In this document: piece by piece, positions 1-55,385 of the stretch | Numbering within the stretch: position 1 is the first letter of the stretch | Layout of the letters: each line of letters starts with the position of its first letter | From: Clostridiisalibacter paucivorans DSM 22131 | GTDB taxonomy: Bacteria > Bacillota > Clostridia > Tissierellales > Clostridiisalibacteraceae | Length of the DNA stretch: 55,385 nucleotides | NCBI RefSeq assembly: GCF_000620125.1 | Contig: NZ_JHVL01000023.1 | Span: 1 to 55,385, forward strand | Reading direction: 5' to 3' | Program-made: the position numbers and the translations under genes | Notes under the pieces: model-generated | Told to the model about the DNA's origin: nothing | Database searches by the model: none | The model's input: the letters and a program-made list of their open reading frames with translations, nothing else

Positions 1-581
1 ATTCTAGTATCTTTTCTCCCCATTCTCCGTCTGGCTCTTCTAATGCCTTTAATGCTGATCCTACTACTATTGGTGTTTCGTCTCCATCAAATTCATATTC
101 TGATAATAATTCTCTTACTTCCATTTCTACTAATTCTATTAGTTCTTCGTCATCTACCATATCTGCTTTGTTTAAGAATACTATTATTTGTGGTACCCCT
201 ACCTGTCTTGATAACAATATATGCTCTCTTGTTTGTGGCATTGGTCCGTCTGCTGCTGATACTACTAGTATCGCTCCATCCATTTGTGCTGCTCCTGTTA
301 TCATGTTCTTTACATAGTCAGCATGGCCTGGGCAGTCCACATGGGCATAGTGTCTATTGTCTGTCTCATACTCAACATGTGCTGTTGATATTGTTATTCC
401 TCTTTCTCTTTCTTCTGGTGCCTTATCTATATTATCAAACGCTACTGCTGATCCTGTTCCTTTTCTCTTGTTTAATACATATGTTATTGCTGCTGTCAAT
501 GTTGTCTTTCCATGGTCTACGTGTCCTATTGTTCCAATGTTAATATGTGGCTTTGTTCTTTCAAACTTAGCTTTTCCCATT
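1..581 (-). CDS. tuf: Elongation factor Tu, N-terminal part (cut by window edge)
   Basis: EF-Tu is the GTPase that delivers aminoacyl-tRNA to the ribosome. Only the first 193 residues lie in the window. The translation from the ATG at 581 begins [19 protein letters not shown] and contains the P-loop GHVDHGKT, the switch II motif DCPGHADY and the guanine-specificity motif NKAD, so the GTP-binding domain is present up to the edge. An AGGAGG site lies 8-9 bases before the ATG. The gene follows sigH and a tRNA-Thr on the same strand, a usual bacterial setting for tuf. Identity is essentially certain. Confidence 0.97.
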
Positions 582-828
582 ATTCTTTTCCTCCTTCATT
601 TTCCCAAACTTTTTCTTTTTTAAAGAAACCTCTCGGCTCCCATAATCATTCAAGATATATTTTAAATAAACATATCCCTTTCCATACAAAGCATAACCTT
701 TAGTCGCATTAATAATCCAAAGATTCGATACTCATATATGTCAATTTCATTTATGTCCTATAGTATTATCTAAGTAATATAGATAAGAAAACTTATCCAG
801 GTGTTTCTTTTTATATCTATATGTAAAG
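582..828. other. Leader/intergenic region between tRNA-Thr and tuf
   Basis: This 247-base stretch has no credible coding region. It contains a short perfect hairpin at 782-797 (GATAAG, four-base loop, CTTATC) just after the tRNA on the minus strand, but no U-run follows, so it is more likely a processing or stability element than a terminator. A TTGACA at about 738-743 on the minus strand has no convincing -10 box at normal spacing. The tuf promoter could not be assigned. Confidence 0.4.
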
Positions 829-904
829 TGGAGCCCATGACCAGACTTGAACTGGTGACCTCTTGCTTACCATGCAAGTGCTCTACCTGCTGAGCTACAT
901 GGGC
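829..904 (-). tRNA. tRNA-Thr (anticodon GGT)
   Basis: The minus strand folds as a complete 76-base cloverleaf. The acceptor arm GCCCATG pairs with CATGGGC, the D-arm is TAGCTCAGCAGGTAGAGCA, the anticodon stem CTTGC/GCAAG encloses loop ATGGTAA with anticodon GGT, and the T-arm contains GGTTCAAGTC-type sequence (here AGTTCAAGTCT). The discriminator base is T and CCA is encoded. The GGT anticodon reads ACC/ACU threonine codons. It lies between sigH and tuf. Confidence 0.96.
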
Positions 905-960
905 ATCACTTTTTCACTGATATTTATTTTACTATTTTAAAAAAGTATTGTCAATAGATT

Positions 961-1617
961 CTACTTATCCTTTACTTCTAAATATCTTTCTAATTTTCTT
1001 TTTACCCTTTGAAGGGCATTATCTATGGATTTTACATGCCTGTCTAAATCCACAGCAATCTCTTGATATGATTTGCCCTGTAGATAAGACATCAATACTT
1101 CCCATTCTAAATCACTTAATATCTCACCTATTTTGCTCTCTATATTTTTCAATTCTTCCTGACTTATTAACAGTTCCTCTGGGTCAGTAATTTTAACCCC
1201 AGATAATACATCCATAAGAGTTCTATCAGATTCTTCATCATATATGGGCTTGTTCAAAGATACATAAGAATTCAACGGAATATGTTTCTGCCTAGTAGCT
1301 GTCTTTATAGCAGTTATGATTTGACGAGTTATACATAATTCTGCAAAGGCTCTAAAGGATGCCAATTTATCATCTTTGTAATCTCTTATAGCTTTATAAA
1401 GACCAATCATACCTTCTTGTATTATATCTTCTTTATCTGCCCCTATAAGAAAATAGGATCTAGCTTTAGCCCTGACAAAATTTTTGTACTTTCTTATTAA
1501 ATACTCAAGAGCCTCATTATCTCCACCCCTAGCATCTCCAACTATTTCTTCATCTGTCATAAGATGGTAATCGTTTATATAAATCTCAGAAAGCTTTTTA
1601 TGTATAGTTAACCCCAC
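961..1617 (-). CDS. sigH: RNA polymerase sigma factor SigH (stationary-phase/sporulation sigma-30)
   Basis: The protein is a sigma-70-family factor of about 218 residues. Region 2 is very clear (EYLIRKYKNFVRAKARSYF, then EDIIQEGMIGLYKAIRDY) and region 4 ends in a helix-turn-helix (YLQGKSYQEIAVDLDRHVKSI). The segment RQIITAIKTATRQKHIPLNS is typical of SigH, which directs early sporulation and post-exponential genes. Three starts are possible: ATG 1632, ATG 1623 and GTG 1617. The only good ribosome site, GGAGG, is eight bases from the GTG but overlaps or abuts the ATGs, so GTG 1617 is preferred. It is followed by tRNA-Thr and tuf and preceded by yacP, as in B. subtilis. Confidence 0.95.
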   Translation of the reverse strand: MGLTIHKKLSEIYINDYHLMTDEEIVGDARGGDNEALEYLIRKYKNFVRAKARSYFLIGADKEDIIQEGMIGLYKAIRDYKDDKLASFRAFAELCITRQIITAIKTATRQKHIPLNSYVSLNKPIYDEESDRTLMDVLSGVKITDPEELLISQEELKNIESKIGEILSDLEWEVLMSYLQGKSYQEIAVDLDRHVKSIDNALQRVKRKLERYLEVKDK

Positions 1618-1728
1618 AAGCATCGCCTCCATTGAATCTTCAAAGTCTAGAGCTCTACATTAAAGCTACCAGATAAGTATATTATATATTAATAGAAACG
1701 GCATAGTCAAGAAAATCACACATTTCTT

Positions 1729-2256
1729 CTAGTTTTTTCTAATTTTTTCTAGTTTTTTTATTATATCTTTATCTAGTCTGTTCATTAATTTATTTTTTAT
1801 TTCTTCTTCCTTCTTTTTCGTCTTAGATTTTCGTTCTATATAAGCCTTTATATTTTCAATTTCAATTTTAAGCTCTCTAGCGGAAACCCTAGTCCCACCT
1901 CTCCCTAATACTATTTGTTGTTCTGCCCAATCTGATGTTGCCACTCTCACTTTTTTATGCCTTCCAATAGAATCTAAAACCTTCTCTATATATCCATCTG
2001 CTGTTTCATTTTCTTTTGTATAAACTACTTCAATCTCATATATCTTTTCTTTCTTCTCTATACTTCCCTTCACAAGATGCGCATCAAATACTATTATTAC
2101 TCGAATATTAGTATATGCTTGATACTCCGCCATTATTTCTATCAGCCTGTTTCTCGCCACTTCAAGGCTTATAGTACTAATATCCTTTAATTCCTTCCAA
2201 GCATTTATTATATTGTAACCATCTACAAATAAATACTCTTTTTTACTTTTAGCCAT
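1729..2256 (-). CDS. yacP: NYN-domain RNase of the YacP/Rae1 family
   Basis: This 175-residue protein has an N-terminal NYN (PIN-like) nuclease fold: FVDGYNIINAW near residues 10-20, IIVFDA near 55 and VRVATSDWAEQQIVLGRGG near 103-121 carry the conserved acidic and Asp-Trp positions. B. subtilis Rae1 (YacP) is a ribosome-associated endoribonuclease that cleaves mRNA in the A site, and the same activity is likely here by homology. The C-terminal ~40 residues are very Lys/Glu-rich. The start is an ATG two bases after the rlmB stop, with GAGG inside the end of rlmB, so translation is probably coupled. Confidence 0.9.
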   Translation of the reverse strand: MAKSKKEYLFVDGYNIINAWKELKDISTISLEVARNRLIEIMAEYQAYTNIRVIIVFDAHLVKGSIEKKEKIYEIEVVYTKENETADGYIEKVLDSIGRHKKVRVATSDWAEQQIVLGRGGTRVSARELKIEIENIKAYIERKSKTKKKEEEIKNKLMNRLDKDIIKKLEKIRKN

Positions 2257-2258
2257 AT

Positions 2259-3002
2259 CTACCTCAGACTCCGCTGCCTTAATACTTCATACATAATAAT
2301 AGATGCTGAAACTGATGCATTCAAAGATGTAACTTTACCCTTCATAGGTATCTTAATCAAAAAATCACATTTCTCCTTGACCAATCTACCTATCCCTTTT
2401 CCCTCATTACCTACAACAATACCTACTGGTCCTTTTATATCTACATCAAAATAATCTTCTTTTCCATCCATATCTGCTCCATAGATCCATAGTCCTTTAT
2501 CTTTTAGTTGATCCATTGTATATGCTATATTAGATACTTTTACTACTGGCATATATTCAACTGCTCCTGCAGAGGTCTTTGATACTACAGCAGTAACGGA
2601 AGCAGACCTTCTTTTAGGAATTATTATTCCATGGGCACCTGCACACTCCGCTGTTCTTATTATGGAACCCAAATTATGTGGATCTTCTATTTCATCTAAA
2701 ATTATCACAAATGGATGTTCATCTCTTTCTTCTGCCAATGCAAATATATCCTCTATATCTTTATACTCATAAGAAGTTACTAGTGCCATTACCCCTTGAT
2801 GGTTTCCAGTTTCCGATAAACTATCTAGCTTATTTCTATGGACATACTGAATCATTATATTATTATCTTTAGCCATGCCCTTTATTTTCTTTATAGAACC
2901 TTGATTAGCACCTTCTGCTATCAATATCTTTTCTATTTCTCTTTGTCCCTTTATTCCTTCTAATACAGGATTTCTACCTTCAATGTACTGTTGATTACTC
3001 AT
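2259..3002 (-). CDS. rlmB: 23S rRNA (guanosine-2'-O-)-methyltransferase RlmB (SpoU/TrmH family)
   Basis: The protein of about 247 residues has an N-terminal substrate-binding domain (YIEGRNPVLEGI) and a SPOUT methyltransferase domain with its three motifs: LDEIEDPHNLGSIIRTAECAGAHG, GIVVGNEGKGIGR and IPMKGKVTSLNASVSASIIMYE. These bind S-adenosylmethionine in the knotted fold and methylate a 23S rRNA guanosine ribose. An ATG 15 bases further upstream overlaps the GAGGAG ribosome site, so the ATG at 3002 is the preferred start. It sits between thyX and yacP; the rlmB-yacP pair is the B. subtilis order. Confidence 0.94.
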   Translation of the reverse strand: MSNQQYIEGRNPVLEGIKGQREIEKILIAEGANQGSIKKIKGMAKDNNIMIQYVHRNKLDSLSETGNHQGVMALVTSYEYKDIEDIFALAEERDEHPFVIILDEIEDPHNLGSIIRTAECAGAHGIIIPKRRSASVTAVVSKTSAGAVEYMPVVKVSNIAYTMDQLKDKGLWIYGADMDGKEDYFDVDIKGPVGIVVGNEGKGIGRLVKEKCDFLIKIPMKGKVTSLNASVSASIIMYEVLRQRSLR

Positions 3003-3020
3003 TTTTTCACTCCTCATCCC

Positions 3021-3794
3021 CTACAAGCCTTTAAATTTTTCTCTAACCTCATCTATTTTTCCACAAGTCATATTCCCTTCAGGACATTCTCCCCATACAC
3101 ATTTAGGACCACAATATTTAAAAAGTGATGGAGCTACTTTTTTCGCTTCTTTTAACATACCTATTGCTAATTCCCTTATTTCCCATTGAGCCCTATTGCA
3201 ACATCTAAGGGCAAAAAAATTGAATAAAGCCCTAGCATTCATTGTTACTACAATTTTAGTTTCACAGGCATTGGGAAATACATATCTAGCATCTTCTATT
3301 GCCTTTTTCTCTGCCATCCTTTTTGCTTCCCTATCACTTTTTCCCTCTTTAATAAAATTATCGACATGTTCTTTATATAGTATCTCTGTTAATTGGTTAT
3401 AATACTCTTGATCTTTTTCCATAGCCTCAATAAATTTATTTCTGGCCTCAGGCAGATTTGCTATGGCATGAGGTACTATATATTCAAATTGGTCTAGTTT
3501 TACATATCTCTGAGACTGTTGAGAATAAGAAACACCTATTCTATGTCTAACTAGTTGATGAGTAAGAACTCTACTTACTCCCTCTATTCCAAAGGTAAAA
3601 GACACATGTTCCACTGGGGATTCATGACCTAATCCCATCAGCATATTTATAAATCTCTCAACGCCTTTGTCGTCTAACTTTTCCTCTATAGCATCTATAC
3701 CTACTGCTGAATAACAAAGTTTTGCAGCTGCAGCCACTAATTTTTCAGGCTCTGGTGTATATCTTAATAACTTTACTTTTAATTTCAATTCCAC
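3021..3794 (-). CDS. thyX: Flavin-dependent thymidylate synthase ThyX
   Basis: ThyX makes dTMP from dUMP with FAD and methylene-tetrahydrofolate. The signature region lies at residues 83-97, [15 protein letters not shown]. The classical motif is RHR-x7-S; here eight residues separate RHR from the corresponding Ser, an apparent one-residue insertion. The rest is typical, with [10 protein letters not shown], a C-terminal [18 protein letters not shown] and a Cys-rich tail ([19 protein letters not shown]). The start is GTG at 3794 with AGGAG nine bases upstream. It is not part of the ancestral rlmB-mrnC neighbourhood, so it is an insertion or rearrangement. A promoter with extended -10 lies directly upstream. 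Confidence 0.94.
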
Positions 3795-3831
3795 TAGTCC
3801 ACTCTCCTATCTCTAACTTTCTTTATTAGTT

Positions 3832-3840
3832 ATTATAGCA
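3832..3840 (-). promoter_or_regulatory. Extended -10 promoter element for thyX
   Basis: The minus strand reads TGCTATAAT, an extended -10 (TGN-TATAAT), about 38 bases before the thyX start and just past the ortB terminator. The -35 region is T-rich and not consensus, which is common for extended -10 promoters. It allows thyX to be transcribed independently of the ort operon. Confidence 0.6.
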
Positions 3841-3854
3841 TACAAAAAAACAAG

Positions 3855-3876
3855 AAAAAAGGCATAGGCCTTTTTT
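3855..3876 (-). terminator. Intrinsic terminator after ortB
   Basis: The arms AAAAAAGGC and GGCCTTTTTT form a GC-capped hairpin followed on the minus strand by a T-rich run. It starts four bases after the ortB stop. Because the stem is flanked by A's on one side and T's on the other, it could work in both directions. Confidence 0.8.
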
Positions 3877-3880
3877 CAGA

Positions 3881-5299
3881 TTATTGATAAACTACATTCA
3901 ATTTTTTTAATGCTTTTTCGACAAATTCCTCTGTAGCATTTGTATCTTCAACTAAAAAGCTAAAATCTTCGTCTCCTATGGAATTTAATCCACTTTTTTC
4001 AATTGCATTTCTAATCAAGTTAAATTTCAATTCTTCTACATCTATATCAGTTACTGATAATTGTTCAAAGGTCTCAGGTATCATTATACTTTCACCTGGT
4101 TTACTGTCCACTGGCTTTCCCCTTTTTACAACTATGCCATTTTCTCTAGCAAAGGTTAACTGAGGATTTGGATGCTTGCCTGCTCCTGTATATTCAGTTT
4201 CTTGAACTACTACTATCTGATCTTCATCCATTTCTCTAGCTATAGCTATAGCAGCCGATAGCGAAGTATTGCCTGCAGGTCCCCTCTCTAAACCTTCCAA
4301 TTGGGCCAAAGCTTCAGTTACATAAAATACCTCCCCTTGTGTCACTTTAGCATATCTATCAATATACCTCAATACCCTAGCAGCATTTCTAGGAACATCT
4401 GTCCTATCTGGCCAAGTGGCAAAGGGAATTGCAAAGCCAGTATGACCTGTCGTAAAGGACTTCTTATTGAAATCTATATCTGATGCCATATGTAATCCTG
4501 ACAGATCTACCGATGCCCCTATTATCTTCGTATCTTTAGCCCCTGCTTTTATTAATCCCCTAGCTGTTCCAACTAAGTTTCCTCCTCCAGCATTTGTTGC
4601 TATTACTGCATCTGGATATCTTCCTTCTATTTCTTTCATTTGATTAGCTATTTCATATCCCAATGTCTCTATTCCTGCTATGGCAAAGGGAGTATATAAG
4701 GATGCATTGAAATATCCTGTTTCTTCCAATAAACAAAGCAATGTATAAAATAATTCTGGACCTACAGATAACCTAATAACCTCAGCACCATAAGCCTCAC
4801 ATTTCCTAGTTTTTTCAAGTATCTCTGGTTGTCCAACCTTTCTAGAATCATAAACTTCTTGGACGATTATACACTTAAGTCCCCTCTGCAATGCTTGAGC
4901 AGCAACTGCTGCGCCATAGTTCCCACTGGTTGCTGCAATAACGCCTTTATATCCATGCTTTTTAGCATGATACACAGATACTGCTGCCCTTCTAGCTTTA
5001 AATGACCCCGATGCATTCATAGCCTCATCTTTGAGGAATATTCTTGCCCCCTTACCTTTAGATGCATATTTCTTTACCAATGCATTAATATTTTTTAATT
5101 CGTATAAAGGTGTATTTCCTACTTTACCTTCTCGTTGAATCTTTTCAACCTCTTCTATGGAATATCCCACTTTTTTCATCATTTTCTCATAATCAAATCC
5201 TAATTTCCCATAACTGAATACATCATAATCCACACCAATTGCCTTCTTCATTATTTCATTTTTTCTTCCCATTACAGCATTATAAGACATATCTTTCAC
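3881..5299 (-). CDS. ortB: 2-amino-4-ketopentanoate thiolase, PLP-binding beta subunit OrtB
   Basis: OrtB with OrtA splits 2-amino-4-ketopentanoate with CoA into alanine and acetyl-CoA, the last step of oxidative ornithine fermentation. The protein (about 472 residues) is a fold-type II PLP enzyme related to threonine synthase: NASGSFKARRAA carries the probable Schiff-base Lys near residue 101, ATSGNYGAAVAAQAL binds phosphate, and TNAGGGNLVG follows. The start GTG at 5299 has AAGGAG nine bases upstream; an ATG at 5308 directly touches the ribosome site and is less likely. It ends the nhaC-ortA-ortB operon. No ornithine racemase, aminomutase or 2,4-diaminopentanoate dehydrogenase gene is in the window. 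Confidence 0.93.
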   Translation of the reverse strand: MKDMSYNAVMGRKNEIMKKAIGVDYDVFSYGKLGFDYEKMMKKVGYSIEEVEKIQREGKVGNTPLYELKNINALVKKYASKGKGARIFLKDEAMNASGSFKARRAAVSVYHAKKHGYKGVIAATSGNYGAAVAAQALQRGLKCIIVQEVYDSRKVGQPEILEKTRKCEAYGAEVIRLSVGPELFYTLLCLLEETGYFNASLYTPFAIAGIETLGYEIANQMKEIEGRYPDAVIATNAGGGNLVGTARGLIKAGAKDTKIIGASVDLSGLHMASDIDFNKKSFTTGHTGFAIPFATWPDRTDVPRNAARVLRYIDRYAKVTQGEVFYVTEALAQLEGLERGPAGNTSLSAAIAIAREMDEDQIVVVQETEYTGAGKHPNPQLTFARENGIVVKRGKPVDSKPGESIMIPETFEQLSVTDIDVEELKFNLIRNAIEKSGLNSIGDEDFSFLVEDTNATEEFVEKALKKLNVVYQ

Positions 5300-5350
5300 C
5301 AGTAACATCTCCTTTATATATTAAATGTTATTATCCCAGATACTAAGAGA

Positions 5351-5656
5351 TTAATTTAGTTCTTCAATTTCTTTTCTCAATTCTATTCCCACATCCATAA
5401 GTTCTTTAATAGATTCACCAAAATTATGAACATGCTTAGGATTGATCTCTGACAATTTTCCTTTTACTTTCCTACCTATAAGCGTCTCTATTTCAACTTC
5501 ATCGTTTAATTCAGCTCTATCATTTAATAGATACCCTTTAAACCATTGAATCAATGGGACCTTTTTCGTCTCTTCAGGCAAATTATCTGCTCTTTTATTT
5601 GCCTCTAATAAAATCTGCTCTATCTCAACCCAATCTCCTCTTTTAGCTTTGTTCAT
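5351..5656 (-). CDS. ortA: 2-amino-4-ketopentanoate thiolase, alpha subunit OrtA
   Basis: A small acidic protein of 101 residues (MNKAKRGDWVEIEQILLEAN...), matching the size and sequence style of OrtA, the small partner of OrtB. It has GDWVEIEQ near the start and the segment IETLIGRKVKGKLSEINPKHVHNFG in the middle, in which the NPKHVHNFG stretch is characteristic. The ATG directly follows the nhaC stop and AAGGAG lies within the end of nhaC, so translation is coupled. A 51-base gap separates it from ortB. Confidence 0.9.
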   Translation of the reverse strand: MNKAKRGDWVEIEQILLEANKRADNLPEETKKVPLIQWFKGYLLNDRAELNDEVEIETLIGRKVKGKLSEINPKHVHNFGESIKELMDVGIELRKEIEELN

Positions 5657-7084
5657 TTAAGCCATCTCCTTTTCTAATTTTTTTACAGGTTCTCCATTGG
5701 AGCCAACAAATCTCCTACCCCATCCACTAATAATTGCAAAAGTCATAACTCCTAGCATAACCCACGCATATGCAATCCATGGAGAAATCTCTGTTGTTTC
5801 AAATACTGGTATCAAACTTCCAAATTGTTCACTGGCTTTTTCTGCCAATGACTTAGTAAGTAACAAAGATGGGGTCCATGGCAGGGCATAGGCTATGGTA
5901 CATGATGTGGCATCCAATATATTTGCCCTTCTATATGGGTGTATTTTATATTTTTCTCCAAGAGGTCTAGCATAGAATGTGCCCAACGCCAAAATAGGTG
6001 GTGCATTCAATCCCATAACACAGGACATAGCAATAACCAATATACTCATAGAAATCTCAACACCCCTTGGAGTTTTTACAAACTTATTAGCAAAATCTAT
6101 TAATGTCTTATCGCCTCCTCCCTTTTCCATAATATTGACACATGCCAATATCAATAGTGCCAATATACATATATCAGCCATACCTGCAATACCATCAAGC
6201 AGTAATCCCTTTGCTACTCCATCTTCTACATACAATAAATTTTTTATATTGTTTAATCCAAATATCTGTCCCAATATGGCAGCAACAACAGTCCCTACAG
6301 TAGTAGCAGATATTATATGGCCACCTTTAATAGCTATAAATATTGTCAAAAAAGCTGGTATTAACATAATTAATCCCTTGGGATTCATATATTGTAACAG
6401 TGTTTCATAAGGCACTTGATGTGTAGTATTTCCTGACCCAAATACAGCAAAAATGATTATGGAAATTATTCCTGCCACTATAGAATACTGCAATCTCGAT
6501 TTAACAACACCACCAACATCTGTCCCTTGACTTGCTGCAGAACATATTGTGGTGTCTGATAATGGTGCCAAATTATCACCAAATATTCCCCCACTTACTA
6601 TTGCACCTGTCAACACTAAAGGATTGGCTCCCAGAAGCACTCCAGCGGGATATAATACGGCCATACCTGCCACTATGGTTCCAAATCCTGTTCCTGCAGC
6701 TGTAGCAAATAGTGCACTTGCTAAAAATGTTATTATTACAAAGAAAGCACCCTTTGCCCCAATATGATACGCAGCCCATATTATTCCTTCCACTAGACCT
6801 GATGCCCTTAATACAGATGCAAATACACCTGCAAAGATCCAACATGCCACTGGTATTATTGCTGTCTTATCCGCCATACCTTCAATTACAGTATCTGCAT
6901 ATTTTTGTTTATCCTTCGCAAAAAAGAATGTAAGCATAATACCACTTACAGCACCTACCCACATACCTCTAACATCTGGAGCCTTCAATACTGATATGTA
7001 TATTGCTACAAAAATAAACACACCAAATGGCATAAAAGACATCCAGCCACCACCTATTAAGTCAATTTTCTTCTTGTCATCCAT
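5657..7084 (-). CDS. NhaC-family Na+/H+ antiporter (possibly an amino-acid-linked exchanger)
   Basis: This is an integral membrane protein of about 475 residues with 11-13 hydrophobic segments. Features of the NhaC/IT superfamily are seen: GTGFGTIVAGMAVLYPAG, SGGIFGDNLAPLSDTTICSAASQGTDV (the acidic FGDNLSPLSDTT-like motif in the membrane) and ATSCTIAYALPWTPSLL near the C-terminus. It is first in the nhaC-ortA-ortB operon behind a sigma-54 promoter, so its substrate is probably tied to ornithine fermentation, as counter-ion or amino-acid exchange; that link is inferred. ATG 7084 is chosen because GGAGG lies seven bases upstream, whereas ATG 7090 is only one base from it. Confidence 0.85.
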   Translation of the reverse strand: MDDKKKIDLIGGGWMSFMPFGVFIFVAIYISVLKAPDVRGMWVGAVSGIMLTFFFAKDKQKYADTVIEGMADKTAIIPVACWIFAGVFASVLRASGLVEGIIWAAYHIGAKGAFFVIITFLASALFATAAGTGFGTIVAGMAVLYPAGVLLGANPLVLTGAIVSGGIFGDNLAPLSDTTICSAASQGTDVGGVVKSRLQYSIVAGIISIIIFAVFGSGNTTHQVPYETLLQYMNPKGLIMLIPAFLTIFIAIKGGHIISATTVGTVVAAILGQIFGLNNIKNLLYVEDGVAKGLLLDGIAGMADICILALLILACVNIMEKGGGDKTLIDFANKFVKTPRGVEISMSILVIAMSCVMGLNAPPILALGTFYARPLGEKYKIHPYRRANILDATSCTIAYALPWTPSLLLTKSLAEKASEQFGSLIPVFETTEISPWIAYAWVMLGVMTFAIISGWGRRFVGSNGEPVKKLEKEMA

Positions 7085-7144
7085 ATACATTCCTCCTCAT
7101 CATTGTATTTGTACTAATTAATATGCATTACAATAATATAAATA

Positions 7145-7161
7145 AGCAATAACTGTACCAA
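7145..7161 (-). promoter_or_regulatory. Sigma-54 (-24/-12) promoter of nhaC-ortAB
   Basis: The minus strand reads TTGGTACAGTTATTGCT. Against the sigma-54 consensus YTGGCACGRNNNTTGCW it matches every informative position except C5 to T and G8 to A. The invariant GG (7159-7158) and GC (7147-7146) have the required spacing. Transcription would begin near 7134, 45-50 bases before the nhaC start. An NtrC-type activator gene with GAFTGA lies just upstream, so the assignment is strongly supported by context. Confidence 0.85.
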
Positions 7162-7238
7162 AATAAGGCTTATTTACAGAACTTTGTGAAATATCCACTT
7201 ATTCCATCCATACCATTGATCCTTTACATAGATATCAA

Positions 7239-7294
7239 AATAAGAATGGGAAATAAATTTCACAAATTCATGAAATCTATTTCCCATTCTTATT
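7239..7294 (-). terminator. Long hairpin after the NtrC-type regulator gene
   Basis: Two 24-base arms, from AATAAGAATGGGAAAT inward to TTTCA/TGAAA, pair with a single G-U wobble around an 8-base loop. The hairpin begins at the regulator's stop codon and is followed on the minus strand by a short T-run (TTTGATATC). It is probably the terminator of the kinase-regulator transcript and lies about 78 bases upstream of the sigma-54 promoter, so it may also shape activator binding. Confidence 0.7.
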
Positions 7295-8648
7295 AATTCA
7301 AATTATATTCTACTAATTTATTATATAGTTGCCTTCTACTAATATCTAAGTATTTAGCTGTATTTGTCAAATTACCCTTGCATCGATTTAAGACTACCTT
7401 TATATATTCTAATTCAGCTTCTTTTCTTATATCCTTCAATGATTTGATATTATCTTGTTCACAATATTTTTTACCATAATTATAATCAGGAAGATCTTTG
7501 GCCTTTATAATACCTCTATCAGATAATACTACAAGTCTCTCTATAATATTTTTCAACTCTCTAATATTTCCAGGATAATCATAATTTAATAAAAAGTCTA
7601 TTACTCCATTTTCTATTTTATTTATCTTCTTTTTCATCTCTCTACTACATTTATCTATGAAAAACTTTATAAACATATGTAAATCTTCTGTTCTTTCCCT
7701 TAAAGGAGGTAATTCTAACAGTATAGTATTTATTCTATAAAATAAATCTGTTCTAAATTTTCCCCTTTCTATTTCTTGATGGATATTTCTATTGGTTGCA
7801 CAGATAAGTTTTATATCAATTTTAATATTCTTATTGTTTCCTACTCGTTCTATACTTTTGGTCTCAATAGCCCTTAATAATTTAGTCTGTGTACCTATGG
7901 GTATTTCTCCTATTTCATCTAAAAACAGCGTACCCCCATTGGCTTCCTCAAATCTACCTATTCTTTTTTCTAAAGCCCCAGTAAATGCACCTTTTTCATG
8001 TCCAAACAGTTCTGATTCCAATAAATTTTCTGATAATGCTTGACAATTCACAGGTACAAAACGTTCCTTTTTTCTATCACTACACATATGAATGTATTTT
8101 GCCAATACCTCCTTACCAACTCCAGACTCTCCTATTATGAGTACATTTACATTGCTCCTCGCCACCTTTTCACATATCTCCAATATCCTATTTACTCTTT
8201 TACTATTGCTTTCCAGTAATGCATTTGAACAGATTTCCTTTTTCTTATAAAATTCATTATCACTTTTAAGTTTTGTAAGCTTTTTTACCTTTTCAATTTC
8301 TAATAGCAGTTCCTCAGGAGAATGACCCTTTACAAAATAGCTATAGGCACCCTTTTTCATAGCATCTACTGCATTCTCTATAGTCCCATATCCAGTAACT
8401 AGTATAACCTCAATGTCTAAATTCTGCTTTTTAACTTCTTCAAGTAACTCCATACCATTCATATTATCCATAATCAGATCTGTCAATACCAGATTAAAGC
8501 TCTCTTTATGTAATATCTTTAATGCCTCTTTGCCAGAGCTTGCAACTTCTACATTATATCCCTTTTCTTCTAATATTATTTTTAAAACCTCTTGGTACTC
8601 TACCTCATCATCTACAATAAGTATTTTGAAATTATAATTATTTGTCAC
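7293..8648 (-). CDS. Sigma-54-dependent NtrC-family response regulator
   Basis: The 451-residue protein has three domains. A receiver (residues 8-120) carries acidic residues D13-D14 and phospho-acceptor D57. An AAA+ domain (about 145-375) has Walker A GESGVGKE, Walker [13 protein letters not shown] and the sigma-54-contacting loop GAFTGA. A C-terminal Fis-type helix-turn-helix ([21 protein letters not shown]) completes it. It should activate sigma-54 promoters when phosphorylated by the kinase encoded just upstream. The GTG start at 8648 has AAGGAG nine bases upstream, lying in the last codons of the kinase gene, so the pair is coupled. The obvious target is the sigma-54 promoter of nhaC-ortAB immediately downstream. 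Confidence 0.94.
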
Positions 8649-8654
8649 AGGGAA

Positions 8655-10676
8655 TCACTCCTTCAATGGTAAATGTACTTTAAATGTAGTACCCTTTAGC
8701 ACCTCACTGAAAACCTGTATATCACCTCCAAATTTTTCAACTTCAGTGTATAATATATAAAGACCTAACCCCGTCCCTTTTCCAACTCCCTTCGTTGTAA
8801 AAAAGGGATTAAATATATTATCCAAATCTTTCTTTTCAATTCCTATACCTGTGTCTCTACACCATATATAGAGATTATCCTTTGTTTTTTCACATTTTAC
8901 ATCTAATTTTCCCCCTTGAGGCATGGCATCTATTGCATTAGTTACTAAATTTATTATTATATGCTTTAGTGATTCTTGATTTATATTTACTATCATATCT
9001 TCACATCGTAATCGAAATTCAATTTTATTTTTCTCCATTATCTTTCGTTCCAATTCTAATACATTTTTTATAAATCTCTTAATATTGATTGATTCTTTTC
9101 TATTTCCTGATATTCTAGAAAAATTCAACAAATTATTTATGATATTACTCGCCCTATTGACCGAAGTTTCTATTTTTTCTATGGCTTTTTTTATATTTGT
9201 GTCATCCATATTAAGTTTCATCTTCAACACATAGATATAATTCCTAATTAATCCTAAGGGATTTCTTATTTCATGGGCCACACCTGCTGCCAATTGTCCT
9301 ATAGCAACCATTTTATTAGTCTGCAATAGTTGTTTCTCACCAATCCTATTTTCAGTTATATCTTTAATCATCAATAGAACCTTTATAATATTTTTCTCAT
9401 TATCTTTTAATGGAAATGTGGCTACATCATATATTCTATCTTCATGTTCAAATTCACTTTTTTGCTCTTTTTTATATCTAAAAGTATCATCTATGATATC
9501 TTTTATATTTTGTTTTTTAAATCTCTCATTTAACTTTACAAATTCAACACCAATTATATCTTCTTTATTTCTATTCACCAATTCACAAAAGACCTTATTT
9601 GTATTAACTATCTTTTTATCTTTATCAACTAGAACCATATAATGGGTTAGTGCATCAAATGTGGTTTGAAGATCCTTTTTACTCATATATAACTCTTCTG
9701 TCCTCTTCTTGACCTCTTTTTTCAATGTCATATTCCAAGAATAGAACAAATATGTTATTACTGCATATATAACAACAATAATAAGAATTATTATTATGAA
9801 CTGGGTCCCAATCCTTTTTTTAGGCTCAGAAAGCTGGTCAGATATACCAAACCACTTTTGCTGTATTTTTTCTGTAATTCTTTTCTTTCTTAGATTAAAG
9901 ATACCCTTATTTAATATCTTTAACAAAATAGGGTTGTCCTTAGGGACTCCAAAAACACATTGCCTCACATACATGGGAGGATCTATTATCAACATTTCAG
10001 AAGATAAATCCATATTGGATATAAAATAACTTATAACAGACTCATCTCCTATAACTGCATCTACCTTTCCCTCTTCTAAAAGTAAAATAGCATTATATAT
10101 ATCTTTAGTAAAATGATAATCTATATCATCTACTTTGGACTGTAAGTACTCAACAGCATATTCGCCTTTGGGAGCAGCAACTCTTCCCCCTTGCAAATCA
10201 TCATATGTATTTATATCATTGTGTGAATCTGATGTTAAGATAACTCCCCTCAAATTATATAAAATAGGCTCTGAAAACAAGTATTTTTTCTGTCTATTTT
10301 GACTTTTAAACATGTCACAGATATCTGTTTCACCCTTGGCCAGACTTGAGAGAGCGTTTTCCCACACCATTGGTTTAATCTCTATTTCTGTACCTAACTC
10401 AATGGAAAGGGCATTTATATAGTCTATTACTATGCCTTTGTATTGTCCATCTTGCTCATCTACGTATCTCAATGGTGGTGCATTCTGATCGGCACAATAA
10501 ATTATATTGCCATGATTTTTAAGCCAATCCTTTTCTTCCTTAGTTAAAGGTTTAGAACTCTTAAAATAATCTACTAAGCTTGTATCATAAACTATCTCAA
10601 TAAATAGGGTAATAAAAAAAGCTATAATTATGAAAATTAAAACAAATATAGTAAGTAGTTTATTATGTTTTTTCAC
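8655..10676 (-). CDS. Sensor histidine kinase with extracellular amino-acid-binding (SBP_bac_3) domain
   Basis: The 673-residue protein starts with a membrane segment (residues 10-30) and an extracellular domain of about 45-285 resembling family-3 solute-binding proteins for polar amino acids (ADQNAPPLRYVDEQDGQYKGIVIDY; GGRVAAPKGEYAVEYL). A second membrane segment (about 292-313) leads to a PAS domain (about 335-440), a HisKA domain with H468 in GVAHEIRNPLG, and an ATPase domain with NLVTNAIDAMP and GTGLGLYI. It should sense an extracellular amino acid; ornithine or a relative is an inference from the downstream ort operon. The GTG start is preceded by GGAGG six bases upstream. Confidence 0.92.
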   Translation of the reverse strand: MKKHNKLLTIFVLIFIIIAFFITLFIEIVYDTSLVDYFKSSKPLTKEEKDWLKNHGNIIYCADQNAPPLRYVDEQDGQYKGIVIDYINALSIELGTEIEIKPMVWENALSSLAKGETDICDMFKSQNRQKKYLFSEPILYNLRGVILTSDSHNDINTYDDLQGGRVAAPKGEYAVEYLQSKVDDIDYHFTKDIYNAILLLEEGKVDAVIGDESVISYFISNMDLSSEMLIIDPPMYVRQCVFGVPKDNPILLKILNKGIFNLRKKRITEKIQQKWFGISDQLSEPKKRIGTQFIIIILIIVVIYAVITYLFYSWNMTLKKEVKKRTEELYMSKKDLQTTFDALTHYMVLVDKDKKIVNTNKVFCELVNRNKEDIIGVEFVKLNERFKKQNIKDIIDDTFRYKKEQKSEFEHEDRIYDVATFPLKDNEKNIIKVLLMIKDITENRIGEKQLLQTNKMVAIGQLAAGVAHEIRNPLGLIRNYIYVLKMKLNMDDTNIKKAIEKIETSVNRASNIINNLLNFSRISGNRKESINIKRFIKNVLELERKIMEKNKIEFRLRCEDMIVNINQESLKHIIINLVTNAIDAMPQGGKLDVKCEKTKDNLYIWCRDTGIGIEKKDLDNIFNPFFTTKGVGKGTGLGLYILYTEVEKFGGDIQVFSEVLKGTTFKVHLPLKE

Positions 10677-10723
10677 TCTTTACCTCCAAAACAATTAATA
10701 TACGATAAATTAGTACAAACTAA

Positions 10724-10766
10724 GACTCAATTTAGATGAATTTGAAAAATCCATCTAAATTGAGTC
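10724..10766 (-). terminator. Intrinsic terminator after cysE-cysS-mrnC
   Basis: The arms GACTCAATTTAGATG and CATCTAAATTGAGTC pair perfectly (15 bp) around a 13-base loop. On the minus strand the stem is followed by TTAGTTTG, a weak U-run. It lies between mrnC and the kinase gene and separates the two transcripts. Confidence 0.75.
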
Positions 10767-10848
10767 CCTTACCTACAACACTTCATTGCATGAACGTTCT
10801 ATTTTATTAATATTTTACCTTTAATACAGAGGTTAGTTATCTACATTT

Positions 10849-11274
10849 CTACCTTGATATTATCCTTTCAAACAATTCATATATGCGTTCTTTATTATCT
10901 ATCAGATACAAATACCCTATTAATGCCTCAAACCCTGTGGCATATCTATAATCAGATATATTTGCATTTTTAGGAACAGTGTTGGACTTGGCATTTCTTC
11001 CCCTCTTTACTATACTCCATTCTTCTTCTGTCAAATAGTCTTCTAAACTGTGAATTATATCCGCTTGAGCCTTAGCCTTTACAAACTTTATAGCCTCCAC
11101 ATGTAATTCCTTTACTGACACATTCATATTTTCTATTAGATACGTTCTAATTAATACTTCGTATACAGCATCTCCAATATATGCCAATTGTAAAGGAGAA
11201 AGCATCTTAGCTTCTCTACTCTCCCAAGTTCGTTTAATATTCTTTTCACTACACATATTTAAATCCTCTTCCAT
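10849..11274 (-). CDS. mrnC: Mini-ribonuclease III (MrnC)
   Basis: MrnC is an RNase III-type catalytic domain without a double-stranded-RNA-binding domain and matures 23S rRNA in B. subtilis. The 141 residues show the RNase III signature LQLAYIGDAVYEVLIRTYL, with the catalytic Asp/Glu, and the second acidic motif YATGFEALIGYLYL. It overlaps the end of cysS by 16 bases from the ATG at 11274. An internal ATG at 11256 has a better-spaced AGAGG site (8 bases) and is an alternative start. The cysE-cysS-mrnC order is as in B. subtilis. Confidence 0.94.
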   Translation of the reverse strand: MEEDLNMCSEKNIKRTWESREAKMLSPLQLAYIGDAVYEVLIRTYLIENMNVSVKELHVEAIKFVKAKAQADIIHSLEDYLTEEEWSIVKRGRNAKSNTVPKNANISDYRYATGFEALIGYLYLIDNKERIYELFERIISR

Positions 11275-12650
11275 TTTACTCCTTGAGGAGTATCTTCCAA
11301 GACTATTCCCTTTTCCTTTAGATGATCTCTTATCTCATCTGCCAATTTATAATCCTTTTCTTTTCTTGCTGTATTCCTTTTTTCTATCAACTCTAATATC
11401 TCTTCATCCAATATCTCGTCTTTTTTTACCAATAATCCCAATACTCCAGTAAGCTCTATCAATAAATCATATATATTTTTTACTACTGCTTTATCAGTCT
11501 TATCATCCAGAGTAGAATTTGCATATTTTACTAACTCAAATATGGCTGCCAATGCATCAGCTGTATTCAAATCATCTTCCATGCTGTTTATAAATTTATC
11601 TTTAAATTTCTGTAATTCTTCTTTATAATCACCAGGTACCTCTCCATTTTCACTACATATATCTAAAAGATATTCCAGATTATTTTTTCCATTGTATAAT
11701 CTATCCAATCCATTTTTATATTGCTCTAAAATATCCTTGCTAAAGTTTATTGGGCTCCTATAGTGGGATGATAATATGAAATACCTCAACACCTCTAAAT
11801 CAAATTCTTTGCCAATATCCCTTACAGTGAAAAAATTCATTTTAGATTTAGACATCTTTTGATTTTCAACGTTTATCATTGCATTGTGCATCCAGTAGTT
11901 GGCAAATGGTTTCCCAGTTAAACTTTCACTCTGAGCTATTTCATTTTCATGATGCGGAAACTCTAAATCATGACCACCAGCATGAATATCTATAGTATCT
12001 CCTAAATATTTTCTAGCCATAACAGAGCATTCTATATGCCAACCAGGTCTGCCCTTTCCCCATGGACTATCCCATGAAGGCTCTCCAGGCTTTTCTTTTT
12101 TCCACAATACAAAATCCATAGGATTTTTCTTATCACTGTTTACTTCTATTCTGGCTCCAGACATTAATTCTTCTATATTCTTTTTAGACAATTTACCATA
12201 ATTCTCAATCTTATTTATATCAAAATATACATTTCCATCTACAGCATAGGCATATCCTTTATCTATCAATGTTTTTACAAAATTAACTATATCATCTATA
12301 TGCTCTGTAGCTTTGGGATGCTTTGTATCAGGTTCATCAATTAATAATCCCTTTGAATCTATTAAATATTCATTAATAAACTTTTCTGCCACTTCTTTCG
12401 ATGTAATGCTTTTTTCATTTGCTTTATTTATTATTTTATCATCTACATCAGTAAAATTAACTACATACTCCACTCCATGCCCCCTATACTTTAGATACCT
12501 TCTAAGGACATCAAATACAACCATAGGTCTAGCATTGCCCACATGTATATAGTTATACACTGTAGGACCACAAACATATATAGTAACTCTTTTGGGGTCA
12601 ATGGGATTAAATTCCTCTTTCTTTCTTGTCAATGTATTATACACTCTCAT
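11259..12650 (-). CDS. cysS: Cysteinyl-tRNA synthetase
   Basis: This class I aminoacyl-tRNA synthetase has 463 residues, the usual length. It has the HIGH-type motif HVGNARP (about residues 37-43), preceded by the zinc-ligand Cys in [10 protein letters not shown]. Further zinc ligands appear in WHIECSVMA and the [13 protein letters not shown] block, and the KMSKS loop is intact ([11 protein letters not shown]). It charges tRNA-Cys. The start overlaps the end of cysE by 14 bases with AGGAG within cysE. The operon is controlled by the Cys T-box upstream. Confidence 0.97.
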
Positions 12651-13308
12651 TCTTTAAATCTCTCCTTCCATCATAAATAGTTTTTTCCATACTTATTATT
12701 CTTTTTTGCAAACATTTAAGCTCTTGGGCTATGGGATCAGGTAAAGATACTTGATCCAAATCTACTTCTTTATGCATTGAAATTACTTTCTTATCTCCCC
12801 TTACTACTATTCTTCCAGGAATGCCTACAACTGTACAATCTGGCGGTACCTCCTTCAATACAACAGCACCTGCCCCTATCTTGGAATTATCTCCTACCTT
12901 GAATGGTCCTAATACTTTAGCACCTGAACTTATAACTACATTGTTCCCTATAGTAGGATGTCTTTTTCCCTTTTCCTTTCCTGTACCTCCCAATGTTGCT
13001 CCTTGGTATATTGTTACATTATCTCCTATCTCTGTTGTTTCTCCAATAACTATTCCCATTCCATGATCTATAAATAGACCCTTCCCTATTTTAGCTCCAG
13101 GATGTATTTCAATCCCTGTGAAAAATCTAGATATTTGAGATACAACTCTAGCTATAAAAAATAGTTTTCTATTATAAAACCAGTGGGCTATTCTATGCAT
13201 TATGATAGCATGTAGACCTGGATAACATACCAGCACTTCTAGCAATCCTCTGGCAGCAGGATCTCTTTCAAAGATAGCTTCTATATCTTCTTTCATCTCT
13301 TTAAACAC
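12637..13308 (-). CDS. cysE: Serine O-acetyltransferase
   Basis: CysE acetylates serine with acetyl-CoA to O-acetylserine, the cysteine precursor. The 223-residue protein has an N-terminal helical region and a left-handed beta-helix of hexapeptide repeats ([22 protein letters not shown], then [16 protein letters not shown] and [14 protein letters not shown]). Catalytic His lies in IDHGMG and the substrate-binding segment is GIPGRIV. The first codon is probably GTG at 13308, with a weak AAAGGG site; an ATG four codons later is possible. It is the first gene behind the Cys T-box, which fits its role. Confidence 0.95.
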
Positions 13309-13336
13309 AATACTTTCAACCCTTTCTTATATAAAA

Positions 13337-13574
13337 TAAAAAAACCGTCTCTTTGTAATACAAAGAGACGGTTTTATCCCGCGGTTCCACTCTAATTAGG
13401 TACAAATTTATACCCCACTCATTTTATATAACGATGGTCACCCCACCGGAATACCCTACTATAATTCAAGTACCAGTTCAAAGGTGCACTTCAGTAAGAC
13501 ATTGACCCGAAATCTCTCTCAGCTGATAAAGATTCCTCTCTGTAAAGTTTATCCAACCTACTCTACCTTATCAT
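13337..13574 (-). promoter_or_regulatory. T-box leader, cysteine-specific, controlling cysE-cysS-mrnC
   Basis: The minus strand has the conserved T-box motif AGAGTGGAACCGCGGG (13378-13393) followed by a strong terminator, ACCGTCTCTTTG paired with CAAAGAGACGGT and a T-run (13337-13375). The specifier loop region GAAGTGCACC contains TGC, a Cys codon (13486-13488). The T-box TGGA would pair with the ACCU-type end expected of tRNA-Cys, whose discriminator is normally U. Uncharged tRNA-Cys should permit readthrough. Confidence 0.93.
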
Positions 13575-13580
13575 AACCTT

Positions 13581-13609
13581 TATATATGCTTTTTTAAATT
13601 GTAACACAA
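13581..13609 (-). promoter_or_regulatory. Promoter of the Cys T-box operon
   Basis: The minus strand has TTGTGT (13604-13609) and TATATA (13581-13586) separated by 17 bases, a reasonable vegetative promoter placing the start near 13574, just before the T-box stem I. Confidence 0.55.
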
Positions 13610-13631
13610 TATAATAATTAAATCAATTTTT

Positions 13632-15113
13632 TTACAGTAAATTTTCTTCTACATACTTTATTCTATTAAGTATCTTATCTTTACCTAATACTAGTATTAT
13701 ATTAACCATCTCTGGTCCATGTACCTGTCCAGTCAACATTACTCTTATAGGCATATAAAGATTTTTTCCCTTTATTCCTGTTTTCTTTTGGATTTTTTTA
13801 AATATGGTTTTAGCGAATTCATGATCAATAGACTCAATACTATCTAATTCTTCCTTGAAGGCATCGAACAATGACTGTACTCCTTCATTTTTTAATATAT
13901 CCTCTGCCTTTTGATCTTCAGGGTGTATTTCATCTTCAAAATATATCTTTACTTTTTCTGGTATCTCTGATAAATAAGATAGGCTTTCTTGTACTGTAGA
14001 CACCATAGTTTTTATCCAATCGTACTGTTCCTTTACATGGGATTCATCTATATATCCTGATTCTAAAAGATATGGTATACATAATCTAGTTATCCTATCT
14101 AAATCACTTTTTCTTATATATTGTCCATTTATCCAGTTTAGCTTATCTTTATCAAATACTCCACCAGTCTTAGAAACTCTTTCAAATGAAAACTCATCTA
14201 TCAATTCATCCATACTAAATATTTCCTTATTAGATTCAGGACTCCATCCAACAAGGGCCAAATAGTTCACTAATGCCTCAGGTAGGTATCCCCTCTTTCT
14301 GAAATCTTCTACCGACACATCGCCCTGTCTTTTACTTAATTTTTTCTTATCTTTGTTTAATACAGTGGGAAGATGTACATACTGTGGTGCATCCCAACCA
14401 AATGCTTCATACAGATATACATGTTTAGGTGTAGAAGGAAGCCATTCCTCTCCTCTAACTATATGGGTTATATTCATCAAATGATCATCAACAACCACAG
14501 CAAAGTGATATGTGGGAAATCCATCAGATTTCAATAATACCTGATCATCCATATCACTGGTATTTATAGTAACCTTACCCCTTACTAAATCTTGAAATTC
14601 TATATCTCTGCTATGGGGTAATTTTAATCGTACTGTATACTCTTCACCGTTAGCTATCCTTTTCTTAGCTTCATCTATATCTATACTTCTACAGTATCCA
14701 TCATATCTTGGTATCTTACCTTGTGCCTTTTGGTATTCCCTAACTTCATCTAATCTTTCCTTGGTACAAAAACAATAATATGCATGACCACTTTCAATAA
14801 GTTCATCTATATATTTCTTATATATCTGTAACCTCTCTGACTGTATATATGGTCCATATTCTCCTATTTGTGTTATTTTACTGTCTTTCGTAACTACGCC
14901 TTCATCATGTTGTATCCCTGACCATTCCAATGCATTTATTAGATTCTCAATAGCCCCTTCAACATATCTAGTTCTATCTGTATCTTCAATTCTCAACACA
15001 AATTTACCATTATTTTTTTTAGCGAATAAATAATTATATAAAGCAGTTCTCAATCCTCCGATATGTAAATACCCTGTAGGACTAGGGGCAAACCTCACTC
15101 TTATATCAGACAT
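13632..15113 (-). CDS. gltX: Glutamyl-tRNA synthetase
   Basis: This class I synthetase of about 493 residues attaches glutamate to tRNA-Glu (and probably tRNA-Gln in the indirect pathway). It has [23 protein letters not shown] with the HIGH motif at the N-terminus and KKLSKRQGD as the KMSKS-type loop. A Cys/His zinc-type segment (YCFCTKERL...YCRS) is present in the acceptor-binding region. The chosen ATG at 15113 has GGAGG eight bases upstream; a TTG 15 bases earlier lies on the ribosome site itself. No T-box or other leader was seen. Confidence 0.96.
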
Positions 15114-15148
15114 TCGTATTCCCTCCAATTTTCTCTTTTCAAAGATAT

Positions 15149-15177
15149 ATTATATAATAGATTCTCATCCCTATCAA
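15149..15177 (-). promoter_or_regulatory. Promoter of gltX
   Basis: On the minus strand TTGATA (15172-15177) and TATAAT (15149-15154) are 17 bases apart, one mismatch from the sigma-A consensus. Transcription should begin about 30 bases before the gltX ATG. Confidence 0.75.
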
Positions 15178-15240
15178 GAAATGAACTGATTTCTATTATA
15201 AATATTTTATCACTTGTGGAATATATTTATCCAATACTAT

Positions 15241-15267
15241 CACAAATAATTATGCTCTTCATATAAT
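15241..15267 (+). promoter_or_regulatory. Probable mother-cell sporulation promoter (sigma-K/E type)
   Basis: CACA at 15241-15244 and CATATAAT at 15260-15267, 15 bases apart, fit the -35 AC and -10 CATANNNT pattern of sigma-K (and the related sigma-E -10). The site precedes the small spore-type gene at 15323. The match is short, so it depends on context. Confidence 0.5.
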
Positions 15268-15322
15268 GTAGTATCCCATTAACAAATATTACTTAAAAAT
15301 TTTCATTAAGGAGGTGAATCTC

Positions 15323-15439
15323 ATGGCTGATGGTAAAGGTGGAATCCTTGGCTGCTATGGAGATGATTCCAGTTTATTATTTTTCTTCTTGTTATTAGTA
15401 ATCCTTTTTGGATGTGGCTTTGGTGGCTATAGATGCTAA
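15323..15439 (+). CDS. Small Gly/Cys-rich membrane protein, YjcZ-like spore protein
   Basis: A 38-residue protein beginning MADGKGGILGCYGDD, followed by a run of about 15 hydrophobic residues (LLFFFLLLVILFG) and ending CGFGGYRC. It has AAGGAGG seven to eight bases before its ATG, a sporulation-type promoter upstream and a strong terminator downstream, so it is a real gene although very short. Gly-rich N-terminus plus a single membrane segment resembles the YjcZ-type tiny sporulation proteins. The three Cys residues are unusual for that group. Function is not known; spore coat or membrane association is inferred. Confidence 0.75.
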   Translation: MADGKGGILGCYGDDSSLLFFFLLLVILFGCGFGGYRC

Positions 15440-15449
15440 CAGTAAAAAA

Positions 15450-15478
15450 GGATATATACGAGTTACTCGTATATATCC
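15450..15478. terminator. Bidirectional terminator between the spore gene and gntR
   Basis: GGATATATACGAG and CTCGTATATATCC form a perfect 13-bp stem with a 3-base loop. The minus strand continues TTTTTTACTG, a good U-run for gntR; the plus strand continues CTAATTC, weaker. The gntR stop codon TAA (15463-15465) is exactly the loop. Confidence 0.85.
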
Positions 15479-16140
15479 CTAATTCTATTTAAACTATTAT
15501 TTCTTAAGGTAGTTATATGCTTCTTCAATGCAGATTTTCCCTTTTGCACATCCTTCTCCACAAAAGATTCTACTATAATTCTGTGTTCCTCCAGTGCAGT
15601 CTCCAACCTCCCAGGAGTTCTAATAGATTTTTCCCTTATGACCTTTATATACTGCTGAAAGTCTCTAAGCATATTATCTAGATATCTACTCTTGGTAGCC
15701 TTATATATAACTTCATGAAACTGAGTATTTAAGTCCAATATCTTATCCACATCATCCTTAGCAGTGTAAAACTCCATTAAATCATAAATTTCCTTTAATT
15801 GGACCAACTCTTCATCATTCATTCTCTCCATAGCCCATTCAACTGCCAAATCTTCTATAGCTAATCTAATATTTAATATATCATTTATATCTTGAGTAGT
15901 AATCCCCTTTACAATCACACCTTTATTAGGTATACTTTCCACAAGACCTTCTAGTTCCAACTGTTTTAAACCCTCTCTAACTGGCGTCCTGCTAACTCCC
16001 AACTTGCTGGCTAATTTGCTTTCCACAAGTTTTTGACCTTCCACATATTTGCCTTCTAATATTTCATCTCGTAATATATTGAATATCCTAGAAGTTAAGG
16101 AACTCATACCATCTTTATCTATATAAATATCTTTAGTCAT
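15463..16140 (-). CDS. GntR-family transcriptional regulator (FadR/FCD subfamily)
   Basis: The 225-residue protein has an N-terminal winged helix (ILEGKYVEGQKLVESKLASKLGVSRTPVREGLKQLELEGLV, residues about 24-65) and a C-terminal helical FCD domain. The FCD metal/ligand residues are seen as D in LDLNTQFHE with its His, a His in LEEHRII and a His in LKKHITTL. FCD regulators usually sense organic acids. It lies downstream of the citrate synthase-aconitase-isocitrate dehydrogenase genes with its own promoter, and a TTGTATACAA palindrome overlaps the operon promoter, so it probably represses that operon in response to a pathway acid. Confidence 0.9.
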   Translation of the reverse strand: MTKDIYIDKDGMSSLTSRIFNILRDEILEGKYVEGQKLVESKLASKLGVSRTPVREGLKQLELEGLVESIPNKGVIVKGITTQDINDILNIRLAIEDLAVEWAMERMNDEELVQLKEIYDLMEFYTAKDDVDKILDLNTQFHEVIYKATKSRYLDNMLRDFQQYIKVIREKSIRTPGRLETALEEHRIIVESFVEKDVQKGKSALKKHITTLRNNSLNRIRDIYE

Positions 16141-16176
16141 CGAATTTCCTCCATACTATAATATCTCTGTAATGCC

Positions 16177-16205
16177 ATTCTACCCTATAATATTTTTTTA
16201 GTCAA
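16177..16205 (-). promoter_or_regulatory. Promoter of gntR
   Basis: TTGACT (16200-16205) and TAGAAT (16177-16182) on the minus strand are 17 bases apart. It lies in the 100-base gap between isocitrate dehydrogenase and gntR, so gntR can be transcribed on its own as well as by readthrough. Confidence 0.6.
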
Positions 16206-16240
16206 TGAGTATAGTCCCTTAAAGATAGCAAAATCATCTA

Positions 16241-17236
16241 TTAAGGCTTCTTACATATTGCATTGGTAATTTCCTCAGTAGTTGCATTTCCTCCTAAATC
16301 TTTAGTCTTCCATTTCCCTTCTTCCAGTACAGTCCATACAGCCTTTCTAATCCTATTTGCAGCTTGTTTTTCATCAATATAGTCCAACATCATAGCAGAA
16401 GACATTATACATGCTATTGGATTGGCCAACGACTTACCAGCAATATCAGGGGCACTTCCATGTACCGCTTCAAATATACCTATATCCGATCCTATATTTG
16501 CCCCTGGCACTAATCCCAATCCCCCTACTAGACCAGAAGCTAAATCAGACAATATATCACCATATAAATTAGGCATAACTAATATATCATATTTTTCGGG
16601 ATACATAACCAATTGCATACACATATTGTCTACTATCTTCTCTTCATATTCTATATCCGGATATTTTTTAGCTACAGATTTAGCACAATCTAAGAATAGA
16701 CCATCGGTAATCTTCATTATATTAGCTTTATGCACCGCTGTCACCTTTTTTCTATTCTGTTCCTTTGCATATTTAAATGCCTCTTCCACAATCCTTATAG
16801 AACCCTTTTTCGTTATGACCTTTATGGCCTCTGTTACATCTTCATTTATCTTATGCTCTATACCTGCATATAACCCTTCAGTATTTTCCCTAAAGACTAC
16901 TAAATCTACATTATCAAACCGCCCTTTGGTTCCAGGCATAGATTTTAATGGCCTTATATTAGCATAGGTATCAAACTTTTGTCTCAATGTTACATTTATA
17001 CTTTTGAATCCCTTTCCTATGGGAGTAGTTATGGGGCCCTTTAATACTACTCTATTTTTAGATATACTCTCCAACAGAGTCTTAGGTATAAAACTACCTG
17101 TTTTTTTATATGTGTCAGCTCCAGCATTTACTATATCCCACTCTATCTTTACACCAGTGGCATCCACCACCTCTTTGGCAGCGAAGGCAACCTCTGGTCC
17201 TATTCCATCTCCAGGTATTAATGTAACTCTAGTCAT
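16241..17236 (-). CDS. NAD-type isocitrate dehydrogenase (isocitrate/isopropylmalate dehydrogenase family)
   Basis: The protein (331 residues) is a beta-decarboxylating dehydrogenase. It shows LIPGDGIGPEV, the substrate motif KSINVTLRQKFDTYANIRP (the SxNxxLR form typical of isocitrate dehydrogenase rather than isopropylmalate dehydrogenase), ENTEGLYAGIEH, VHKANIMK with the catalytic Lys, the metal-binding YGDILSDLASGLVGGLGL, and FEAVHGSAPDIAGK near the nucleotide site. It should oxidise isocitrate to 2-oxoglutarate; homoisocitrate cannot be excluded. The ATG at 17236 overlaps the aconitase stop by eight bases, with GGAGG inside aconitase. Confidence 0.9.
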   Translation of the reverse strand: MTRVTLIPGDGIGPEVAFAAKEVVDATGVKIEWDIVNAGADTYKKTGSFIPKTLLESISKNRVVLKGPITTPIGKGFKSINVTLRQKFDTYANIRPLKSMPGTKGRFDNVDLVVFRENTEGLYAGIEHKINEDVTEAIKVITKKGSIRIVEEAFKYAKEQNRKKVTAVHKANIMKITDGLFLDCAKSVAKKYPDIEYEEKIVDNMCMQLVMYPEKYDILVMPNLYGDILSDLASGLVGGLGLVPGANIGSDIGIFEAVHGSAPDIAGKSLANPIACIMSSAMMLDYIDEKQAANRIRKAVWTVLEEGKWKTKDLGGNATTEEITNAICKKP

Positions 17237-19172
17237 TGTCAATTCCTCCAAAATTCTTTTTAACCCAATTTAAATATCCACCTGCCATAAGGATATCAAC
17301 ATCTCTCTTTGAACCTGCAAAACGACACTTTATTACTATATCTTTGGTCTTATTTATAACTTCAATTTCATTGTTTTCAATCAACAAATCTCTCAACTTA
17401 TATATATATATATCATCATCAAAACCTATGTTTTCATAATCCTCTTTATTTATGAACTCCAAAGGTATTATACCTGCATTGATCAAATTCGCCTTATGAA
17501 TTCTAGCAAAGGATTTAGCTAAAATAGCCTTTATTCCAAGATATAATGGTACTAAAGCAGCATGTTCTCTGCTTGAGCCTTGACCATAATTTTCTCCTCC
17601 AACTATAAACCCACCATTATTTTCTTCACATCTCTTCCAAAATTCATCATCTATAGTGCTAAATGCATATTTAGAAAGATGGGGAATATTTGATCTATAT
17701 GGTAGCAAACTGGCATTAGATGGCATTATATGATCTGTAGTTATGTCATCATCTACCTTCAACACCACTTTACCCTCTATACAATCCTTCAATTTCTTAT
17801 TTATAGGAAATGGTTTAATATTTGGACCCATTTTGACCTTTAAGCCATCTCTTTTTTCTGAAGGATATATGAATAAATTATTATTTTCTTTAAATACCTC
17901 GGGTACATCTATGTCTATTGCCTCTCCCAATACCCTTGGGTCTTCAGCATAACCCTTTATGGCTGATATAGCTGCCACTTCTGGACTTACCAAATATACA
18001 TGGGCACTCTTAGTTCCGCTTCTTCCATAGAAATTCCTATTAAAAGTTCTCAAAGATATGGCATCATTCTTAGGTGCTTGCCCCATACCTATACATGGAC
18101 CACATGCACATTCCAATACCCTTGCACCAGCTGAAATCATATGGGCTAAAGCTCCATTTTCTGCTAGCATATTTAGTATTTTACTTGATCCAGGCGATAT
18201 ACTGAGACTTACATCTGGATGAACTTTTTTGCCTTTCAGTATATTGGCAACCTTCATTAAGTCTGTATATGATGAGTTAGTGCAGCTACCTATAGCTACC
18301 TGATCTACCTTTAGCCCCTTTATATTCTCTATTGTATCTACATTATCAGGACTATGGGGTTTAGCTACTAATGGTACTATATCTCCTAAATCTATATCTA
18401 TCACATCATCATAAACTGCATCTTCATCTGCCTTTAATTCAATCCAATCTCCTTCTCTATTTTGAGACCTTAGATATTCATATGTTTCATTGTCACTAGG
18501 AAATATGGATGTAGTAGCACCTAATTCAGCGCCCATATTGGTTATAGTGGCCCTATCTGTTACTGATAAGTACTTAATCCCATCACCTGAATATTCTATA
18601 ACCTTTCCTACCCCACCTTTTACTGTTAATTTATCTAGTATATACAATATAATATCTTTTGCAGAAACCCATGGTTTAAGATTTCCGTTAAGATTTACAT
18701 TTAAAACCTCTGGCATCTTAAGCCAATATTTCCCTGTAGCCATTGCAACTGCCACATCTAACCCACCAGCTCCAATAGACAACATACCAAGGCCTCCATT
18801 TGTGGGGGTATGGCTATCCGAGCCTATCAATGTACCCCCTGGTTTCCCAAAGTTCTCTAAATGTAATTGGTGACATATACCATTACCAGGCTTAGAAAAA
18901 ACAATTCCATATTTAGCAGCAGCACTCTTTATAAATTCATGGTCATCAGCATTTTCGAATCCTGTCTGCAATGTATTATGATCTATATATGCAACAGATA
19001 AATCAGTCTTTATATCCTTTATATCCATTGCCTCTAATTGTAAATATACCATGGTTCCTGTGGAATCTTGGGTCAATGTTTGGTCTATTTTTATCCCTAT
19101 TTCTTCTCCCTTTTTTAGTTGTCCTGAAACTATATGTCTTTCAAGTATCTTATATGTCAAATTTTTTCCCAT
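17229..19172 (-). CDS. Aconitate hydratase (4Fe-4S, monomeric mitochondrial-like type)
   Basis: This 647-residue enzyme isomerises citrate to isocitrate. The three cluster cysteines are in GSCTNSS and in ACGPCIGMG. Substrate residues appear in GSDSHTPTNGGLG, TDHIMPS and the C-terminal swivel domain (GGENYGQGSSREHAALVPLYLG). The length fits the short clostridial aconitases, not the roughly 900-residue AcnA. It is the second gene of the citrate synthase-aconitase-isocitrate dehydrogenase operon, with 14 bases to the upstream gene. Homoaconitase activity is a less likely alternative. Confidence 0.93.
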   Translation of the reverse strand: MGKNLTYKILERHIVSGQLKKGEEIGIKIDQTLTQDSTGTMVYLQLEAMDIKDIKTDLSVAYIDHNTLQTGFENADDHEFIKSAAAKYGIVFSKPGNGICHQLHLENFGKPGGTLIGSDSHTPTNGGLGMLSIGAGGLDVAVAMATGKYWLKMPEVLNVNLNGNLKPWVSAKDIILYILDKLTVKGGVGKVIEYSGDGIKYLSVTDRATITNMGAELGATTSIFPSDNETYEYLRSQNREGDWIELKADEDAVYDDVIDIDLGDIVPLVAKPHSPDNVDTIENIKGLKVDQVAIGSCTNSSYTDLMKVANILKGKKVHPDVSLSISPGSSKILNMLAENGALAHMISAGARVLECACGPCIGMGQAPKNDAISLRTFNRNFYGRSGTKSAHVYLVSPEVAAISAIKGYAEDPRVLGEAIDIDVPEVFKENNNLFIYPSEKRDGLKVKMGPNIKPFPINKKLKDCIEGKVVLKVDDDITTDHIMPSNASLLPYRSNIPHLSKYAFSTIDDEFWKRCEENNGGFIVGGENYGQGSSREHAALVPLYLGIKAILAKSFARIHKANLINAGIIPLEFINKEDYENIGFDDDIYIYKLRDLLIENNEIEVINKTKDIVIKCRFAGSKRDVDILMAGGYLNWVKKNFGGIDND

Positions 19173-19186
19173 AGTATCCTCTCCCT

Positions 19187-20335
19187 TTAAGCCTGTTTCA
19201 TGTCTAATCCATTTTCTAAAAGATATTCTTCATATATATTTAATAATTCTTTATCAGTTAAAGCCCTCTTCAAAGATACAGAAGTATGTCTAACCTTTTC
19301 CAATACCCTTGATGCAGTAAAATTATCTATATTTATATCATTTTGAGATAATTTATTCTTAATTGCAGCAGTTCCTGAGTGTTTTCCTATAACAATCTTT
19401 CTTTCCAATCCCAATTCATCAGGATTAAATATTTCATATGTCAATGGATTTTTAAGGGCTCCATCAGCATGTATGCCTGATTCATGTGAGAATATATTCT
19501 TGCCCACTATAGTCTTCCATGGTGAAATGTCTCTACCAGAGGCTATAGAAACATATTCACATAGGGGTTTGAGCTTATTTATATTATATCCATTATCTAT
19601 ATTCAAGGAACTCTTCAATGCCATTGCAGCCTCTTCCAATGCAGCATTTCCTGCCCTTTCTCCCAATCCATTCACTGTAACGCCAACATAATTAGCCCCT
19701 GCCATAACTCCCGCTATAGCATTTGCTGTCGCCATACCTAAATCGTTATGGGTATGCATTTCCACATCTATACCTACATTATCCTTTATATATTTAACAA
19801 TGTCATAGGTATCTATAGGATTCATTATACCCACTGTATCGCAAAATCTCACCCTGTCAGCTCCAGCTTCCTTTGCCAATTTTGCAAATTTCAACAAGAA
19901 TGGTCGTTCAGTTCTAGAACTATCTTCGGCATTCACTGAGACGTACATTCCATTTTTCTTAGCATAATAAACAGCATTGGTCATATCCTCCAAGACCTCT
20001 GCCCTAGTAGATTTCAATTTATGTTTTATATGGATATCTGATGTGGATATAGATATGGCAACTGCATCTACACCACAATCTATGGACGCTTGTATATCTC
20101 TAATAACGGCTCTATTCCAACCCATAATACTTGCCTTTAAATTGCTTTTAACTATTTTCCTTATAACTTCCTTTTCATCTCCACCCATGACAGGTATACC
20201 TGCCTCTATCTGTTCAACCCCAACTTCATCTAAAAGTTTAGCTATATAAATTTTTTCTTCATTAGCAAAAACAACTCCAGCAGTTTGTTCTCCATCTCTA
20301 AGCGTAGTATCTACCAATCTAATTTTCCTTTCCAC
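19187..20335 (-). CDS. Homocitrate synthase-family enzyme, probable (R)-type citrate synthase
   Basis: The 382-residue protein belongs to the DRE-TIM metallolyases: VDTTLRDGEQTAGVVF at the N-terminus, VRFCDTVGIMNP, the metal ligands EMHTHNDLGMATANA and GLGERAGNAALEE, and SHESGIHADG. Homologues act as homocitrate synthase, isopropylmalate synthase or Re-citrate synthase. The following aconitase and isocitrate dehydrogenase argue for citrate made from oxaloacetate and acetyl-CoA to supply 2-oxoglutarate and glutamate. Homocitrate cannot be ruled out. The start is GTG at 20335 with GGAGG seven bases upstream; the longer reading frame has no ribosome site. Confidence 0.85.
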   Translation of the reverse strand: MERKIRLVDTTLRDGEQTAGVVFANEEKIYIAKLLDEVGVEQIEAGIPVMGGDEKEVIRKIVKSNLKASIMGWNRAVIRDIQASIDCGVDAVAISISTSDIHIKHKLKSTRAEVLEDMTNAVYYAKKNGMYVSVNAEDSSRTERPFLLKFAKLAKEAGADRVRFCDTVGIMNPIDTYDIVKYIKDNVGIDVEMHTHNDLGMATANAIAGVMAGANYVGVTVNGLGERAGNAALEEAAMALKSSLNIDNGYNINKLKPLCEYVSIASGRDISPWKTIVGKNIFSHESGIHADGALKNPLTYEIFNPDELGLERKIVIGKHSGTAAIKNKLSQNDINIDNFTASRVLEKVRHTSVSLKRALTDKELLNIYEEYLLENGLDMKQA

Positions 20336-20373
20336 ACCAATTCCTCCCTTAACAAAATTTCTTCTTTGCATCT

Positions 20374-20410
20374 TTGTATACAATTATACATTTTTTGAAA
20401 TGTGTTTGTC
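20374..20410 (-). promoter_or_regulatory. Promoter and GntR-type operator of the citrate operon
   Basis: On the minus strand TTGACA (20405-20410) and TATAAT (20383-20388) lie 16 bases apart, both consensus. Immediately downstream, at the expected transcription start, is the perfect palindrome TTGTATACAA (20374-20383), the form of operator used by FadR/VanR-type GntR proteins. The gntR gene ends the operon, so this is probably an autoregulatory repression site. Confidence 0.75.
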
Positions 20411-20690
20411 AATAACTTTCATAATTTAATTTTTGAATTACTTTTTATTAACAATTTATCCATCCTTAATTTTAATATGAAATCCTTTATTTTTAAACGT
20501 TTTTATGCATTATATCGATTGAACTCAAAAATATTTTTAATATTTTCCAATGCAAGTTATTTATTTATTTATTCATTAATTTTATAATTCTCTCCTTTTA
20601 TTCAAACTTGATATTTATATACTCTTTATTTTTTTTGCCATATATAATAAACTATTTACAAGATAAGTTTAAAATTTAAAATAAATTAGG
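20411..20690. other. Divergent intergenic region without a recognisable gene
   Basis: About 280 very AT-rich bases lie between the citrate operon promoter (minus) and the HutP-family gene (plus). No credible coding region, RNA structure or repeat was seen. A TATAAT at about 20643-20648 on the plus strand could be the -10 of the HutP-family gene but has no good -35. Confidence 0.4.
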
Positions 20691-20700
20691 AGGCCTTTTT

Positions 20701-21120
20701 ATGAATTTTAAAAGTACCGATGTGGGTAAAGCATCTGTAAACATGGCTATATCCTCTAGAGCTGAAGAGGAAAGACTCATAAAAGAATATAAATCCAAGG
20801 GAATGATTGCAACAGCAGTAGATATAGGTGGAGATCTCATTGCATCAATACCTAAAATTATAGAGAGGGCAATAGTCTCTTCCAAAAGATGTGGGCTTAT
20901 TGAAGAATCCCATATACATGAAGGGGCAGTGGTAGGTGCTACTAGAGAAGCTATCATGCAAGTGGGAGACAAGGCCCATGGCTTTAGTGTTGGAGGCAAG
21001 ATAGGTATTGCTCGAAGTGGAGAACATATAAGTGTATGTATATTTCTAAGTATAGGACTTCTTCACTTAGATGAAGTTGCCATAGGATTGGGACATAGGT
21101 CTATACCCATAATAAAGTAA
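20701..21120 (+). CDS. HutP-family RNA-binding antitermination-type protein
   Basis: The 139-residue protein resembles HutP, the hexameric B. subtilis protein that binds UAG triplets and controls termination in the hut leader. Shared features are AVDIGGDLIASIPKIIERAIVSSKR, the core GAVVGATREAI, KIGIARSGEHISVCIFLSIGLLHLDEVAIGLGHR and the C-terminal GLGH. Two metal-coordinating His residues of B. subtilis HutP (in its HALYHATMEAL segment, recalled from memory) appear to be Gly here. AGGAGG lies seven bases before the ATG. There is no hut operon nearby; instead a UAG-rich leader and an ABC transporter follow directly. Its RNA target and ligand are inferred. Confidence 0.85.
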   Translation: MNFKSTDVGKASVNMAISSRAEEERLIKEYKSKGMIATAVDIGGDLIASIPKIIERAIVSSKRCGLIEESHIHEGAVVGATREAIMQVGDKAHGFSVGGKIGIARSGEHISVCIFLSIGLLHLDEVAIGLGHRSIPIIK

Positions 21121-21149
21121 TATTCCCAGAATTTTAACAATATTTATTC

Positions 21150-21178
21150 TTGACATATATATTTATATAATATATAAT
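21150..21178 (+). promoter_or_regulatory. Consensus sigma-A promoter of the UAG-leader/ABC transporter operon
   Basis: TTGACA (21150-21155) and TATAAT (21173-21178) are exactly 17 bases apart, a perfect match to the vegetative consensus. Transcription would start near 21185 and run through the UAG-rich leader. It begins 30 bases after the HutP-family gene. Confidence 0.9.
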
Positions 21179-21216
21179 CACACTCAAATATAAATTTGAA
21201 GCGTTGTAAGAATTCG

Positions 21217-21272
21217 TAGATTATGTAGTGTAGTATAGTAGGTAATACGTAGAATGGTAGCATGGTAGGGAG
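21217..21272 (+). promoter_or_regulatory. UAG-triplet array in the leader RNA (probable HutP/TRAP-like binding region)
   Basis: Eight TAG triplets start at 21217, 21226, 21231, 21236, 21239, 21250, 21258 and 21266, plus a GAG at 21270, all within 56 bases of untranslated leader. Spacing ranges from 3 to 11, with the last three TAGs at a regular period of 8. Such arrays are the targets of TRAP and HutP. The 3' end GGGAGT (21268-21273) can pair with ACTCTC (21295-21300), the left arm of the terminator, giving a candidate antiterminator. No T-box motif or tRNA-like element is present. Confidence 0.65.
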
Positions 21273-21294
21273 TTCTTTATAATTTTTGTATAAC

Positions 21295-21326
21295 ACTCTC
21301 CTATGGGAGAGTTTTTTGTTTTTTTA
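21295..21326 (+). terminator. Leader terminator upstream of the ABC transporter
   Basis: ACTCTCC and GGAGAGT form a 7-bp GC-rich stem with a short loop, followed by TTTTTTGTTTTTTT, an excellent intrinsic terminator. It lies between the promoter at 21150 and the first gene at 21369, so it acts as an attenuator as well as ending any HutP-family transcript. Confidence 0.9.
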
Positions 21327-21368
21327 AACTATTATAAATATAAAAATATTTTTTAGGAGGATGGTAGT

Positions 21369-22391
21369 ATGGTAGTGAAAAAAAGATTTGCTATTCTAAT
21401 TTCTATCTTGTCAATTTTTTCAATTCTTTTAATAGGCTGTTCTGATGATAAAACAGCTGAAAATCAAAACTCTTCATCTAATTCAAATGATGATCAGAAA
21501 GTTTCCATAGGTATTTCTCAAATTGTTGAACATCCTGCTCTGGATGCTGCTAGAGAGGGTTTTATTGCCGCTTTAGATTCCAAAGGATTTAAAGATGGAG
21601 AAAATCTCGAAGTGGATTATCAAAATGCCCAAGGGGATATGCCCACGGCTCAAACTATAGCCAATGATTTTGTATCTTCTAAAAAAGATTTAATTTTAGC
21701 TATAGCTACCCCTACAGCTCAAGCAGCTTATAATGTAACCAAGGATATTCCAATAGCTATTACTGCCGTTACAGATCCTGTAGAAGCAGGTTTAGTAAAA
21801 TCTTGGGATAAATCCAATACTAATGTATTTGGTACCAGCGATGCTACTCCAGCAGATAAGCAATTTAAGCTTATCCAAGAACTGTTTCCAAATGCCAAAA
21901 ATATTGGGATTATATACAATACAAGTGAAACTAATTCAGAAATCCAAGTAGAAAAAGTTAAAAAAATAGCAGCAGATTTAGGATTAAATATAATCACATC
22001 GGGAGTAACCAATGTAAATGAGATTAGTCAATCCTTAGATTCTATTACTAACGATATAGATGTATTATATACTCCTACTGACAATACTGTAGCATCATCT
22101 ATGCCATTAATTGTAGATAGATGTACTGAGAAAAACATCCCTGTTATAGGGGCAGAAAAGGCCCATGTTGAAGCAGGGGCATTGGCAACTGAAGGAATAG
22201 ATTACTACAAATTAGGATTTGAAACTGGCCTAATAGCAGTGAAGGTATTAGAAGGAGAGTCCCCTGAAGATATGCCCATTTCAACACTTAAAAATACCGA
22301 ACTAGCTATAAATCTAAAAACAGCAAAAATGTTGGATTTAAATATTCCAACAGACATCAAAGACAATGCAATATTGATTGGGGAGGAGTAG
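21369..22391 (+). CDS. ABC transporter substrate-binding lipoprotein (TrpX-type)
   Basis: A 340-residue lipoprotein: signal segment with lipobox LIGC (Cys24), then an Asn/Ser-rich linker and a periplasmic-binding-like fold (VSIGISQIVEHPALDAAREGFIAAL; LILAIATPTAQAAYNVTKDIPIAITAVTDPVEAGL). This is the family of TrpX, associated with aromatic amino acid uptake. The actual ligand cannot be read from sequence. AGGAGG lies eight bases before the ATG. The ribosome site and start are overlapped by two TAG triplets repeating the leader motif. Permease and ATPase genes follow. Confidence 0.9.
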   Translation: MVVKKRFAILISILSIFSILLIGCSDDKTAENQNSSSNSNDDQKVSIGISQIVEHPALDAAREGFIAALDSKGFKDGENLEVDYQNAQGDMPTAQTIANDFVSSKKDLILAIATPTAQAAYNVTKDIPIAITAVTDPVEAGLVKSWDKSNTNVFGTSDATPADKQFKLIQELFPNAKNIGIIYNTSETNSEIQVEKVKKIAADLGLNIITSGVTNVNEISQSLDSITNDIDVLYTPTDNTVASSMPLIVDRCTEKNIPVIGAEKAHVEAGALATEGIDYYKLGFETGLIAVKVLEGESPEDMPISTLKNTELAINLKTAKMLDLNIPTDIKDNAILIGEE

Positions 22392-22393
22392 AT

Positions 22394-23290
22394 ATGTTTA
22401 CATTTTGGATTAATACTATGGAACAAGGACTAATTTTTTCTATAATGGTTCTTGGTGTCTTTATAACATATAAAATATTAGACTTTCCTGACTTATCTGT
22501 AGATGGCAGTTTCCCTTTGGGAGCTGCTGTTGCAGCTAGTATGCTTACTAGAGGAGTAGATCCCATAATTACCAGTATATTAGCCCTATTAATGGGTATG
22601 TTAGCAGGCTTTTTCACAGGGATTTTGCACGTTAAATTTAAAATTACTAATCTCCTTTCCGGTATATTAGTAATGATAGGTCTTTATTCCATTAATCTCA
22701 GGGTAATGGGAAAAGCAAATGTACACCTTTTTGATAAAGAGACTTTGTTTAGCAATAATATTAATCCCTTAATAATTATACTTGCATTTATGATTATAAC
22801 TAAATTAGTATTAGACTTTTTATTAAAGACTAAATTTGGTTTTATATTAAAGGCTACGGGAGATAACCCACAATTAGTAACATCTTTGGGGATAAATATA
22901 GGAACTATAAAGATATTGGGATTAATGATAGCCAATGGTTTTGTATCTCTGTCAGGAGCAATACTGGCACAATATCAGGGCTTTTCTGACGTAGGTATGG
23001 GAGCTGGTATGATAGTTATGGGATTGGCATCTATTATATTGGGTGAGGCAATACTTAAGAAAACCCCTTTAAACTCTCCTACAATAATGGCAGTAATAGG
23101 TGCATTATTATATCAGATAGGAACTGGATTCGCATTGAAACTGGGATTCCCTGCAACAGATTTAAAGCTCATAACTGTAATAATAATAGTATTGGCATTG
23201 GCATTCAAAAACAACCCTTTAAAGTTTAATCTAAAAAAGTTTATATTTACTGGAGGTGATTCCCCTGTTACGAATACGAAATCTGCATAA
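22394..23290 (+). CDS. ABC transporter permease (TrpY-type)
   Basis: The 298-residue protein has about eight membrane segments and belongs to the permease group related to branched-chain amino acid and sugar permeases. Typical segments are ILDFPDLSVDGSFPLGAAVAA near the N-terminus and SGAILAQYQGFSDVGMGAGMIVMGLASIILGEA. It begins two bases after the lipoprotein stop, with GGGGAGGAG overlapping that end. It should form the channel for the substrate bound by the upstream lipoprotein. Confidence 0.9.
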   Translation: MFTFWINTMEQGLIFSIMVLGVFITYKILDFPDLSVDGSFPLGAAVAASMLTRGVDPIITSILALLMGMLAGFFTGILHVKFKITNLLSGILVMIGLYSINLRVMGKANVHLFDKETLFSNNINPLIIILAFMIITKLVLDFLLKTKFGFILKATGDNPQLVTSLGINIGTIKILGLMIANGFVSLSGAILAQYQGFSDVGMGAGMIVMGLASIILGEAILKKTPLNSPTIMAVIGALLYQIGTGFALKLGFPATDLKLITVIIIVLALAFKNNPLKFNLKKFIFTGGDSPVTNTKSA

Positions 23291-24059
23291 GACATTCAAT
23301 AATAATACTGTAAATCAAGTAACCTTATTTAAAAGTCTATCTTTAGATATAGAAGAAAATGACTTCGTTACAATAATAGGTAGTAATGGTGCAGGAAAAT
23401 CAACCTTATTAAATATAATCTCTGGAATGATAAGTATAGATGATGGAACTATAGTTTTGAATGATAAAGATATCTCTAAAATGACAGAATTTAAAAGAAC
23501 AAGATTCATAGGGAGGGTATTTCAAGATCCTTCTTTAGGTACTTCTCCTTCTATGACTATACTAGAAAATCTGTCCATGGCATATAATAAAGGAAGAAGT
23601 TTCGGTCTTTCTCATGGTGTATCCAATAAAAACATACCCCTCTTTAAGGAACTTTTGTCCCAATTGTCTTTGGGACTAGAAGACAAATTAGATACAAATG
23701 TTGGTATGTTATCTGGGGGACAAAGACAATCTCTAGCATTAATTATGGCAACACTGTCTACGCCTAAGTTATTGCTTTTAGATGAGCATACAGCAGCACT
23801 AGATCCTAAAACCTCTGAAACAATAATAAAGATTACTAAAGATATAGTTAAAGATAAGAAAATATCTACTCTTATGGTAACACATAATTTGAATCACGCT
23901 ATAGATATAGGAAACAGACTAATTATGCTCCATAGGGGTGCTGTAGTATTAGACATAAGGGACAGAGAAAAGGATAACTTAACTATAGATAAATTACTAA
24001 AATTATTCAATAATATAAATCCCTCAGATAGCTTGAGTGATAGGTTGCTATTTTCATAA
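23256..24059 (+). CDS. ABC transporter ATP-binding protein (TrpZ-type)
   Basis: The 267-residue ATPase has Walker A GSNGAGKST, Q-loop in GRVFQDPSLGTSPSMTI, signature LSGGQRQ, Walker B LLLLDEHTAALD and a switch His in VTHNLNHA. The EHTAALDPKT form is typical of this transporter family. The 5' end overlaps the permease gene by 35 bases. The GTG at 23256 overlaps its GGAGG site, so true initiation may be at CTG 23265, eight bases after it, giving a start MLRIRN like homologues. A terminator follows. Confidence 0.9.
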   Translation: MIPLLRIRNLHKTFNNNTVNQVTLFKSLSLDIEENDFVTIIGSNGAGKSTLLNIISGMISIDDGTIVLNDKDISKMTEFKRTRFIGRVFQDPSLGTSPSMTILENLSMAYNKGRSFGLSHGVSNKNIPLFKELLSQLSLGLEDKLDTNVGMLSGGQRQSLALIMATLSTPKLLLLDEHTAALDPKTSETIIKITKDIVKDKKISTLMVTHNLNHAIDIGNRLIMLHRGAVVLDIRDREKDNLTIDKLLKLFNNINPSDSLSDRLLFS

Positions 24060-24080
24060 AATTTATATTGCTTAAAGTTA

Positions 24081-24127
24081 AAAATGGAATTGTAAACTAT
24101 AATAGTCTACAATTCCATTTTGTTTTT
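24081..24127. terminator. Bidirectional terminator between ABC operon and chemoreceptor
   Basis: AAAATGGAATTGTA pairs perfectly with TACAATTCCATTTT around a 13-base loop. The plus strand continues TGTTTTTTAT and the minus strand TTTAACTTT, so it can end both convergent transcripts. Confidence 0.85.
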
Positions 24128-24198
24128 TATAATTTCTAATAGCCCTAATCTACAAGGTGAACTTACATATGCTTTGGGGGGTTGTCTTTTATAAAATT

Positions 24199-26226
24199 TT
24201 ATATTTTAAATTTGTTTACTTCTTCCTTTAGATATTGTGCTAATTCATGCATATTTTCCACATAAGAACTTACTTCTTCCATAGCTGCCAATTGCTGTTC
24301 TGTGGATGCTGAAACCTCCTGTGTAGAGGCTGAAGTCTCCTCTGCCGCTGCAGATATACTTTCCATTATTGTAAGTACCTCTCCCTTTTCCACATCCATA
24401 TCATCAATCATTGATTGACAGTCCTTTATTCGTGTAATCAAATTATTTAATGATTCATTTATGTTTTCAAATATAATGCCTGTATTAGACACTGCTTCTT
24501 TTTGTTCCTCTGTAGATGACTTTACATCTTCCATAGCATTAACTGCCTCTTCAGTTCCCTGCTGCATATTCATAATTATTTTATTGATTTCTCCAACAGA
24601 ATTAGTAGTCTCCTCTGCTAAATTTCTTATTTCTTCAGCTACAACAGCAAATCCCCTTCCTGCTTCTCCAGCTCTAGCTGCCTCAATAGCTGCATTCAAT
24701 GCCAATAGATTCGTCTGTTCCGCTATATCTCCTATGGCAACAGTTATCTTATCTATGTCTTTAGAACTATCACTTAGTTTATTCACTACACTATTTATCT
24801 TTTCTATAGATTTTTCATTATCTTTAGATTTATACTCCAGTTCATTTATTACATGGGAACCATCATCGCTAATCTTATTTGTATCATCTGAAATATCTCC
24901 CATATACTTAACAGCATTGTTCAATTTATTTAAGATATCGGCTAAATTACTCATTCTCATGGCACCATTTTCTGTATCTCTAGCCTGTTGTTCTCCACCT
25001 TTAGCCAAGTCCTCTATGGTACTAGCTACTTCTCCAGCAGCAGTAGAGGTCTGCTCGGTTATAGTATTTAACCCATCAGAAGATTCATTTATAGTGTTTG
25101 ATGCATCAATTATATGACTAATCATATTCTTTAAATTATCTATCATTATATTAAAATTATATCCAGTTTCTCCAAATTCATCTTTAGTCTTTATATCTAC
25201 ATAGGAATTAAGATCTCCTTTGGCGGCCTGTTGAAAAGCAGATTTTAATCCTAATAATGGTTTATGTATATTTCTAGCTATTATAAAAGCCAATACTATT
25301 CCAATAGCTACACCAATGATACTCCAAAATATAATATATCTCTTTATACCATTGGTATCAGATAATAATTCGCTTTCATCCAACTCAGCAAATATCTTCC
25401 ATCCAGTTTTTTCATTGGTTATATGGTATAAATACTTCTTTTCTTTCCCGATATTGTACTGATTTTCATCTTCCTTTTCCGATTCGATTGAGCTCCATAA
25501 TTGTTCACCAAAATAATCTCTTTTCCCTATAATTTCAGTATCTACATTGGCTATCATTACCCCTTGTTCAGAAGTTACATATACTTGTCCCTTTTTTCCG
25601 ATTTTAGTATTTCCAATACTAGCCCCAAATTCATCCAGTACTATGTCAGCTGCTATAACCCCCAATATATCTTCATTGGAATTTCTTAATACCTTAGATA
25701 CTGTAACAGTAACTTGATTGGTGCTTTCATCTACATAAGGATCGCTCCAAATCGCATCTTGACTATTTAATGCATCTTTATACCAATCTCTAACTCTAGG
25801 ATCATAGTCTTCAGAAACGCCTAATCCTGCTCCCGATATAATTTCTCCCAATTTAGTACCAACGTATAAATCTAATATCTCTGGTCTTTCATGGGCAAAC
25901 CCCCCCATTAGATTAATGAGCATATCTGTATTTCCATTTTCCAATAGTTTATTGTTAAATTCATCTACACCTTTCAAGGTTATATTTGCTTCTGACAATG
26001 ATTCTACTTTACTTTCAGTAACCGTCAAAAACATAGATACCTCTTCATTTATAGCCTCTAATGTCTGCTGGGATGTCAGTGATAATTTATTCTTCATAGC
26101 TTTATGTGTTTCATTATAAGATAAATACCCCAATATCCCTAGCAATAATAATATAGATGATGTAATCCATATTATAAGCCTATACTTTATACTGCTTTTA
26201 AACTGCGTTAACTTTGCTTCCTTCAC
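24199..26226 (-). CDS. Methyl-accepting chemotaxis protein with dCache_1 sensor
   Basis: The 675-residue receptor has a membrane segment at about 16-37 and a double-Cache extracellular domain (about 40-290) with YDPRVRDWY and WSDPYVD, followed by a second membrane segment (about 296-317). A HAMP domain and a long coiled-coil signalling domain with the hairpin tip [17 protein letters not shown] and the Ala-rich [23 protein letters not shown]-type region complete it. The YxxxxRxWY pattern resembles the amino-acid-binding signature of dCache_1 sensors, so an amino acid ligand is likely. GTG start with GGAGG nine bases upstream. Confidence 0.93.
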
Positions 26227-26442
26227 ATTTAACTACCTCCATTCCCTTTATCCCCTGATTTTATTTTTTTTGATGCATCCCCAAAGCATCTAATAGAACA
26301 ATTTAATTATATCAAAACATAGCATATTTTCACAATAATTTACCTTTTATTACATTTGATTAAATATTTTATAAAAATACTCAAAAATACAAAAATAAAC
26401 CATGAATCTTGATTATATTGTATGTTATACTCTATAAAATAT

Positions 26443-26478
26443 AAAAAGACCCTTAGAACAATAATTAGTCTAAAGGTC
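26443..26478 (-). terminator. Intrinsic terminator after proS
   Basis: GACCTTTAGA and TCTAAGGGTC (minus-strand reading) form a 10-bp stem with one wobble pair, followed by TTTTTATAT. It starts about 10 bases after the proS stop. Confidence 0.8.
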
Positions 26479-26487
26479 TCATTTTAT

Positions 26488-28212
26488 TTATATTTTTAAT
26501 TTTGCCCTTTCAAATTCTCTCTTTACACACTCCGAAACATCTTTTTCATCAATAGTACTCTTTTCTCCACTATCTCTTAGCACAAATTCAACTTTTCCTT
26601 CAGAGGCATCTCTTCCCACAGTAACCCTCATAGGTATACCTATAAGCTCTGCATCATTAAATTTAACCCCTGCCCTTTCTTTTCTATCATCTAAAAGTAC
26701 CTCTATACCCATATCTGAAAGTTCATTATATAATTTTTCTGCCAATTGAACTTGGTCTTCTTTTTTAACATTCACTACTGTAATTACAACATGATATGGA
26801 GCTACAACCAATGGCCAAATAATACCATTATCATCATGATATTGTTCAATTATAGCTGCCAATGTCCTAGAAACACCTATTCCATAACATCCCATAACAA
26901 ATTTCTGATCTTTTCCATTTTCATCTAAAAATGTAGCATTTAATCCTTCACTGTATTTAGTGCCTAATTGGAATATATTCCCTACTTCTATACCTCTATC
27001 CATTTTCAATTCTGCACCACATTTAGGACATCTATCTCCTAGTTTCACTAATAATAGATCCTCAACTACTTCTCCAGTAAAGTCCCTTCCATAATTTACA
27101 TTTTTAATATGGATATCTGTTTCATTTCCACCAACTATGGCATTCTTCATTTTAGTAACCCTTGAATCCACATATATCTTAACATCATCTTTTAATCCTA
27201 TGGGACCTGCAAAACCTACATTTGCTCCTGTTACTTCTTTTATAGTTTCTTCATCGGCCAATTCCACAAGATGTTCAGGCACTCCCAATAAATTAACTAA
27301 TTTAGTCTCGTTTAATTCCCTGTCTCCAGGTATTAGTACTGCTATTACATCGTCTTCTACTTTATAAAGTAATGTCTTTATAAATTTCTCTCCACCACAA
27401 TTAAAGAAATTAATAAGGTCTTCTATTGTACCTACGTTTGGTGTATCTATCCTTTCCATAGGTAGTATATCTTCACCAGATAGATTTATATCATATACAG
27501 CAGCTGCCTTTTCATCGGTCGCTGCATAATCACAGGCATCACAATATGCCACAAGACTCTCTCCTACATCAGACATAGCCATAAATTCATGGGAATTATT
27601 CCCTCCCATAGCACCAGAATCTCCTTCAACTATTTTAAATTTAAGTTTACATCTAGTAAATACCCTTTCATATGCCTCCCACATTTCACGATATGAATTT
27701 TCCATTCCTGCTTCATCTTTATCAAAACTATATGCATCTTTCATTAAAAACTCTCTAGATCTCATAAGTCCAAATCTAGGTCTTTTTTCATCTCTATACT
27801 TAGTCTGTATCTGATAAATATTTAATGGTAATTGTTTATAGGACTTAAGCTCATTCCTTATTACATCTGTAAATATTTCTTCATGTGTTGGTCCTAAACA
27901 AAATTGTCTTTCATTTCTATCTTTCAACCTAAACATTTCTGGACCAAAATCAGACCATCTTCCTGTTTCTTGCCACAATTCAGCAGGTTGAATAGCAGAC
28001 ATAAGTAATTCTTGAGCTCCTGCTCTGTCCATTTCTTCTCTTACTATATTTTCAATTTTTTTCAAAACTCTATGTCCCAAAGGCAAATAAGAATATACAC
28101 CAGATACTAACTTTCTTATCATTCCTGCCCTTAAAAGTAATTGATGACTAGGTATTTCTGCCTCCGAAGGCACTTCCCTAAGGGTAGGCATATATAATTT
28201 AGACATCTTCAT
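26488..28212 (-). CDS. proS: Prolyl-tRNA synthetase (bacterial type with editing domain)
   Basis: The class II synthetase of about 574 residues charges tRNA-Pro. Motif 1 is in [31 protein letters not shown], motif 2 in [27 protein letters not shown] and motif 3 in [16 protein letters not shown]. The INS editing domain that clears Ala-tRNA-Pro lies between motifs 2 and 3 (about residues 225-405). The chosen ATG at 28212 has AAGGAG nine bases upstream; an ATG at 28221 touches it. Controlled by the Pro T-box upstream. In this window it follows ispF. Confidence 0.96.
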
Positions 28213-28239
28213 TTTTACCATCTCCTTTTAAAATTTCAC

Positions 28240-28444
28240 ATATAAAAAACCTCCATCCCCAATAGGGACGAAGGTCTATCTCCGCGGTACCACCCTTATT
28301 GACCAAAATGGTCCTCTTCAATCACAGTAAGCTCCAGGACGGGTTCTATATCCATAGGGACGAAAATCTTTCAGCCGTGGATTTTCTCTCTTATAGTCCA
28401 TAAATATATACTATTTCCCTTCTACGCATAAATTCTATTCAATT
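28240..28444 (-). promoter_or_regulatory. T-box leader, proline-specific, controlling proS
   Basis: The minus strand has T-box motif AAGGGTGGTACCGCGG (28283-28298) and then a terminator, GACCTTCGTCCC with GGGGATGGAGGT and a T-run (28240-28278). The specifier region GAACCCGTCC contains CCC, a Pro codon (28341-28343), in the same setting as CTC in the leuS leader. TGGT in the T-box pairs with the ACCA end expected of tRNA-Pro. Confidence 0.9.
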
Positions 28445-28450
28445 AAATTT

Positions 28451-28479
28451 ATAATACTAAAAATCCTAATCATTGTCAA
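28451..28479 (-). promoter_or_regulatory. Promoter of the proS T-box transcript
   Basis: TTGACA (28474-28479) and TATTAT (28451-28456) on the minus strand are separated by 17 bases, placing the start near 28444, just before the T-box leader. Confidence 0.75.
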
Positions 28480-28538
28480 ATCTATTTTTCACTAAATTAT
28501 CAATAGCATTCTTCAACCTATTCACAAAGATATAAAAC

Positions 28539-28628
28539 AGTCCGTAGTTGGTAGTCTGTAGTTCATAGCACAATGAAGAAATCCTTAAGGATTTCTTCCA
28601 TCAACTACGAGCTACGGACTACTAACTG
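28539..28628. repeat. TAG-rich palindromic repeat, copy A
   Basis: AGTCCGTAG pairs with CTACGGACT and an inner hairpin GAAATCC-TTAA-GGATTTC sits in the middle, flanked by TAG triplets on the left arm and CTA on the right. It overlaps the last codon and TAG stop of ispF. It shares the inner hairpin and TAG arms with four other copies in the window. Confidence 0.85.
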
Positions 28629-29095
28629 TATTCCAACAAACATACAGCTTGGGATGATATTCCCTGTCCTCTACCTTCAAATCCCAATCTCTCTGTTGTG
28701 GTGGCCTTTATATTTATACATGCCTTATCACATTTCAATGCCTTTGATATATTTAGTCTCATATCTTCTATATAGGGAGCCATTTTAGGCATCTGTGCCA
28801 CTATTACACTATCTATATTACTTATCTTATATCCTTTACTATTCATCAAATCATATACTTCTGTTAACAATTTCATACTGGATATATCTTTATATCTACA
28901 ATCTGTATCAGGGAAATGCTTACCTATATCTCCCTCTCCCATTGCACCTAAAATACTGTCCATGATAGCATGAACCAATACATCGGCATCAGAATGACCC
29001 AATAGACCAAGCCCGTACTCTATACTAACTCCCCCTATAATTAAAGGCCTGTTTTCCACAAGTTTATGTACATCATATCCAATTCCTACTCTCAA
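28622..29095 (-). CDS. ispF: 2-C-methyl-D-erythritol 2,4-cyclodiphosphate synthase
   Basis: IspF is the fifth enzyme of the non-mevalonate isoprenoid pathway. The 157 residues show the metal-binding GIGYDVHKL at the start, [36 protein letters not shown] and the C-terminal [24 protein letters not shown]. Length is normal. The start codon is TTG at 29095 with GGAGG seven bases upstream, four bases after ispD. Its stop codon lies inside repeat copy A. Confidence 0.96.
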
Positions 29096-29099
29096 ATTT

Positions 29100-29798
29100 C
29101 TACCTCCTTAATGTCTTAGAAACTACATCCAAATCCTCTTTAGTAGTCACCTTTATATTTTCATAACTACCCATAATCACCCTTACTGGCTGTCCCAATA
29201 TCTCCACTGCCATACTATCATCTGTAACAGGTATATTTTCTTTTAAAACCTTATCATATGCACTTTTTATCATATTATATTCAAAACATTGAGGAGTCTG
29301 TATAGCCCATAATGTATTTCTATCGGGTGTGTTAATCACTTCTGAACTATCATTTACCTGCTTTATAGTGTCCTTAACAGGAACTCCCAGCACACATGCC
29401 CTAAATTCCATTACTCCTTCTATACCCATTTTTATTCCATCCTGAGTTATACAGGGCCTTGCACCGTCATGTATCAATACAATATCTGTACATTTATCTA
29501 TAGCAGCTAAACCATTATATACTGAATGTTGCCTCTCAACGCCTCCAGCTATTACTTGGTTTACCTTTTCAAATCCATATCTATTTACTACCTTTTCTAT
29601 TGTATAAGGTATTTCATCCTTTCTTACCACAAGTATAATTTCGTCTATATAATTACAATTGTTAAACACTTGAACTGTATGTGCCAAAATAGGCTTTTTT
29701 TCTATCTCTATAAACTGCTTATTAATACCCATATCCATCCTTTTACCCATTCCTGCAGCAGGAATAATTACAGATATATATTTCCCATTATACGACAT
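29100..29798 (-). CDS. ispD: 2-C-methyl-D-erythritol 4-phosphate cytidylyltransferase
   Basis: IspD transfers CMP from CTP to methylerythritol phosphate. The 232-residue protein has the nucleotide loop [19 protein letters not shown], the segment [12 protein letters not shown] with the metal-binding Asp, and TIKQVN and [12 protein letters not shown] farther on. ATG 29798 has GGAGG six bases upstream. In B. subtilis it follows yacL; here 1.75 kb with two plus-strand genes intervenes. Confidence 0.96.
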
Positions 29799-29830
29799 AA
29801 TCTTCCTCCAATCTATAATATATGCATATT

Positions 29831-29871
29831 ATTATATCATAAAAATAGTTCTACTATTTTTATGATATAAT
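29831..29871. repeat. Perfect 18-bp inverted repeat upstream of ispD
   Basis: ATTATATCATAAAAATAG and its exact complement flank a 5-base loop. It lies 33 bases upstream of the ispD start, at the left border of the inserted segment. It is all A/T apart from two positions per arm, and could be an operator, a transcript-stabilising hairpin or a remnant border of a rearrangement. Confidence 0.7.
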
Positions 29872-30206
29872 ATTGTTAAATTTTAGTTGTTAGTTTTTTG
29901 ATTTGTAAATTTAGGTAATATATGTTAGTGTATTTAATATATTATGAATTAGATTTATAATATATATTTTCAAAAATTTGTTTTGCTTTTTTAGGACAAG
30001 CTTGTATTGGAGGAAAAATAATATGTATTATATAAGAAGCCCAGATAAAAATTTATTAATTTGAAATAATACCACTAAATATACCTATTGATACTAAAAA
30101 TATTCTAAAATATAAAATTATGGTTTGATTTACAATGATACATCTATAAATGATTGAAATTTCAATTTATTTATACTATATTATATTAGGAGGAATAAAT
30201 CAGCCT
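29872..30206. other. AT-rich intergenic region before the unknown plus-strand genes
   Basis: About 335 bases with no long coding region. One short frame (30023-30064, 13 codons) has GGAGG nine bases before its ATG and may be a leader peptide or remnant. AGGAGG at 30188-30193 serves the gene that follows. No clear promoter was assigned. Confidence 0.4.
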
Positions 30207-30680
30207 ATGTCTGAACCAAGTGACCCTGAATGGAAAGATGATTCTATAGAATATGATAATATAATAACATGGGTGAATGAAATTGGCCTTGTGCCATTGA
30301 GGTTAAATTTCTCTTGTAGTTTATATATAAACTATACTCCTAAGAAATCATACGATGGAAACTTTAAAATTACTACTAACGAACAAATATACACTATTCT
30401 TTTTTATGATCATAAAAGTTTTCCTGTAAATTATGACATTAATTTTTTATCTTCAATAGCCATTAAAGACGGAGAAAATTTAGAAGTTTTTTATTTTTCT
30501 GATTTTGATGATACACCTTCATTAGATTTCACTTGGAACCCAAAAGATAAGTTTATATATAACGCTTGTAAAGATAGTATTACTATGGATTACCCTAATC
30601 AATTTTCTGGTGGTTTCATGTGGACATCAGGAGAATGTATTCCTAGTACTGTAAATGTTGAAACAGAAGTTGATTTTTAA
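30207..30680 (+). CDS. Hypothetical protein, first of an inserted gene pair
   Basis: I do not recognise this protein. From ATG 30207 it has 157 residues, beginning MSEPSDPEWKDDSIEYD, with alternating hydrophobic and polar stretches (LNFSCSLYINYTPKK; IYTILFYDHKSFPVNYDINF) suggesting a beta-rich fold, many acidic residues and three Cys. No signal peptide or membrane segment is seen from this start. AGGAGG lies 13 bases upstream, which is long; an in-frame ATG at 30150 lacks a ribosome site and would add 19 residues. It is on the opposite strand from the ancient operon it interrupts and lies 49 bases before a secreted SurA-like gene. Confidence 0.65.
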   Translation: MSEPSDPEWKDDSIEYDNIITWVNEIGLVPLRLNFSCSLYINYTPKKSYDGNFKITTNEQIYTILFYDHKSFPVNYDINFLSSIAIKDGENLEVFYFSDFDDTPSLDFTWNPKDKFIYNACKDSITMDYPNQFSGGFMWTSGECIPSTVNVETEVDF

Positions 30681-30729
30681 AAATAAAGTATTAATATATT
30701 GTTAAACAAGATAGAAAGGAGAATTCAAT

Positions 30730-31374
30730 ATGAAATTAATAAAATCAAAATTATTTTTTGTTTTTTTAGTTTTATTGACAATAGGAATAACAGTCAGTGC
30801 TTCAAATATTAGTGAGCTTGATTTATTTAAAAAAGAGATACACAAAATAGGTTCAGAAGTAAGAAATATTAATAAAAACGCTAGAAGTAAAGACATATCA
30901 GAAAAAGTAATATTAGAAATAGGAGATGAAAAAATAGCATTAGAACAATTTGAAACGGTAGGAGCAGGTTTAAAAACTAAAGATAAAAACAAAATAGCTG
31001 ATTTTATAATTAGAGGAACTCTACTGAATAAAATAGCCCAAGACAATGGAATAATAGTATCAGATAGTGATATTAAAAATTATATGCAAGAACTTAAATC
31101 TTTTATAGAAAACAATGCAAATGCAAAAGAACGATTTGATATATATCTAGAGAGTTTTGGATTCACCGAAAAAGAATTCTGGAATAATGAAAAAACATTT
31201 GACCAATACAGAAGTGCACTATTACAAGGAAAATATCGTAGTTATCTAAGAAAGTATTTCACTAATAAATATAAAAATAAAACACTAAATGAAATTAACG
31301 AATTAGTAAATAAAAGAATTGAAACTCTTATAGAAATTGAAAAGAAAAATATCAAGATAAAAAAACATTTTTAG
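30730..31374 (+). CDS. Secreted SurA N-domain-like protein (chaperone part only)
   Basis: The 214-residue protein begins with a signal peptide or anchor (MKLIKSKLFFVFLVLLTIGITVSA). The rest resembles the N-terminal chaperone region of SurA/PrsA/trigger-factor-type foldases: VILEIGDEKIALEQFE, then helices around IADFIIRGTLLNKIAQDNGIIVSDSDIKNYMQELKSFIE and the late helix RYFTNKYKNK. No parvulin PPIase domain is present, so it may be a chaperone-like partner of the upstream unknown protein. AGAAAGGAG lies about seven bases before the ATG. A terminator follows. Confidence 0.75.
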   Translation: MKLIKSKLFFVFLVLLTIGITVSASNISELDLFKKEIHKIGSEVRNINKNARSKDISEKVILEIGDEKIALEQFETVGAGLKTKDKNKIADFIIRGTLLNKIAQDNGIIVSDSDIKNYMQELKSFIENNANAKERFDIYLESFGFTEKEFWNNEKTFDQYRSALLQGKYRSYLRKYFTNKYKNKTLNEINELVNKRIETLIEIEKKNIKIKKHF

Positions 31375-31381
31375 TACCATA

Positions 31382-31424
31382 AAAATAAACACCCAGATTA
31401 TTAATAACCTAGGTGTTTATTTTT
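31382..31424. terminator. Bidirectional terminator after the SurA-like gene
   Basis: AAAATAAACACC pairs with GGTGTTTATTTT (12 bp) around an 18-base loop, with T-runs on both strands. It ends the plus-strand gene pair and may also block readthrough from the minus strand. Confidence 0.8.
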
Positions 31425-31443
31425 GTGATAACGGTATAAAAAA

Positions 31444-31540
31444 GTTAGTAGTTATTTGTTAGTAGTTAGTAGCCCAATGATGAAATCCATAAGGATTTTA
31501 ACCATCAACTACTAACTACTAGCTACGAACTAATAACTAT
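31444..31540. repeat. TAG-rich palindromic repeat, copy B
   Basis: The left arm GTTAGTAGTTAGTAG and the right arm CTACTAACTACTAG flank the inner hairpin AAATCC-ATAA-GGATTT with ATGATG/CATCA pairing. It ends seven bases before the stop codon of the PIN/TRAM gene on the minus strand. Confidence 0.9.
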
Positions 31541-31546
31541 CTTCAT

Positions 31547-32653
31547 CTATACTGCCTTATCTATCATGCTTTTGGGTTTAGCAAATATCATTCTTCCAGC
31601 TGCTGTTTGAAGCACACTAGTAACCATTACTCCTACAGTCTCTCCTATATGCTTTCTTCCTCCATCTACTACAATCATAGTACCATCATCAAGGTATGCA
31701 ACCCCTTGGCCCGATTCTTTTCCATCTTTAATAACTTGAACAACCATCTCTTCTCCTGGTAAAACCACAGGCTTTACTGCATTGGCTAACTCATTTATAT
31801 TGAGGACGTCCACTCCATGAAATTCTGCAACCTTATTTAAGTTAAAATCATTGGTTACTACTTTTCCTCCAAGAAATTGAGCCAATTTCAATAATTTACT
31901 ATCTACTTCTTCCACATCTTCAAAATCCTTAGAATCTATAATAACTTCTATGTCTATTTCTTTTTGAATTTTATTTAGTATATCTAACCCTCTTCTTCCT
32001 CTATTTCTCTTCAATGCATCTGAAGAATCAGCGATATGTTGTAATTCTTCCAATACAAATTCTGGTATTATTAACGGTCCTTCCACAAAACCAGTATTAC
32101 AAATATCTGCTATTCTACCATCTATTATAACACTGGTATCTAATACCTTAGGTTTAACTTTTGATTTAGTTTCTATCTCTTCAACCTTCTCCTTATTTCC
32201 ACTATCTCTTCTAAACAGACATACCAGATTAGAAAAATCTTCTCTCTTTTTAGTAGGTATAATAGCACCTAAATACCCAAATAAAAGATATAATAATATG
32301 GATACTGCAACACCAAGGTAAGGAATACTCAATTTATAAAAGGGTTGACTCAACAGATACGCTATCAATAATCCCACTATAAGGCCTACTGAACCAAAGG
32401 CTATATCCCAAGCGGGAACTCTTTGAAGCTTTCCTTCTGCTGTTACCGCAATCTTCTTTCCAGCTACCATAATTTTAGAAGAAAAAATTAAAAATATAAT
32501 TCCACCTAATATACTAAAGAAAGAAAAGATAAATAATTCCATTTTAGGACTAATAAAATCCAAAATTTCCAAAGAAGTAACAAATACTGCTATACCAAGA
32601 CCCAATAAAACACCTACTAAAGTCAATACTATTTTAATTATTTTATTGACCAC
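31547..32653 (-). CDS. yacL: PIN/TRAM-domain membrane protein (YacL family)
   Basis: The 368-residue protein has four membrane segments in the first ~140 residues, a PIN nuclease-like domain (about 170-290; [35 protein letters not shown]) and a C-terminal TRAM-type RNA-binding domain ([34 protein letters not shown]). It is presumably a membrane-anchored RNase; function is not established. GTG start with GGAGG seven bases upstream. In B. subtilis yacL precedes ispD directly, whereas here two plus-strand genes separate them. Confidence 0.93.
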
Positions 32654-32747
32654 TTCACCACCTCCTATACTATATTTATTCCCATGTTTTTATATCTTTA
32701 TAACTTAATTTACCATATTTTTTATAGTTATTAGTTAAAATAATATT

Positions 32748-32778
32748 ACAATATTATAAATACATATTATAATATTGT
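32748..32778. repeat. 12-bp inverted repeat in the yacL leader
   Basis: ACAATATTATAA and TTATAATATTGT flank a seven-base loop about 95 bases before the yacL start, downstream of its promoter. It is composed almost only of A and T; it may be a transcript hairpin or an operator. Confidence 0.5.
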
Positions 32779-32806
32779 ATCCACATTTATCCATTTTTAT
32801 AAAATA

Positions 32807-32835
32807 AGTCTATATTATATCTATTTCATTGTCAA
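32807..32835 (-). promoter_or_regulatory. Promoter of yacL
   Basis: TTGACA (32830-32835) and TAGACT (32807-32812) are 17 bases apart on the minus strand, just downstream of the carD terminator. A TATAAT overlaps at shorter spacing, so the exact -10 is uncertain. Confidence 0.5.
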
Positions 32836-32845
32836 GTATAAATAT

Positions 32846-32869
32846 ATAAAAAAAGCGTCAAAAGACGCT
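32846..32869 (-). terminator. Intrinsic terminator after carD
   Basis: AGCGTC-TTTT-GACGCT on the minus strand, followed by seven T's. The stem overlaps the carD stop codon region. Confidence 0.85.
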
Positions 32870-33344
32870 ATTGAACGACCTCTTCAATTAAGTTTTCTGC
32901 TTCTACTTCTCCAATATTTTTGGCCAATACTATTTCACTAATTAATATCTGTTTAGCATTATTGAGCATCTTTCTCTCTCCAGTAGATAATCCCTTTTCT
33001 CTATCTCTAATTATAAGATTCCTAACTACAGAGGCTATTTCATATATATCTCCGCTCTTAAGTTTATCCATATTAGCTCTATATCTTCTATTCCAGTTTT
33101 GAGGCATTTTAGTTTCATCATCACTTAGTACTCCCAATACATGATCAACTTCTTCTACACTGATAACCTCTCTTATACCTATGTCTTCAATATTGTCTAT
33201 GGGAACCATTACTTTCATTTCACCCATAGGCATCTTCATTACATAATACTTTCTCTTTTTACCCAATATCTCCTTTTCCTCTATACCTTCTATTATACCT
33301 GCTCCGTGCATTGGATAAACAATTTTATCTCCTATATTGAACAT
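32868..33344 (-). CDS. CarD/CdnL-family RNA polymerase-binding regulator
   Basis: The 158-residue protein has the N-terminal RNA polymerase-interacting Tudor-like domain (FNIGDKIVYPMHGAGIIEGIEEKEILGKKRKYYVMKMP) and a helical C-terminal domain (MPQNWNRRYRANMDKL; SGDIYEIASVVRNL). CarD-type proteins stabilise the open promoter complex, especially at rRNA promoters. ATG 33344 has GGGAGG seven bases upstream; an earlier in-frame start lacks one. Two tandem promoters precede it. It sits between disA and yacL. Confidence 0.93.
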   Translation of the reverse strand: MFNIGDKIVYPMHGAGIIEGIEEKEILGKKRKYYVMKMPMGEMKVMVPIDNIEDIGIREVISVEEVDHVLGVLSDDETKMPQNWNRRYRANMDKLKSGDIYEIASVVRNLIIRDREKGLSTGERKMLNNAKQILISEIVLAKNIGEVEAENLIEEVVQ

Positions 33345-33384
33345 TACACACCCTCCCAACAAAGAAACAAAGACTCTCACCATA

Positions 33385-33449
33385 AGTATACATTATATTG
33401 TAGAAAATGTCAAATTAAATATTTTACCATATGGTTCGATAACTGTCAA
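33385..33449 (-). promoter_or_regulatory. Two tandem promoters of carD
   Basis: On the minus strand the upstream unit is TTGACA (33444-33449) and TAAAAT (33421-33426), and the downstream unit is TTGACA (33408-33413) and TATACT (33385-33390). Both have 17-base spacers. The arrangement points to strong or dual control of carD, independent of disA. Confidence 0.75.
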
Positions 33450-33468
33450 ATAGTTTTTATTAATATTT

Positions 33469-34551
33469 TTAAATATGCCTATCTAACAATGACTGTTCTT
33501 GAATCCTTCTCAATCCTTCCTTTATACTTCTTGCTCTTATTTCCCCTATACCATCTACATCATTCAGTTGTGCAGTAGTTGCCTTTAAGATATCACCAAA
33601 GGAACCAAATTTATTTATTACATTTTCCAGTACCGCATTGGGCAACCTAGGTATCTTGCTTAAAATTCTATATCCCTTTGGAAAAACTGAGTAGTCTAAA
33701 GACTCTAATCCATTATCAAACCCAAGGACTTCCGCTATATTAGATAGGTTTAGTAGTTCCTCGGACGATAATTGTGCCATCCCCTCCAATATATCGTCAA
33801 ATGTATTACCTTTACCCTTTAAATAATAATCCTTAATAATGTTTTCTCCATCTTCTTGAACCTCACTGGTAAGTTCATCCATTTGCATACTAATAAGTCT
33901 TCCTTCGTTCCCCAATTCTAAAATATACTTTTCTATTTCATCTACTATCCTTACGACCATTTCTGTCCTCTGGAGTACCTTTACCACATCATATACTGTC
34001 ACTAACCCCTCAAATTCCAATGCACTTAAATTTGTCATAGATTGATCTAAAACTATTTTGTATTTTTCAAGGGTCTGTATTGCCTGATTAGCCTTAGTCA
34101 ATATTTCACTGACATCTCTTAATACGTATTTAAAATCACCCTTATATAGAGTTATTATGTTTCTCCTTTGAGATATTGCTATAACTAAAGCCTTTGTTTG
34201 TTTTCCTACTCGTTCTGCAGTCCTATGTCTTATACCGGTCTCTTTAGAAAGAATGAAAGGGTCTGGAACTAGCTGGGTATTTGCATATAAGATTTTTTTA
34301 CAATCATGACTCAATATTATAGCGCCATCCATCTTAGCCAATTCATATAAATATGCGGGAGAAAATTCATTATTTATATGAAATCCACCATTTACTATAT
34401 CTAATACATCTTTATTATCTCCTATGACTATAATTGCTCCTGTTTTAGCCCTTACTATATTTTCCAATCCCTCTCTGAGCTTTGTTCCTGGAGCTAAAAT
34501 CTTTATGGAATCATATATCTCTTCTAGTCCCTTATTTTTATCCTCTAACAT
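33469..34551 (-). CDS. disA: DNA integrity scanning protein DisA, diadenylate cyclase
   Basis: DisA makes c-di-AMP and scans DNA for branched structures. The 360-residue protein has the DAC domain with MDGAIILSHD and GIRHRTAERV (the DGA and RHR active-site motifs), a helical spine, and C-terminal HhH DNA-binding repeats (LPNAVLENVINKFGSFGDILKATTAQLNDVDGIGEIRARSIKEGLRR). The start has GGAGG eight bases upstream, formed by the end of radA. radA-disA coupling is the usual arrangement. Confidence 0.96.
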   Translation of the reverse strand: MLEDKNKGLEEIYDSIKILAPGTKLREGLENIVRAKTGAIIVIGDNKDVLDIVNGGFHINNEFSPAYLYELAKMDGAIILSHDCKKILYANTQLVPDPFILSKETGIRHRTAERVGKQTKALVIAISQRRNIITLYKGDFKYVLRDVSEILTKANQAIQTLEKYKIVLDQSMTNLSALEFEGLVTVYDVVKVLQRTEMVVRIVDEIEKYILELGNEGRLISMQMDELTSEVQEDGENIIKDYYLKGKGNTFDDILEGMAQLSSEELLNLSNIAEVLGFDNGLESLDYSVFPKGYRILSKIPRLPNAVLENVINKFGSFGDILKATTAQLNDVDGIGEIRARSIKEGLRRIQEQSLLDRHI

Positions 34552-34555
34552 AAGT

Positions 34556-35929
34556 TTATCCTCCTAATACTATATCTAGTGCATCTATTATATTGCCCAC
34601 TGGAAACACATCCATCTTTTTATTGTCTATATTTAATCCCTTCATATTTGATTTAGGAATTATAGCCTTAGTAAATCCTAATTTCATCGCTTCTTTCAAT
34701 CTACTTTCTATAAAGCTTATACTCCTTATTTCCCCAGTCAATCCCACTTCTCCCATTACTATCGTATTATGGTCTATCTCTTTATCTTTAAAGCTAGAAG
34801 CTATTGCACATATTATACCTGCATCTATGGCTGGCTCCTTTATCTGTATTCCTCCAGTAATATTAACATAGCAATCCATGTTTTGAGTCTGCAAACCCAC
34901 TCGTTTTTCTAACACTGCCATCATTAATACTACCCTATTATAGTCTATTCCTGTAGCTACTCTTCTGGGCATACCAAATACCGTGGAACTAACCAATGCC
35001 TGAATCTCTACCAGCATAGGCCTTGTCCCTTCCATACAAGGGACTACAATAGTACCTGGCGTATTCATAGGCCTTCCTGATAACAACATCTCAGATGGAT
35101 TTTTTACCTCCACCAGACCTATATCTCTCATTTCAAATATCCCTATCTCATTAGTGGAACCAAATCGATTTTTAACTCCTCTCAATATCCTATATGTATT
35201 ATGTCTTTCTCCTTCAAAATATAGTACAGTGTCTACCATATGCTCAAGTACTCTAGGTCCTGCTATAGCCCCTTGTTTAGTAACATGTCCAACTATAAAA
35301 GTGGCTATACCTAAAGATTTTGAGATGCCCATAAGCATTGAAGTAATCTCTCTAACTTGACTTACTGTTCCAGGAGCAGAGGTCAATTGGGGACTATATA
35401 CTGTCTGTATTGAATCTACTATAAGTATATTGGGTTTTAAATCCTCTATTGATTTTTTAACCACTTCAATATTAGTTTCTGGTAATATGTAAAGATTTTC
35501 TGAATCTATATCTAATCTATCAGACCTTATTTTTATTTGCTTTGCAGATTCCTCACCCGATACATAAAGAACCCTCAGTTTTGTAGATGCCATATTGTTG
35601 GCCACCTGTATAAGTAATGTAGACTTTCCTATTCCAGGGTCTCCTCCTACTAATATCAAAGAACCCTTCACTACTCCTCCACCCAAAACTCTGTTTAGCT
35701 CATTTATATTAGTAGATATCCTATCCTCTTTATCTATTTTTATATCCCTTATTCTTTCAGGTTTAGTATAAAAAGATCTATTAATACCCATATTGGTCTT
35801 TTTAATATTCTTATCATATATCTCCTCAGTGAAAGTATTCCACTGTTCACAAGAGGGACATTTTCCCATCCATTTAGGAGATTCATATCCACATTCTTGA
35901 CATATATATTTCGTTTTTAATTTTGACAT
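34556..35929 (-). CDS. radA: DNA repair protein RadA
   Basis: RadA is a RecA-like ATPase that drives branch migration. The 457-residue protein has an N-terminal zinc finger (CQECGYESPKWMGKCPSC), Walker A GGDPGIGKST, the KNRFGSTNEIG motif unique to RadA and a C-terminal Lon-protease-like domain (VNITGGIQIKEPAIDAGIICAIASSF...VGEVGLTGEIR). ATG 35929 has AGGAG eight bases upstream; a GTG nine bases earlier overlaps it. Lies between clpC and disA, as in B. subtilis. Confidence 0.96.
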   Translation of the reverse strand: MSKLKTKYICQECGYESPKWMGKCPSCEQWNTFTEEIYDKNIKKTNMGINRSFYTKPERIRDIKIDKEDRISTNINELNRVLGGGVVKGSLILVGGDPGIGKSTLLIQVANNMASTKLRVLYVSGEESAKQIKIRSDRLDIDSENLYILPETNIEVVKKSIEDLKPNILIVDSIQTVYSPQLTSAPGTVSQVREITSMLMGISKSLGIATFIVGHVTKQGAIAGPRVLEHMVDTVLYFEGERHNTYRILRGVKNRFGSTNEIGIFEMRDIGLVEVKNPSEMLLSGRPMNTPGTIVVPCMEGTRPMLVEIQALVSSTVFGMPRRVATGIDYNRVVLMMAVLEKRVGLQTQNMDCYVNITGGIQIKEPAIDAGIICAIASSFKDKEIDHNTIVMGEVGLTGEIRSISFIESRLKEAMKLGFTKAIIPKSNMKGLNIDNKKMDVFPVGNIIDALDIVLGG

Positions 35930-36038
35930 ATTATCCACTCCTAGATTCCCACATTATGAGCATTGACATATTATTATTTATTATTCAATTTTCCTATTCA
36001 TAAGTATTTCTACATCTTTTCTGATTTTCCTTTTAGTC

Positions 36039-36079
36039 ACAATAAAAAGTAGCGGAAATATACAAAACCGCTACTTTTT
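36039..36079 (-). terminator. Intrinsic terminator after the ctsR-mcsA-mcsB-clpC operon
   Basis: AAAAAGTAGCGG and CCGCTACTTTTT form a 12-bp stem with a T-run on the minus strand. It lies 18 bases after the clpC stop and ends the heat-shock operon before radA. Confidence 0.85.
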
Positions 36080-36097
36080 CCCTATATTTCTACAAAT

Positions 36098-38530
36098 TTA
36101 TTTTTTCTGGAACACTAACTCTCCTTCATCTAAATCTATCAACACATTATCATTTTTAGATATATTGCCCTTCAACATCTCCTCTGATAATTTGTCTTCT
36201 ACTAATTTTCTAATGGCCCTTTCTAATGGTCTAGCTCCATAAACAGGGTCAAACCCTTCTTTTCCAATATATTTCCTAGCATCATCTGTAATCTTTACAT
36301 TTATATTTAAGTCTTTAAGCTTCTTCTCTAGTCCTTCTACCATAAGATTGACTATCTCTTTTATGTGTTCTTCACCTAATGAATGGAATACTATTATCTC
36401 GTCAATTCTATTTAAAAATTCTGGTCTAAAGCTTCTTCTAAGCTCATCCATTACATTGTCTTTCATTTTTTCATATTCTGCCTTTTCTTCATCTTCTGGT
36501 GCAGCAAAACCTAAAGTCTTTTGTTTCTTTATAGTGCTAGCTCCCACATTAGATGTCATTATTACAACAGTATTTTTAAAATCTACTAATTTGCCCTTTG
36601 AATCTGTCAATCTACCATCATCTAGTAGCTGCAACAATATATTAAATACATCGGGATGGGCCTTTTCTATCTCATCAAACAATACAACTGAATATGGCCT
36701 TCTTCTGACCTTTTCTGTCAGTTGTCCTCCTTCATCATATCCCACATATCCTGGAGGAGATCCTACTAACTTAGATACAGAATGTTTTTCCATATATTCA
36801 GACATATCTATCCTTATCATGGCATCTTCATCTCCAAATAATGCCTCTGCCAATGCCTTAGAAAGTTCAGTCTTACCTACCCCTGTTGGACCTAAAAATA
36901 TAAATGTACCTACAGGCTTATTTGGGTCTTTAAGGCCCACTCTTGCTCTTCTAACAGCACTAGAAACAGCCTTCACCGCCTGTTCTTGGCCTATAACTCT
37001 TTTATGCAATAATTCTTCTAATTTCAATAATCTCTCTGATTCTTCTATGGTAAGCTTTTTCACAGGTATACCAGTCCAATCTGCCACTACCTGAGCTATA
37101 TCTTCATATCCTACTTCCAGAGATATAGTTCTCTTATCTGCCTTCCAATTTTGTTTCTTATTTTCTAACTCTTCTTTTAGTCGCTTTTCTTTGTCCCTTA
37201 GTTCTGCTGCCTTCTCAAAGTTTTGAGTGCTTATAGCCTCTTCCTTTTCTTGAGACAATTCTTCCAATTTCTCTTCAATTTTGTTTAGCTCTGGAGGAGC
37301 TGTTATAGATTTAAGTCTTGTCTTAGACGCCGCTTCATCTATAAGGTCTATAGCCTTATCAGGTAAAAATCTATCGGTAATATATCTAGTAGATAATTCA
37401 ACAGCAGCATTGATTGCTTCATCATTTATCTTTACCCTGTGATGAGCCTCATATTTATCCCTTAATCCCTCTAATATCTTAACTGTATCCTCTGCCGTAG
37501 GCTCTTCTACCATTACAGGCTGGAATCTCCTCTCCAACGCTGAATCCTTCTCTATATACTTCCTATATTCGTCTATGGTGGTAGCACCTATGGCTTGCAA
37601 CTCTCCTCTAGCCAAAGCAGGCTTTAATATATTAGATGCATCTATTGCGCCCTCTGCTGCTCCTGCTCCAATTATAGTATGCATTTCATCTATAAACAGT
37701 ATTACGTCTCCTGACTGTCTTAATTCTTCCATCATCTTTTTCAATCTATCTTCAAATTCTCCTCTATATTTCGCTCCAGCTACCATAGAGGCGAGATCCA
37801 ATGTAACTACCCTCTTATCCTTTAATATTTCAGGTACAGACCCATTGACAATTTCTTGAGCCAAACCTTCAGCTATGGCTGTTTTACCTACTCCAGGATC
37901 TCCTATTAAGCACGGATTATTTTTTGTCCTTCTACTCAATACTTGGATCACTCTTTGGATCTCTTTTCCTCTGCCAATTACAGGGTCTAATTTCCCCTCT
38001 GAAGCCATTTTATTTAGGTCTCTGCCATGTTTATCTAGTGTTGGAGTTTTTCCACTACCTTTATTGTGTTGGGGTTTTGCTGAATTATTGTAATTACTAC
38101 TCAACATCTTTAAAACTTCTTCCTTTGCCTTCTCTAAGTCTACACCCAATGACTTAAGTATAATTGCAGCTACTCCCTCTCCTTCTTTTATTAATGCCAG
38201 AAGTAAGTGTTCTGTTCCCACATAATTATGACCTAAACTTCTAGCTTCTAAAAAGCTCAATTCAAAGACCCTTTTGGTTCTGGGAGTAAAACCAACCAAC
38301 TCTTGAGAAAAATTCCCATATCCTATCCTTTGGATAACTTGATTTCTTATATTGTCCAGATCTAGACCCATATTAATTAATGCCTTAGCTGCTATGCCTT
38401 CTCCTTCTTTTATTAAACCAAGTAATAGATGTTCTGTTCCCACATAATTGTGTTTAAGGCCCTTAGCTTCCTCTTGTGAAAATACGATTACCTTCTGTGC
38501 CCTCTCTGTAAACCTTCCAAACATTGCCAT
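36098..38530 (-). CDS. clpC: ATP-dependent Clp protease ATPase subunit ClpC
   Basis: ClpC unfolds substrates for ClpP. The 810-residue protein has an N-domain with two repeats ([34 protein letters not shown]), a first AAA+ domain with Walker A GDPGVGKT, a middle domain containing a UVR-like helix ([25 protein letters not shown]) and a second AAA+ domain with Walker [11 protein letters not shown] and [17 protein letters not shown] 38530 has GGAGG eight bases upstream. Last gene of the CtsR-controlled operon. Confidence 0.97.
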
Positions 38531-38542
38531 TTAATCCACCTC

Positions 38543-39568
38543 CTAATTATCTATGGTATCCCTTATCAATTGAGCCCTATGGATATCTCTTTCTTTAGAG
38601 CTTAGACTATTAAATTCTTTTTGAATACTTGCAGGTTGTGTTATTATCATTAATTCATTTATATTTTTATGATCCATATCTTTTATAATACCCATTTCAA
38701 TACCTAATTTTACATCAGATAAAAGTTTCATAGCCTCTTTTGATGACATTATCCTAGCATTCTTTAATATTCCTAAGGACCTCCAGATTTTATCTTCTAT
38801 TTCTATTTCTCTATTTTCCAAAATTATTTTTCTGGCTTCCTGTTCCTTTTCTATTATTTGGAGTAATATTCTTTTAAGTTTTTTAATAATCCCTTCTTCA
38901 GTATTACCCAATGTAGTCTGATTAGATATCTGAAATACATTTCCCATGGCATTAGTTCCCTCTCCATATAATCCCCTTACTGTCAATCCTATTTGGCTTA
39001 GAGTTTGAACAATAGGGTTAGCTTGCTTAGTTAAGACTAAACATGGCAAATGCACCATAACTGAAGCTCTAAGACCTGTACCTATATTAGTAGGGCATGA
39101 TGTCAAATAACCTAATCTCTCGTCAAACCCATATTCAACACTTTCCTCTAATGCATCATCCAATTTATCACACATATCCCAACCCTTTTCTAAGCTGAGA
39201 CCTGGTAGAAGTATCTGCATCCTTATATGGTCTTCTTCATTTATCATGATAGTAGCCTTTTGATCCTTTGATAATAAAAAAGCACTATTATTTGTATTGT
39301 TTAACAGGGCTGGACTTATAAGATGCTCCTCCACTAATACCTTTCTATTTAGTTCATCTACGTCTGAGAGTTTAAAAAACTCAAATTCCTTAGATAAAAC
39401 ATTTTGTCTACTCACAGCATCTTTTACCATATCTATTACATTTTTAGATTCTTCATCGTTCATCATATGGGTAAAATTGATTCCCTCTATATTCCTAGCC
39501 AGTCTTATTCTACTACTTATAACTACATCTTTATTAGTTCCAGATTCTCCATCTAACCACCTAACCAT
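38543..39568 (-). CDS. mcsB: Protein-arginine kinase McsB
   Basis: McsB phosphorylates arginines and thereby tags proteins for ClpC-ClpP and inactivates CtsR. The 341-residue protein resembles guanidino kinases: VISSRIRLARNIEGINF, NEEDHIRMQIL, GYLTSCPTNIGTGLRASVMVHLP with the catalytic Cys, and RGLYGEGTNA. ATG 39568 has an AGGTGG site eight bases upstream; a GTG 12 bases earlier lies within that site. Only 15 bases separate it from mcsA. Confidence 0.96.
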   Translation of the reverse strand: MVRWLDGESGTNKDVVISSRIRLARNIEGINFTHMMNDEESKNVIDMVKDAVSRQNVLSKEFEFFKLSDVDELNRKVLVEEHLISPALLNNTNNSAFLLSKDQKATIMINEEDHIRMQILLPGLSLEKGWDMCDKLDDALEESVEYGFDERLGYLTSCPTNIGTGLRASVMVHLPCLVLTKQANPIVQTLSQIGLTVRGLYGEGTNAMGNVFQISNQTTLGNTEEGIIKKLKRILLQIIEKEQEARKIILENREIEIEDKIWRSLGILKNARIMSSKEAMKLLSDVKLGIEMGIIKDMDHKNINELMIITQPASIQKEFNSLSSKERDIHRAQLIRDTIDN

Positions 39569-39583
39569 TTTTTCACCCACCTT

Positions 39584-40090
39584 CTAATTCTCTAATTGAC
39601 TTTCTAACATCTTTATTTTATCTCTTATTTCTGCTGCCTGTTCAAATGCTTCCCTTTCAATTGCATCATCTAATTTTAATTTCAATCTCTCTATATCCTT
39701 TTTTATTCTTATATTATCTCCTGCCCTTTTAGGTACTTTGCCTATATGTCTATCATGTCCGTGAATACCTTTAATTAATGGTATGGACTTATCCCTAAAG
39801 GAGTGATAACACTTGGGACAACCAAACTTTCCTATTTGTTTAAATCTATCAAATGTCATTCCACAATTAGCACATTTAATCTCATTCAAATAGTTTAATT
39901 CAAAGGGTTCTTCTTGAGTACCTTCCAATAGCCCTGCTAAAAACTGATGTATGGAAAAAGGAGAATTAAAATTTATTTCTTTATTTTTCTTAGCGCACTC
40001 ATCACAAAGATGCACTTCTGTCTTTTTACCATTTATTATTTTAGTTACATGTACAGTAGCCTTTTTGTTTCCACAATCATCACAAATCAT
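39584..40090 (-). CDS. mcsA: McsA, activator of McsB (UvrB/UvrC-motif zinc protein)
   Basis: The 168-residue protein has four CxxC zinc motifs in two pairs (CDDCG and CDECAKK; CANCG and CPKCY) and a C-terminal UVR motif (KLKLDDAIEREAFEQAAEIRDKIKMLE). McsA binds and activates the kinase McsB and contributes to heat and metal stress responses. ATG 40090 is preceded by AGGAGG. It is the second gene of the ctsR operon, 13 bases after ctsR. Confidence 0.95.
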   Translation of the reverse strand: MICDDCGNKKATVHVTKIINGKKTEVHLCDECAKKNKEINFNSPFSIHQFLAGLLEGTQEEPFELNYLNEIKCANCGMTFDRFKQIGKFGCPKCYHSFRDKSIPLIKGIHGHDRHIGKVPKRAGDNIRIKKDIERLKLKLDDAIEREAFEQAAEIRDKIKMLESQLEN

Positions 40091-40103
40091 TATCTAAACC
40101 CTC

Positions 40104-40565
40104 CTATCCTCTAATCAATACTAAGATCATATCCTTTAGTATATTTGACCTCACTCTATTTTTATAGGGAGACACTATATTAAGAGCCCTATCACCTATA
40201 GCTACCTTCATAAGATGCATCTCTCTAGTATTAATTAATCCTTCCTCGTATAGATTATCAATAATACTATATGCCCTAGACTTTGTAATGGAATCTCCAA
40301 TATTGCTCAATATCATATCCTCAATATATTTATCCTTATTAATATTGACCTTTATTATCTTTATATACCCTCCACCGCCCCTTTTACTCTCTATAAAATA
40401 GCCTTTGTCATTGCCAAATCTAGTATCTAATACATAGTTTATTTGAGAAGGAGAACATCTAAAATATTGGGCCAGTTCATTTCTTTTTATCTCTACCATG
40501 CCGTTTTCTGCTTCTATAAGCATATCTTTTATAAATTCTTCTATAATATCACTTATTTTTTTCAT
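40104..40565 (-). CDS. ctsR: CtsR, class III heat-shock gene repressor
   Basis: CtsR represses clp genes and is autoregulated. The 153-residue protein has the N-terminal winged helix (ISDIIEEFIKDML, then VEIKRNELAQYFRCSPSQINYVLDTRF) with the Gly-rich wing ESKRGGGGYIKI, which inserts into DNA and acts as thermosensor, and a C-terminal dimer domain. ATG 40565 has GAGGTG five bases upstream. A matching heptad operator lies just before it. Confidence 0.96.
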   Translation of the reverse strand: MKKISDIIEEFIKDMLIEAENGMVEIKRNELAQYFRCSPSQINYVLDTRFGNDKGYFIESKRGGGGYIKIIKVNINKDKYIEDMILSNIGDSITKSRAYSIIDNLYEEGLINTREMHLMKVAIGDRALNIVSPYKNRVRSNILKDMILVLIRG

Positions 40566-40578
40566 TACATCACCTCGA

Positions 40579-40601
40579 TTTGACTTTGACTTTCTTTGTC
40601 C
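40579..40601 (-). promoter_or_regulatory. CtsR operator (three heptads)
   Basis: The minus strand reads GGACAAA-GAA-AGTCAAA followed by a partly overlapping third AGTCAAA (40579-40585). The CtsR consensus is a direct repeat of RGTCAAA separated by three bases. It lies 14-36 bases before the ctsR start, in the leader or promoter of the ctsR operon. Confidence 0.85.
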
Positions 40602-40954
40602 TTTAAATACATTTTATATCTACCCATCCTATTTTTTCAAACAGATTCATATTTTATTATTATTGATTTTGAGTCATTAAACCAAAATATCTGTTAATAT
40701 CTCTTTTTTTCTCATGTTTTATATGTATTATACTTAGTGACTACTATAGGTATTCAATTTAAACTTTTGAGATATTGGTAAATATAGATAAGAGAATGCT
40801 AATGGGAACTTGCTAAGAAAACTAAGTAAAAGAAACTAAAAAATCCGTAAAAATTTGTACCGTTTAAACATAGTAAATTCACAAGTCTTAAGATTTTTTA
40901 GTCTCTTAACCTGTAGTTTTCTCAAAACCTTCATTGCATGAATATTCTATTGCC
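40602..40954. other. Intergenic region upstream of ctsR
   Basis: About 350 bases with no coding region. A weak TTAAGA/TCTTAA hairpin (about 40889-40911) could end the small gene to the right. The motif CTTCATTGCATGAA at 40930-40943 recurs downstream of mrnC at 10789. The ctsR promoter itself could not be assigned. Confidence 0.35.
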
Positions 40955-41134
40955 CTATTCCGTTACATCTTCTATATGTTCTGCTTTTTTTTCTTGTTTT
41001 TCACTACTAACCCAACCAAAAGTAGATGCCATCCATTCTCCATAAGCTGTCTTATCCTTAAGTTTAGAATCAACCTTATCATCTTTTTTATGGGTATATA
41101 TATTTTTTTTATCTCTATCATATTTATCCATCAT
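40955..41134 (-). CDS. Small hydrophilic protein of unknown function
   Basis: A 59-residue protein (MMDKYDRDKKNIYTHKKDD..., with the central block KTAYGEWMASTFGWVSSEK). It has AAGGAG four bases before the first ATG or seven before the second (41131), which is the better start. The protein is strongly charged except for the WMASTFGWV centre, which is the type of conserved core seen in some small clostridial spore-surface proteins; that link is a weak recollection. It lies between the terminator after the EF-G paralogue and ctsR. Confidence 0.7.
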   Translation of the reverse strand: MMDKYDRDKKNIYTHKKDDKVDSKLKDKTAYGEWMASTFGWVSSEKQEKKAEHIEDVTE

Positions 41135-41189
41135 TCCACTCCTTTACAGCATTTTTATTAGTTTTAGCTTAAGGATTTACTTTTATTCC

Positions 41190-41217
41190 AAAAAAAAGAG
41201 TCGTCTTTTGACGACTC
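41190..41217 (-). terminator. Intrinsic terminator after the EF-G paralogue
   Basis: GAGTCGTC-AAAA-GACGACTC on the minus strand is followed by eight T's. It comes after repeat copy C and ends the fusA-like transcript. Confidence 0.85.
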
Positions 41218-41245
41218 AAAATGATTATGAAAAAGGTATAAATAC

Positions 41246-41340
41246 AGTTAGTAGTAATCAGTTAGTAGTTGATGGTGGAAATCCTATGGATTTAATCATT
41301 AAAATACTAACTACTAGTTACGAACTAATACCTACTAACT
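41246..41340. repeat. TAG-rich palindromic repeat, copy C (inverted orientation)
   Basis: It contains GTTAGTAGTTGATGG, the inner hairpin AAATCC-TAT-GGATTT and ATCATT then ACTAACTACTAG. Relative to copies A, B, D and E the order of the asymmetrical parts (GATGG and ATCATT) is reversed. The TAG stop codon of the EF-G paralogue is part of its right end. Confidence 0.85.
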
Positions 41341-43407
41341 ATCTTCCCTCGTTTTCGTCTCTGCTATAATCTTTTCACTCAATTGTGGAGGAACTTCTTC
41401 ATACCTAGCAAAATTCATCGTAAAATTTCCCCTTGCTTGGGTCATAGATTTTAAATCTATTGCGTATTTAAACATTTCAGCTTGAGGAGCCTCTGCTATA
41501 ACTAATTGACTACCATCTTTTTGCTGTTCCATGCCCAATATTCTTCCCCTTCGTTTATTCATATCCCCCATAATATCTCCCATGTATTCATCGGGTATAT
41601 TTATCTCTACCTTCATTATAGGTTCCAATAATACAGGTCTGGCAGCCTCAATCCCCTTTTTAAATGCCAATGATGCAGCTATTTTAAATGCCATCTCATT
41701 GGAATCCACAGGGTGGAATGAACCATCAAACAATGTGGCCTTTATATTTACCACAGGATATCCCGCCAATACTCCTTTAGAAATAGATTCTCTTAGTCCC
41801 TTTTCTACAGCAGGGATATACTGTTTAGGCACAGCTCCACCAAATATCTCTTCGTCAAACTCAAATTCCTCTGTAGAAGGTTCAAATCTTATATGAACAT
41901 CTCCATACTGTCCTGCACCTCCAGATTGTTTCTTATGTTTACCTTGTACACTGGACGTATCTTTAATAGTCTCTCTATATGCAATTATTGGATCTGAAAG
42001 TTCAACCTCAACTCCAAATCCGTTTTTAAGTTTACTTGTTATAACATCTAGCTGGGTCTTTCCTTGACCTCCTATCAACAATTGTTTAGTTTCATTATTT
42101 CTTTCTGCTTTAAAGGTCTGATCTTCATCGATAAGTTTATGCAATGCCGAACTAATTTTTTCCTCATCGGCCTTACTCTTAGGCTCCACAGCCATATATA
42201 GTGTTGGTTCAGGAAACTCTATACCTTCATATTTTATTGGATTGTCTTTATCACATAATGTATCTCCAGTAAAGGTAGTCGTAAGTTTAGAAACGGCCCC
42301 TATATCTCCAGCTTTAATTTCCGATACTTCTATCTGTTCTTTTCCCCTTAATGAAAATAAATTACCTATCTTCTCTTTAGCATCCCTATTTACATTTAAT
42401 ACCTCGTCATCCTTTTTAATTACACCAGATTGGACCTTAAACAGAGATATCTTCCCAACATATGGGTCGGCTATAGTCTTAAATACTATGGCTGAAAATG
42501 GATCTTTTTCATCTAGATTTCTTTCTATTGGTTCCTCTGTATCGGGATCGATTCCTATAATAGTCTCTACATCCTTGGGAGATGGCAAATAATCCCAAAG
42601 CATGTCTAATAGTGTATGGAGTCCTACATTTTTAGTAGCAGCACCACATAATACAGGAATCAACTTTCCTTCTATTACACCTTTCCTCAAGCCAGTATGG
42701 ATTTCTTCTTCTGTAAATTCCTCGCCTTCAAAATATTTTTCTAAAAGCTCTTCATCACTTTCAGCTACAGATTCTATAAGCATTTCTCTAAATTGGCCCA
42801 TCTTGACTTCCTTTTCAGGCCATACCTCTGCATCCTTACAAGTCTTTCCATCATATATTCTAGCTTTCATATCCACTATATTAACAAATCCCTTAAAATC
42901 CCCCTCTTTTCCAATGGGAATATGAAATGGAATAACCATCTTTCCAAATTTTTCTCTAAGTTCAGTCACTAATTTATCAAAGTTAACGTTTTCTTTATCC
43001 ATTTTATTTACAAGGATAAAAGTAGGTAGATTTCTTTTTCTAGTATAGTTCCAAGCCTTTTCTGTACCCACTTCTATACCTGAAGATGCATCTACTAATA
43101 TTACAGCACCATTAGCTACCCTCAGTGCACTATTTACTTCACCTATAAAATCAAAATAACCAGGAGTATCAAAAATATTGTATTTATGATCGTGCCATTC
43201 TATTGGAATTAAAGAAGTATTTATGGAAAACTGTCTATCCTTTTCTTCTTTATTATAATCAGACACTGTGTTTCCATCTTCTACTGTACCAGCTCTTTTC
43301 AAAAGCTTTGCTGTAAATAACATAGCCTCTGTTATTGTAGTTTTACCACTTCCACCATGCCCTAATAGAGCAATATTCCTTATTTTGTCTACATCATAGC
43401 TTTTCAT
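41335..43407 (-). CDS. EF-G paralogue (translation factor GTPase, FusA2-like)
   Basis: The 690-residue protein has the full EF-G domain series but with P-loop GHGGSGKTT in place of GHIDAGKTT, DTPGYFDFIGEV as switch II, NKMDKEN as the G4 motif, and a C-terminal region ending MTQARGNFTMNFARYEEVP. These are features of the secondary EF-G group, whose role is unclear (ribosome rescue, recycling or stress are proposed). It is not beside rpsL/rpsG/tuf, which also argues against it being the main EF-G. ATG 43407 has GGGGGAG five bases upstream. Its stop lies in repeat copy C. Confidence 0.88.
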   Translation of the reverse strand: MKSYDVDKIRNIALLGHGGSGKTTITEAMLFTAKLLKRAGTVEDGNTVSDYNKEEKDRQFSINTSLIPIEWHDHKYNIFDTPGYFDFIGEVNSALRVANGAVILVDASSGIEVGTEKAWNYTRKRNLPTFILVNKMDKENVNFDKLVTELREKFGKMVIPFHIPIGKEGDFKGFVNIVDMKARIYDGKTCKDAEVWPEKEVKMGQFREMLIESVAESDEELLEKYFEGEEFTEEEIHTGLRKGVIEGKLIPVLCGAATKNVGLHTLLDMLWDYLPSPKDVETIIGIDPDTEEPIERNLDEKDPFSAIVFKTIADPYVGKISLFKVQSGVIKKDDEVLNVNRDAKEKIGNLFSLRGKEQIEVSEIKAGDIGAVSKLTTTFTGDTLCDKDNPIKYEGIEFPEPTLYMAVEPKSKADEEKISSALHKLIDEDQTFKAERNNETKQLLIGGQGKTQLDVITSKLKNGFGVEVELSDPIIAYRETIKDTSSVQGKHKKQSGGAGQYGDVHIRFEPSTEEFEFDEEIFGGAVPKQYIPAVEKGLRESISKGVLAGYPVVNIKATLFDGSFHPVDSNEMAFKIAASLAFKKGIEAARPVLLEPIMKVEINIPDEYMGDIMGDMNKRRGRILGMEQQKDGSQLVIAEAPQAEMFKYAIDLKSMTQARGNFTMNFARYEEVPPQLSEKIIAETKTREDS

Positions 43408-43619
43408 ATATACTCCCCCTTGATAGCATTTATTTTTTACAGAAATGTTAATGCTTAAATTCAAAAAGTCTTAAAATTAAAACTTTTTACTATTATTCTG
43501 ATTATTATTAATATTCTACAATAGTGCTTAAATTCCTTTTATAAAATTATTTTTCTTTAAATTATTTATAATTTAATTCTATGCTAAAGACAGATTAAAT
43601 ATTAAAAAGTATAAAAAAA

Positions 43620-43744
43620 GTTAGTAGTCCGTAGTAGGTAGTTCGTAGTCCAATTATGAAATCCATAAGGATTTCTACCATCAACTACTAACTTTTACCT
43701 ACTAACTACTAACTAATACCTACTAACTACTAACTAATACCTAT
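43620..43744. repeat. TAG-rich palindromic repeat, copy D, with tandem 21-base units
   Basis: Left arm GTTAGTAGTCCGTAGTAGG, inner hairpin GAAATCC-ATAA-GGATTTC, and a long right arm of CTACTAAC units. The right arm contains a 21-base unit beginning CTACTAACTACTAACTAATA twice in tandem, suggesting slippage growth. It lies 24 bases beyond the stop codon of the patatin gene. Confidence 0.9.
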
Positions 43745-43767
43745 CTCTCACAAAACTAGTATCCGTC

Positions 43768-44619
43768 CTATTTTTCCATCCAATCTTTTATTTCATTAAA
43801 ATACCTATCTCCATCCTTATAGCCCTGATCATATAATTCTTCAAGTTTTCTTACATCTCTCTCTGCCCTTTTAACATTCACAGGTGATTCTGGCTGTATT
43901 ACAAAAACTTTACCTGACTGTTCTAATTCTTCGATATAGTCCAATGTGTCATTATAATTTTTGTATCTATTAAGCATTGCATTTACTAAACTTTCGTAAT
44001 CCTTGTATATACCTTTAGCTAGCCTTCTAAATTTAAAGGGTTTTTTTCTATATCCACGATTACGGGTCATTATAATAACATTCTTTTCATTTCCATCATC
44101 TATAGATTTCTTTATTGGAATAGAATCTGCAATACCTCCATCTAATAAATATCTACCATCAAATTCAACAATAGAATTCAAAAAAGGTAAGCTACTAGAG
44201 GCCTTTGTAGCCTCTAATATATTTTTACAGTTTTTATTGTCATAATATACAGCCCGTCCCCTTTCACAGTCTGTACAACATACTACAAATTTCTCTTTTG
44301 CATTATTAAAAGTTTCAAAATCAAAGGGATTAAGTTCATTAGTAATATCTTCAAAAAGAAAATCTAACCCAAATACATCCTCCCTCTTAAAGATATTAGT
44401 AAAATTTATATATCTAGAATCATTGGCAAATCTTATATTGACTTCTTTACTCCGTCTTTTTTGCCTAGATATGTAATTAAGGCCATTGCAAGCCCCTGCC
44501 GAAACACCTATCACATAAGGGAAAATAAGTCCTTTTTCTAAAAAACAATCTAATACTCCTGAAGTATAAAGACCCCTCATACCTCCACCTTCTAAAACCA
44601 AACCTATATTATCTGCCAT
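43768..44619 (-). CDS. Patatin-like phospholipase
   Basis: The 283-residue protein is a serine-aspartate dyad hydrolase: oxyanion loop LEGGGMRGLYTSGVLD, nucleophile elbow GVSAG and the Asp in LLDGGIAD. It should hydrolyse lipids or acyl esters, probably in the cytoplasm since no signal peptide is seen. ATG 44619 has GAGGTG six bases upstream; a GTG nine bases earlier overlaps that site. It is a single gene flanked by repeat copy D and the small coiled-coil gene. Confidence 0.92.
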   Translation of the reverse strand: MADNIGLVLEGGGMRGLYTSGVLDCFLEKGLIFPYVIGVSAGACNGLNYISRQKRRSKEVNIRFANDSRYINFTNIFKREDVFGLDFLFEDITNELNPFDFETFNNAKEKFVVCCTDCERGRAVYYDNKNCKNILEATKASSSLPFLNSIVEFDGRYLLDGGIADSIPIKKSIDDGNEKNVIIMTRNRGYRKKPFKFRRLAKGIYKDYESLVNAMLNRYKNYNDTLDYIEELEQSGKVFVIQPESPVNVKRAERDVRKLEELYDQGYKDGDRYFNEIKDWMEK

Positions 44620-44696
44620 AATATTCACCTCAAATACATTATAACAAATTATGGGAACTTTTTTGTACGTGAGATTTCATATCTCTATTCTTTTCG

Positions 44697-44960
44697 CTAT
44701 ATAGCTTGTTTCTTTAATTTTCTTATAGCAATTTCATGTTCCCCTGTTATTTCTTCAAGTACATCTATGCTACCTTTAATATATTTAACATTTTTAGATA
44801 CATTCTCAATTAAAACAGTATTTTTATCAACTTTGTTTTCCACTCTTTCAACTTTAGAATCTATTCCTTTTATTCCTGATTTCATATCTGTTATTTCCGT
44901 CTTTATTCCTGTCATTTCTTCCTTCATTTCTATTAATAATTGTAAAATTTGATTTCCCAT
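44697..44960 (-). CDS. Small coiled-coil protein of unknown function
   Basis: The 87-residue protein is almost wholly a heptad-like helix with regular hydrophobic spacing (MGNQILQLLIEMKEEMTGIKTEITDM, then VERVENKVDKNTVLIENVSKNVKYIKGSIDVLEE). Similar short proteins occur widely in clostridia without known function. GGAGG lies eight bases before the ATG, so it is expressed. No partner can be named from context. Confidence 0.75.
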   Translation of the reverse strand: MGNQILQLLIEMKEEMTGIKTEITDMKSGIKGIDSKVERVENKVDKNTVLIENVSKNVKYIKGSIDVLEEITGEHEIAIRKLKKQAI

Positions 44961-45056
44961 AAATCAAACCTCCTCAATTATTATTATATTTCCTTTTATT
45001 TTATTTATCAACTAAATACAAAATATTTCATATAATTGGTTAAGACATGACCATCT

Positions 45057-45317
45057 TTAATTACATCCACATATATTTGATATCTTTATATCTATTGTAA
45101 AGCTACATATATCATCCATAGTATAGTATATATCTGATATAAGAGTGAAAATCCTATCCCTTTCTCCCCTAATAGTTGTGGACAATATATCTACATTGTA
45201 CTCTAGTCCAGATTGCTCTACTATATTGAGCACTTTATCCACATCCCCTATATAATTATCACTCTTTATAGGAGTAAAGGCTATTTGGCAAGATGCTATT
45301 TTTGCCATAGGGCACAT
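45057..45317 (-). CDS. MTH1187/YkoF-type thiamine-binding protein, second copy
   Basis: The 86-residue protein has the ferredoxin-like pattern of the MTH1187/YkoF family (MAKIASCQIAFTPIKSDNYIGDVDKVLNIVEQSGLEYNVDILSTTIRG). Members bind thiamine or its pyrimidine part. Its ATG lies inside the end of the methyltransferase gene (22-base overlap) with AGGTGG six bases upstream. It is the last gene of the TPP-riboswitch operon, whose first gene is another family member with a different sequence. Confidence 0.82.
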   Translation of the reverse strand: MCPMAKIASCQIAFTPIKSDNYIGDVDKVLNIVEQSGLEYNVDILSTTIRGERDRIFTLISDIYYTMDDICSFTIDIKISNICGCN

Positions 45318-45967
45318 ATATATCCACCTCTTTCTGTCTTAGACAGCTCCCGTTCATTATCTAAATTTATATCATTTTCATCAGCATCTGGAGGTATAAA
45401 TAAACATTCGCCAGTATCCACAAGATAATTTGTTTTTAACGATTTAAGGTCTTGTAAGTCTTTAAAATAGGCATATTTAAATACTGTATTTTCTCTAAAT
45501 TCTTTAGTTATATAGAGCTCTCCCCATTTACTGTCTTTATTTATTGTTCCAACAAGTATTTCTCCACCCTTTTTAGTAACTCTAAAAAGCTCGTCTATAG
45601 CCTTTTCTGGTTTTTGTATAAATTCAAATGCTGCCATTGAAAATACTGCATCAAAAGATTCATTGCTAAAATCTAGATCGTATATATCCATCTTATAAAA
45701 TTTTATATCGAACCCTTCATTTTCCGCCTTCATCCTTGCCTCTTTTAGCATTTCTTCTGATATGTCTATTCCTACAACTTCATATCCCATCTTAGCCAAT
45801 TTTATACTAAAATTACCAGTACCACATCCTACATCTAATATCTTTTTCACTTTATCCCCATTAAAAAGATTAAATGCACATTCTGTCTCTACTTTATCCA
45901 CAAAATCTCCAAACTTTGTGGAATACCACTGGTCATAGTTTTTAGCTTCTTTATCAAATATGGCCAC
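45296..45967 (-). CDS. SAM-dependent methyltransferase (class I) within the thiamine-uptake operon
   Basis: The 223-residue protein has the Rossmann motif ILDVGCGTGNFSIKLAKMGYEVVGIDIS (motif I and the acidic end of strand 2), FDAVFSMAAFEFIQKPEKAIDELFRVTKKGGEILVGT and a hydrophilic C-terminal part. The substrate is unknown; similar proteins range from ubiquinone/UbiE-like to small-molecule methyltransferases. GTG start at 45967 with AAGGGAAG upstream. It sits between thiZ and the second thiamine-binding protein, overlapping the latter, so it is probably TPP-regulated. Confidence 0.85.
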   Translation of the reverse strand: MAIFDKEAKNYDQWYSTKFGDFVDKVETECAFNLFNGDKVKKILDVGCGTGNFSIKLAKMGYEVVGIDISEEMLKEARMKAENEGFDIKFYKMDIYDLDFSNESFDAVFSMAAFEFIQKPEKAIDELFRVTKKGGEILVGTINKDSKWGELYITKEFRENTVFKYAYFKDLQDLKSLKTNYLVDTGECLFIPPDADENDINLDNERELSKTERGGYICALWQK

Positions 45968-45993
45968 TTAATCACTTCCCTTCAATCTACTGA

Positions 45994-46752
45994 CTAATCT
46001 AATTTTTCTATAATATGTTTCTTTATATTATTAAACTCAACTGAAGTAGTTATATCTCTATTTCTTGGTCTTGGCAATTTTATATCTAGCTCCTCTTTGA
46101 TTTTTGCTGGTCTGTCAGACAATATATATATTCTATCAGACAGTAATATGGCCTCTTCTATATCATGGGTTATAAATAATATTGATACATCTAAGGTATT
46201 TAATATATCCATCAACCAATAATGCATTTTTGACCTAGTTATGGCATCGAGCCCACCAAAGGGTTCATCTAATAGGATTATATCCCTAGAAAACATATAT
46301 GTCCTCATAAGTGCAGCCCTCTGCCTCATGCCTCCTGATAATTGAAATGGGTATTTATGTTGAAATCCATCAATTCCAAATAGTTCAAAATATTTTTCTG
46401 CCTTTTCCCTGGCTTTTTCTTTAGACATGCCCTTTATAACAAGGGGAATTGCCACATTATCTATTATTTTCTTCCACGGTAATAGGAGGTCTTTCTGATA
46501 CATATAGCTAACTCGACCAGTTTTTCCTGTATAATCCTCTCCTTCAATCATTACTTTACCTGTATCAGGAGAGATAAGGCCTGATATTATATTGAACAAA
46601 GTACTCTTTCCACTACCACTGGGCCCCAATATGGACACAAATTCCCTATCTTTTAAATTCAATGATATATCTGATAAAACAGCAGTTTCTTCAAAGTCCT
46701 TTTTTATTCCACAAATATCAAGTTTTTTATTATTATTCAGGCAAATATTCAT
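45994..46752 (-). CDS. thiZ: ABC transporter ATP-binding protein (ThiZ-type)
   Basis: A 252-residue ATPase of the nitrate/sulfonate/taurine and pyrimidine group. It has Walker A GPSGSGKST, Q-loop SYMYQKDLLLPWKKIIDNVAIPL, signature LSGGMRQR, Walker B IILLDEPFGGLDAITR and the switch His in FITHDIEEA. It would power uptake of the ligand of the ThiY-like lipoprotein. The start overlaps the lipoprotein gene; ATG 46752 is preferred, with no strong ribosome site, so translation is probably coupled. An ATG at 46782 is an alternative. Confidence 0.9.
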   Translation of the reverse strand: MNICLNNNKKLDICGIKKDFEETAVLSDISLNLKDREFVSILGPSGSGKSTLFNIISGLISPDTGKVMIEGEDYTGKTGRVSYMYQKDLLLPWKKIIDNVAIPLVIKGMSKEKAREKAEKYFELFGIDGFQHKYPFQLSGGMRQRAALMRTYMFSRDIILLDEPFGGLDAITRSKMHYWLMDILNTLDVSILFITHDIEEAILLSDRIYILSDRPAKIKEELDIKLPRPRNRDITTSVEFNNIKKHIIEKLD

Positions 46753-47752
46753 TTGTAAAGGCTTCTTTTGCATCCAATTCATTTTCTATTAAACCTCTTT
46801 CAAGCATCCAGTTTGAATAATTTTCCCATCTATCTAGACTCATTTCTCCCCATCTATCCACATCGGCCTTGTATTCCTTAGCCAAATATTTTTGACTTGC
46901 TACAGCAAGTTCCTTATCTATTTCTGGTGATGCCTTTAATAAAGATTGTACTGCATCCTCTGGGCTTTCTATTGCATATTCATATCCCTTTCTAGTTGCA
47001 TTCAAAAATTTCTTTGTCAATTCAGGGTTTTCTTGTATATAGTCCTCTTTAGCAATAATTACAGGTGTATAAAAATCTAAATCTGGTTCCACTTCTTGAA
47101 GTTTTATGAAATTAATAGGGTAATCCTTAAGTTCTGAAGCTACGCCATCCCATCCATAATATATCCAAGTAAAATCTACATGGTCTTTAACTGATGTAAA
47201 GAAGTCTAATTCTCCTATATTGACAGTCTCTACCTTAGAAAAATCTCCATCTTCTTTTTCCATAACTGCCTTTATCATGGCTTCCTCCATAGGAGAACCC
47301 CAGCCACCATATTTTTTTCCTTCAAAATCTTTACCGGTCTCAATACCCTTTTCAACAGGAGATGCAAACCCTGATGTATTATGCTGAATTATAGCGGCTA
47401 TAGCCTTTATAGGTAATGGATTCTCTGCTGTCCTCGCGTATGTAACCTGTTCTTGATAGCTTATTCCAAAATCACCCTTGCCAGCAGCTATAGGCTCAGC
47501 ACTGCCTCCCCCTGTAGGTTGTATGATTTCAACTTCTAATCCTTCTTCTTCATAAAATCCCTTGTCTTTGGCCACGTATATACCCGTATGATTAGTATTA
47601 GGATACCAATCTAAAAGCACTTGTACCTTTGTAAGCTCTTCACTATTACCAGTTGGTGCTTCATCTTCCTGCTGTTGATCAGTAGCACCACAACCAATAG
47701 TAGGTAATACTGTCAATGTAACTACCAATAATAATATCAATACTCTTTTCAT
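46733..47752 (-). CDS. thiY: ABC transporter substrate-binding lipoprotein for a thiamine pyrimidine precursor (ThiY-type)
   Basis: The 339-residue lipoprotein has a lipobox (PTIGC, Cys21) and an NMT1/THI5-like fold. Its signature LDWYPNTNHTGIYVAKDKGFYEEEGLEVEI is close to ThiY, which binds formyl-aminopyrimidine. Further segments are GKGDFGISYQEQVTYARTAENPLPIKAIAAIIQHNTSGF and WTSIYYGWDG-like WIYYGWDG. Regulation by a TPP riboswitch supports a thiamine role. ATG 47752 has GGGGAG seven bases upstream. Confidence 0.92.
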   Translation of the reverse strand: MKRVLILLLVVTLTVLPTIGCGATDQQQEDEAPTGNSEELTKVQVLLDWYPNTNHTGIYVAKDKGFYEEEGLEVEIIQPTGGGSAEPIAAGKGDFGISYQEQVTYARTAENPLPIKAIAAIIQHNTSGFASPVEKGIETGKDFEGKKYGGWGSPMEEAMIKAVMEKEDGDFSKVETVNIGELDFFTSVKDHVDFTWIYYGWDGVASELKDYPINFIKLQEVEPDLDFYTPVIIAKEDYIQENPELTKKFLNATRKGYEYAIESPEDAVQSLLKASPEIDKELAVASQKYLAKEYKADVDRWGEMSLDRWENYSNWMLERGLIENELDAKEAFTNEYLPE

Positions 47753-47764
47753 TTTCAATCTCCC

Positions 47765-48538
47765 CTAACCTTTATTATTAATTTCTTGTTTCCAAGGCAT
47801 AGCTATATATTCTATCAATGATATAACCTTGAAAACAGTAATACTCAATATTACTATTATAACTATGGCAGCAAAAAATTTATCTAATGCAAAGGAATTT
47901 TTTACCCTTATCATATATACCCCTATACCAGTCTTGCCTCCTAGCCACTCTCCTATAACAGCGCCCATTATACTATATGTAGCAGCTATCCTAAGTCCTG
48001 AAAAGAAGCTCACTATAGCCCCTGGGAATTTTACCATTTTAAATATTTGAATTTTACTTGCCCCCATGGATTTTAATAAATTTATCATATCCTCATCCAC
48101 AGATTCCAAACCTTGAAGCATACTAACTATTATGGGAAAAAAGCATACTAATACTACTACAATTATCTTAGGCAATTTACCAAATCCAAACCACAATATA
48201 AACAATGGAGCCAAGGCTATTATAGGTATGGTCTGTGATATCACTAAAAGGGGGTATAGTGCCCTTTTAACAATCCTTACATTGTCCATAATTATAGCTA
48301 AAACCATGGCAAATACTATGGATATAAAAAAACCCAATAAGGCTTCATATACTGTTGTAAATATATGGATTTTTATTTCTGGCAATATTTCTATCAATGT
48401 AATAAATATATCCTTAGGGGTAGGCAATATATATCTAGCTATAATCCCCTTGTCCACTATTAACTGCCATATTAGTAATAGAAATGCAAAAAATACAACA
48501 GGTATAGCTCTACTTTCTGTATTTACCAACCTTCTCAT
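47765..48538 (-). CDS. thiX: ABC transporter permease (ThiX-type)
   Basis: The 257-residue inner-membrane permease has about six membrane segments and the binding-protein-dependent EAA-type motif LLKSMGASKIQIFKMVKFPGAIVSFFSGLRIAATYSIMGAVIGEW, typical of the SsuC/TauC/ThiX group. It overlaps the end of the first thiamine-binding gene by 29 bases and precedes thiY by 12. Its product should transport the ligand of ThiY. Confidence 0.91.
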   Translation of the reverse strand: MRRLVNTESRAIPVVFFAFLLLIWQLIVDKGIIARYILPTPKDIFITLIEILPEIKIHIFTTVYEALLGFFISIVFAMVLAIIMDNVRIVKRALYPLLVISQTIPIIALAPLFILWFGFGKLPKIIVVVLVCFFPIIVSMLQGLESVDEDMINLLKSMGASKIQIFKMVKFPGAIVSFFSGLRIAATYSIMGAVIGEWLGGKTGIGVYMIRVKNSFALDKFFAAIVIIVILSITVFKVISLIEYIAMPWKQEINNKG

Positions 48539-48800
48539 TCATAGTCACACCTTCAGATTTGTAATCAATTTTGACAACCGATAATACCCTATTTGCCCCT
48601 TCATTTATACATATATCTTGGGCCCTTTTTACCACATCTAGTAACTCATCTAATTCTCCCTCCATGGTAGTTTCCATTGGACCAACCTCATATTTTATCC
48701 CAGTAGATGATATATATGCTATAACCTTGTCCACCACATCATAAATCTTGGACTCTTTAACGCTGGGTATGATTTGAAGACTTACATTAATATTTGACAT
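48510..48800 (-). CDS. MTH1187/YkoF-type thiamine-binding protein, first copy
   Basis: The 96-residue protein (MSNINVSLQIIPSVKESKIYDVVDKVIAYISSTGIKYEVGPMETTMEGELDELLDVVKRAQ) has the MTH1187/YkoF ferredoxin-like fold, in which Glu and Thr residues around the dimer interface bind thiamine or its pyrimidine. It is the first gene after the TPP riboswitch, with AAAGGGAG about eight bases before the ATG. It shares the fold, but little sequence, with the copy at the end of the operon. Confidence 0.87.
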   Translation of the reverse strand: MSNINVSLQIIPSVKESKIYDVVDKVIAYISSTGIKYEVGPMETTMEGELDELLDVVKRAQDICINEGANRVLSVVKIDYKSEGVTMNEKVGKYRK

Positions 48801-48828
48801 TTTTTCATCTCCCTTTATATTTTAAAAA

Positions 48829-48990
48829 ATAAAACCCTCTATCCTGAAATTAGGATAAAGGGTTTATATACAACCGTATGCAGAATTAGATATTTCCCTC
48901 CGCTGGCATTACCCAGTTCAGGTTTCGTGGGTCGAGACATGTAGCCTCCTCTCAGCCAAATTACTTCAGCTCCCCCTTTTCCTATATTAC
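48829..48990 (-). promoter_or_regulatory. TPP riboswitch with terminator, controlling the thiamine-precursor uptake operon
   Basis: The minus strand has the THI-box elements GGGGGAGCTGAAG, GGCTGAGAGG, ACCTGAACTGGGTAATGCC and AGCGGAGGGA (about 48894-48978) in canonical order. It is followed by a terminator (48831-48865: AAACCCTTTATCCT paired with AGGATAGAGGGTTTT and a T-run). TPP binding should favour termination. Confidence 0.96.
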
Positions 48991-48996
48991 ATCTAC

Positions 48997-49025
48997 ATTC
49001 TAATACAACTACAAATATATGTCAA
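48997..49025 (-). promoter_or_regulatory. Promoter of the TPP-riboswitch operon
   Basis: TTGACA (49020-49025) and TAGAAT (48997-49002) on the minus strand are separated by 17 bases, placing the start near 48990, immediately before the riboswitch. Confidence 0.8.
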
Positions 49026-49072
49026 TCACCTATCTAAAAAAACTATAAACTCCTACCTATCTACCAACTACA

Positions 49073-51481
49073 TTACTTTACAACTATATTGTATATCCTA
49101 CCGGGAACAAATATTTCTTTAACTATATTTTTTCCTTCCACATACTTTACAATATTTTCATCTTCCATGGCCTTAGCCCTTGCTTCTTCTTTAGTAGATT
49201 CAGTAGCTATATTTATAGTACCTCTAACTTTACCATTTATTTGAACAGCCATCTCTATAGTATCCTCTACTGTCTTATCCTCATCCCATTCTGGCCAAGA
49301 TTGATCAGTAATTCTTCCGTCAGCTCCTATTTTAGACCAAAGTTCTTCAGTTATATGAGGTGCTACAGGATTTAAAAGTACTAAAAAGACTTCCATTTCC
49401 TTATTATTTATCTTTCCATTGCTATTAAAGTCATTTAAAAGAGTCATAAGGGCTGCTATTGCTGTATTGAATTTCATATTTTCATAGTCTTCACTAACCT
49501 TCTTTATAGTCTTATGCATGTTAACTTCAAGCTCTTTAGAGAATTCACTACCATCTTCTACAATGTCTACAAGTCTCCATACCCTGTCTAAAAATCTTCT
49601 ACATCCCTTTACTCCATTTTGAGACCAAGGTACACTTTTTTCAAAATCTCCAATAAACATCTCATATAGACGCATTGTATCTGCACCAAATTCTTCTACT
49701 ATTTCATCGGGATTTACTACATTGCCCCTGGATTTTGACATCTTTTCATTGTTTTCCCCAAGAATCATCCCATGAGATGTCCTCTTTTGATAAGGTTCTG
49801 GTGTAGGCACTACCCCATAATCATATAAGAATTTATGCCAAAATCTTGAATACAATAAATGTAATGTGGTATGTTCCATTCCACCATTATACCAATCTAT
49901 GGGTAACCAATAGTTTAGATTTTCTTCACTGGCCAATGCTTCACTATTATTAGGATCTGTATACCTTAAGAAATACCATGATGAACCTGCCCATTGAGGC
50001 ATGGTGTCTGTTTCTCTTTGGGCATGACCTCCACATTTAGAACAAGTAGTATTTACCCAATCAGTCATTTTTGCTAGTGGTGATTCTCCATTATCTGCAG
50101 GTTCATAACTATCTACTTCAGGCAATAATAACGGTAATTCTTCCTCAGGTACAGGTACCCATCCACATTTTTCACAATATACCAAAGGTATTGGCTCTCC
50201 CCAGTATCTCTGTCTAGAAAATACCCAATCTCTTAACTTATAATTTATCTTTCTCTTTCCCAATCCTTTTTCTGCAAGCCAGTCACTTATTTTCTTCTTA
50301 GCCTCTTCAACATTTAATCCATTTAAAAAATCTGAGTTTATTAAAACTCCATGCTCTATATCTGTATAAGCACCCTCTTCAATATTTCCACCTTCAACTA
50401 CTTCCACTATAGGCAAGTCAAATTTCTTGGCAAATTCCCAGTCTCTAGTATCATGTCCTGGCACCGCCATGATTGCACCAGTTCCATAGGACATAAGTAC
50501 ATAATCAGATATAAATATGGGGATTTCTTTATTAGTAACAGGATTTATTGCACTTATACCTTCTATCACAACACCTGTCTTCTCCTTCACTAACTCAGAA
50601 CGTTCAAATTCAGACTTTTTCTTGGCCTCTTCCCTATATTTCTCTATAGCATCAAAATTAGTGATTTTATCCCTAAACTTGTCGATCAACGGATGCTCTG
50701 GGGCAAATACCATATAAGTTGCACCAAATAATGTATCAGGGCGAGTAGTATATACTGTAACTGTATTTTCACCAGCTACTTTAAAGTCTACTTCCATCCC
50801 TTGAGATTTGCCTATCCAATTTTTTTGCTGTATCTTAACCCTATCTATATAGTCTACTAAATCTAAGTCCTTTATTAGTCTTTCTGCATACTCTGTAATC
50901 TTTAACATCCATTGGTTTTTTATCTTTCTCACAACTTCAGAGCCACATCGTTCACATTTGCCATTGACTACCTCTTCATTTGCAAGACCTACCTTACAAT
51001 CAGTACACCAATTTATAGATGTCTCTTTCTTATATGCCAATCCCTTCTCAAATAATTTTAGAAAAATCCATTGGGTCCACTTATAATATTCTGGATCAGT
51101 AGTATTTACCTCTCTAGACCAATCAAATGAAAGCCCCAATGCCTTTAATTGAGATTTGAATTTGGCTATATTGTTTTCTGTCACTATTCTAGGATGAATT
51201 TTATTTTTTATAGCATAGTTTTCTGTAGGTAAACCAAAGGCATCCCATCCCATGGGAAATAATACATTGTATCCTTGCATTCTTCTTTTCCTCGCCACCA
51301 CATCAAGTGCAGTATATGGTCTAGGGTGTCCTACATGGAGTCCCTTTCCCGATGGATATGGAAATTCTATAAGTGCATAATATTTTGGTCTGCTTTTGTC
51401 ATCTGACGCATAAAAAGTACCATCTTTATCCCAATAATCTTGCCACTTTCTTTCAATCTCTTTATGATTGTAATTTAACAT
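49073..51481 (-). CDS. leuS: Leucyl-tRNA synthetase
   Basis: The class I synthetase has 802 residues. HIGH is present in [21 protein letters not shown], the CP1 editing domain in the middle ([37 protein letters not shown]), zinc-type CxxC segments ([25 protein letters not shown]) and the KMSKS loop [16 protein letters not shown] 51481 is chosen: it has AAGGA upstream, whereas a longer frame begins inside the T-box terminator. It is regulated by the Leu T-box upstream. Confidence 0.97.
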
Positions 51482-51525
51482 CTTTTCACATTCCTTTCTG
51501 TTTGTATAGTATTTAGATAAAATTA

Positions 51526-51769
51526 AAAAGACCTTCATCTCTTAAATATAGAGACGAAGGTCCGCGATACCACTCTATTTGATAGCCAAAATAAAGCTAT
51601 CCCCTCAATTAGTTATAACGGATATTATCCGACTAGAGTTACTCTTTTCACCCTAATAGCTCTGGGACGAGTTCATCTTCATTAGTTGCTGTCTTTCACC
51701 ATAACAACAGCTCTCTGAAAACAATTATGAAAACTACTACTTCCCTTCCATGCTTTAATTTATAGATTT
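51526..51769 (-). promoter_or_regulatory. T-box leader, leucine-specific, controlling leuS
   Basis: The T-box motif on the minus strand is AGAGTGGTATCGCGG (51562-51576), followed by a terminator, GACCTTCGTCTC with GAGATGAAGGTC and a T-run (51526-51562). The specifier region GAACTCGTCC contains CTC, a Leu codon (51669-51671). The T-box reads TGGTATCG where most have TGGNACCG, a small variation. TGGT fits the ACCA end of tRNA-Leu. Confidence 0.93.
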
Positions 51770-51775
51770 GTTAGT

Positions 51776-51804
51776 ATTGTACCAGATTATTTTTCAAAAA
51801 TCAA
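51776..51804 (-). promoter_or_regulatory. Promoter of the leuS T-box transcript
   Basis: TTGATT (51799-51804) and TACAAT (51776-51781) on the minus strand are separated by 17 bases, with the start near 51769. Confidence 0.7.
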
Positions 51805-51929
51805 TTATAACTGAGCTTTATTTTCCTACTCTTTTACTGAAGTATATATTATCTAAACTTTGCTATTTTATATTTATATAATAACTTTCATAGTGTATAA
51901 ATTATAAAGTTTAAAAGTGAGCCTGACCC

Positions 51930-53591
51930 CTATTCTATTTCCCATTTAATTTCTACATCATCATCAAGGCCTAGATACAACTTATAATAAGGATTATAAT
52001 AAAGGTTATGATAAGGCATTACCCAACCGTATAATTCAAGTGGCAATTTAATTTGCTTCAGTTCTGTATAATCTTTTTGTTTGTATTTGTCACATATTGA
52101 AATATTTCTATCATAAACTTTACTATTAGTAAAATACCCATTAAATGTTGGATAATATACCGACTTTAGTCCTATGAATATTATTATTACAACACTAATC
52201 CATTTTATCCATGTTAATCTGTTAATCTTTTTTATTGTATTTATTTTTAATAAATACAATAAAAAAATTAATAAAACAATTAATAAAACAATTAATAAAA
52301 ATTTGGATTTGTATATAATACTTAAACAAATTGCAATAGCATTAATACTAAAAATATTTTTATAATTTGAAAATACAGCACTAATAAATAAAACAAGCAT
52401 AAAATTTAGAAATATTAAATTACGAGGACCATAAACAGGAGAAACTACCATCATAAACTGAGAACCGAATCCTAATATAAGACTTATCAATAGAATCAGT
52501 CTGTTTTTAATTAATTTATACATATATACAATATATGCTGAATAAAATAAAACTATTAAATAAATGATATCAATAAAAAAACACAACATTACTAATCTAT
52601 TACTTGTCCCATTATAATTAAATACTATATCATTATTATTTATTACATATAACCATAAAAATATGGACATTATTCCTAACACTATAATAAATAGTACATT
52701 TTTTTTCTTTCTTGCTAAACAAATTTTGTAATATTCTATTAAGATTGTAATAGCACCAAGTATACTTGCTATAATATAGGGTTTAGTTACATTAGAAAAA
52801 AACACTGTAAAACTTTGCATTTTGATATTATAGATTATCAAATCAAATAACCCATTACCTGGAGAATTTTCCATTCCAGCTCTATAAAATAAAGATGGAG
52901 ATGCAATGATTGAAACTAATCCTAATATAGAAGAAAAAAGACTATACCACAAAACTCTTTCAACCTTTGTCTTCTGTATATACTTTTTCTCTAGTATAAT
53001 CATTAATGTCAATCCAAATGCCATCATACCGCCCTGTTCTACCGAAGCTGTAGAAAAAAATGCTATCAATGGTAAATACTTTGATATATTTTTTTTATGC
53101 ACTACCTTTAAAATACTATACCAATAAAAGAATAATAGCAATAAAGGATAAATATAATTAAAAGAACCTGTTATCCAATAAATACTCTGCCTAGACATAT
53201 TAGGATCAAAAAAAATAATCATAATTCCAAATATTACTATAGTAATTAATTTTTTGTTTTGATATTCTCCTTTTTCACCTATGCAAATCAGTTTTGAAGC
53301 TATAAAAGCCACTCCAGTTACCATTAAGGAATTAAATATTTGCCATATATAAATTGGAAAAGCTAAAAATATTGTTGCAAGTAAATGTACGATTACTCTT
53401 CCATTAGCCAAAAAATAATGTTCTATATTCCTCTCTATGAAATAATTAATACCCCTTCTTGTAAAACGCAAATAGAAAAAATCATCTCCATACAATCTTA
53501 CATACATACTAACAAGTAATACACCTACAAAAATAAATAATATTAATATATTATGTAAAAACTTTCTCTTATTTTGTAAACTTTTTAGCAT
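51930..53591 (-). CDS. Polytopic membrane protein, probable GtrC-type glycosyl/glucosyl transfer component (GT-C-like)
   Basis: The 553-residue protein has an estimated 11-13 membrane segments and a large part of low-complexity hydrophobic sequence. After the first segment is MYVRLYGDDFFYLRF, an acidic loop like the catalytic Asp of GT-C glycosyltransferases, and then EHYFLANGRVIVHLLATIFLAF, a block seen in uncharacterised bacterial membrane families. A short hydrophilic tail follows the last segment. With GtrB and GtrA upstream, it is the likely transferase that adds a sugar to a cell-envelope polymer on the outer face; the acceptor is unknown. Three bases separate it from gtrA. Confidence 0.7.
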   Translation of the reverse strand: MLKSLQNKRKFLHNILILFIFVGVLLVSMYVRLYGDDFFYLRFTRRGINYFIERNIEHYFLANGRVIVHLLATIFLAFPIYIWQIFNSLMVTGVAFIASKLICIGEKGEYQNKKLITIVIFGIMIIFFDPNMSRQSIYWITGSFNYIYPLLLLFFYWYSILKVVHKKNISKYLPLIAFFSTASVEQGGMMAFGLTLMIILEKKYIQKTKVERVLWYSLFSSILGLVSIIASPSLFYRAGMENSPGNGLFDLIIYNIKMQSFTVFFSNVTKPYIIASILGAITILIEYYKICLARKKKNVLFIIVLGIMSIFLWLYVINNNDIVFNYNGTSNRLVMLCFFIDIIYLIVLFYSAYIVYMYKLIKNRLILLISLILGFGSQFMMVVSPVYGPRNLIFLNFMLVLFISAVFSNYKNIFSINAIAICLSIIYKSKFLLIVLLIVLLIFLLYLLKINTIKKINRLTWIKWISVVIIIFIGLKSVYYPTFNGYFTNSKVYDRNISICDKYKQKDYTELKQIKLPLELYGWVMPYHNLYYNPYYKLYLGLDDDVEIKWEIE

Positions 53592-53593
53592 AT

Positions 53594-54022
53594 TTATTCA
53601 GCCCTTCTTTCTTTGTATACAAAAAATCTAGACAAAAGATAGTTGAATATCAAAATTACAATACTTATAAATATTTTTGATAAAATTGGATCAATATGCA
53701 CCAAGTCTATTAAAAAAAATACACCGCCTACTTCCATTAACATTGTAATGGCTCTAGCAAAGAAAAAACTCAATATTTCTGTAATAAGTTCTTTTATATT
53801 TTTACAATGACTTTTAAAAACAAATATCTTATTAGTAACATATGCAAACAAAATAGCTACTATTATTGATATTACATTAGCTATATTAGGATTAATATTC
53901 GAAACATACAGCAAAAAAAAGTAAGTGCCAAAACTAACTACTGTAGTAGCTCCTCCCACAATACAGTACCTTAACATCTGCATTGTATAATTTTCTTTTA
54001 ACATATTTATCAGTATTTTCAT
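53594..54022 (-). CDS. gtrA: GtrA-family flippase-like membrane protein
   Basis: The 142-residue protein has four membrane segments and the GtrA pattern MLRYCIVGGATTVVSFGTYFFLLYVSNINPNIANVISIIVAILFAYVTNKIFVF, ending with LSRFFVYKERR. GtrA proteins are thought to move undecaprenyl-phosphate-linked sugars across the membrane. ATG 54022 has GAGAGG seven bases upstream within the end of gtrB, and starts one base after the gtrB stop. Confidence 0.9.
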   Translation of the reverse strand: MKILINMLKENYTMQMLRYCIVGGATTVVSFGTYFFLLYVSNINPNIANVISIIVAILFAYVTNKIFVFKSHCKNIKELITEILSFFFARAITMLMEVGGVFFLIDLVHIDPILSKIFISIVILIFNYLLSRFFVYKERRAE

Positions 54023-54023
54023 T

Positions 54024-54947
54024 TTATAGCCTCTCAATTCTCTCTGAAATAATATACTGTGGTCTTTGCTTTACTTCATCATAGATTCTTGCAATATATA
54101 TTCCAACAATACCAAGAGTAAACATTATCACTGATCCCGTTATTAAAATTAATAGAATTACTGTTGTAAACCCATCTATAGAAATGCCTGAGAAATAATT
54201 AAATAGAGTTTGAACACCTAAAATAATTGAAAACCCAAAAAATATTACACCAAAAAATATTGTTAAATAAAGTGGTTTGCTCGTATGCGATAAAATTGAA
54301 CTCAATGCAAATTTTATCAACTTTGATATGGAAAAACTACTTTTACCATCTATACGATCGTTAACACGAAAATAATATTCTTTCCTAGTAAAACCAACCC
54401 AATCTACTACCCCTCTAAAAAAAATACTCTTTTCTTTAAATTTTTTTATATTTTGGGCTACACTTTTATCAATCAATTTGAAATCTGATGAATTTTTTAA
54501 ATTTAATCCAGTTAATTGTCTGAGCAATCTATAAAAACTGTTAGCTAAAAATCTATATAATATAGACTCTCTTCCTCTACTTACTTTTATGCCATCTATA
54601 ATATTGACACCCGTTTCATCCATCATTTTTAACATATTTTTGATTTCAGTTGGAGGATGCTGTAAATCAGCATCCATTATCAAATATCTATCTGATTGGA
54701 TTATCTCTAACCCAGCTACTATTGCCAATTCCTTACCAAAATTTCTAGAAAATTTAATGCCATAGACCGTTTCTTCTTGTGATGCAATTTCATTGATTAT
54801 TTTCCAAGATTTATCAACAGATCCATCGTCTACAAAAACATATTTGCACTTAATTTTATCCTTAGCTAATATTTCTTTTAACTTGTAAAAATTATCATAA
54901 ATACATTGTTCTTCATTATAAACTGGTAAAACTATAGCTAGTCCCAT
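54024..54947 (-). CDS. gtrB: GtrB-type glycosyltransferase 2 (undecaprenyl-phosphate sugar synthase)
   Basis: The 307-residue protein has a GT2 domain (about residues 1-230) with LPVYNEEQCIYDNFYKL, FVDDGSVDKSW and the DXD-like MDADLQHPPTE, and ends in two membrane segments (TIFFGVIFFGFSIILGVQTLF and TTVILLILITGSVIMFTLGIVGIYIARIYDE). This architecture is that of polyprenyl-phosphate glucosyl/mannosyltransferases of the DPM1/GtrB type. It is first of the gtrB-gtrA-membrane-transferase operon. Confidence 0.92.
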   Translation of the reverse strand: MGLAIVLPVYNEEQCIYDNFYKLKEILAKDKIKCKYVFVDDGSVDKSWKIINEIASQEETVYGIKFSRNFGKELAIVAGLEIIQSDRYLIMDADLQHPPTEIKNMLKMMDETGVNIIDGIKVSRGRESILYRFLANSFYRLLRQLTGLNLKNSSDFKLIDKSVAQNIKKFKEKSIFFRGVVDWVGFTRKEYYFRVNDRIDGKSSFSISKLIKFALSSILSHTSKPLYLTIFFGVIFFGFSIILGVQTLFNYFSGISIDGFTTVILLILITGSVIMFTLGIVGIYIARIYDEVKQRPQYIISERIERL

Positions 54948-55298
54948 TTAATATCACCCTATTACTATAATTTACTATATTATACACTTTATCTAAAAAA
55001 TACTCAAAATTGTCTTAGAAAATATCTAAATCCTAAAGCAAAAACTATTACAACTCATGCTTATAATTCCACTAACGTTTGATCAAATAATTTAAAATTC
55101 ATTTTACCTTATAAAAATATAATATAAGTTTCTACTGATTATTTGTTAATTACCAATAATACATATTCTTATATAAAAACAATCAAATATTAAATAATGC
55201 ACTTGAAGTATTTGCACATAACAATAATTCCTGCATGTTAGATGTGATACATCTTTTGAATTTCCTGATTAATACTTATAATTATTTTATAAATAAAA
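54948..55298. other. AT-rich intergenic region upstream of gtrB
   Basis: About 350 bases without a coding region, RNA element or clear promoter. It runs from the gtrB start to repeat copy E. Confidence 0.4.
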
Positions 55299-55301
55299 TT
55301 A

Positions 55302-55385
55302 GTTAGTAGTTAACAGTTAGTAGTAAGTAGTTTAATGATGAAATCCATAGGATTTCTACCATCAACTACTAACCACTAACTAATA
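55302..55385. repeat. TAG-rich palindromic repeat, copy E (truncated by window edge)
   Basis: TTAGTTAGTAG and CAGTTAGTAGTAAGTAG form the left arm, then ATGATGAAATCC-ATA-GGATTTC and ACCATCAACTACTAACCACT. The right arm runs off the window. Same orientation as copies A, B and D. Confidence 0.85.

Follow-up and report, generated by a model that had tools for sequence, protein, structure and literature searches.

A HutP-family gene beside a proposed UAG-array attenuator of an ABC transporter operon in Clostridiisalibacter paucivorans, and the aromatic regulon predicted for the family in Clostridia

The window analysed here, a 55,385-nt stretch of the Clostridiisalibacter paucivorans DSM 22131 genome (contig NZ_JHVL01000023.1), contains a HutP-family gene followed by a leader and an ABC transporter operon. 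The hutP reading frame closes with a stop codon whose last base is 21120, and the leader promoter opens with its -35 box at 21150. A first-pass annotation made from the sequence alone had described the HutP gene, the consensus promoter, eight UAG and one GAG triplets within 56 bases, the terminator and the operon, and each was confirmed, with the coordinates found to be right. The features of the locus are as follows.

20655..20682, + strand: promoter-like site 5' of hutP, 10/12 matches (pattern scan only)
20701..21120, + strand: HutP-family protein gene, 139 aa (PF09021)
21150..21178, + strand: consensus promoter of the leader, TTGACA-17-TATAAT, sigma-70-type, 12/12 matches
21217..21272, + strand: UAG/GAG array, the first proposed HutP binding site (from positions and conservation; no binding data)
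21266..21273, + strand: antiterminator 5' strand UAGGGAGU (from pairing with the terminator left arm)
21295..21303, + strand: terminator left arm, equal to the antiterminator 3' strand, ACUCUCCUA (from folding)
21295..21318, + strand: intrinsic terminator ACTCTCCTATGGGAGAGT plus T run, 7-bp stem
21354..21375, + strand: second array, UAG-N8-UAG-N5-UAG, spanning ribosome-binding site and start codon (from sequence)
21369..22391, + strand: substrate-binding lipoprotein, ABC_sub_bind family (PF04392, E 7.7e-87)
22394..23290, + strand: ABC permease (PF02653, E 5.1e-26)
23256..24059, + strand: ABC ATPase (PF00005, E 6.8e-29)

The UAG triplets of the first array start at 21217, 21226, 21231, 21236, 21239, 21250, 21258 and 21266, with the GAG at 21270; the antiterminator strand UAGGGAGU shares bases with the final UAG and with the GAG. 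The second array, which the first-pass annotation lacked, has its UAGs at 21354, 21365 and 21373. A promoter with at least five of six matches in each box precedes 43 of 52 transporter genes linked to hutP. None of 4227 Rfam families, T-box included, reaches its gathering score at the window leader, and a T-box or other Rfam leader was rejected for this locus.

The window protein matches PF09021 over the complete model (positions 1-128 of 128) with an E value of 3.4e-43 and 147.4 bits, the cut-off being 25. An AlphaFold2 model of the monomer, made from 30 relatives, has a mean pLDDT of 93. Foldseek comparison of this model places HutP at hits 1-11, with E values from 7.6e-10 (1vea) to 1.2e-6 and the next hit at 2.1e-2, while VIA gives Z 18.1 to HutP across 128 residues at 25% identity, the next unrelated structure scoring 8.2. 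By profile and fold, the window protein belongs to the HutP family. Sequence searches of the PDB with either the window protein or a HutP alignment (the alignment to E 10) did not reach any HutP entry. As the HutP structures were reached by fold comparison only, the window protein must lie on a distant branch of the family.

His73, His77 and His138, which we take to form the L-His/Mg2+ site of B. subtilis HutP, align with G75, G79 and L123 of the window protein, and the same G, G and L are found in all 20 aligned branch members. Glu81 aligns with Glu or Asp in the branch. With the presumed histidines absent, histidine is probably not the ligand, at least not in the binding mode known from B. 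subtilis. Most of the positions that contact ligand and RNA in the B. subtilis protein are altered, hence recognition must differ in detail. The alignment itself carries a caveat, as identity is only ~25% and the invariant or near-invariant His71 and His122 lie nearby, making a local shift or a different site possible.

The HutP family is present in 128/393 Clostridia-class genomes (sampled at ≥90% completeness), with 126 of the 128 best matches scoring at least 133 bits. Among nearer relatives, 43 of 100 genomes contain HutP, partly as a second, lower-scoring type (e.g. L027-L030). The gene next to hutP was determined at 205 loci and is an AroH-type chorismate mutase in 80, a TrpX-type binding protein in 66, a DAHP synthase (aroF) in one and another gene in 58, some of which have short flanks. 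For 100 loci of the class sample, the neighbours are AroH then cmk (45), cmk (29), TrpX (14), other (11) and unmatched (1). The locus sets share organisms (L069 and L212 seemingly lie on the same contig) and the counts are therefore not independent. Some of the aroH-type loci continue into aroF-tyrA-aroA or trp operons. Locus labels were assigned by tblastn to reference proteins, those for AroH, TrpE, TrpG, TyrA, PheA, AroA, AroF and Cmk being confirmed by Pfam.

By the PF00221 (HutH) criterion, hutP is not linked to histidine utilisation genes: the match in this genome lies on contig C21 and hutP on C17. PF00221 is present in 9/128 genomes with HutP and 40/265 without. Given the missing ligand residues and the lack of a HutP-PF00221 association, histidine was judged unlikely as the effector. 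TRAP (PF02081) gives no match in the window genome, which is 99% complete. It was found in 9/9 searched HutP genomes with aroH beside hutP, and in 0/9 without (the window genome and eight others, including L095). TRAP-like GAG arrays precede the trp operons in L070, L083, L101 and L102. This distribution is consistent with a division in which tryptophan falls to TRAP and some other effector to HutP.

Conservation of the array was assessed in single leaders and across loci. Eight UAGs in 70 nt, as in the window leader, is attained in 1% of 300 dinucleotide shuffles, and in 18 of the 52 linked leaders UAG density alone is non-significant (p > 0.1). The pattern GTAGNANGGTAG has three exact matches in the 3.25-Mb genome, all within the window leader; since the reversed pattern gives 14 genome matches, it is the clustering that is unusual and not the number. 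UAG pairs 8 apart (start to start) are the commonest in the 52 linked leaders, with 96 observed vs 14.3 in shuffled sequence. Spacings of 3 (69 vs 16.3), 5 (40 vs 16.4) and 11 (45 vs 13.5) were also counted, and part of the 8- and 11-spaced pairs comes from the start-codon array. TAG-N5-TAG occurs in 60/66 hutP-linked transporter leaders, against a mean of 16.8 and a highest count of 24 over 100 rounds of shuffling, and in 56 of the 66 when the last 40 nt are excluded (shuffled 13.7). The UAG period, which the first-pass annotation proposed to compare, is conserved in related leaders.

The array also goes with HutP. TAG-N5-TAG was found at 9/38 unlinked transporter homologues in genomes with HutP and at 0/32 leaders of homologues in genomes without; 40 leaders per group had been fetched, of which two and eight, respectively, were dropped for lack of a tblastn hit from the short coding end. 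Seven of the nine resemble true arrays (L250-L253, L255, L256, L258). The remaining two, L267 and L287, look like chance or TRAP-type sites. Many unlinked homologues in HutP-containing genomes have T-boxes or nothing recognisable, and the second TrpX homologue of the window genome (L249) has no array. At the transporter start, TAGNATG is present in 48/65 linked loci compared to 8/328 control starts, and TAGNATGGTA in 48 of the 65 compared to none of the 328.

The end of the window array was proposed at the outset to pair with the left arm of the terminator, such that binding of the array would favour termination. Folding supports both parts, the sign remaining inferred. UAGGGAGU is the best of eight elements at pairing with the terminator left arm. 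When the transcript is cut off within the terminator loop, folding to minimum energy gives the antiterminator, of whose 8 pairs 6.35 are expected. If the array (21215-21270) is barred from pairing, the antiterminator is lost, which is partly by construction, and only the terminator forms. In the window, a helix between 21199-21215 and GGAGUUCUUUAUAAU is a competitor of the antiterminator, and it accompanies the terminator in the full-length fold with no protein present.

Leaders of the attenuator type close their array with an element (typically UAGGAGAUA) that complements the terminator left arm (typically CUCUCCUA), and the pair often encloses an A+T-rich hairpin that varies in sequence with pairing kept. 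Folding of the stretch from element to arm reaches z values down to -5.2, with -2.5 for the window and ~0 or above in L032, L035, L044 and L095. The earlier annotation had proposed to look for compensatory changes, and between lineages element and arm do shift in step: UAGAACA with GUUCUG (L042, L045), UAGGGAAA with UUUCCCUC (L251-L253), UAGGAGU with GCUCUUA (L258) and UAGUAU with AUACUA (L012). In seven hand-picked pairs, the mean duplex energy is -9.9 kcal/mol for cognate and -5.2 kcal/mol for non-cognate combinations. Certain G-rich elements are good partners for one another's arms too, and the window element pairs with L251/L252-type left arms as well as or better than with its own.

Using a rule blind to pairing, the last GTAG 5' of the terminator was found to be the best left-arm complement among the array UAGs in 20/31 leaders (permutation p < 1e-5). 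This test takes in seven false terminators inside the transporter frame (L013-L015, L019, L020, L022, L023), one of which ranks first. Shuffling the bases around the UAGs gives p < 0.05 in 3/20 leaders and > 0.05 in 17/20, including the window (p 0.29). This shuffle is too weak for single leaders, and the cognate/non-cognate and rank tests were used instead. In other leaders no terminator can be recognised ahead of the gene, and they contain just the array and the start-codon array, which suggests that translation control may be the common core.

The initial name, a TrpXYZ-type transporter, needs a caveat, since the binding protein scores 318.7 bits against the NCBIfam TrpX equivalog NF041285, below the cut-off of 390. 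Its closest PDB match is 6hni (E 2.3e-101), which is CD0873 with tyrosine bound (PMC6816091). The same paper gives a two-residue substrate code for CD0873, Glu-263 and Tyr-279 (PMC6816091). The window protein has E and Y at these positions, as do 25/26 linked HutP-array members, and also 6/8 tryptophan and 9/9 phenylalanine T-box homologues. Since homologues with tryptophan or phenylalanine T-boxes share the code with those that have tyrosine ones, it was rejected as decisive for tyrosine. Homologous transporters with a T-box leader have Phe, Tyr or Trp specifier codons, which were read by eye and, in printed alignments, from model columns.

A tree of 58 binding proteins places the linked HutP-array members with CD0873 and 4/7 tyrosine T-box members, with weak support (80/82), and apart from 6/8 tryptophan T-box members. 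The other half of the tree holds 4/5 unlinked HutP targets and 3/7 tyrosine T-box members, together with phenylalanine T-boxes. The HutP-linked L092 sits, together with four tyrosine T-box members, in a clade supported at 100/100, a placement that looks as if one regulator, HutP array or tyrosine T-box, had replaced the other. As the nearest solved relative is tyrosine-bound CD0873, tyrosine appears the likeliest effector, which is a best guess and not a result. By the same comparisons the window transporter is more likely one for tyrosine than for tryptophan.

The motif GGTAGNAYGGTAG was searched for across the class sample. It is present in 49/128 genomes with HutP (77 matches) and 40/265 without (45 matches; p 4.7e-7), the exact motif being absent from 79 of the 128. 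When match loci were read, 32/45 in HutP-containing genomes lie at starts or leaders of target genes compared to 1/35 in genomes without HutP (Fisher p 8e-11). The 32 targets are TrpX-type transporters (nine, three of them hutP-linked), SSF symporters (nine), DAHP synthase (aroF, four), lactate-permease family members (three), EPSP synthase (aroA, two), beta-eliminating lyase (two), and one each of chorismate synthase (aroC), shikimate dehydrogenase-kinase (aroE) and an SNF-family symporter. Families were assigned by Pfam for 30/32 and by TrpX search for L357 and L358. L371 and L372 were scored as in-frame by the script because the frame opens upstream, the match actually lying at the symporter start. 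The other HutP-genome loci are inside reading frames (10) or intergenic with no assigned target (L329, L331, L378). The single target in a genome without HutP is an SSF-like symporter named by eye (L409), from family f30, in which HutP is frequent among the other genomes. As 20 of the 45 loci were hand-chosen, mostly not beside hutP and not known TrpX, 32/45 is no random sample.

The clearest case in trans is L250, which shares a contig with hutP at a distance of 434 kb and has all four elements, namely array, antiterminator, terminator and start-codon array. At the beta-eliminating lyase gene, a triple array lies at a long distance upstream (L336, L337). An array was found at only 6/79 aroH starts within a strict window, hence aroH is not generally a target. 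By eye, UAG or similar repeats can be seen just outside this strict window in one family, comprising L124, L128, L137, L140, L158, L162, L170, L216 and L217. The presence of the motif at many unlinked aromatic genes in HutP-containing genomes goes beyond what the window alone had suggested, as does the translational level added by the start-codon array.

We propose that an aromatic amino acid, most likely tyrosine, loads the HutP-family protein, which in this state binds the UAG array in the leader. With the protein absent from the array, UAGGGAGU would pair with the terminator left arm, allowing read-through into the transporter operon. With the protein on the array, the array end would be held, no antiterminator could form, and the terminator would fold and stop transcription. 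The second array, spanning the ribosome-binding site and the initiation codon, may let the same protein block translation as well. Repression is predicted because the array end overlaps the antiterminator strand and the second array covers the ribosome-binding site; the net effect would be feedback repression of uptake, with TRAP-like logic. In other Clostridia, the HutP-family protein is predicted to control in trans the genes of aromatic biosynthesis and transport. What computation establishes is the family and fold, the conservation of the arrays, the concerted change of the paired strands, the co-occurrence and the predicted regulon; there are no binding or termination data, and RNA binding, ligand and sign are inferred. 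With those three elements inferred, we consider it probable that an effector-bound HutP-family protein represses the transporter via a UAG-array attenuator and start-codon block and serves an aromatic regulon in trans.

Repression by this protein has to be weighed against the reverse sign, in which ligand-bound protein on the array prevents the terminator and thereby induces the operon. B. subtilis HutP is described as a ligand-dependent antiterminator whose bound form prevents the terminator (PMC7430163), and induction would match that description. The beta-eliminating lyase gene, catabolic by name, also carries a triple array (L336, L337), and the upstream helix could terminate by default in the window. 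That the array end overlaps the antiterminator strand and not the terminator in most attenuator leaders, and that the ribosome-binding site is covered by the second array, makes induction rather unlikely in our judgement. A different effector for the same device is a possibility to be taken seriously, even if not the one we favour: the effector could be phenylalanine, tryptophan, an intermediate of the pathway (e.g. prephenate) or histidine after all. Phenylalanine and tryptophan T-boxes occur at homologous transporters, many of the targets belong to the common pathway, and aroH leads to phenylalanine and tyrosine alike. Set against this are the tyrosine bound in the nearest binding-protein structure and the grouping of linked HutP-array proteins with CD0873 and 4/7 tyrosine T-box members, though with support of only 80/82; for histidine, the low frequency of PF00221 in HutP-containing genomes (9/128 vs 40/265) also counts against it.

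It is further conceivable that another factor such as TRAP reads the array and that hutP is a mere neighbour, given that TRAP also recognises NAG triplets and that TRAP-like NAG-N2 arrays are present at some TrpX homologues. We regard this as very unlikely, as TRAP gives no match in the window genome and in eight other HutP genomes without aroH beside hutP, the commonest UAG spacing is 8 and not 5, and TAG-N5-TAG before unlinked homologues is confined to HutP-containing genomes (9/38 vs 0/32, with L267 and L287 doubtful). For the window genome, with no PF02081 match and 8 as the commonest UAG spacing, TRAP as the array reader was rejected. An accident of A+T-rich sequence might be argued from the single-leader shuffles (p 0.01 for the window, > 0.1 in 18/52), but 60/66 leaders compared to a shuffled maximum of 24, along with the target enrichment, leave practically no room for it.

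The system proposed here, a repressing HutP-family protein on a UAG array, can be placed among known regulators. With B. subtilis HutP (PDB 1vea, 1wmq) it has PF09021, the fold and leader NAG triplets in common; it differs in having no hut linkage, G, G and L in place of H73, H77 and H138, N5 as the commonest UAG spacing, predicted repression and a predicted aromatic regulon. The logic is that of Bacillus TRAP (MtrB), where an amino-acid-bound protein on a NAG array blocks an antiterminator and covers ribosome-binding sites. However, TRAP belongs to another protein family and its NAG triplets are 2-3 nt apart, whereas the triplets of the present system are mostly N5-spaced. T-box leaders of TrpX/CD0873-type transporters share the transporter family and amino-acid group, but a T-box senses uncharged tRNA without a protein, and the window leader gives no T-box match. 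The TyrR regulon of Escherichia coli comprises similar genes (DAHP synthase, shikimate genes, aromatic transporters, beta-lyase), TyrR being a DNA-binding transcription factor in contrast to the RNA-level HutP system.

The finding holds and is larger than first stated, pointing to a HutP-family UAG-array attenuator, of the feedback type by inference, and to an aromatic regulon predicted in Clostridia at large. We lean slightly towards a broader interpretation, in which HutP of Clostridia would be a global RNA-level regulator of tyrosine/aromatic genes, this perhaps being the main role of the family and the Bacillus hut antiterminator a specialised branch. Such a reading would cover about a third of the sampled Clostridia-class genomes and amount to a TyrR equivalent made from RNA attenuators and start-codon blocks. 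A search of open-licence papers returned nothing on HutP outside hut, which is no proof of absence. A direct test is within reach, requiring one small protein and one 140-nt RNA. HutP has so far been the textbook RNA-binding antiterminator with one operon and one ligand; in Clostridia, by contrast, the known ligand residues are absent in the aligned members, the regulon is predicted to be aromatic and the sign is predicted to be opposite. Such a role would assign a function to a widespread gene that has none in the literature searched, and would add a third leader-RNA route to sensing aromatic amino acids, beside TRAP and T-boxes.

TrpX homologues, relatives of the substrate-binding lipoprotein gene of the window, were also found behind other leaders or without the UAG array proposed to bind HutP. 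TRAP-like NAG arrays with a spacing of ~2 nt, recognised by eye, lie upstream of TrpX homologues both in genomes that carry a HutP-family gene (L263, L283, L287) and in genomes that lack one (L308, L322, L328). Inspection of the leader of the second TrpX homologue in the genome of the window itself revealed no UAG array. This locus and a fragment near one of the HutP-transporter loci compared are:

G000:C30:15955-16830, second TrpX homologue (L249), 54% identity
L069 4125-4219, partial group II intron on the 3' side of a HutP-transporter locus

A second, weaker-scoring type of HutP was observed in related genomes (L027-L030), some of which contain two HutP copies. This type spans 87-119 bits and accounts for 22 of the 49 HutP matches; it was not found in the related genomes by tblastn with the HutP protein of the window.

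Other features of the window comprise a gene row oriented divergently to hutP and further RNA leaders, of which the two T-box leaders are unremarkable:

13361-13583, minus strand, T-box leader 5' of a hexapeptide transferase and cysteinyl-tRNA synthetase gene pair
16241-20383, minus strand, consecutive homocitrate-synthase-like, aconitase and isocitrate/isopropylmalate dehydrogenase genes
48877-48986, minus strand, TPP riboswitch 5' of an ABC permease gene
51547-51759, minus strand, T-box leader 5' of a leucyl-tRNA synthetase gene

The homocitrate-synthase-like gene scores above the TIGR02660 cut-off. The row could represent a pathway leading to glutamate via a Re-type citrate synthase, rather than to homocitrate.

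The UAG array was furthermore detected at other transporter genes of HutP-containing genomes. It covers the start codon of a lactate-permease-family gene in three related genomes (L335, L338, L339), the substrate of which is possibly an aromatic acid. In nine genomes (L332-L334, L359, L371, L372, L374, L375, L377), the array is located at the start of an SSF symporter gene. These symporters are PutP-like, yet both of the two tested fall under the PutP cut-off, and they perhaps represent an unrecognised aromatic amino acid symporter.
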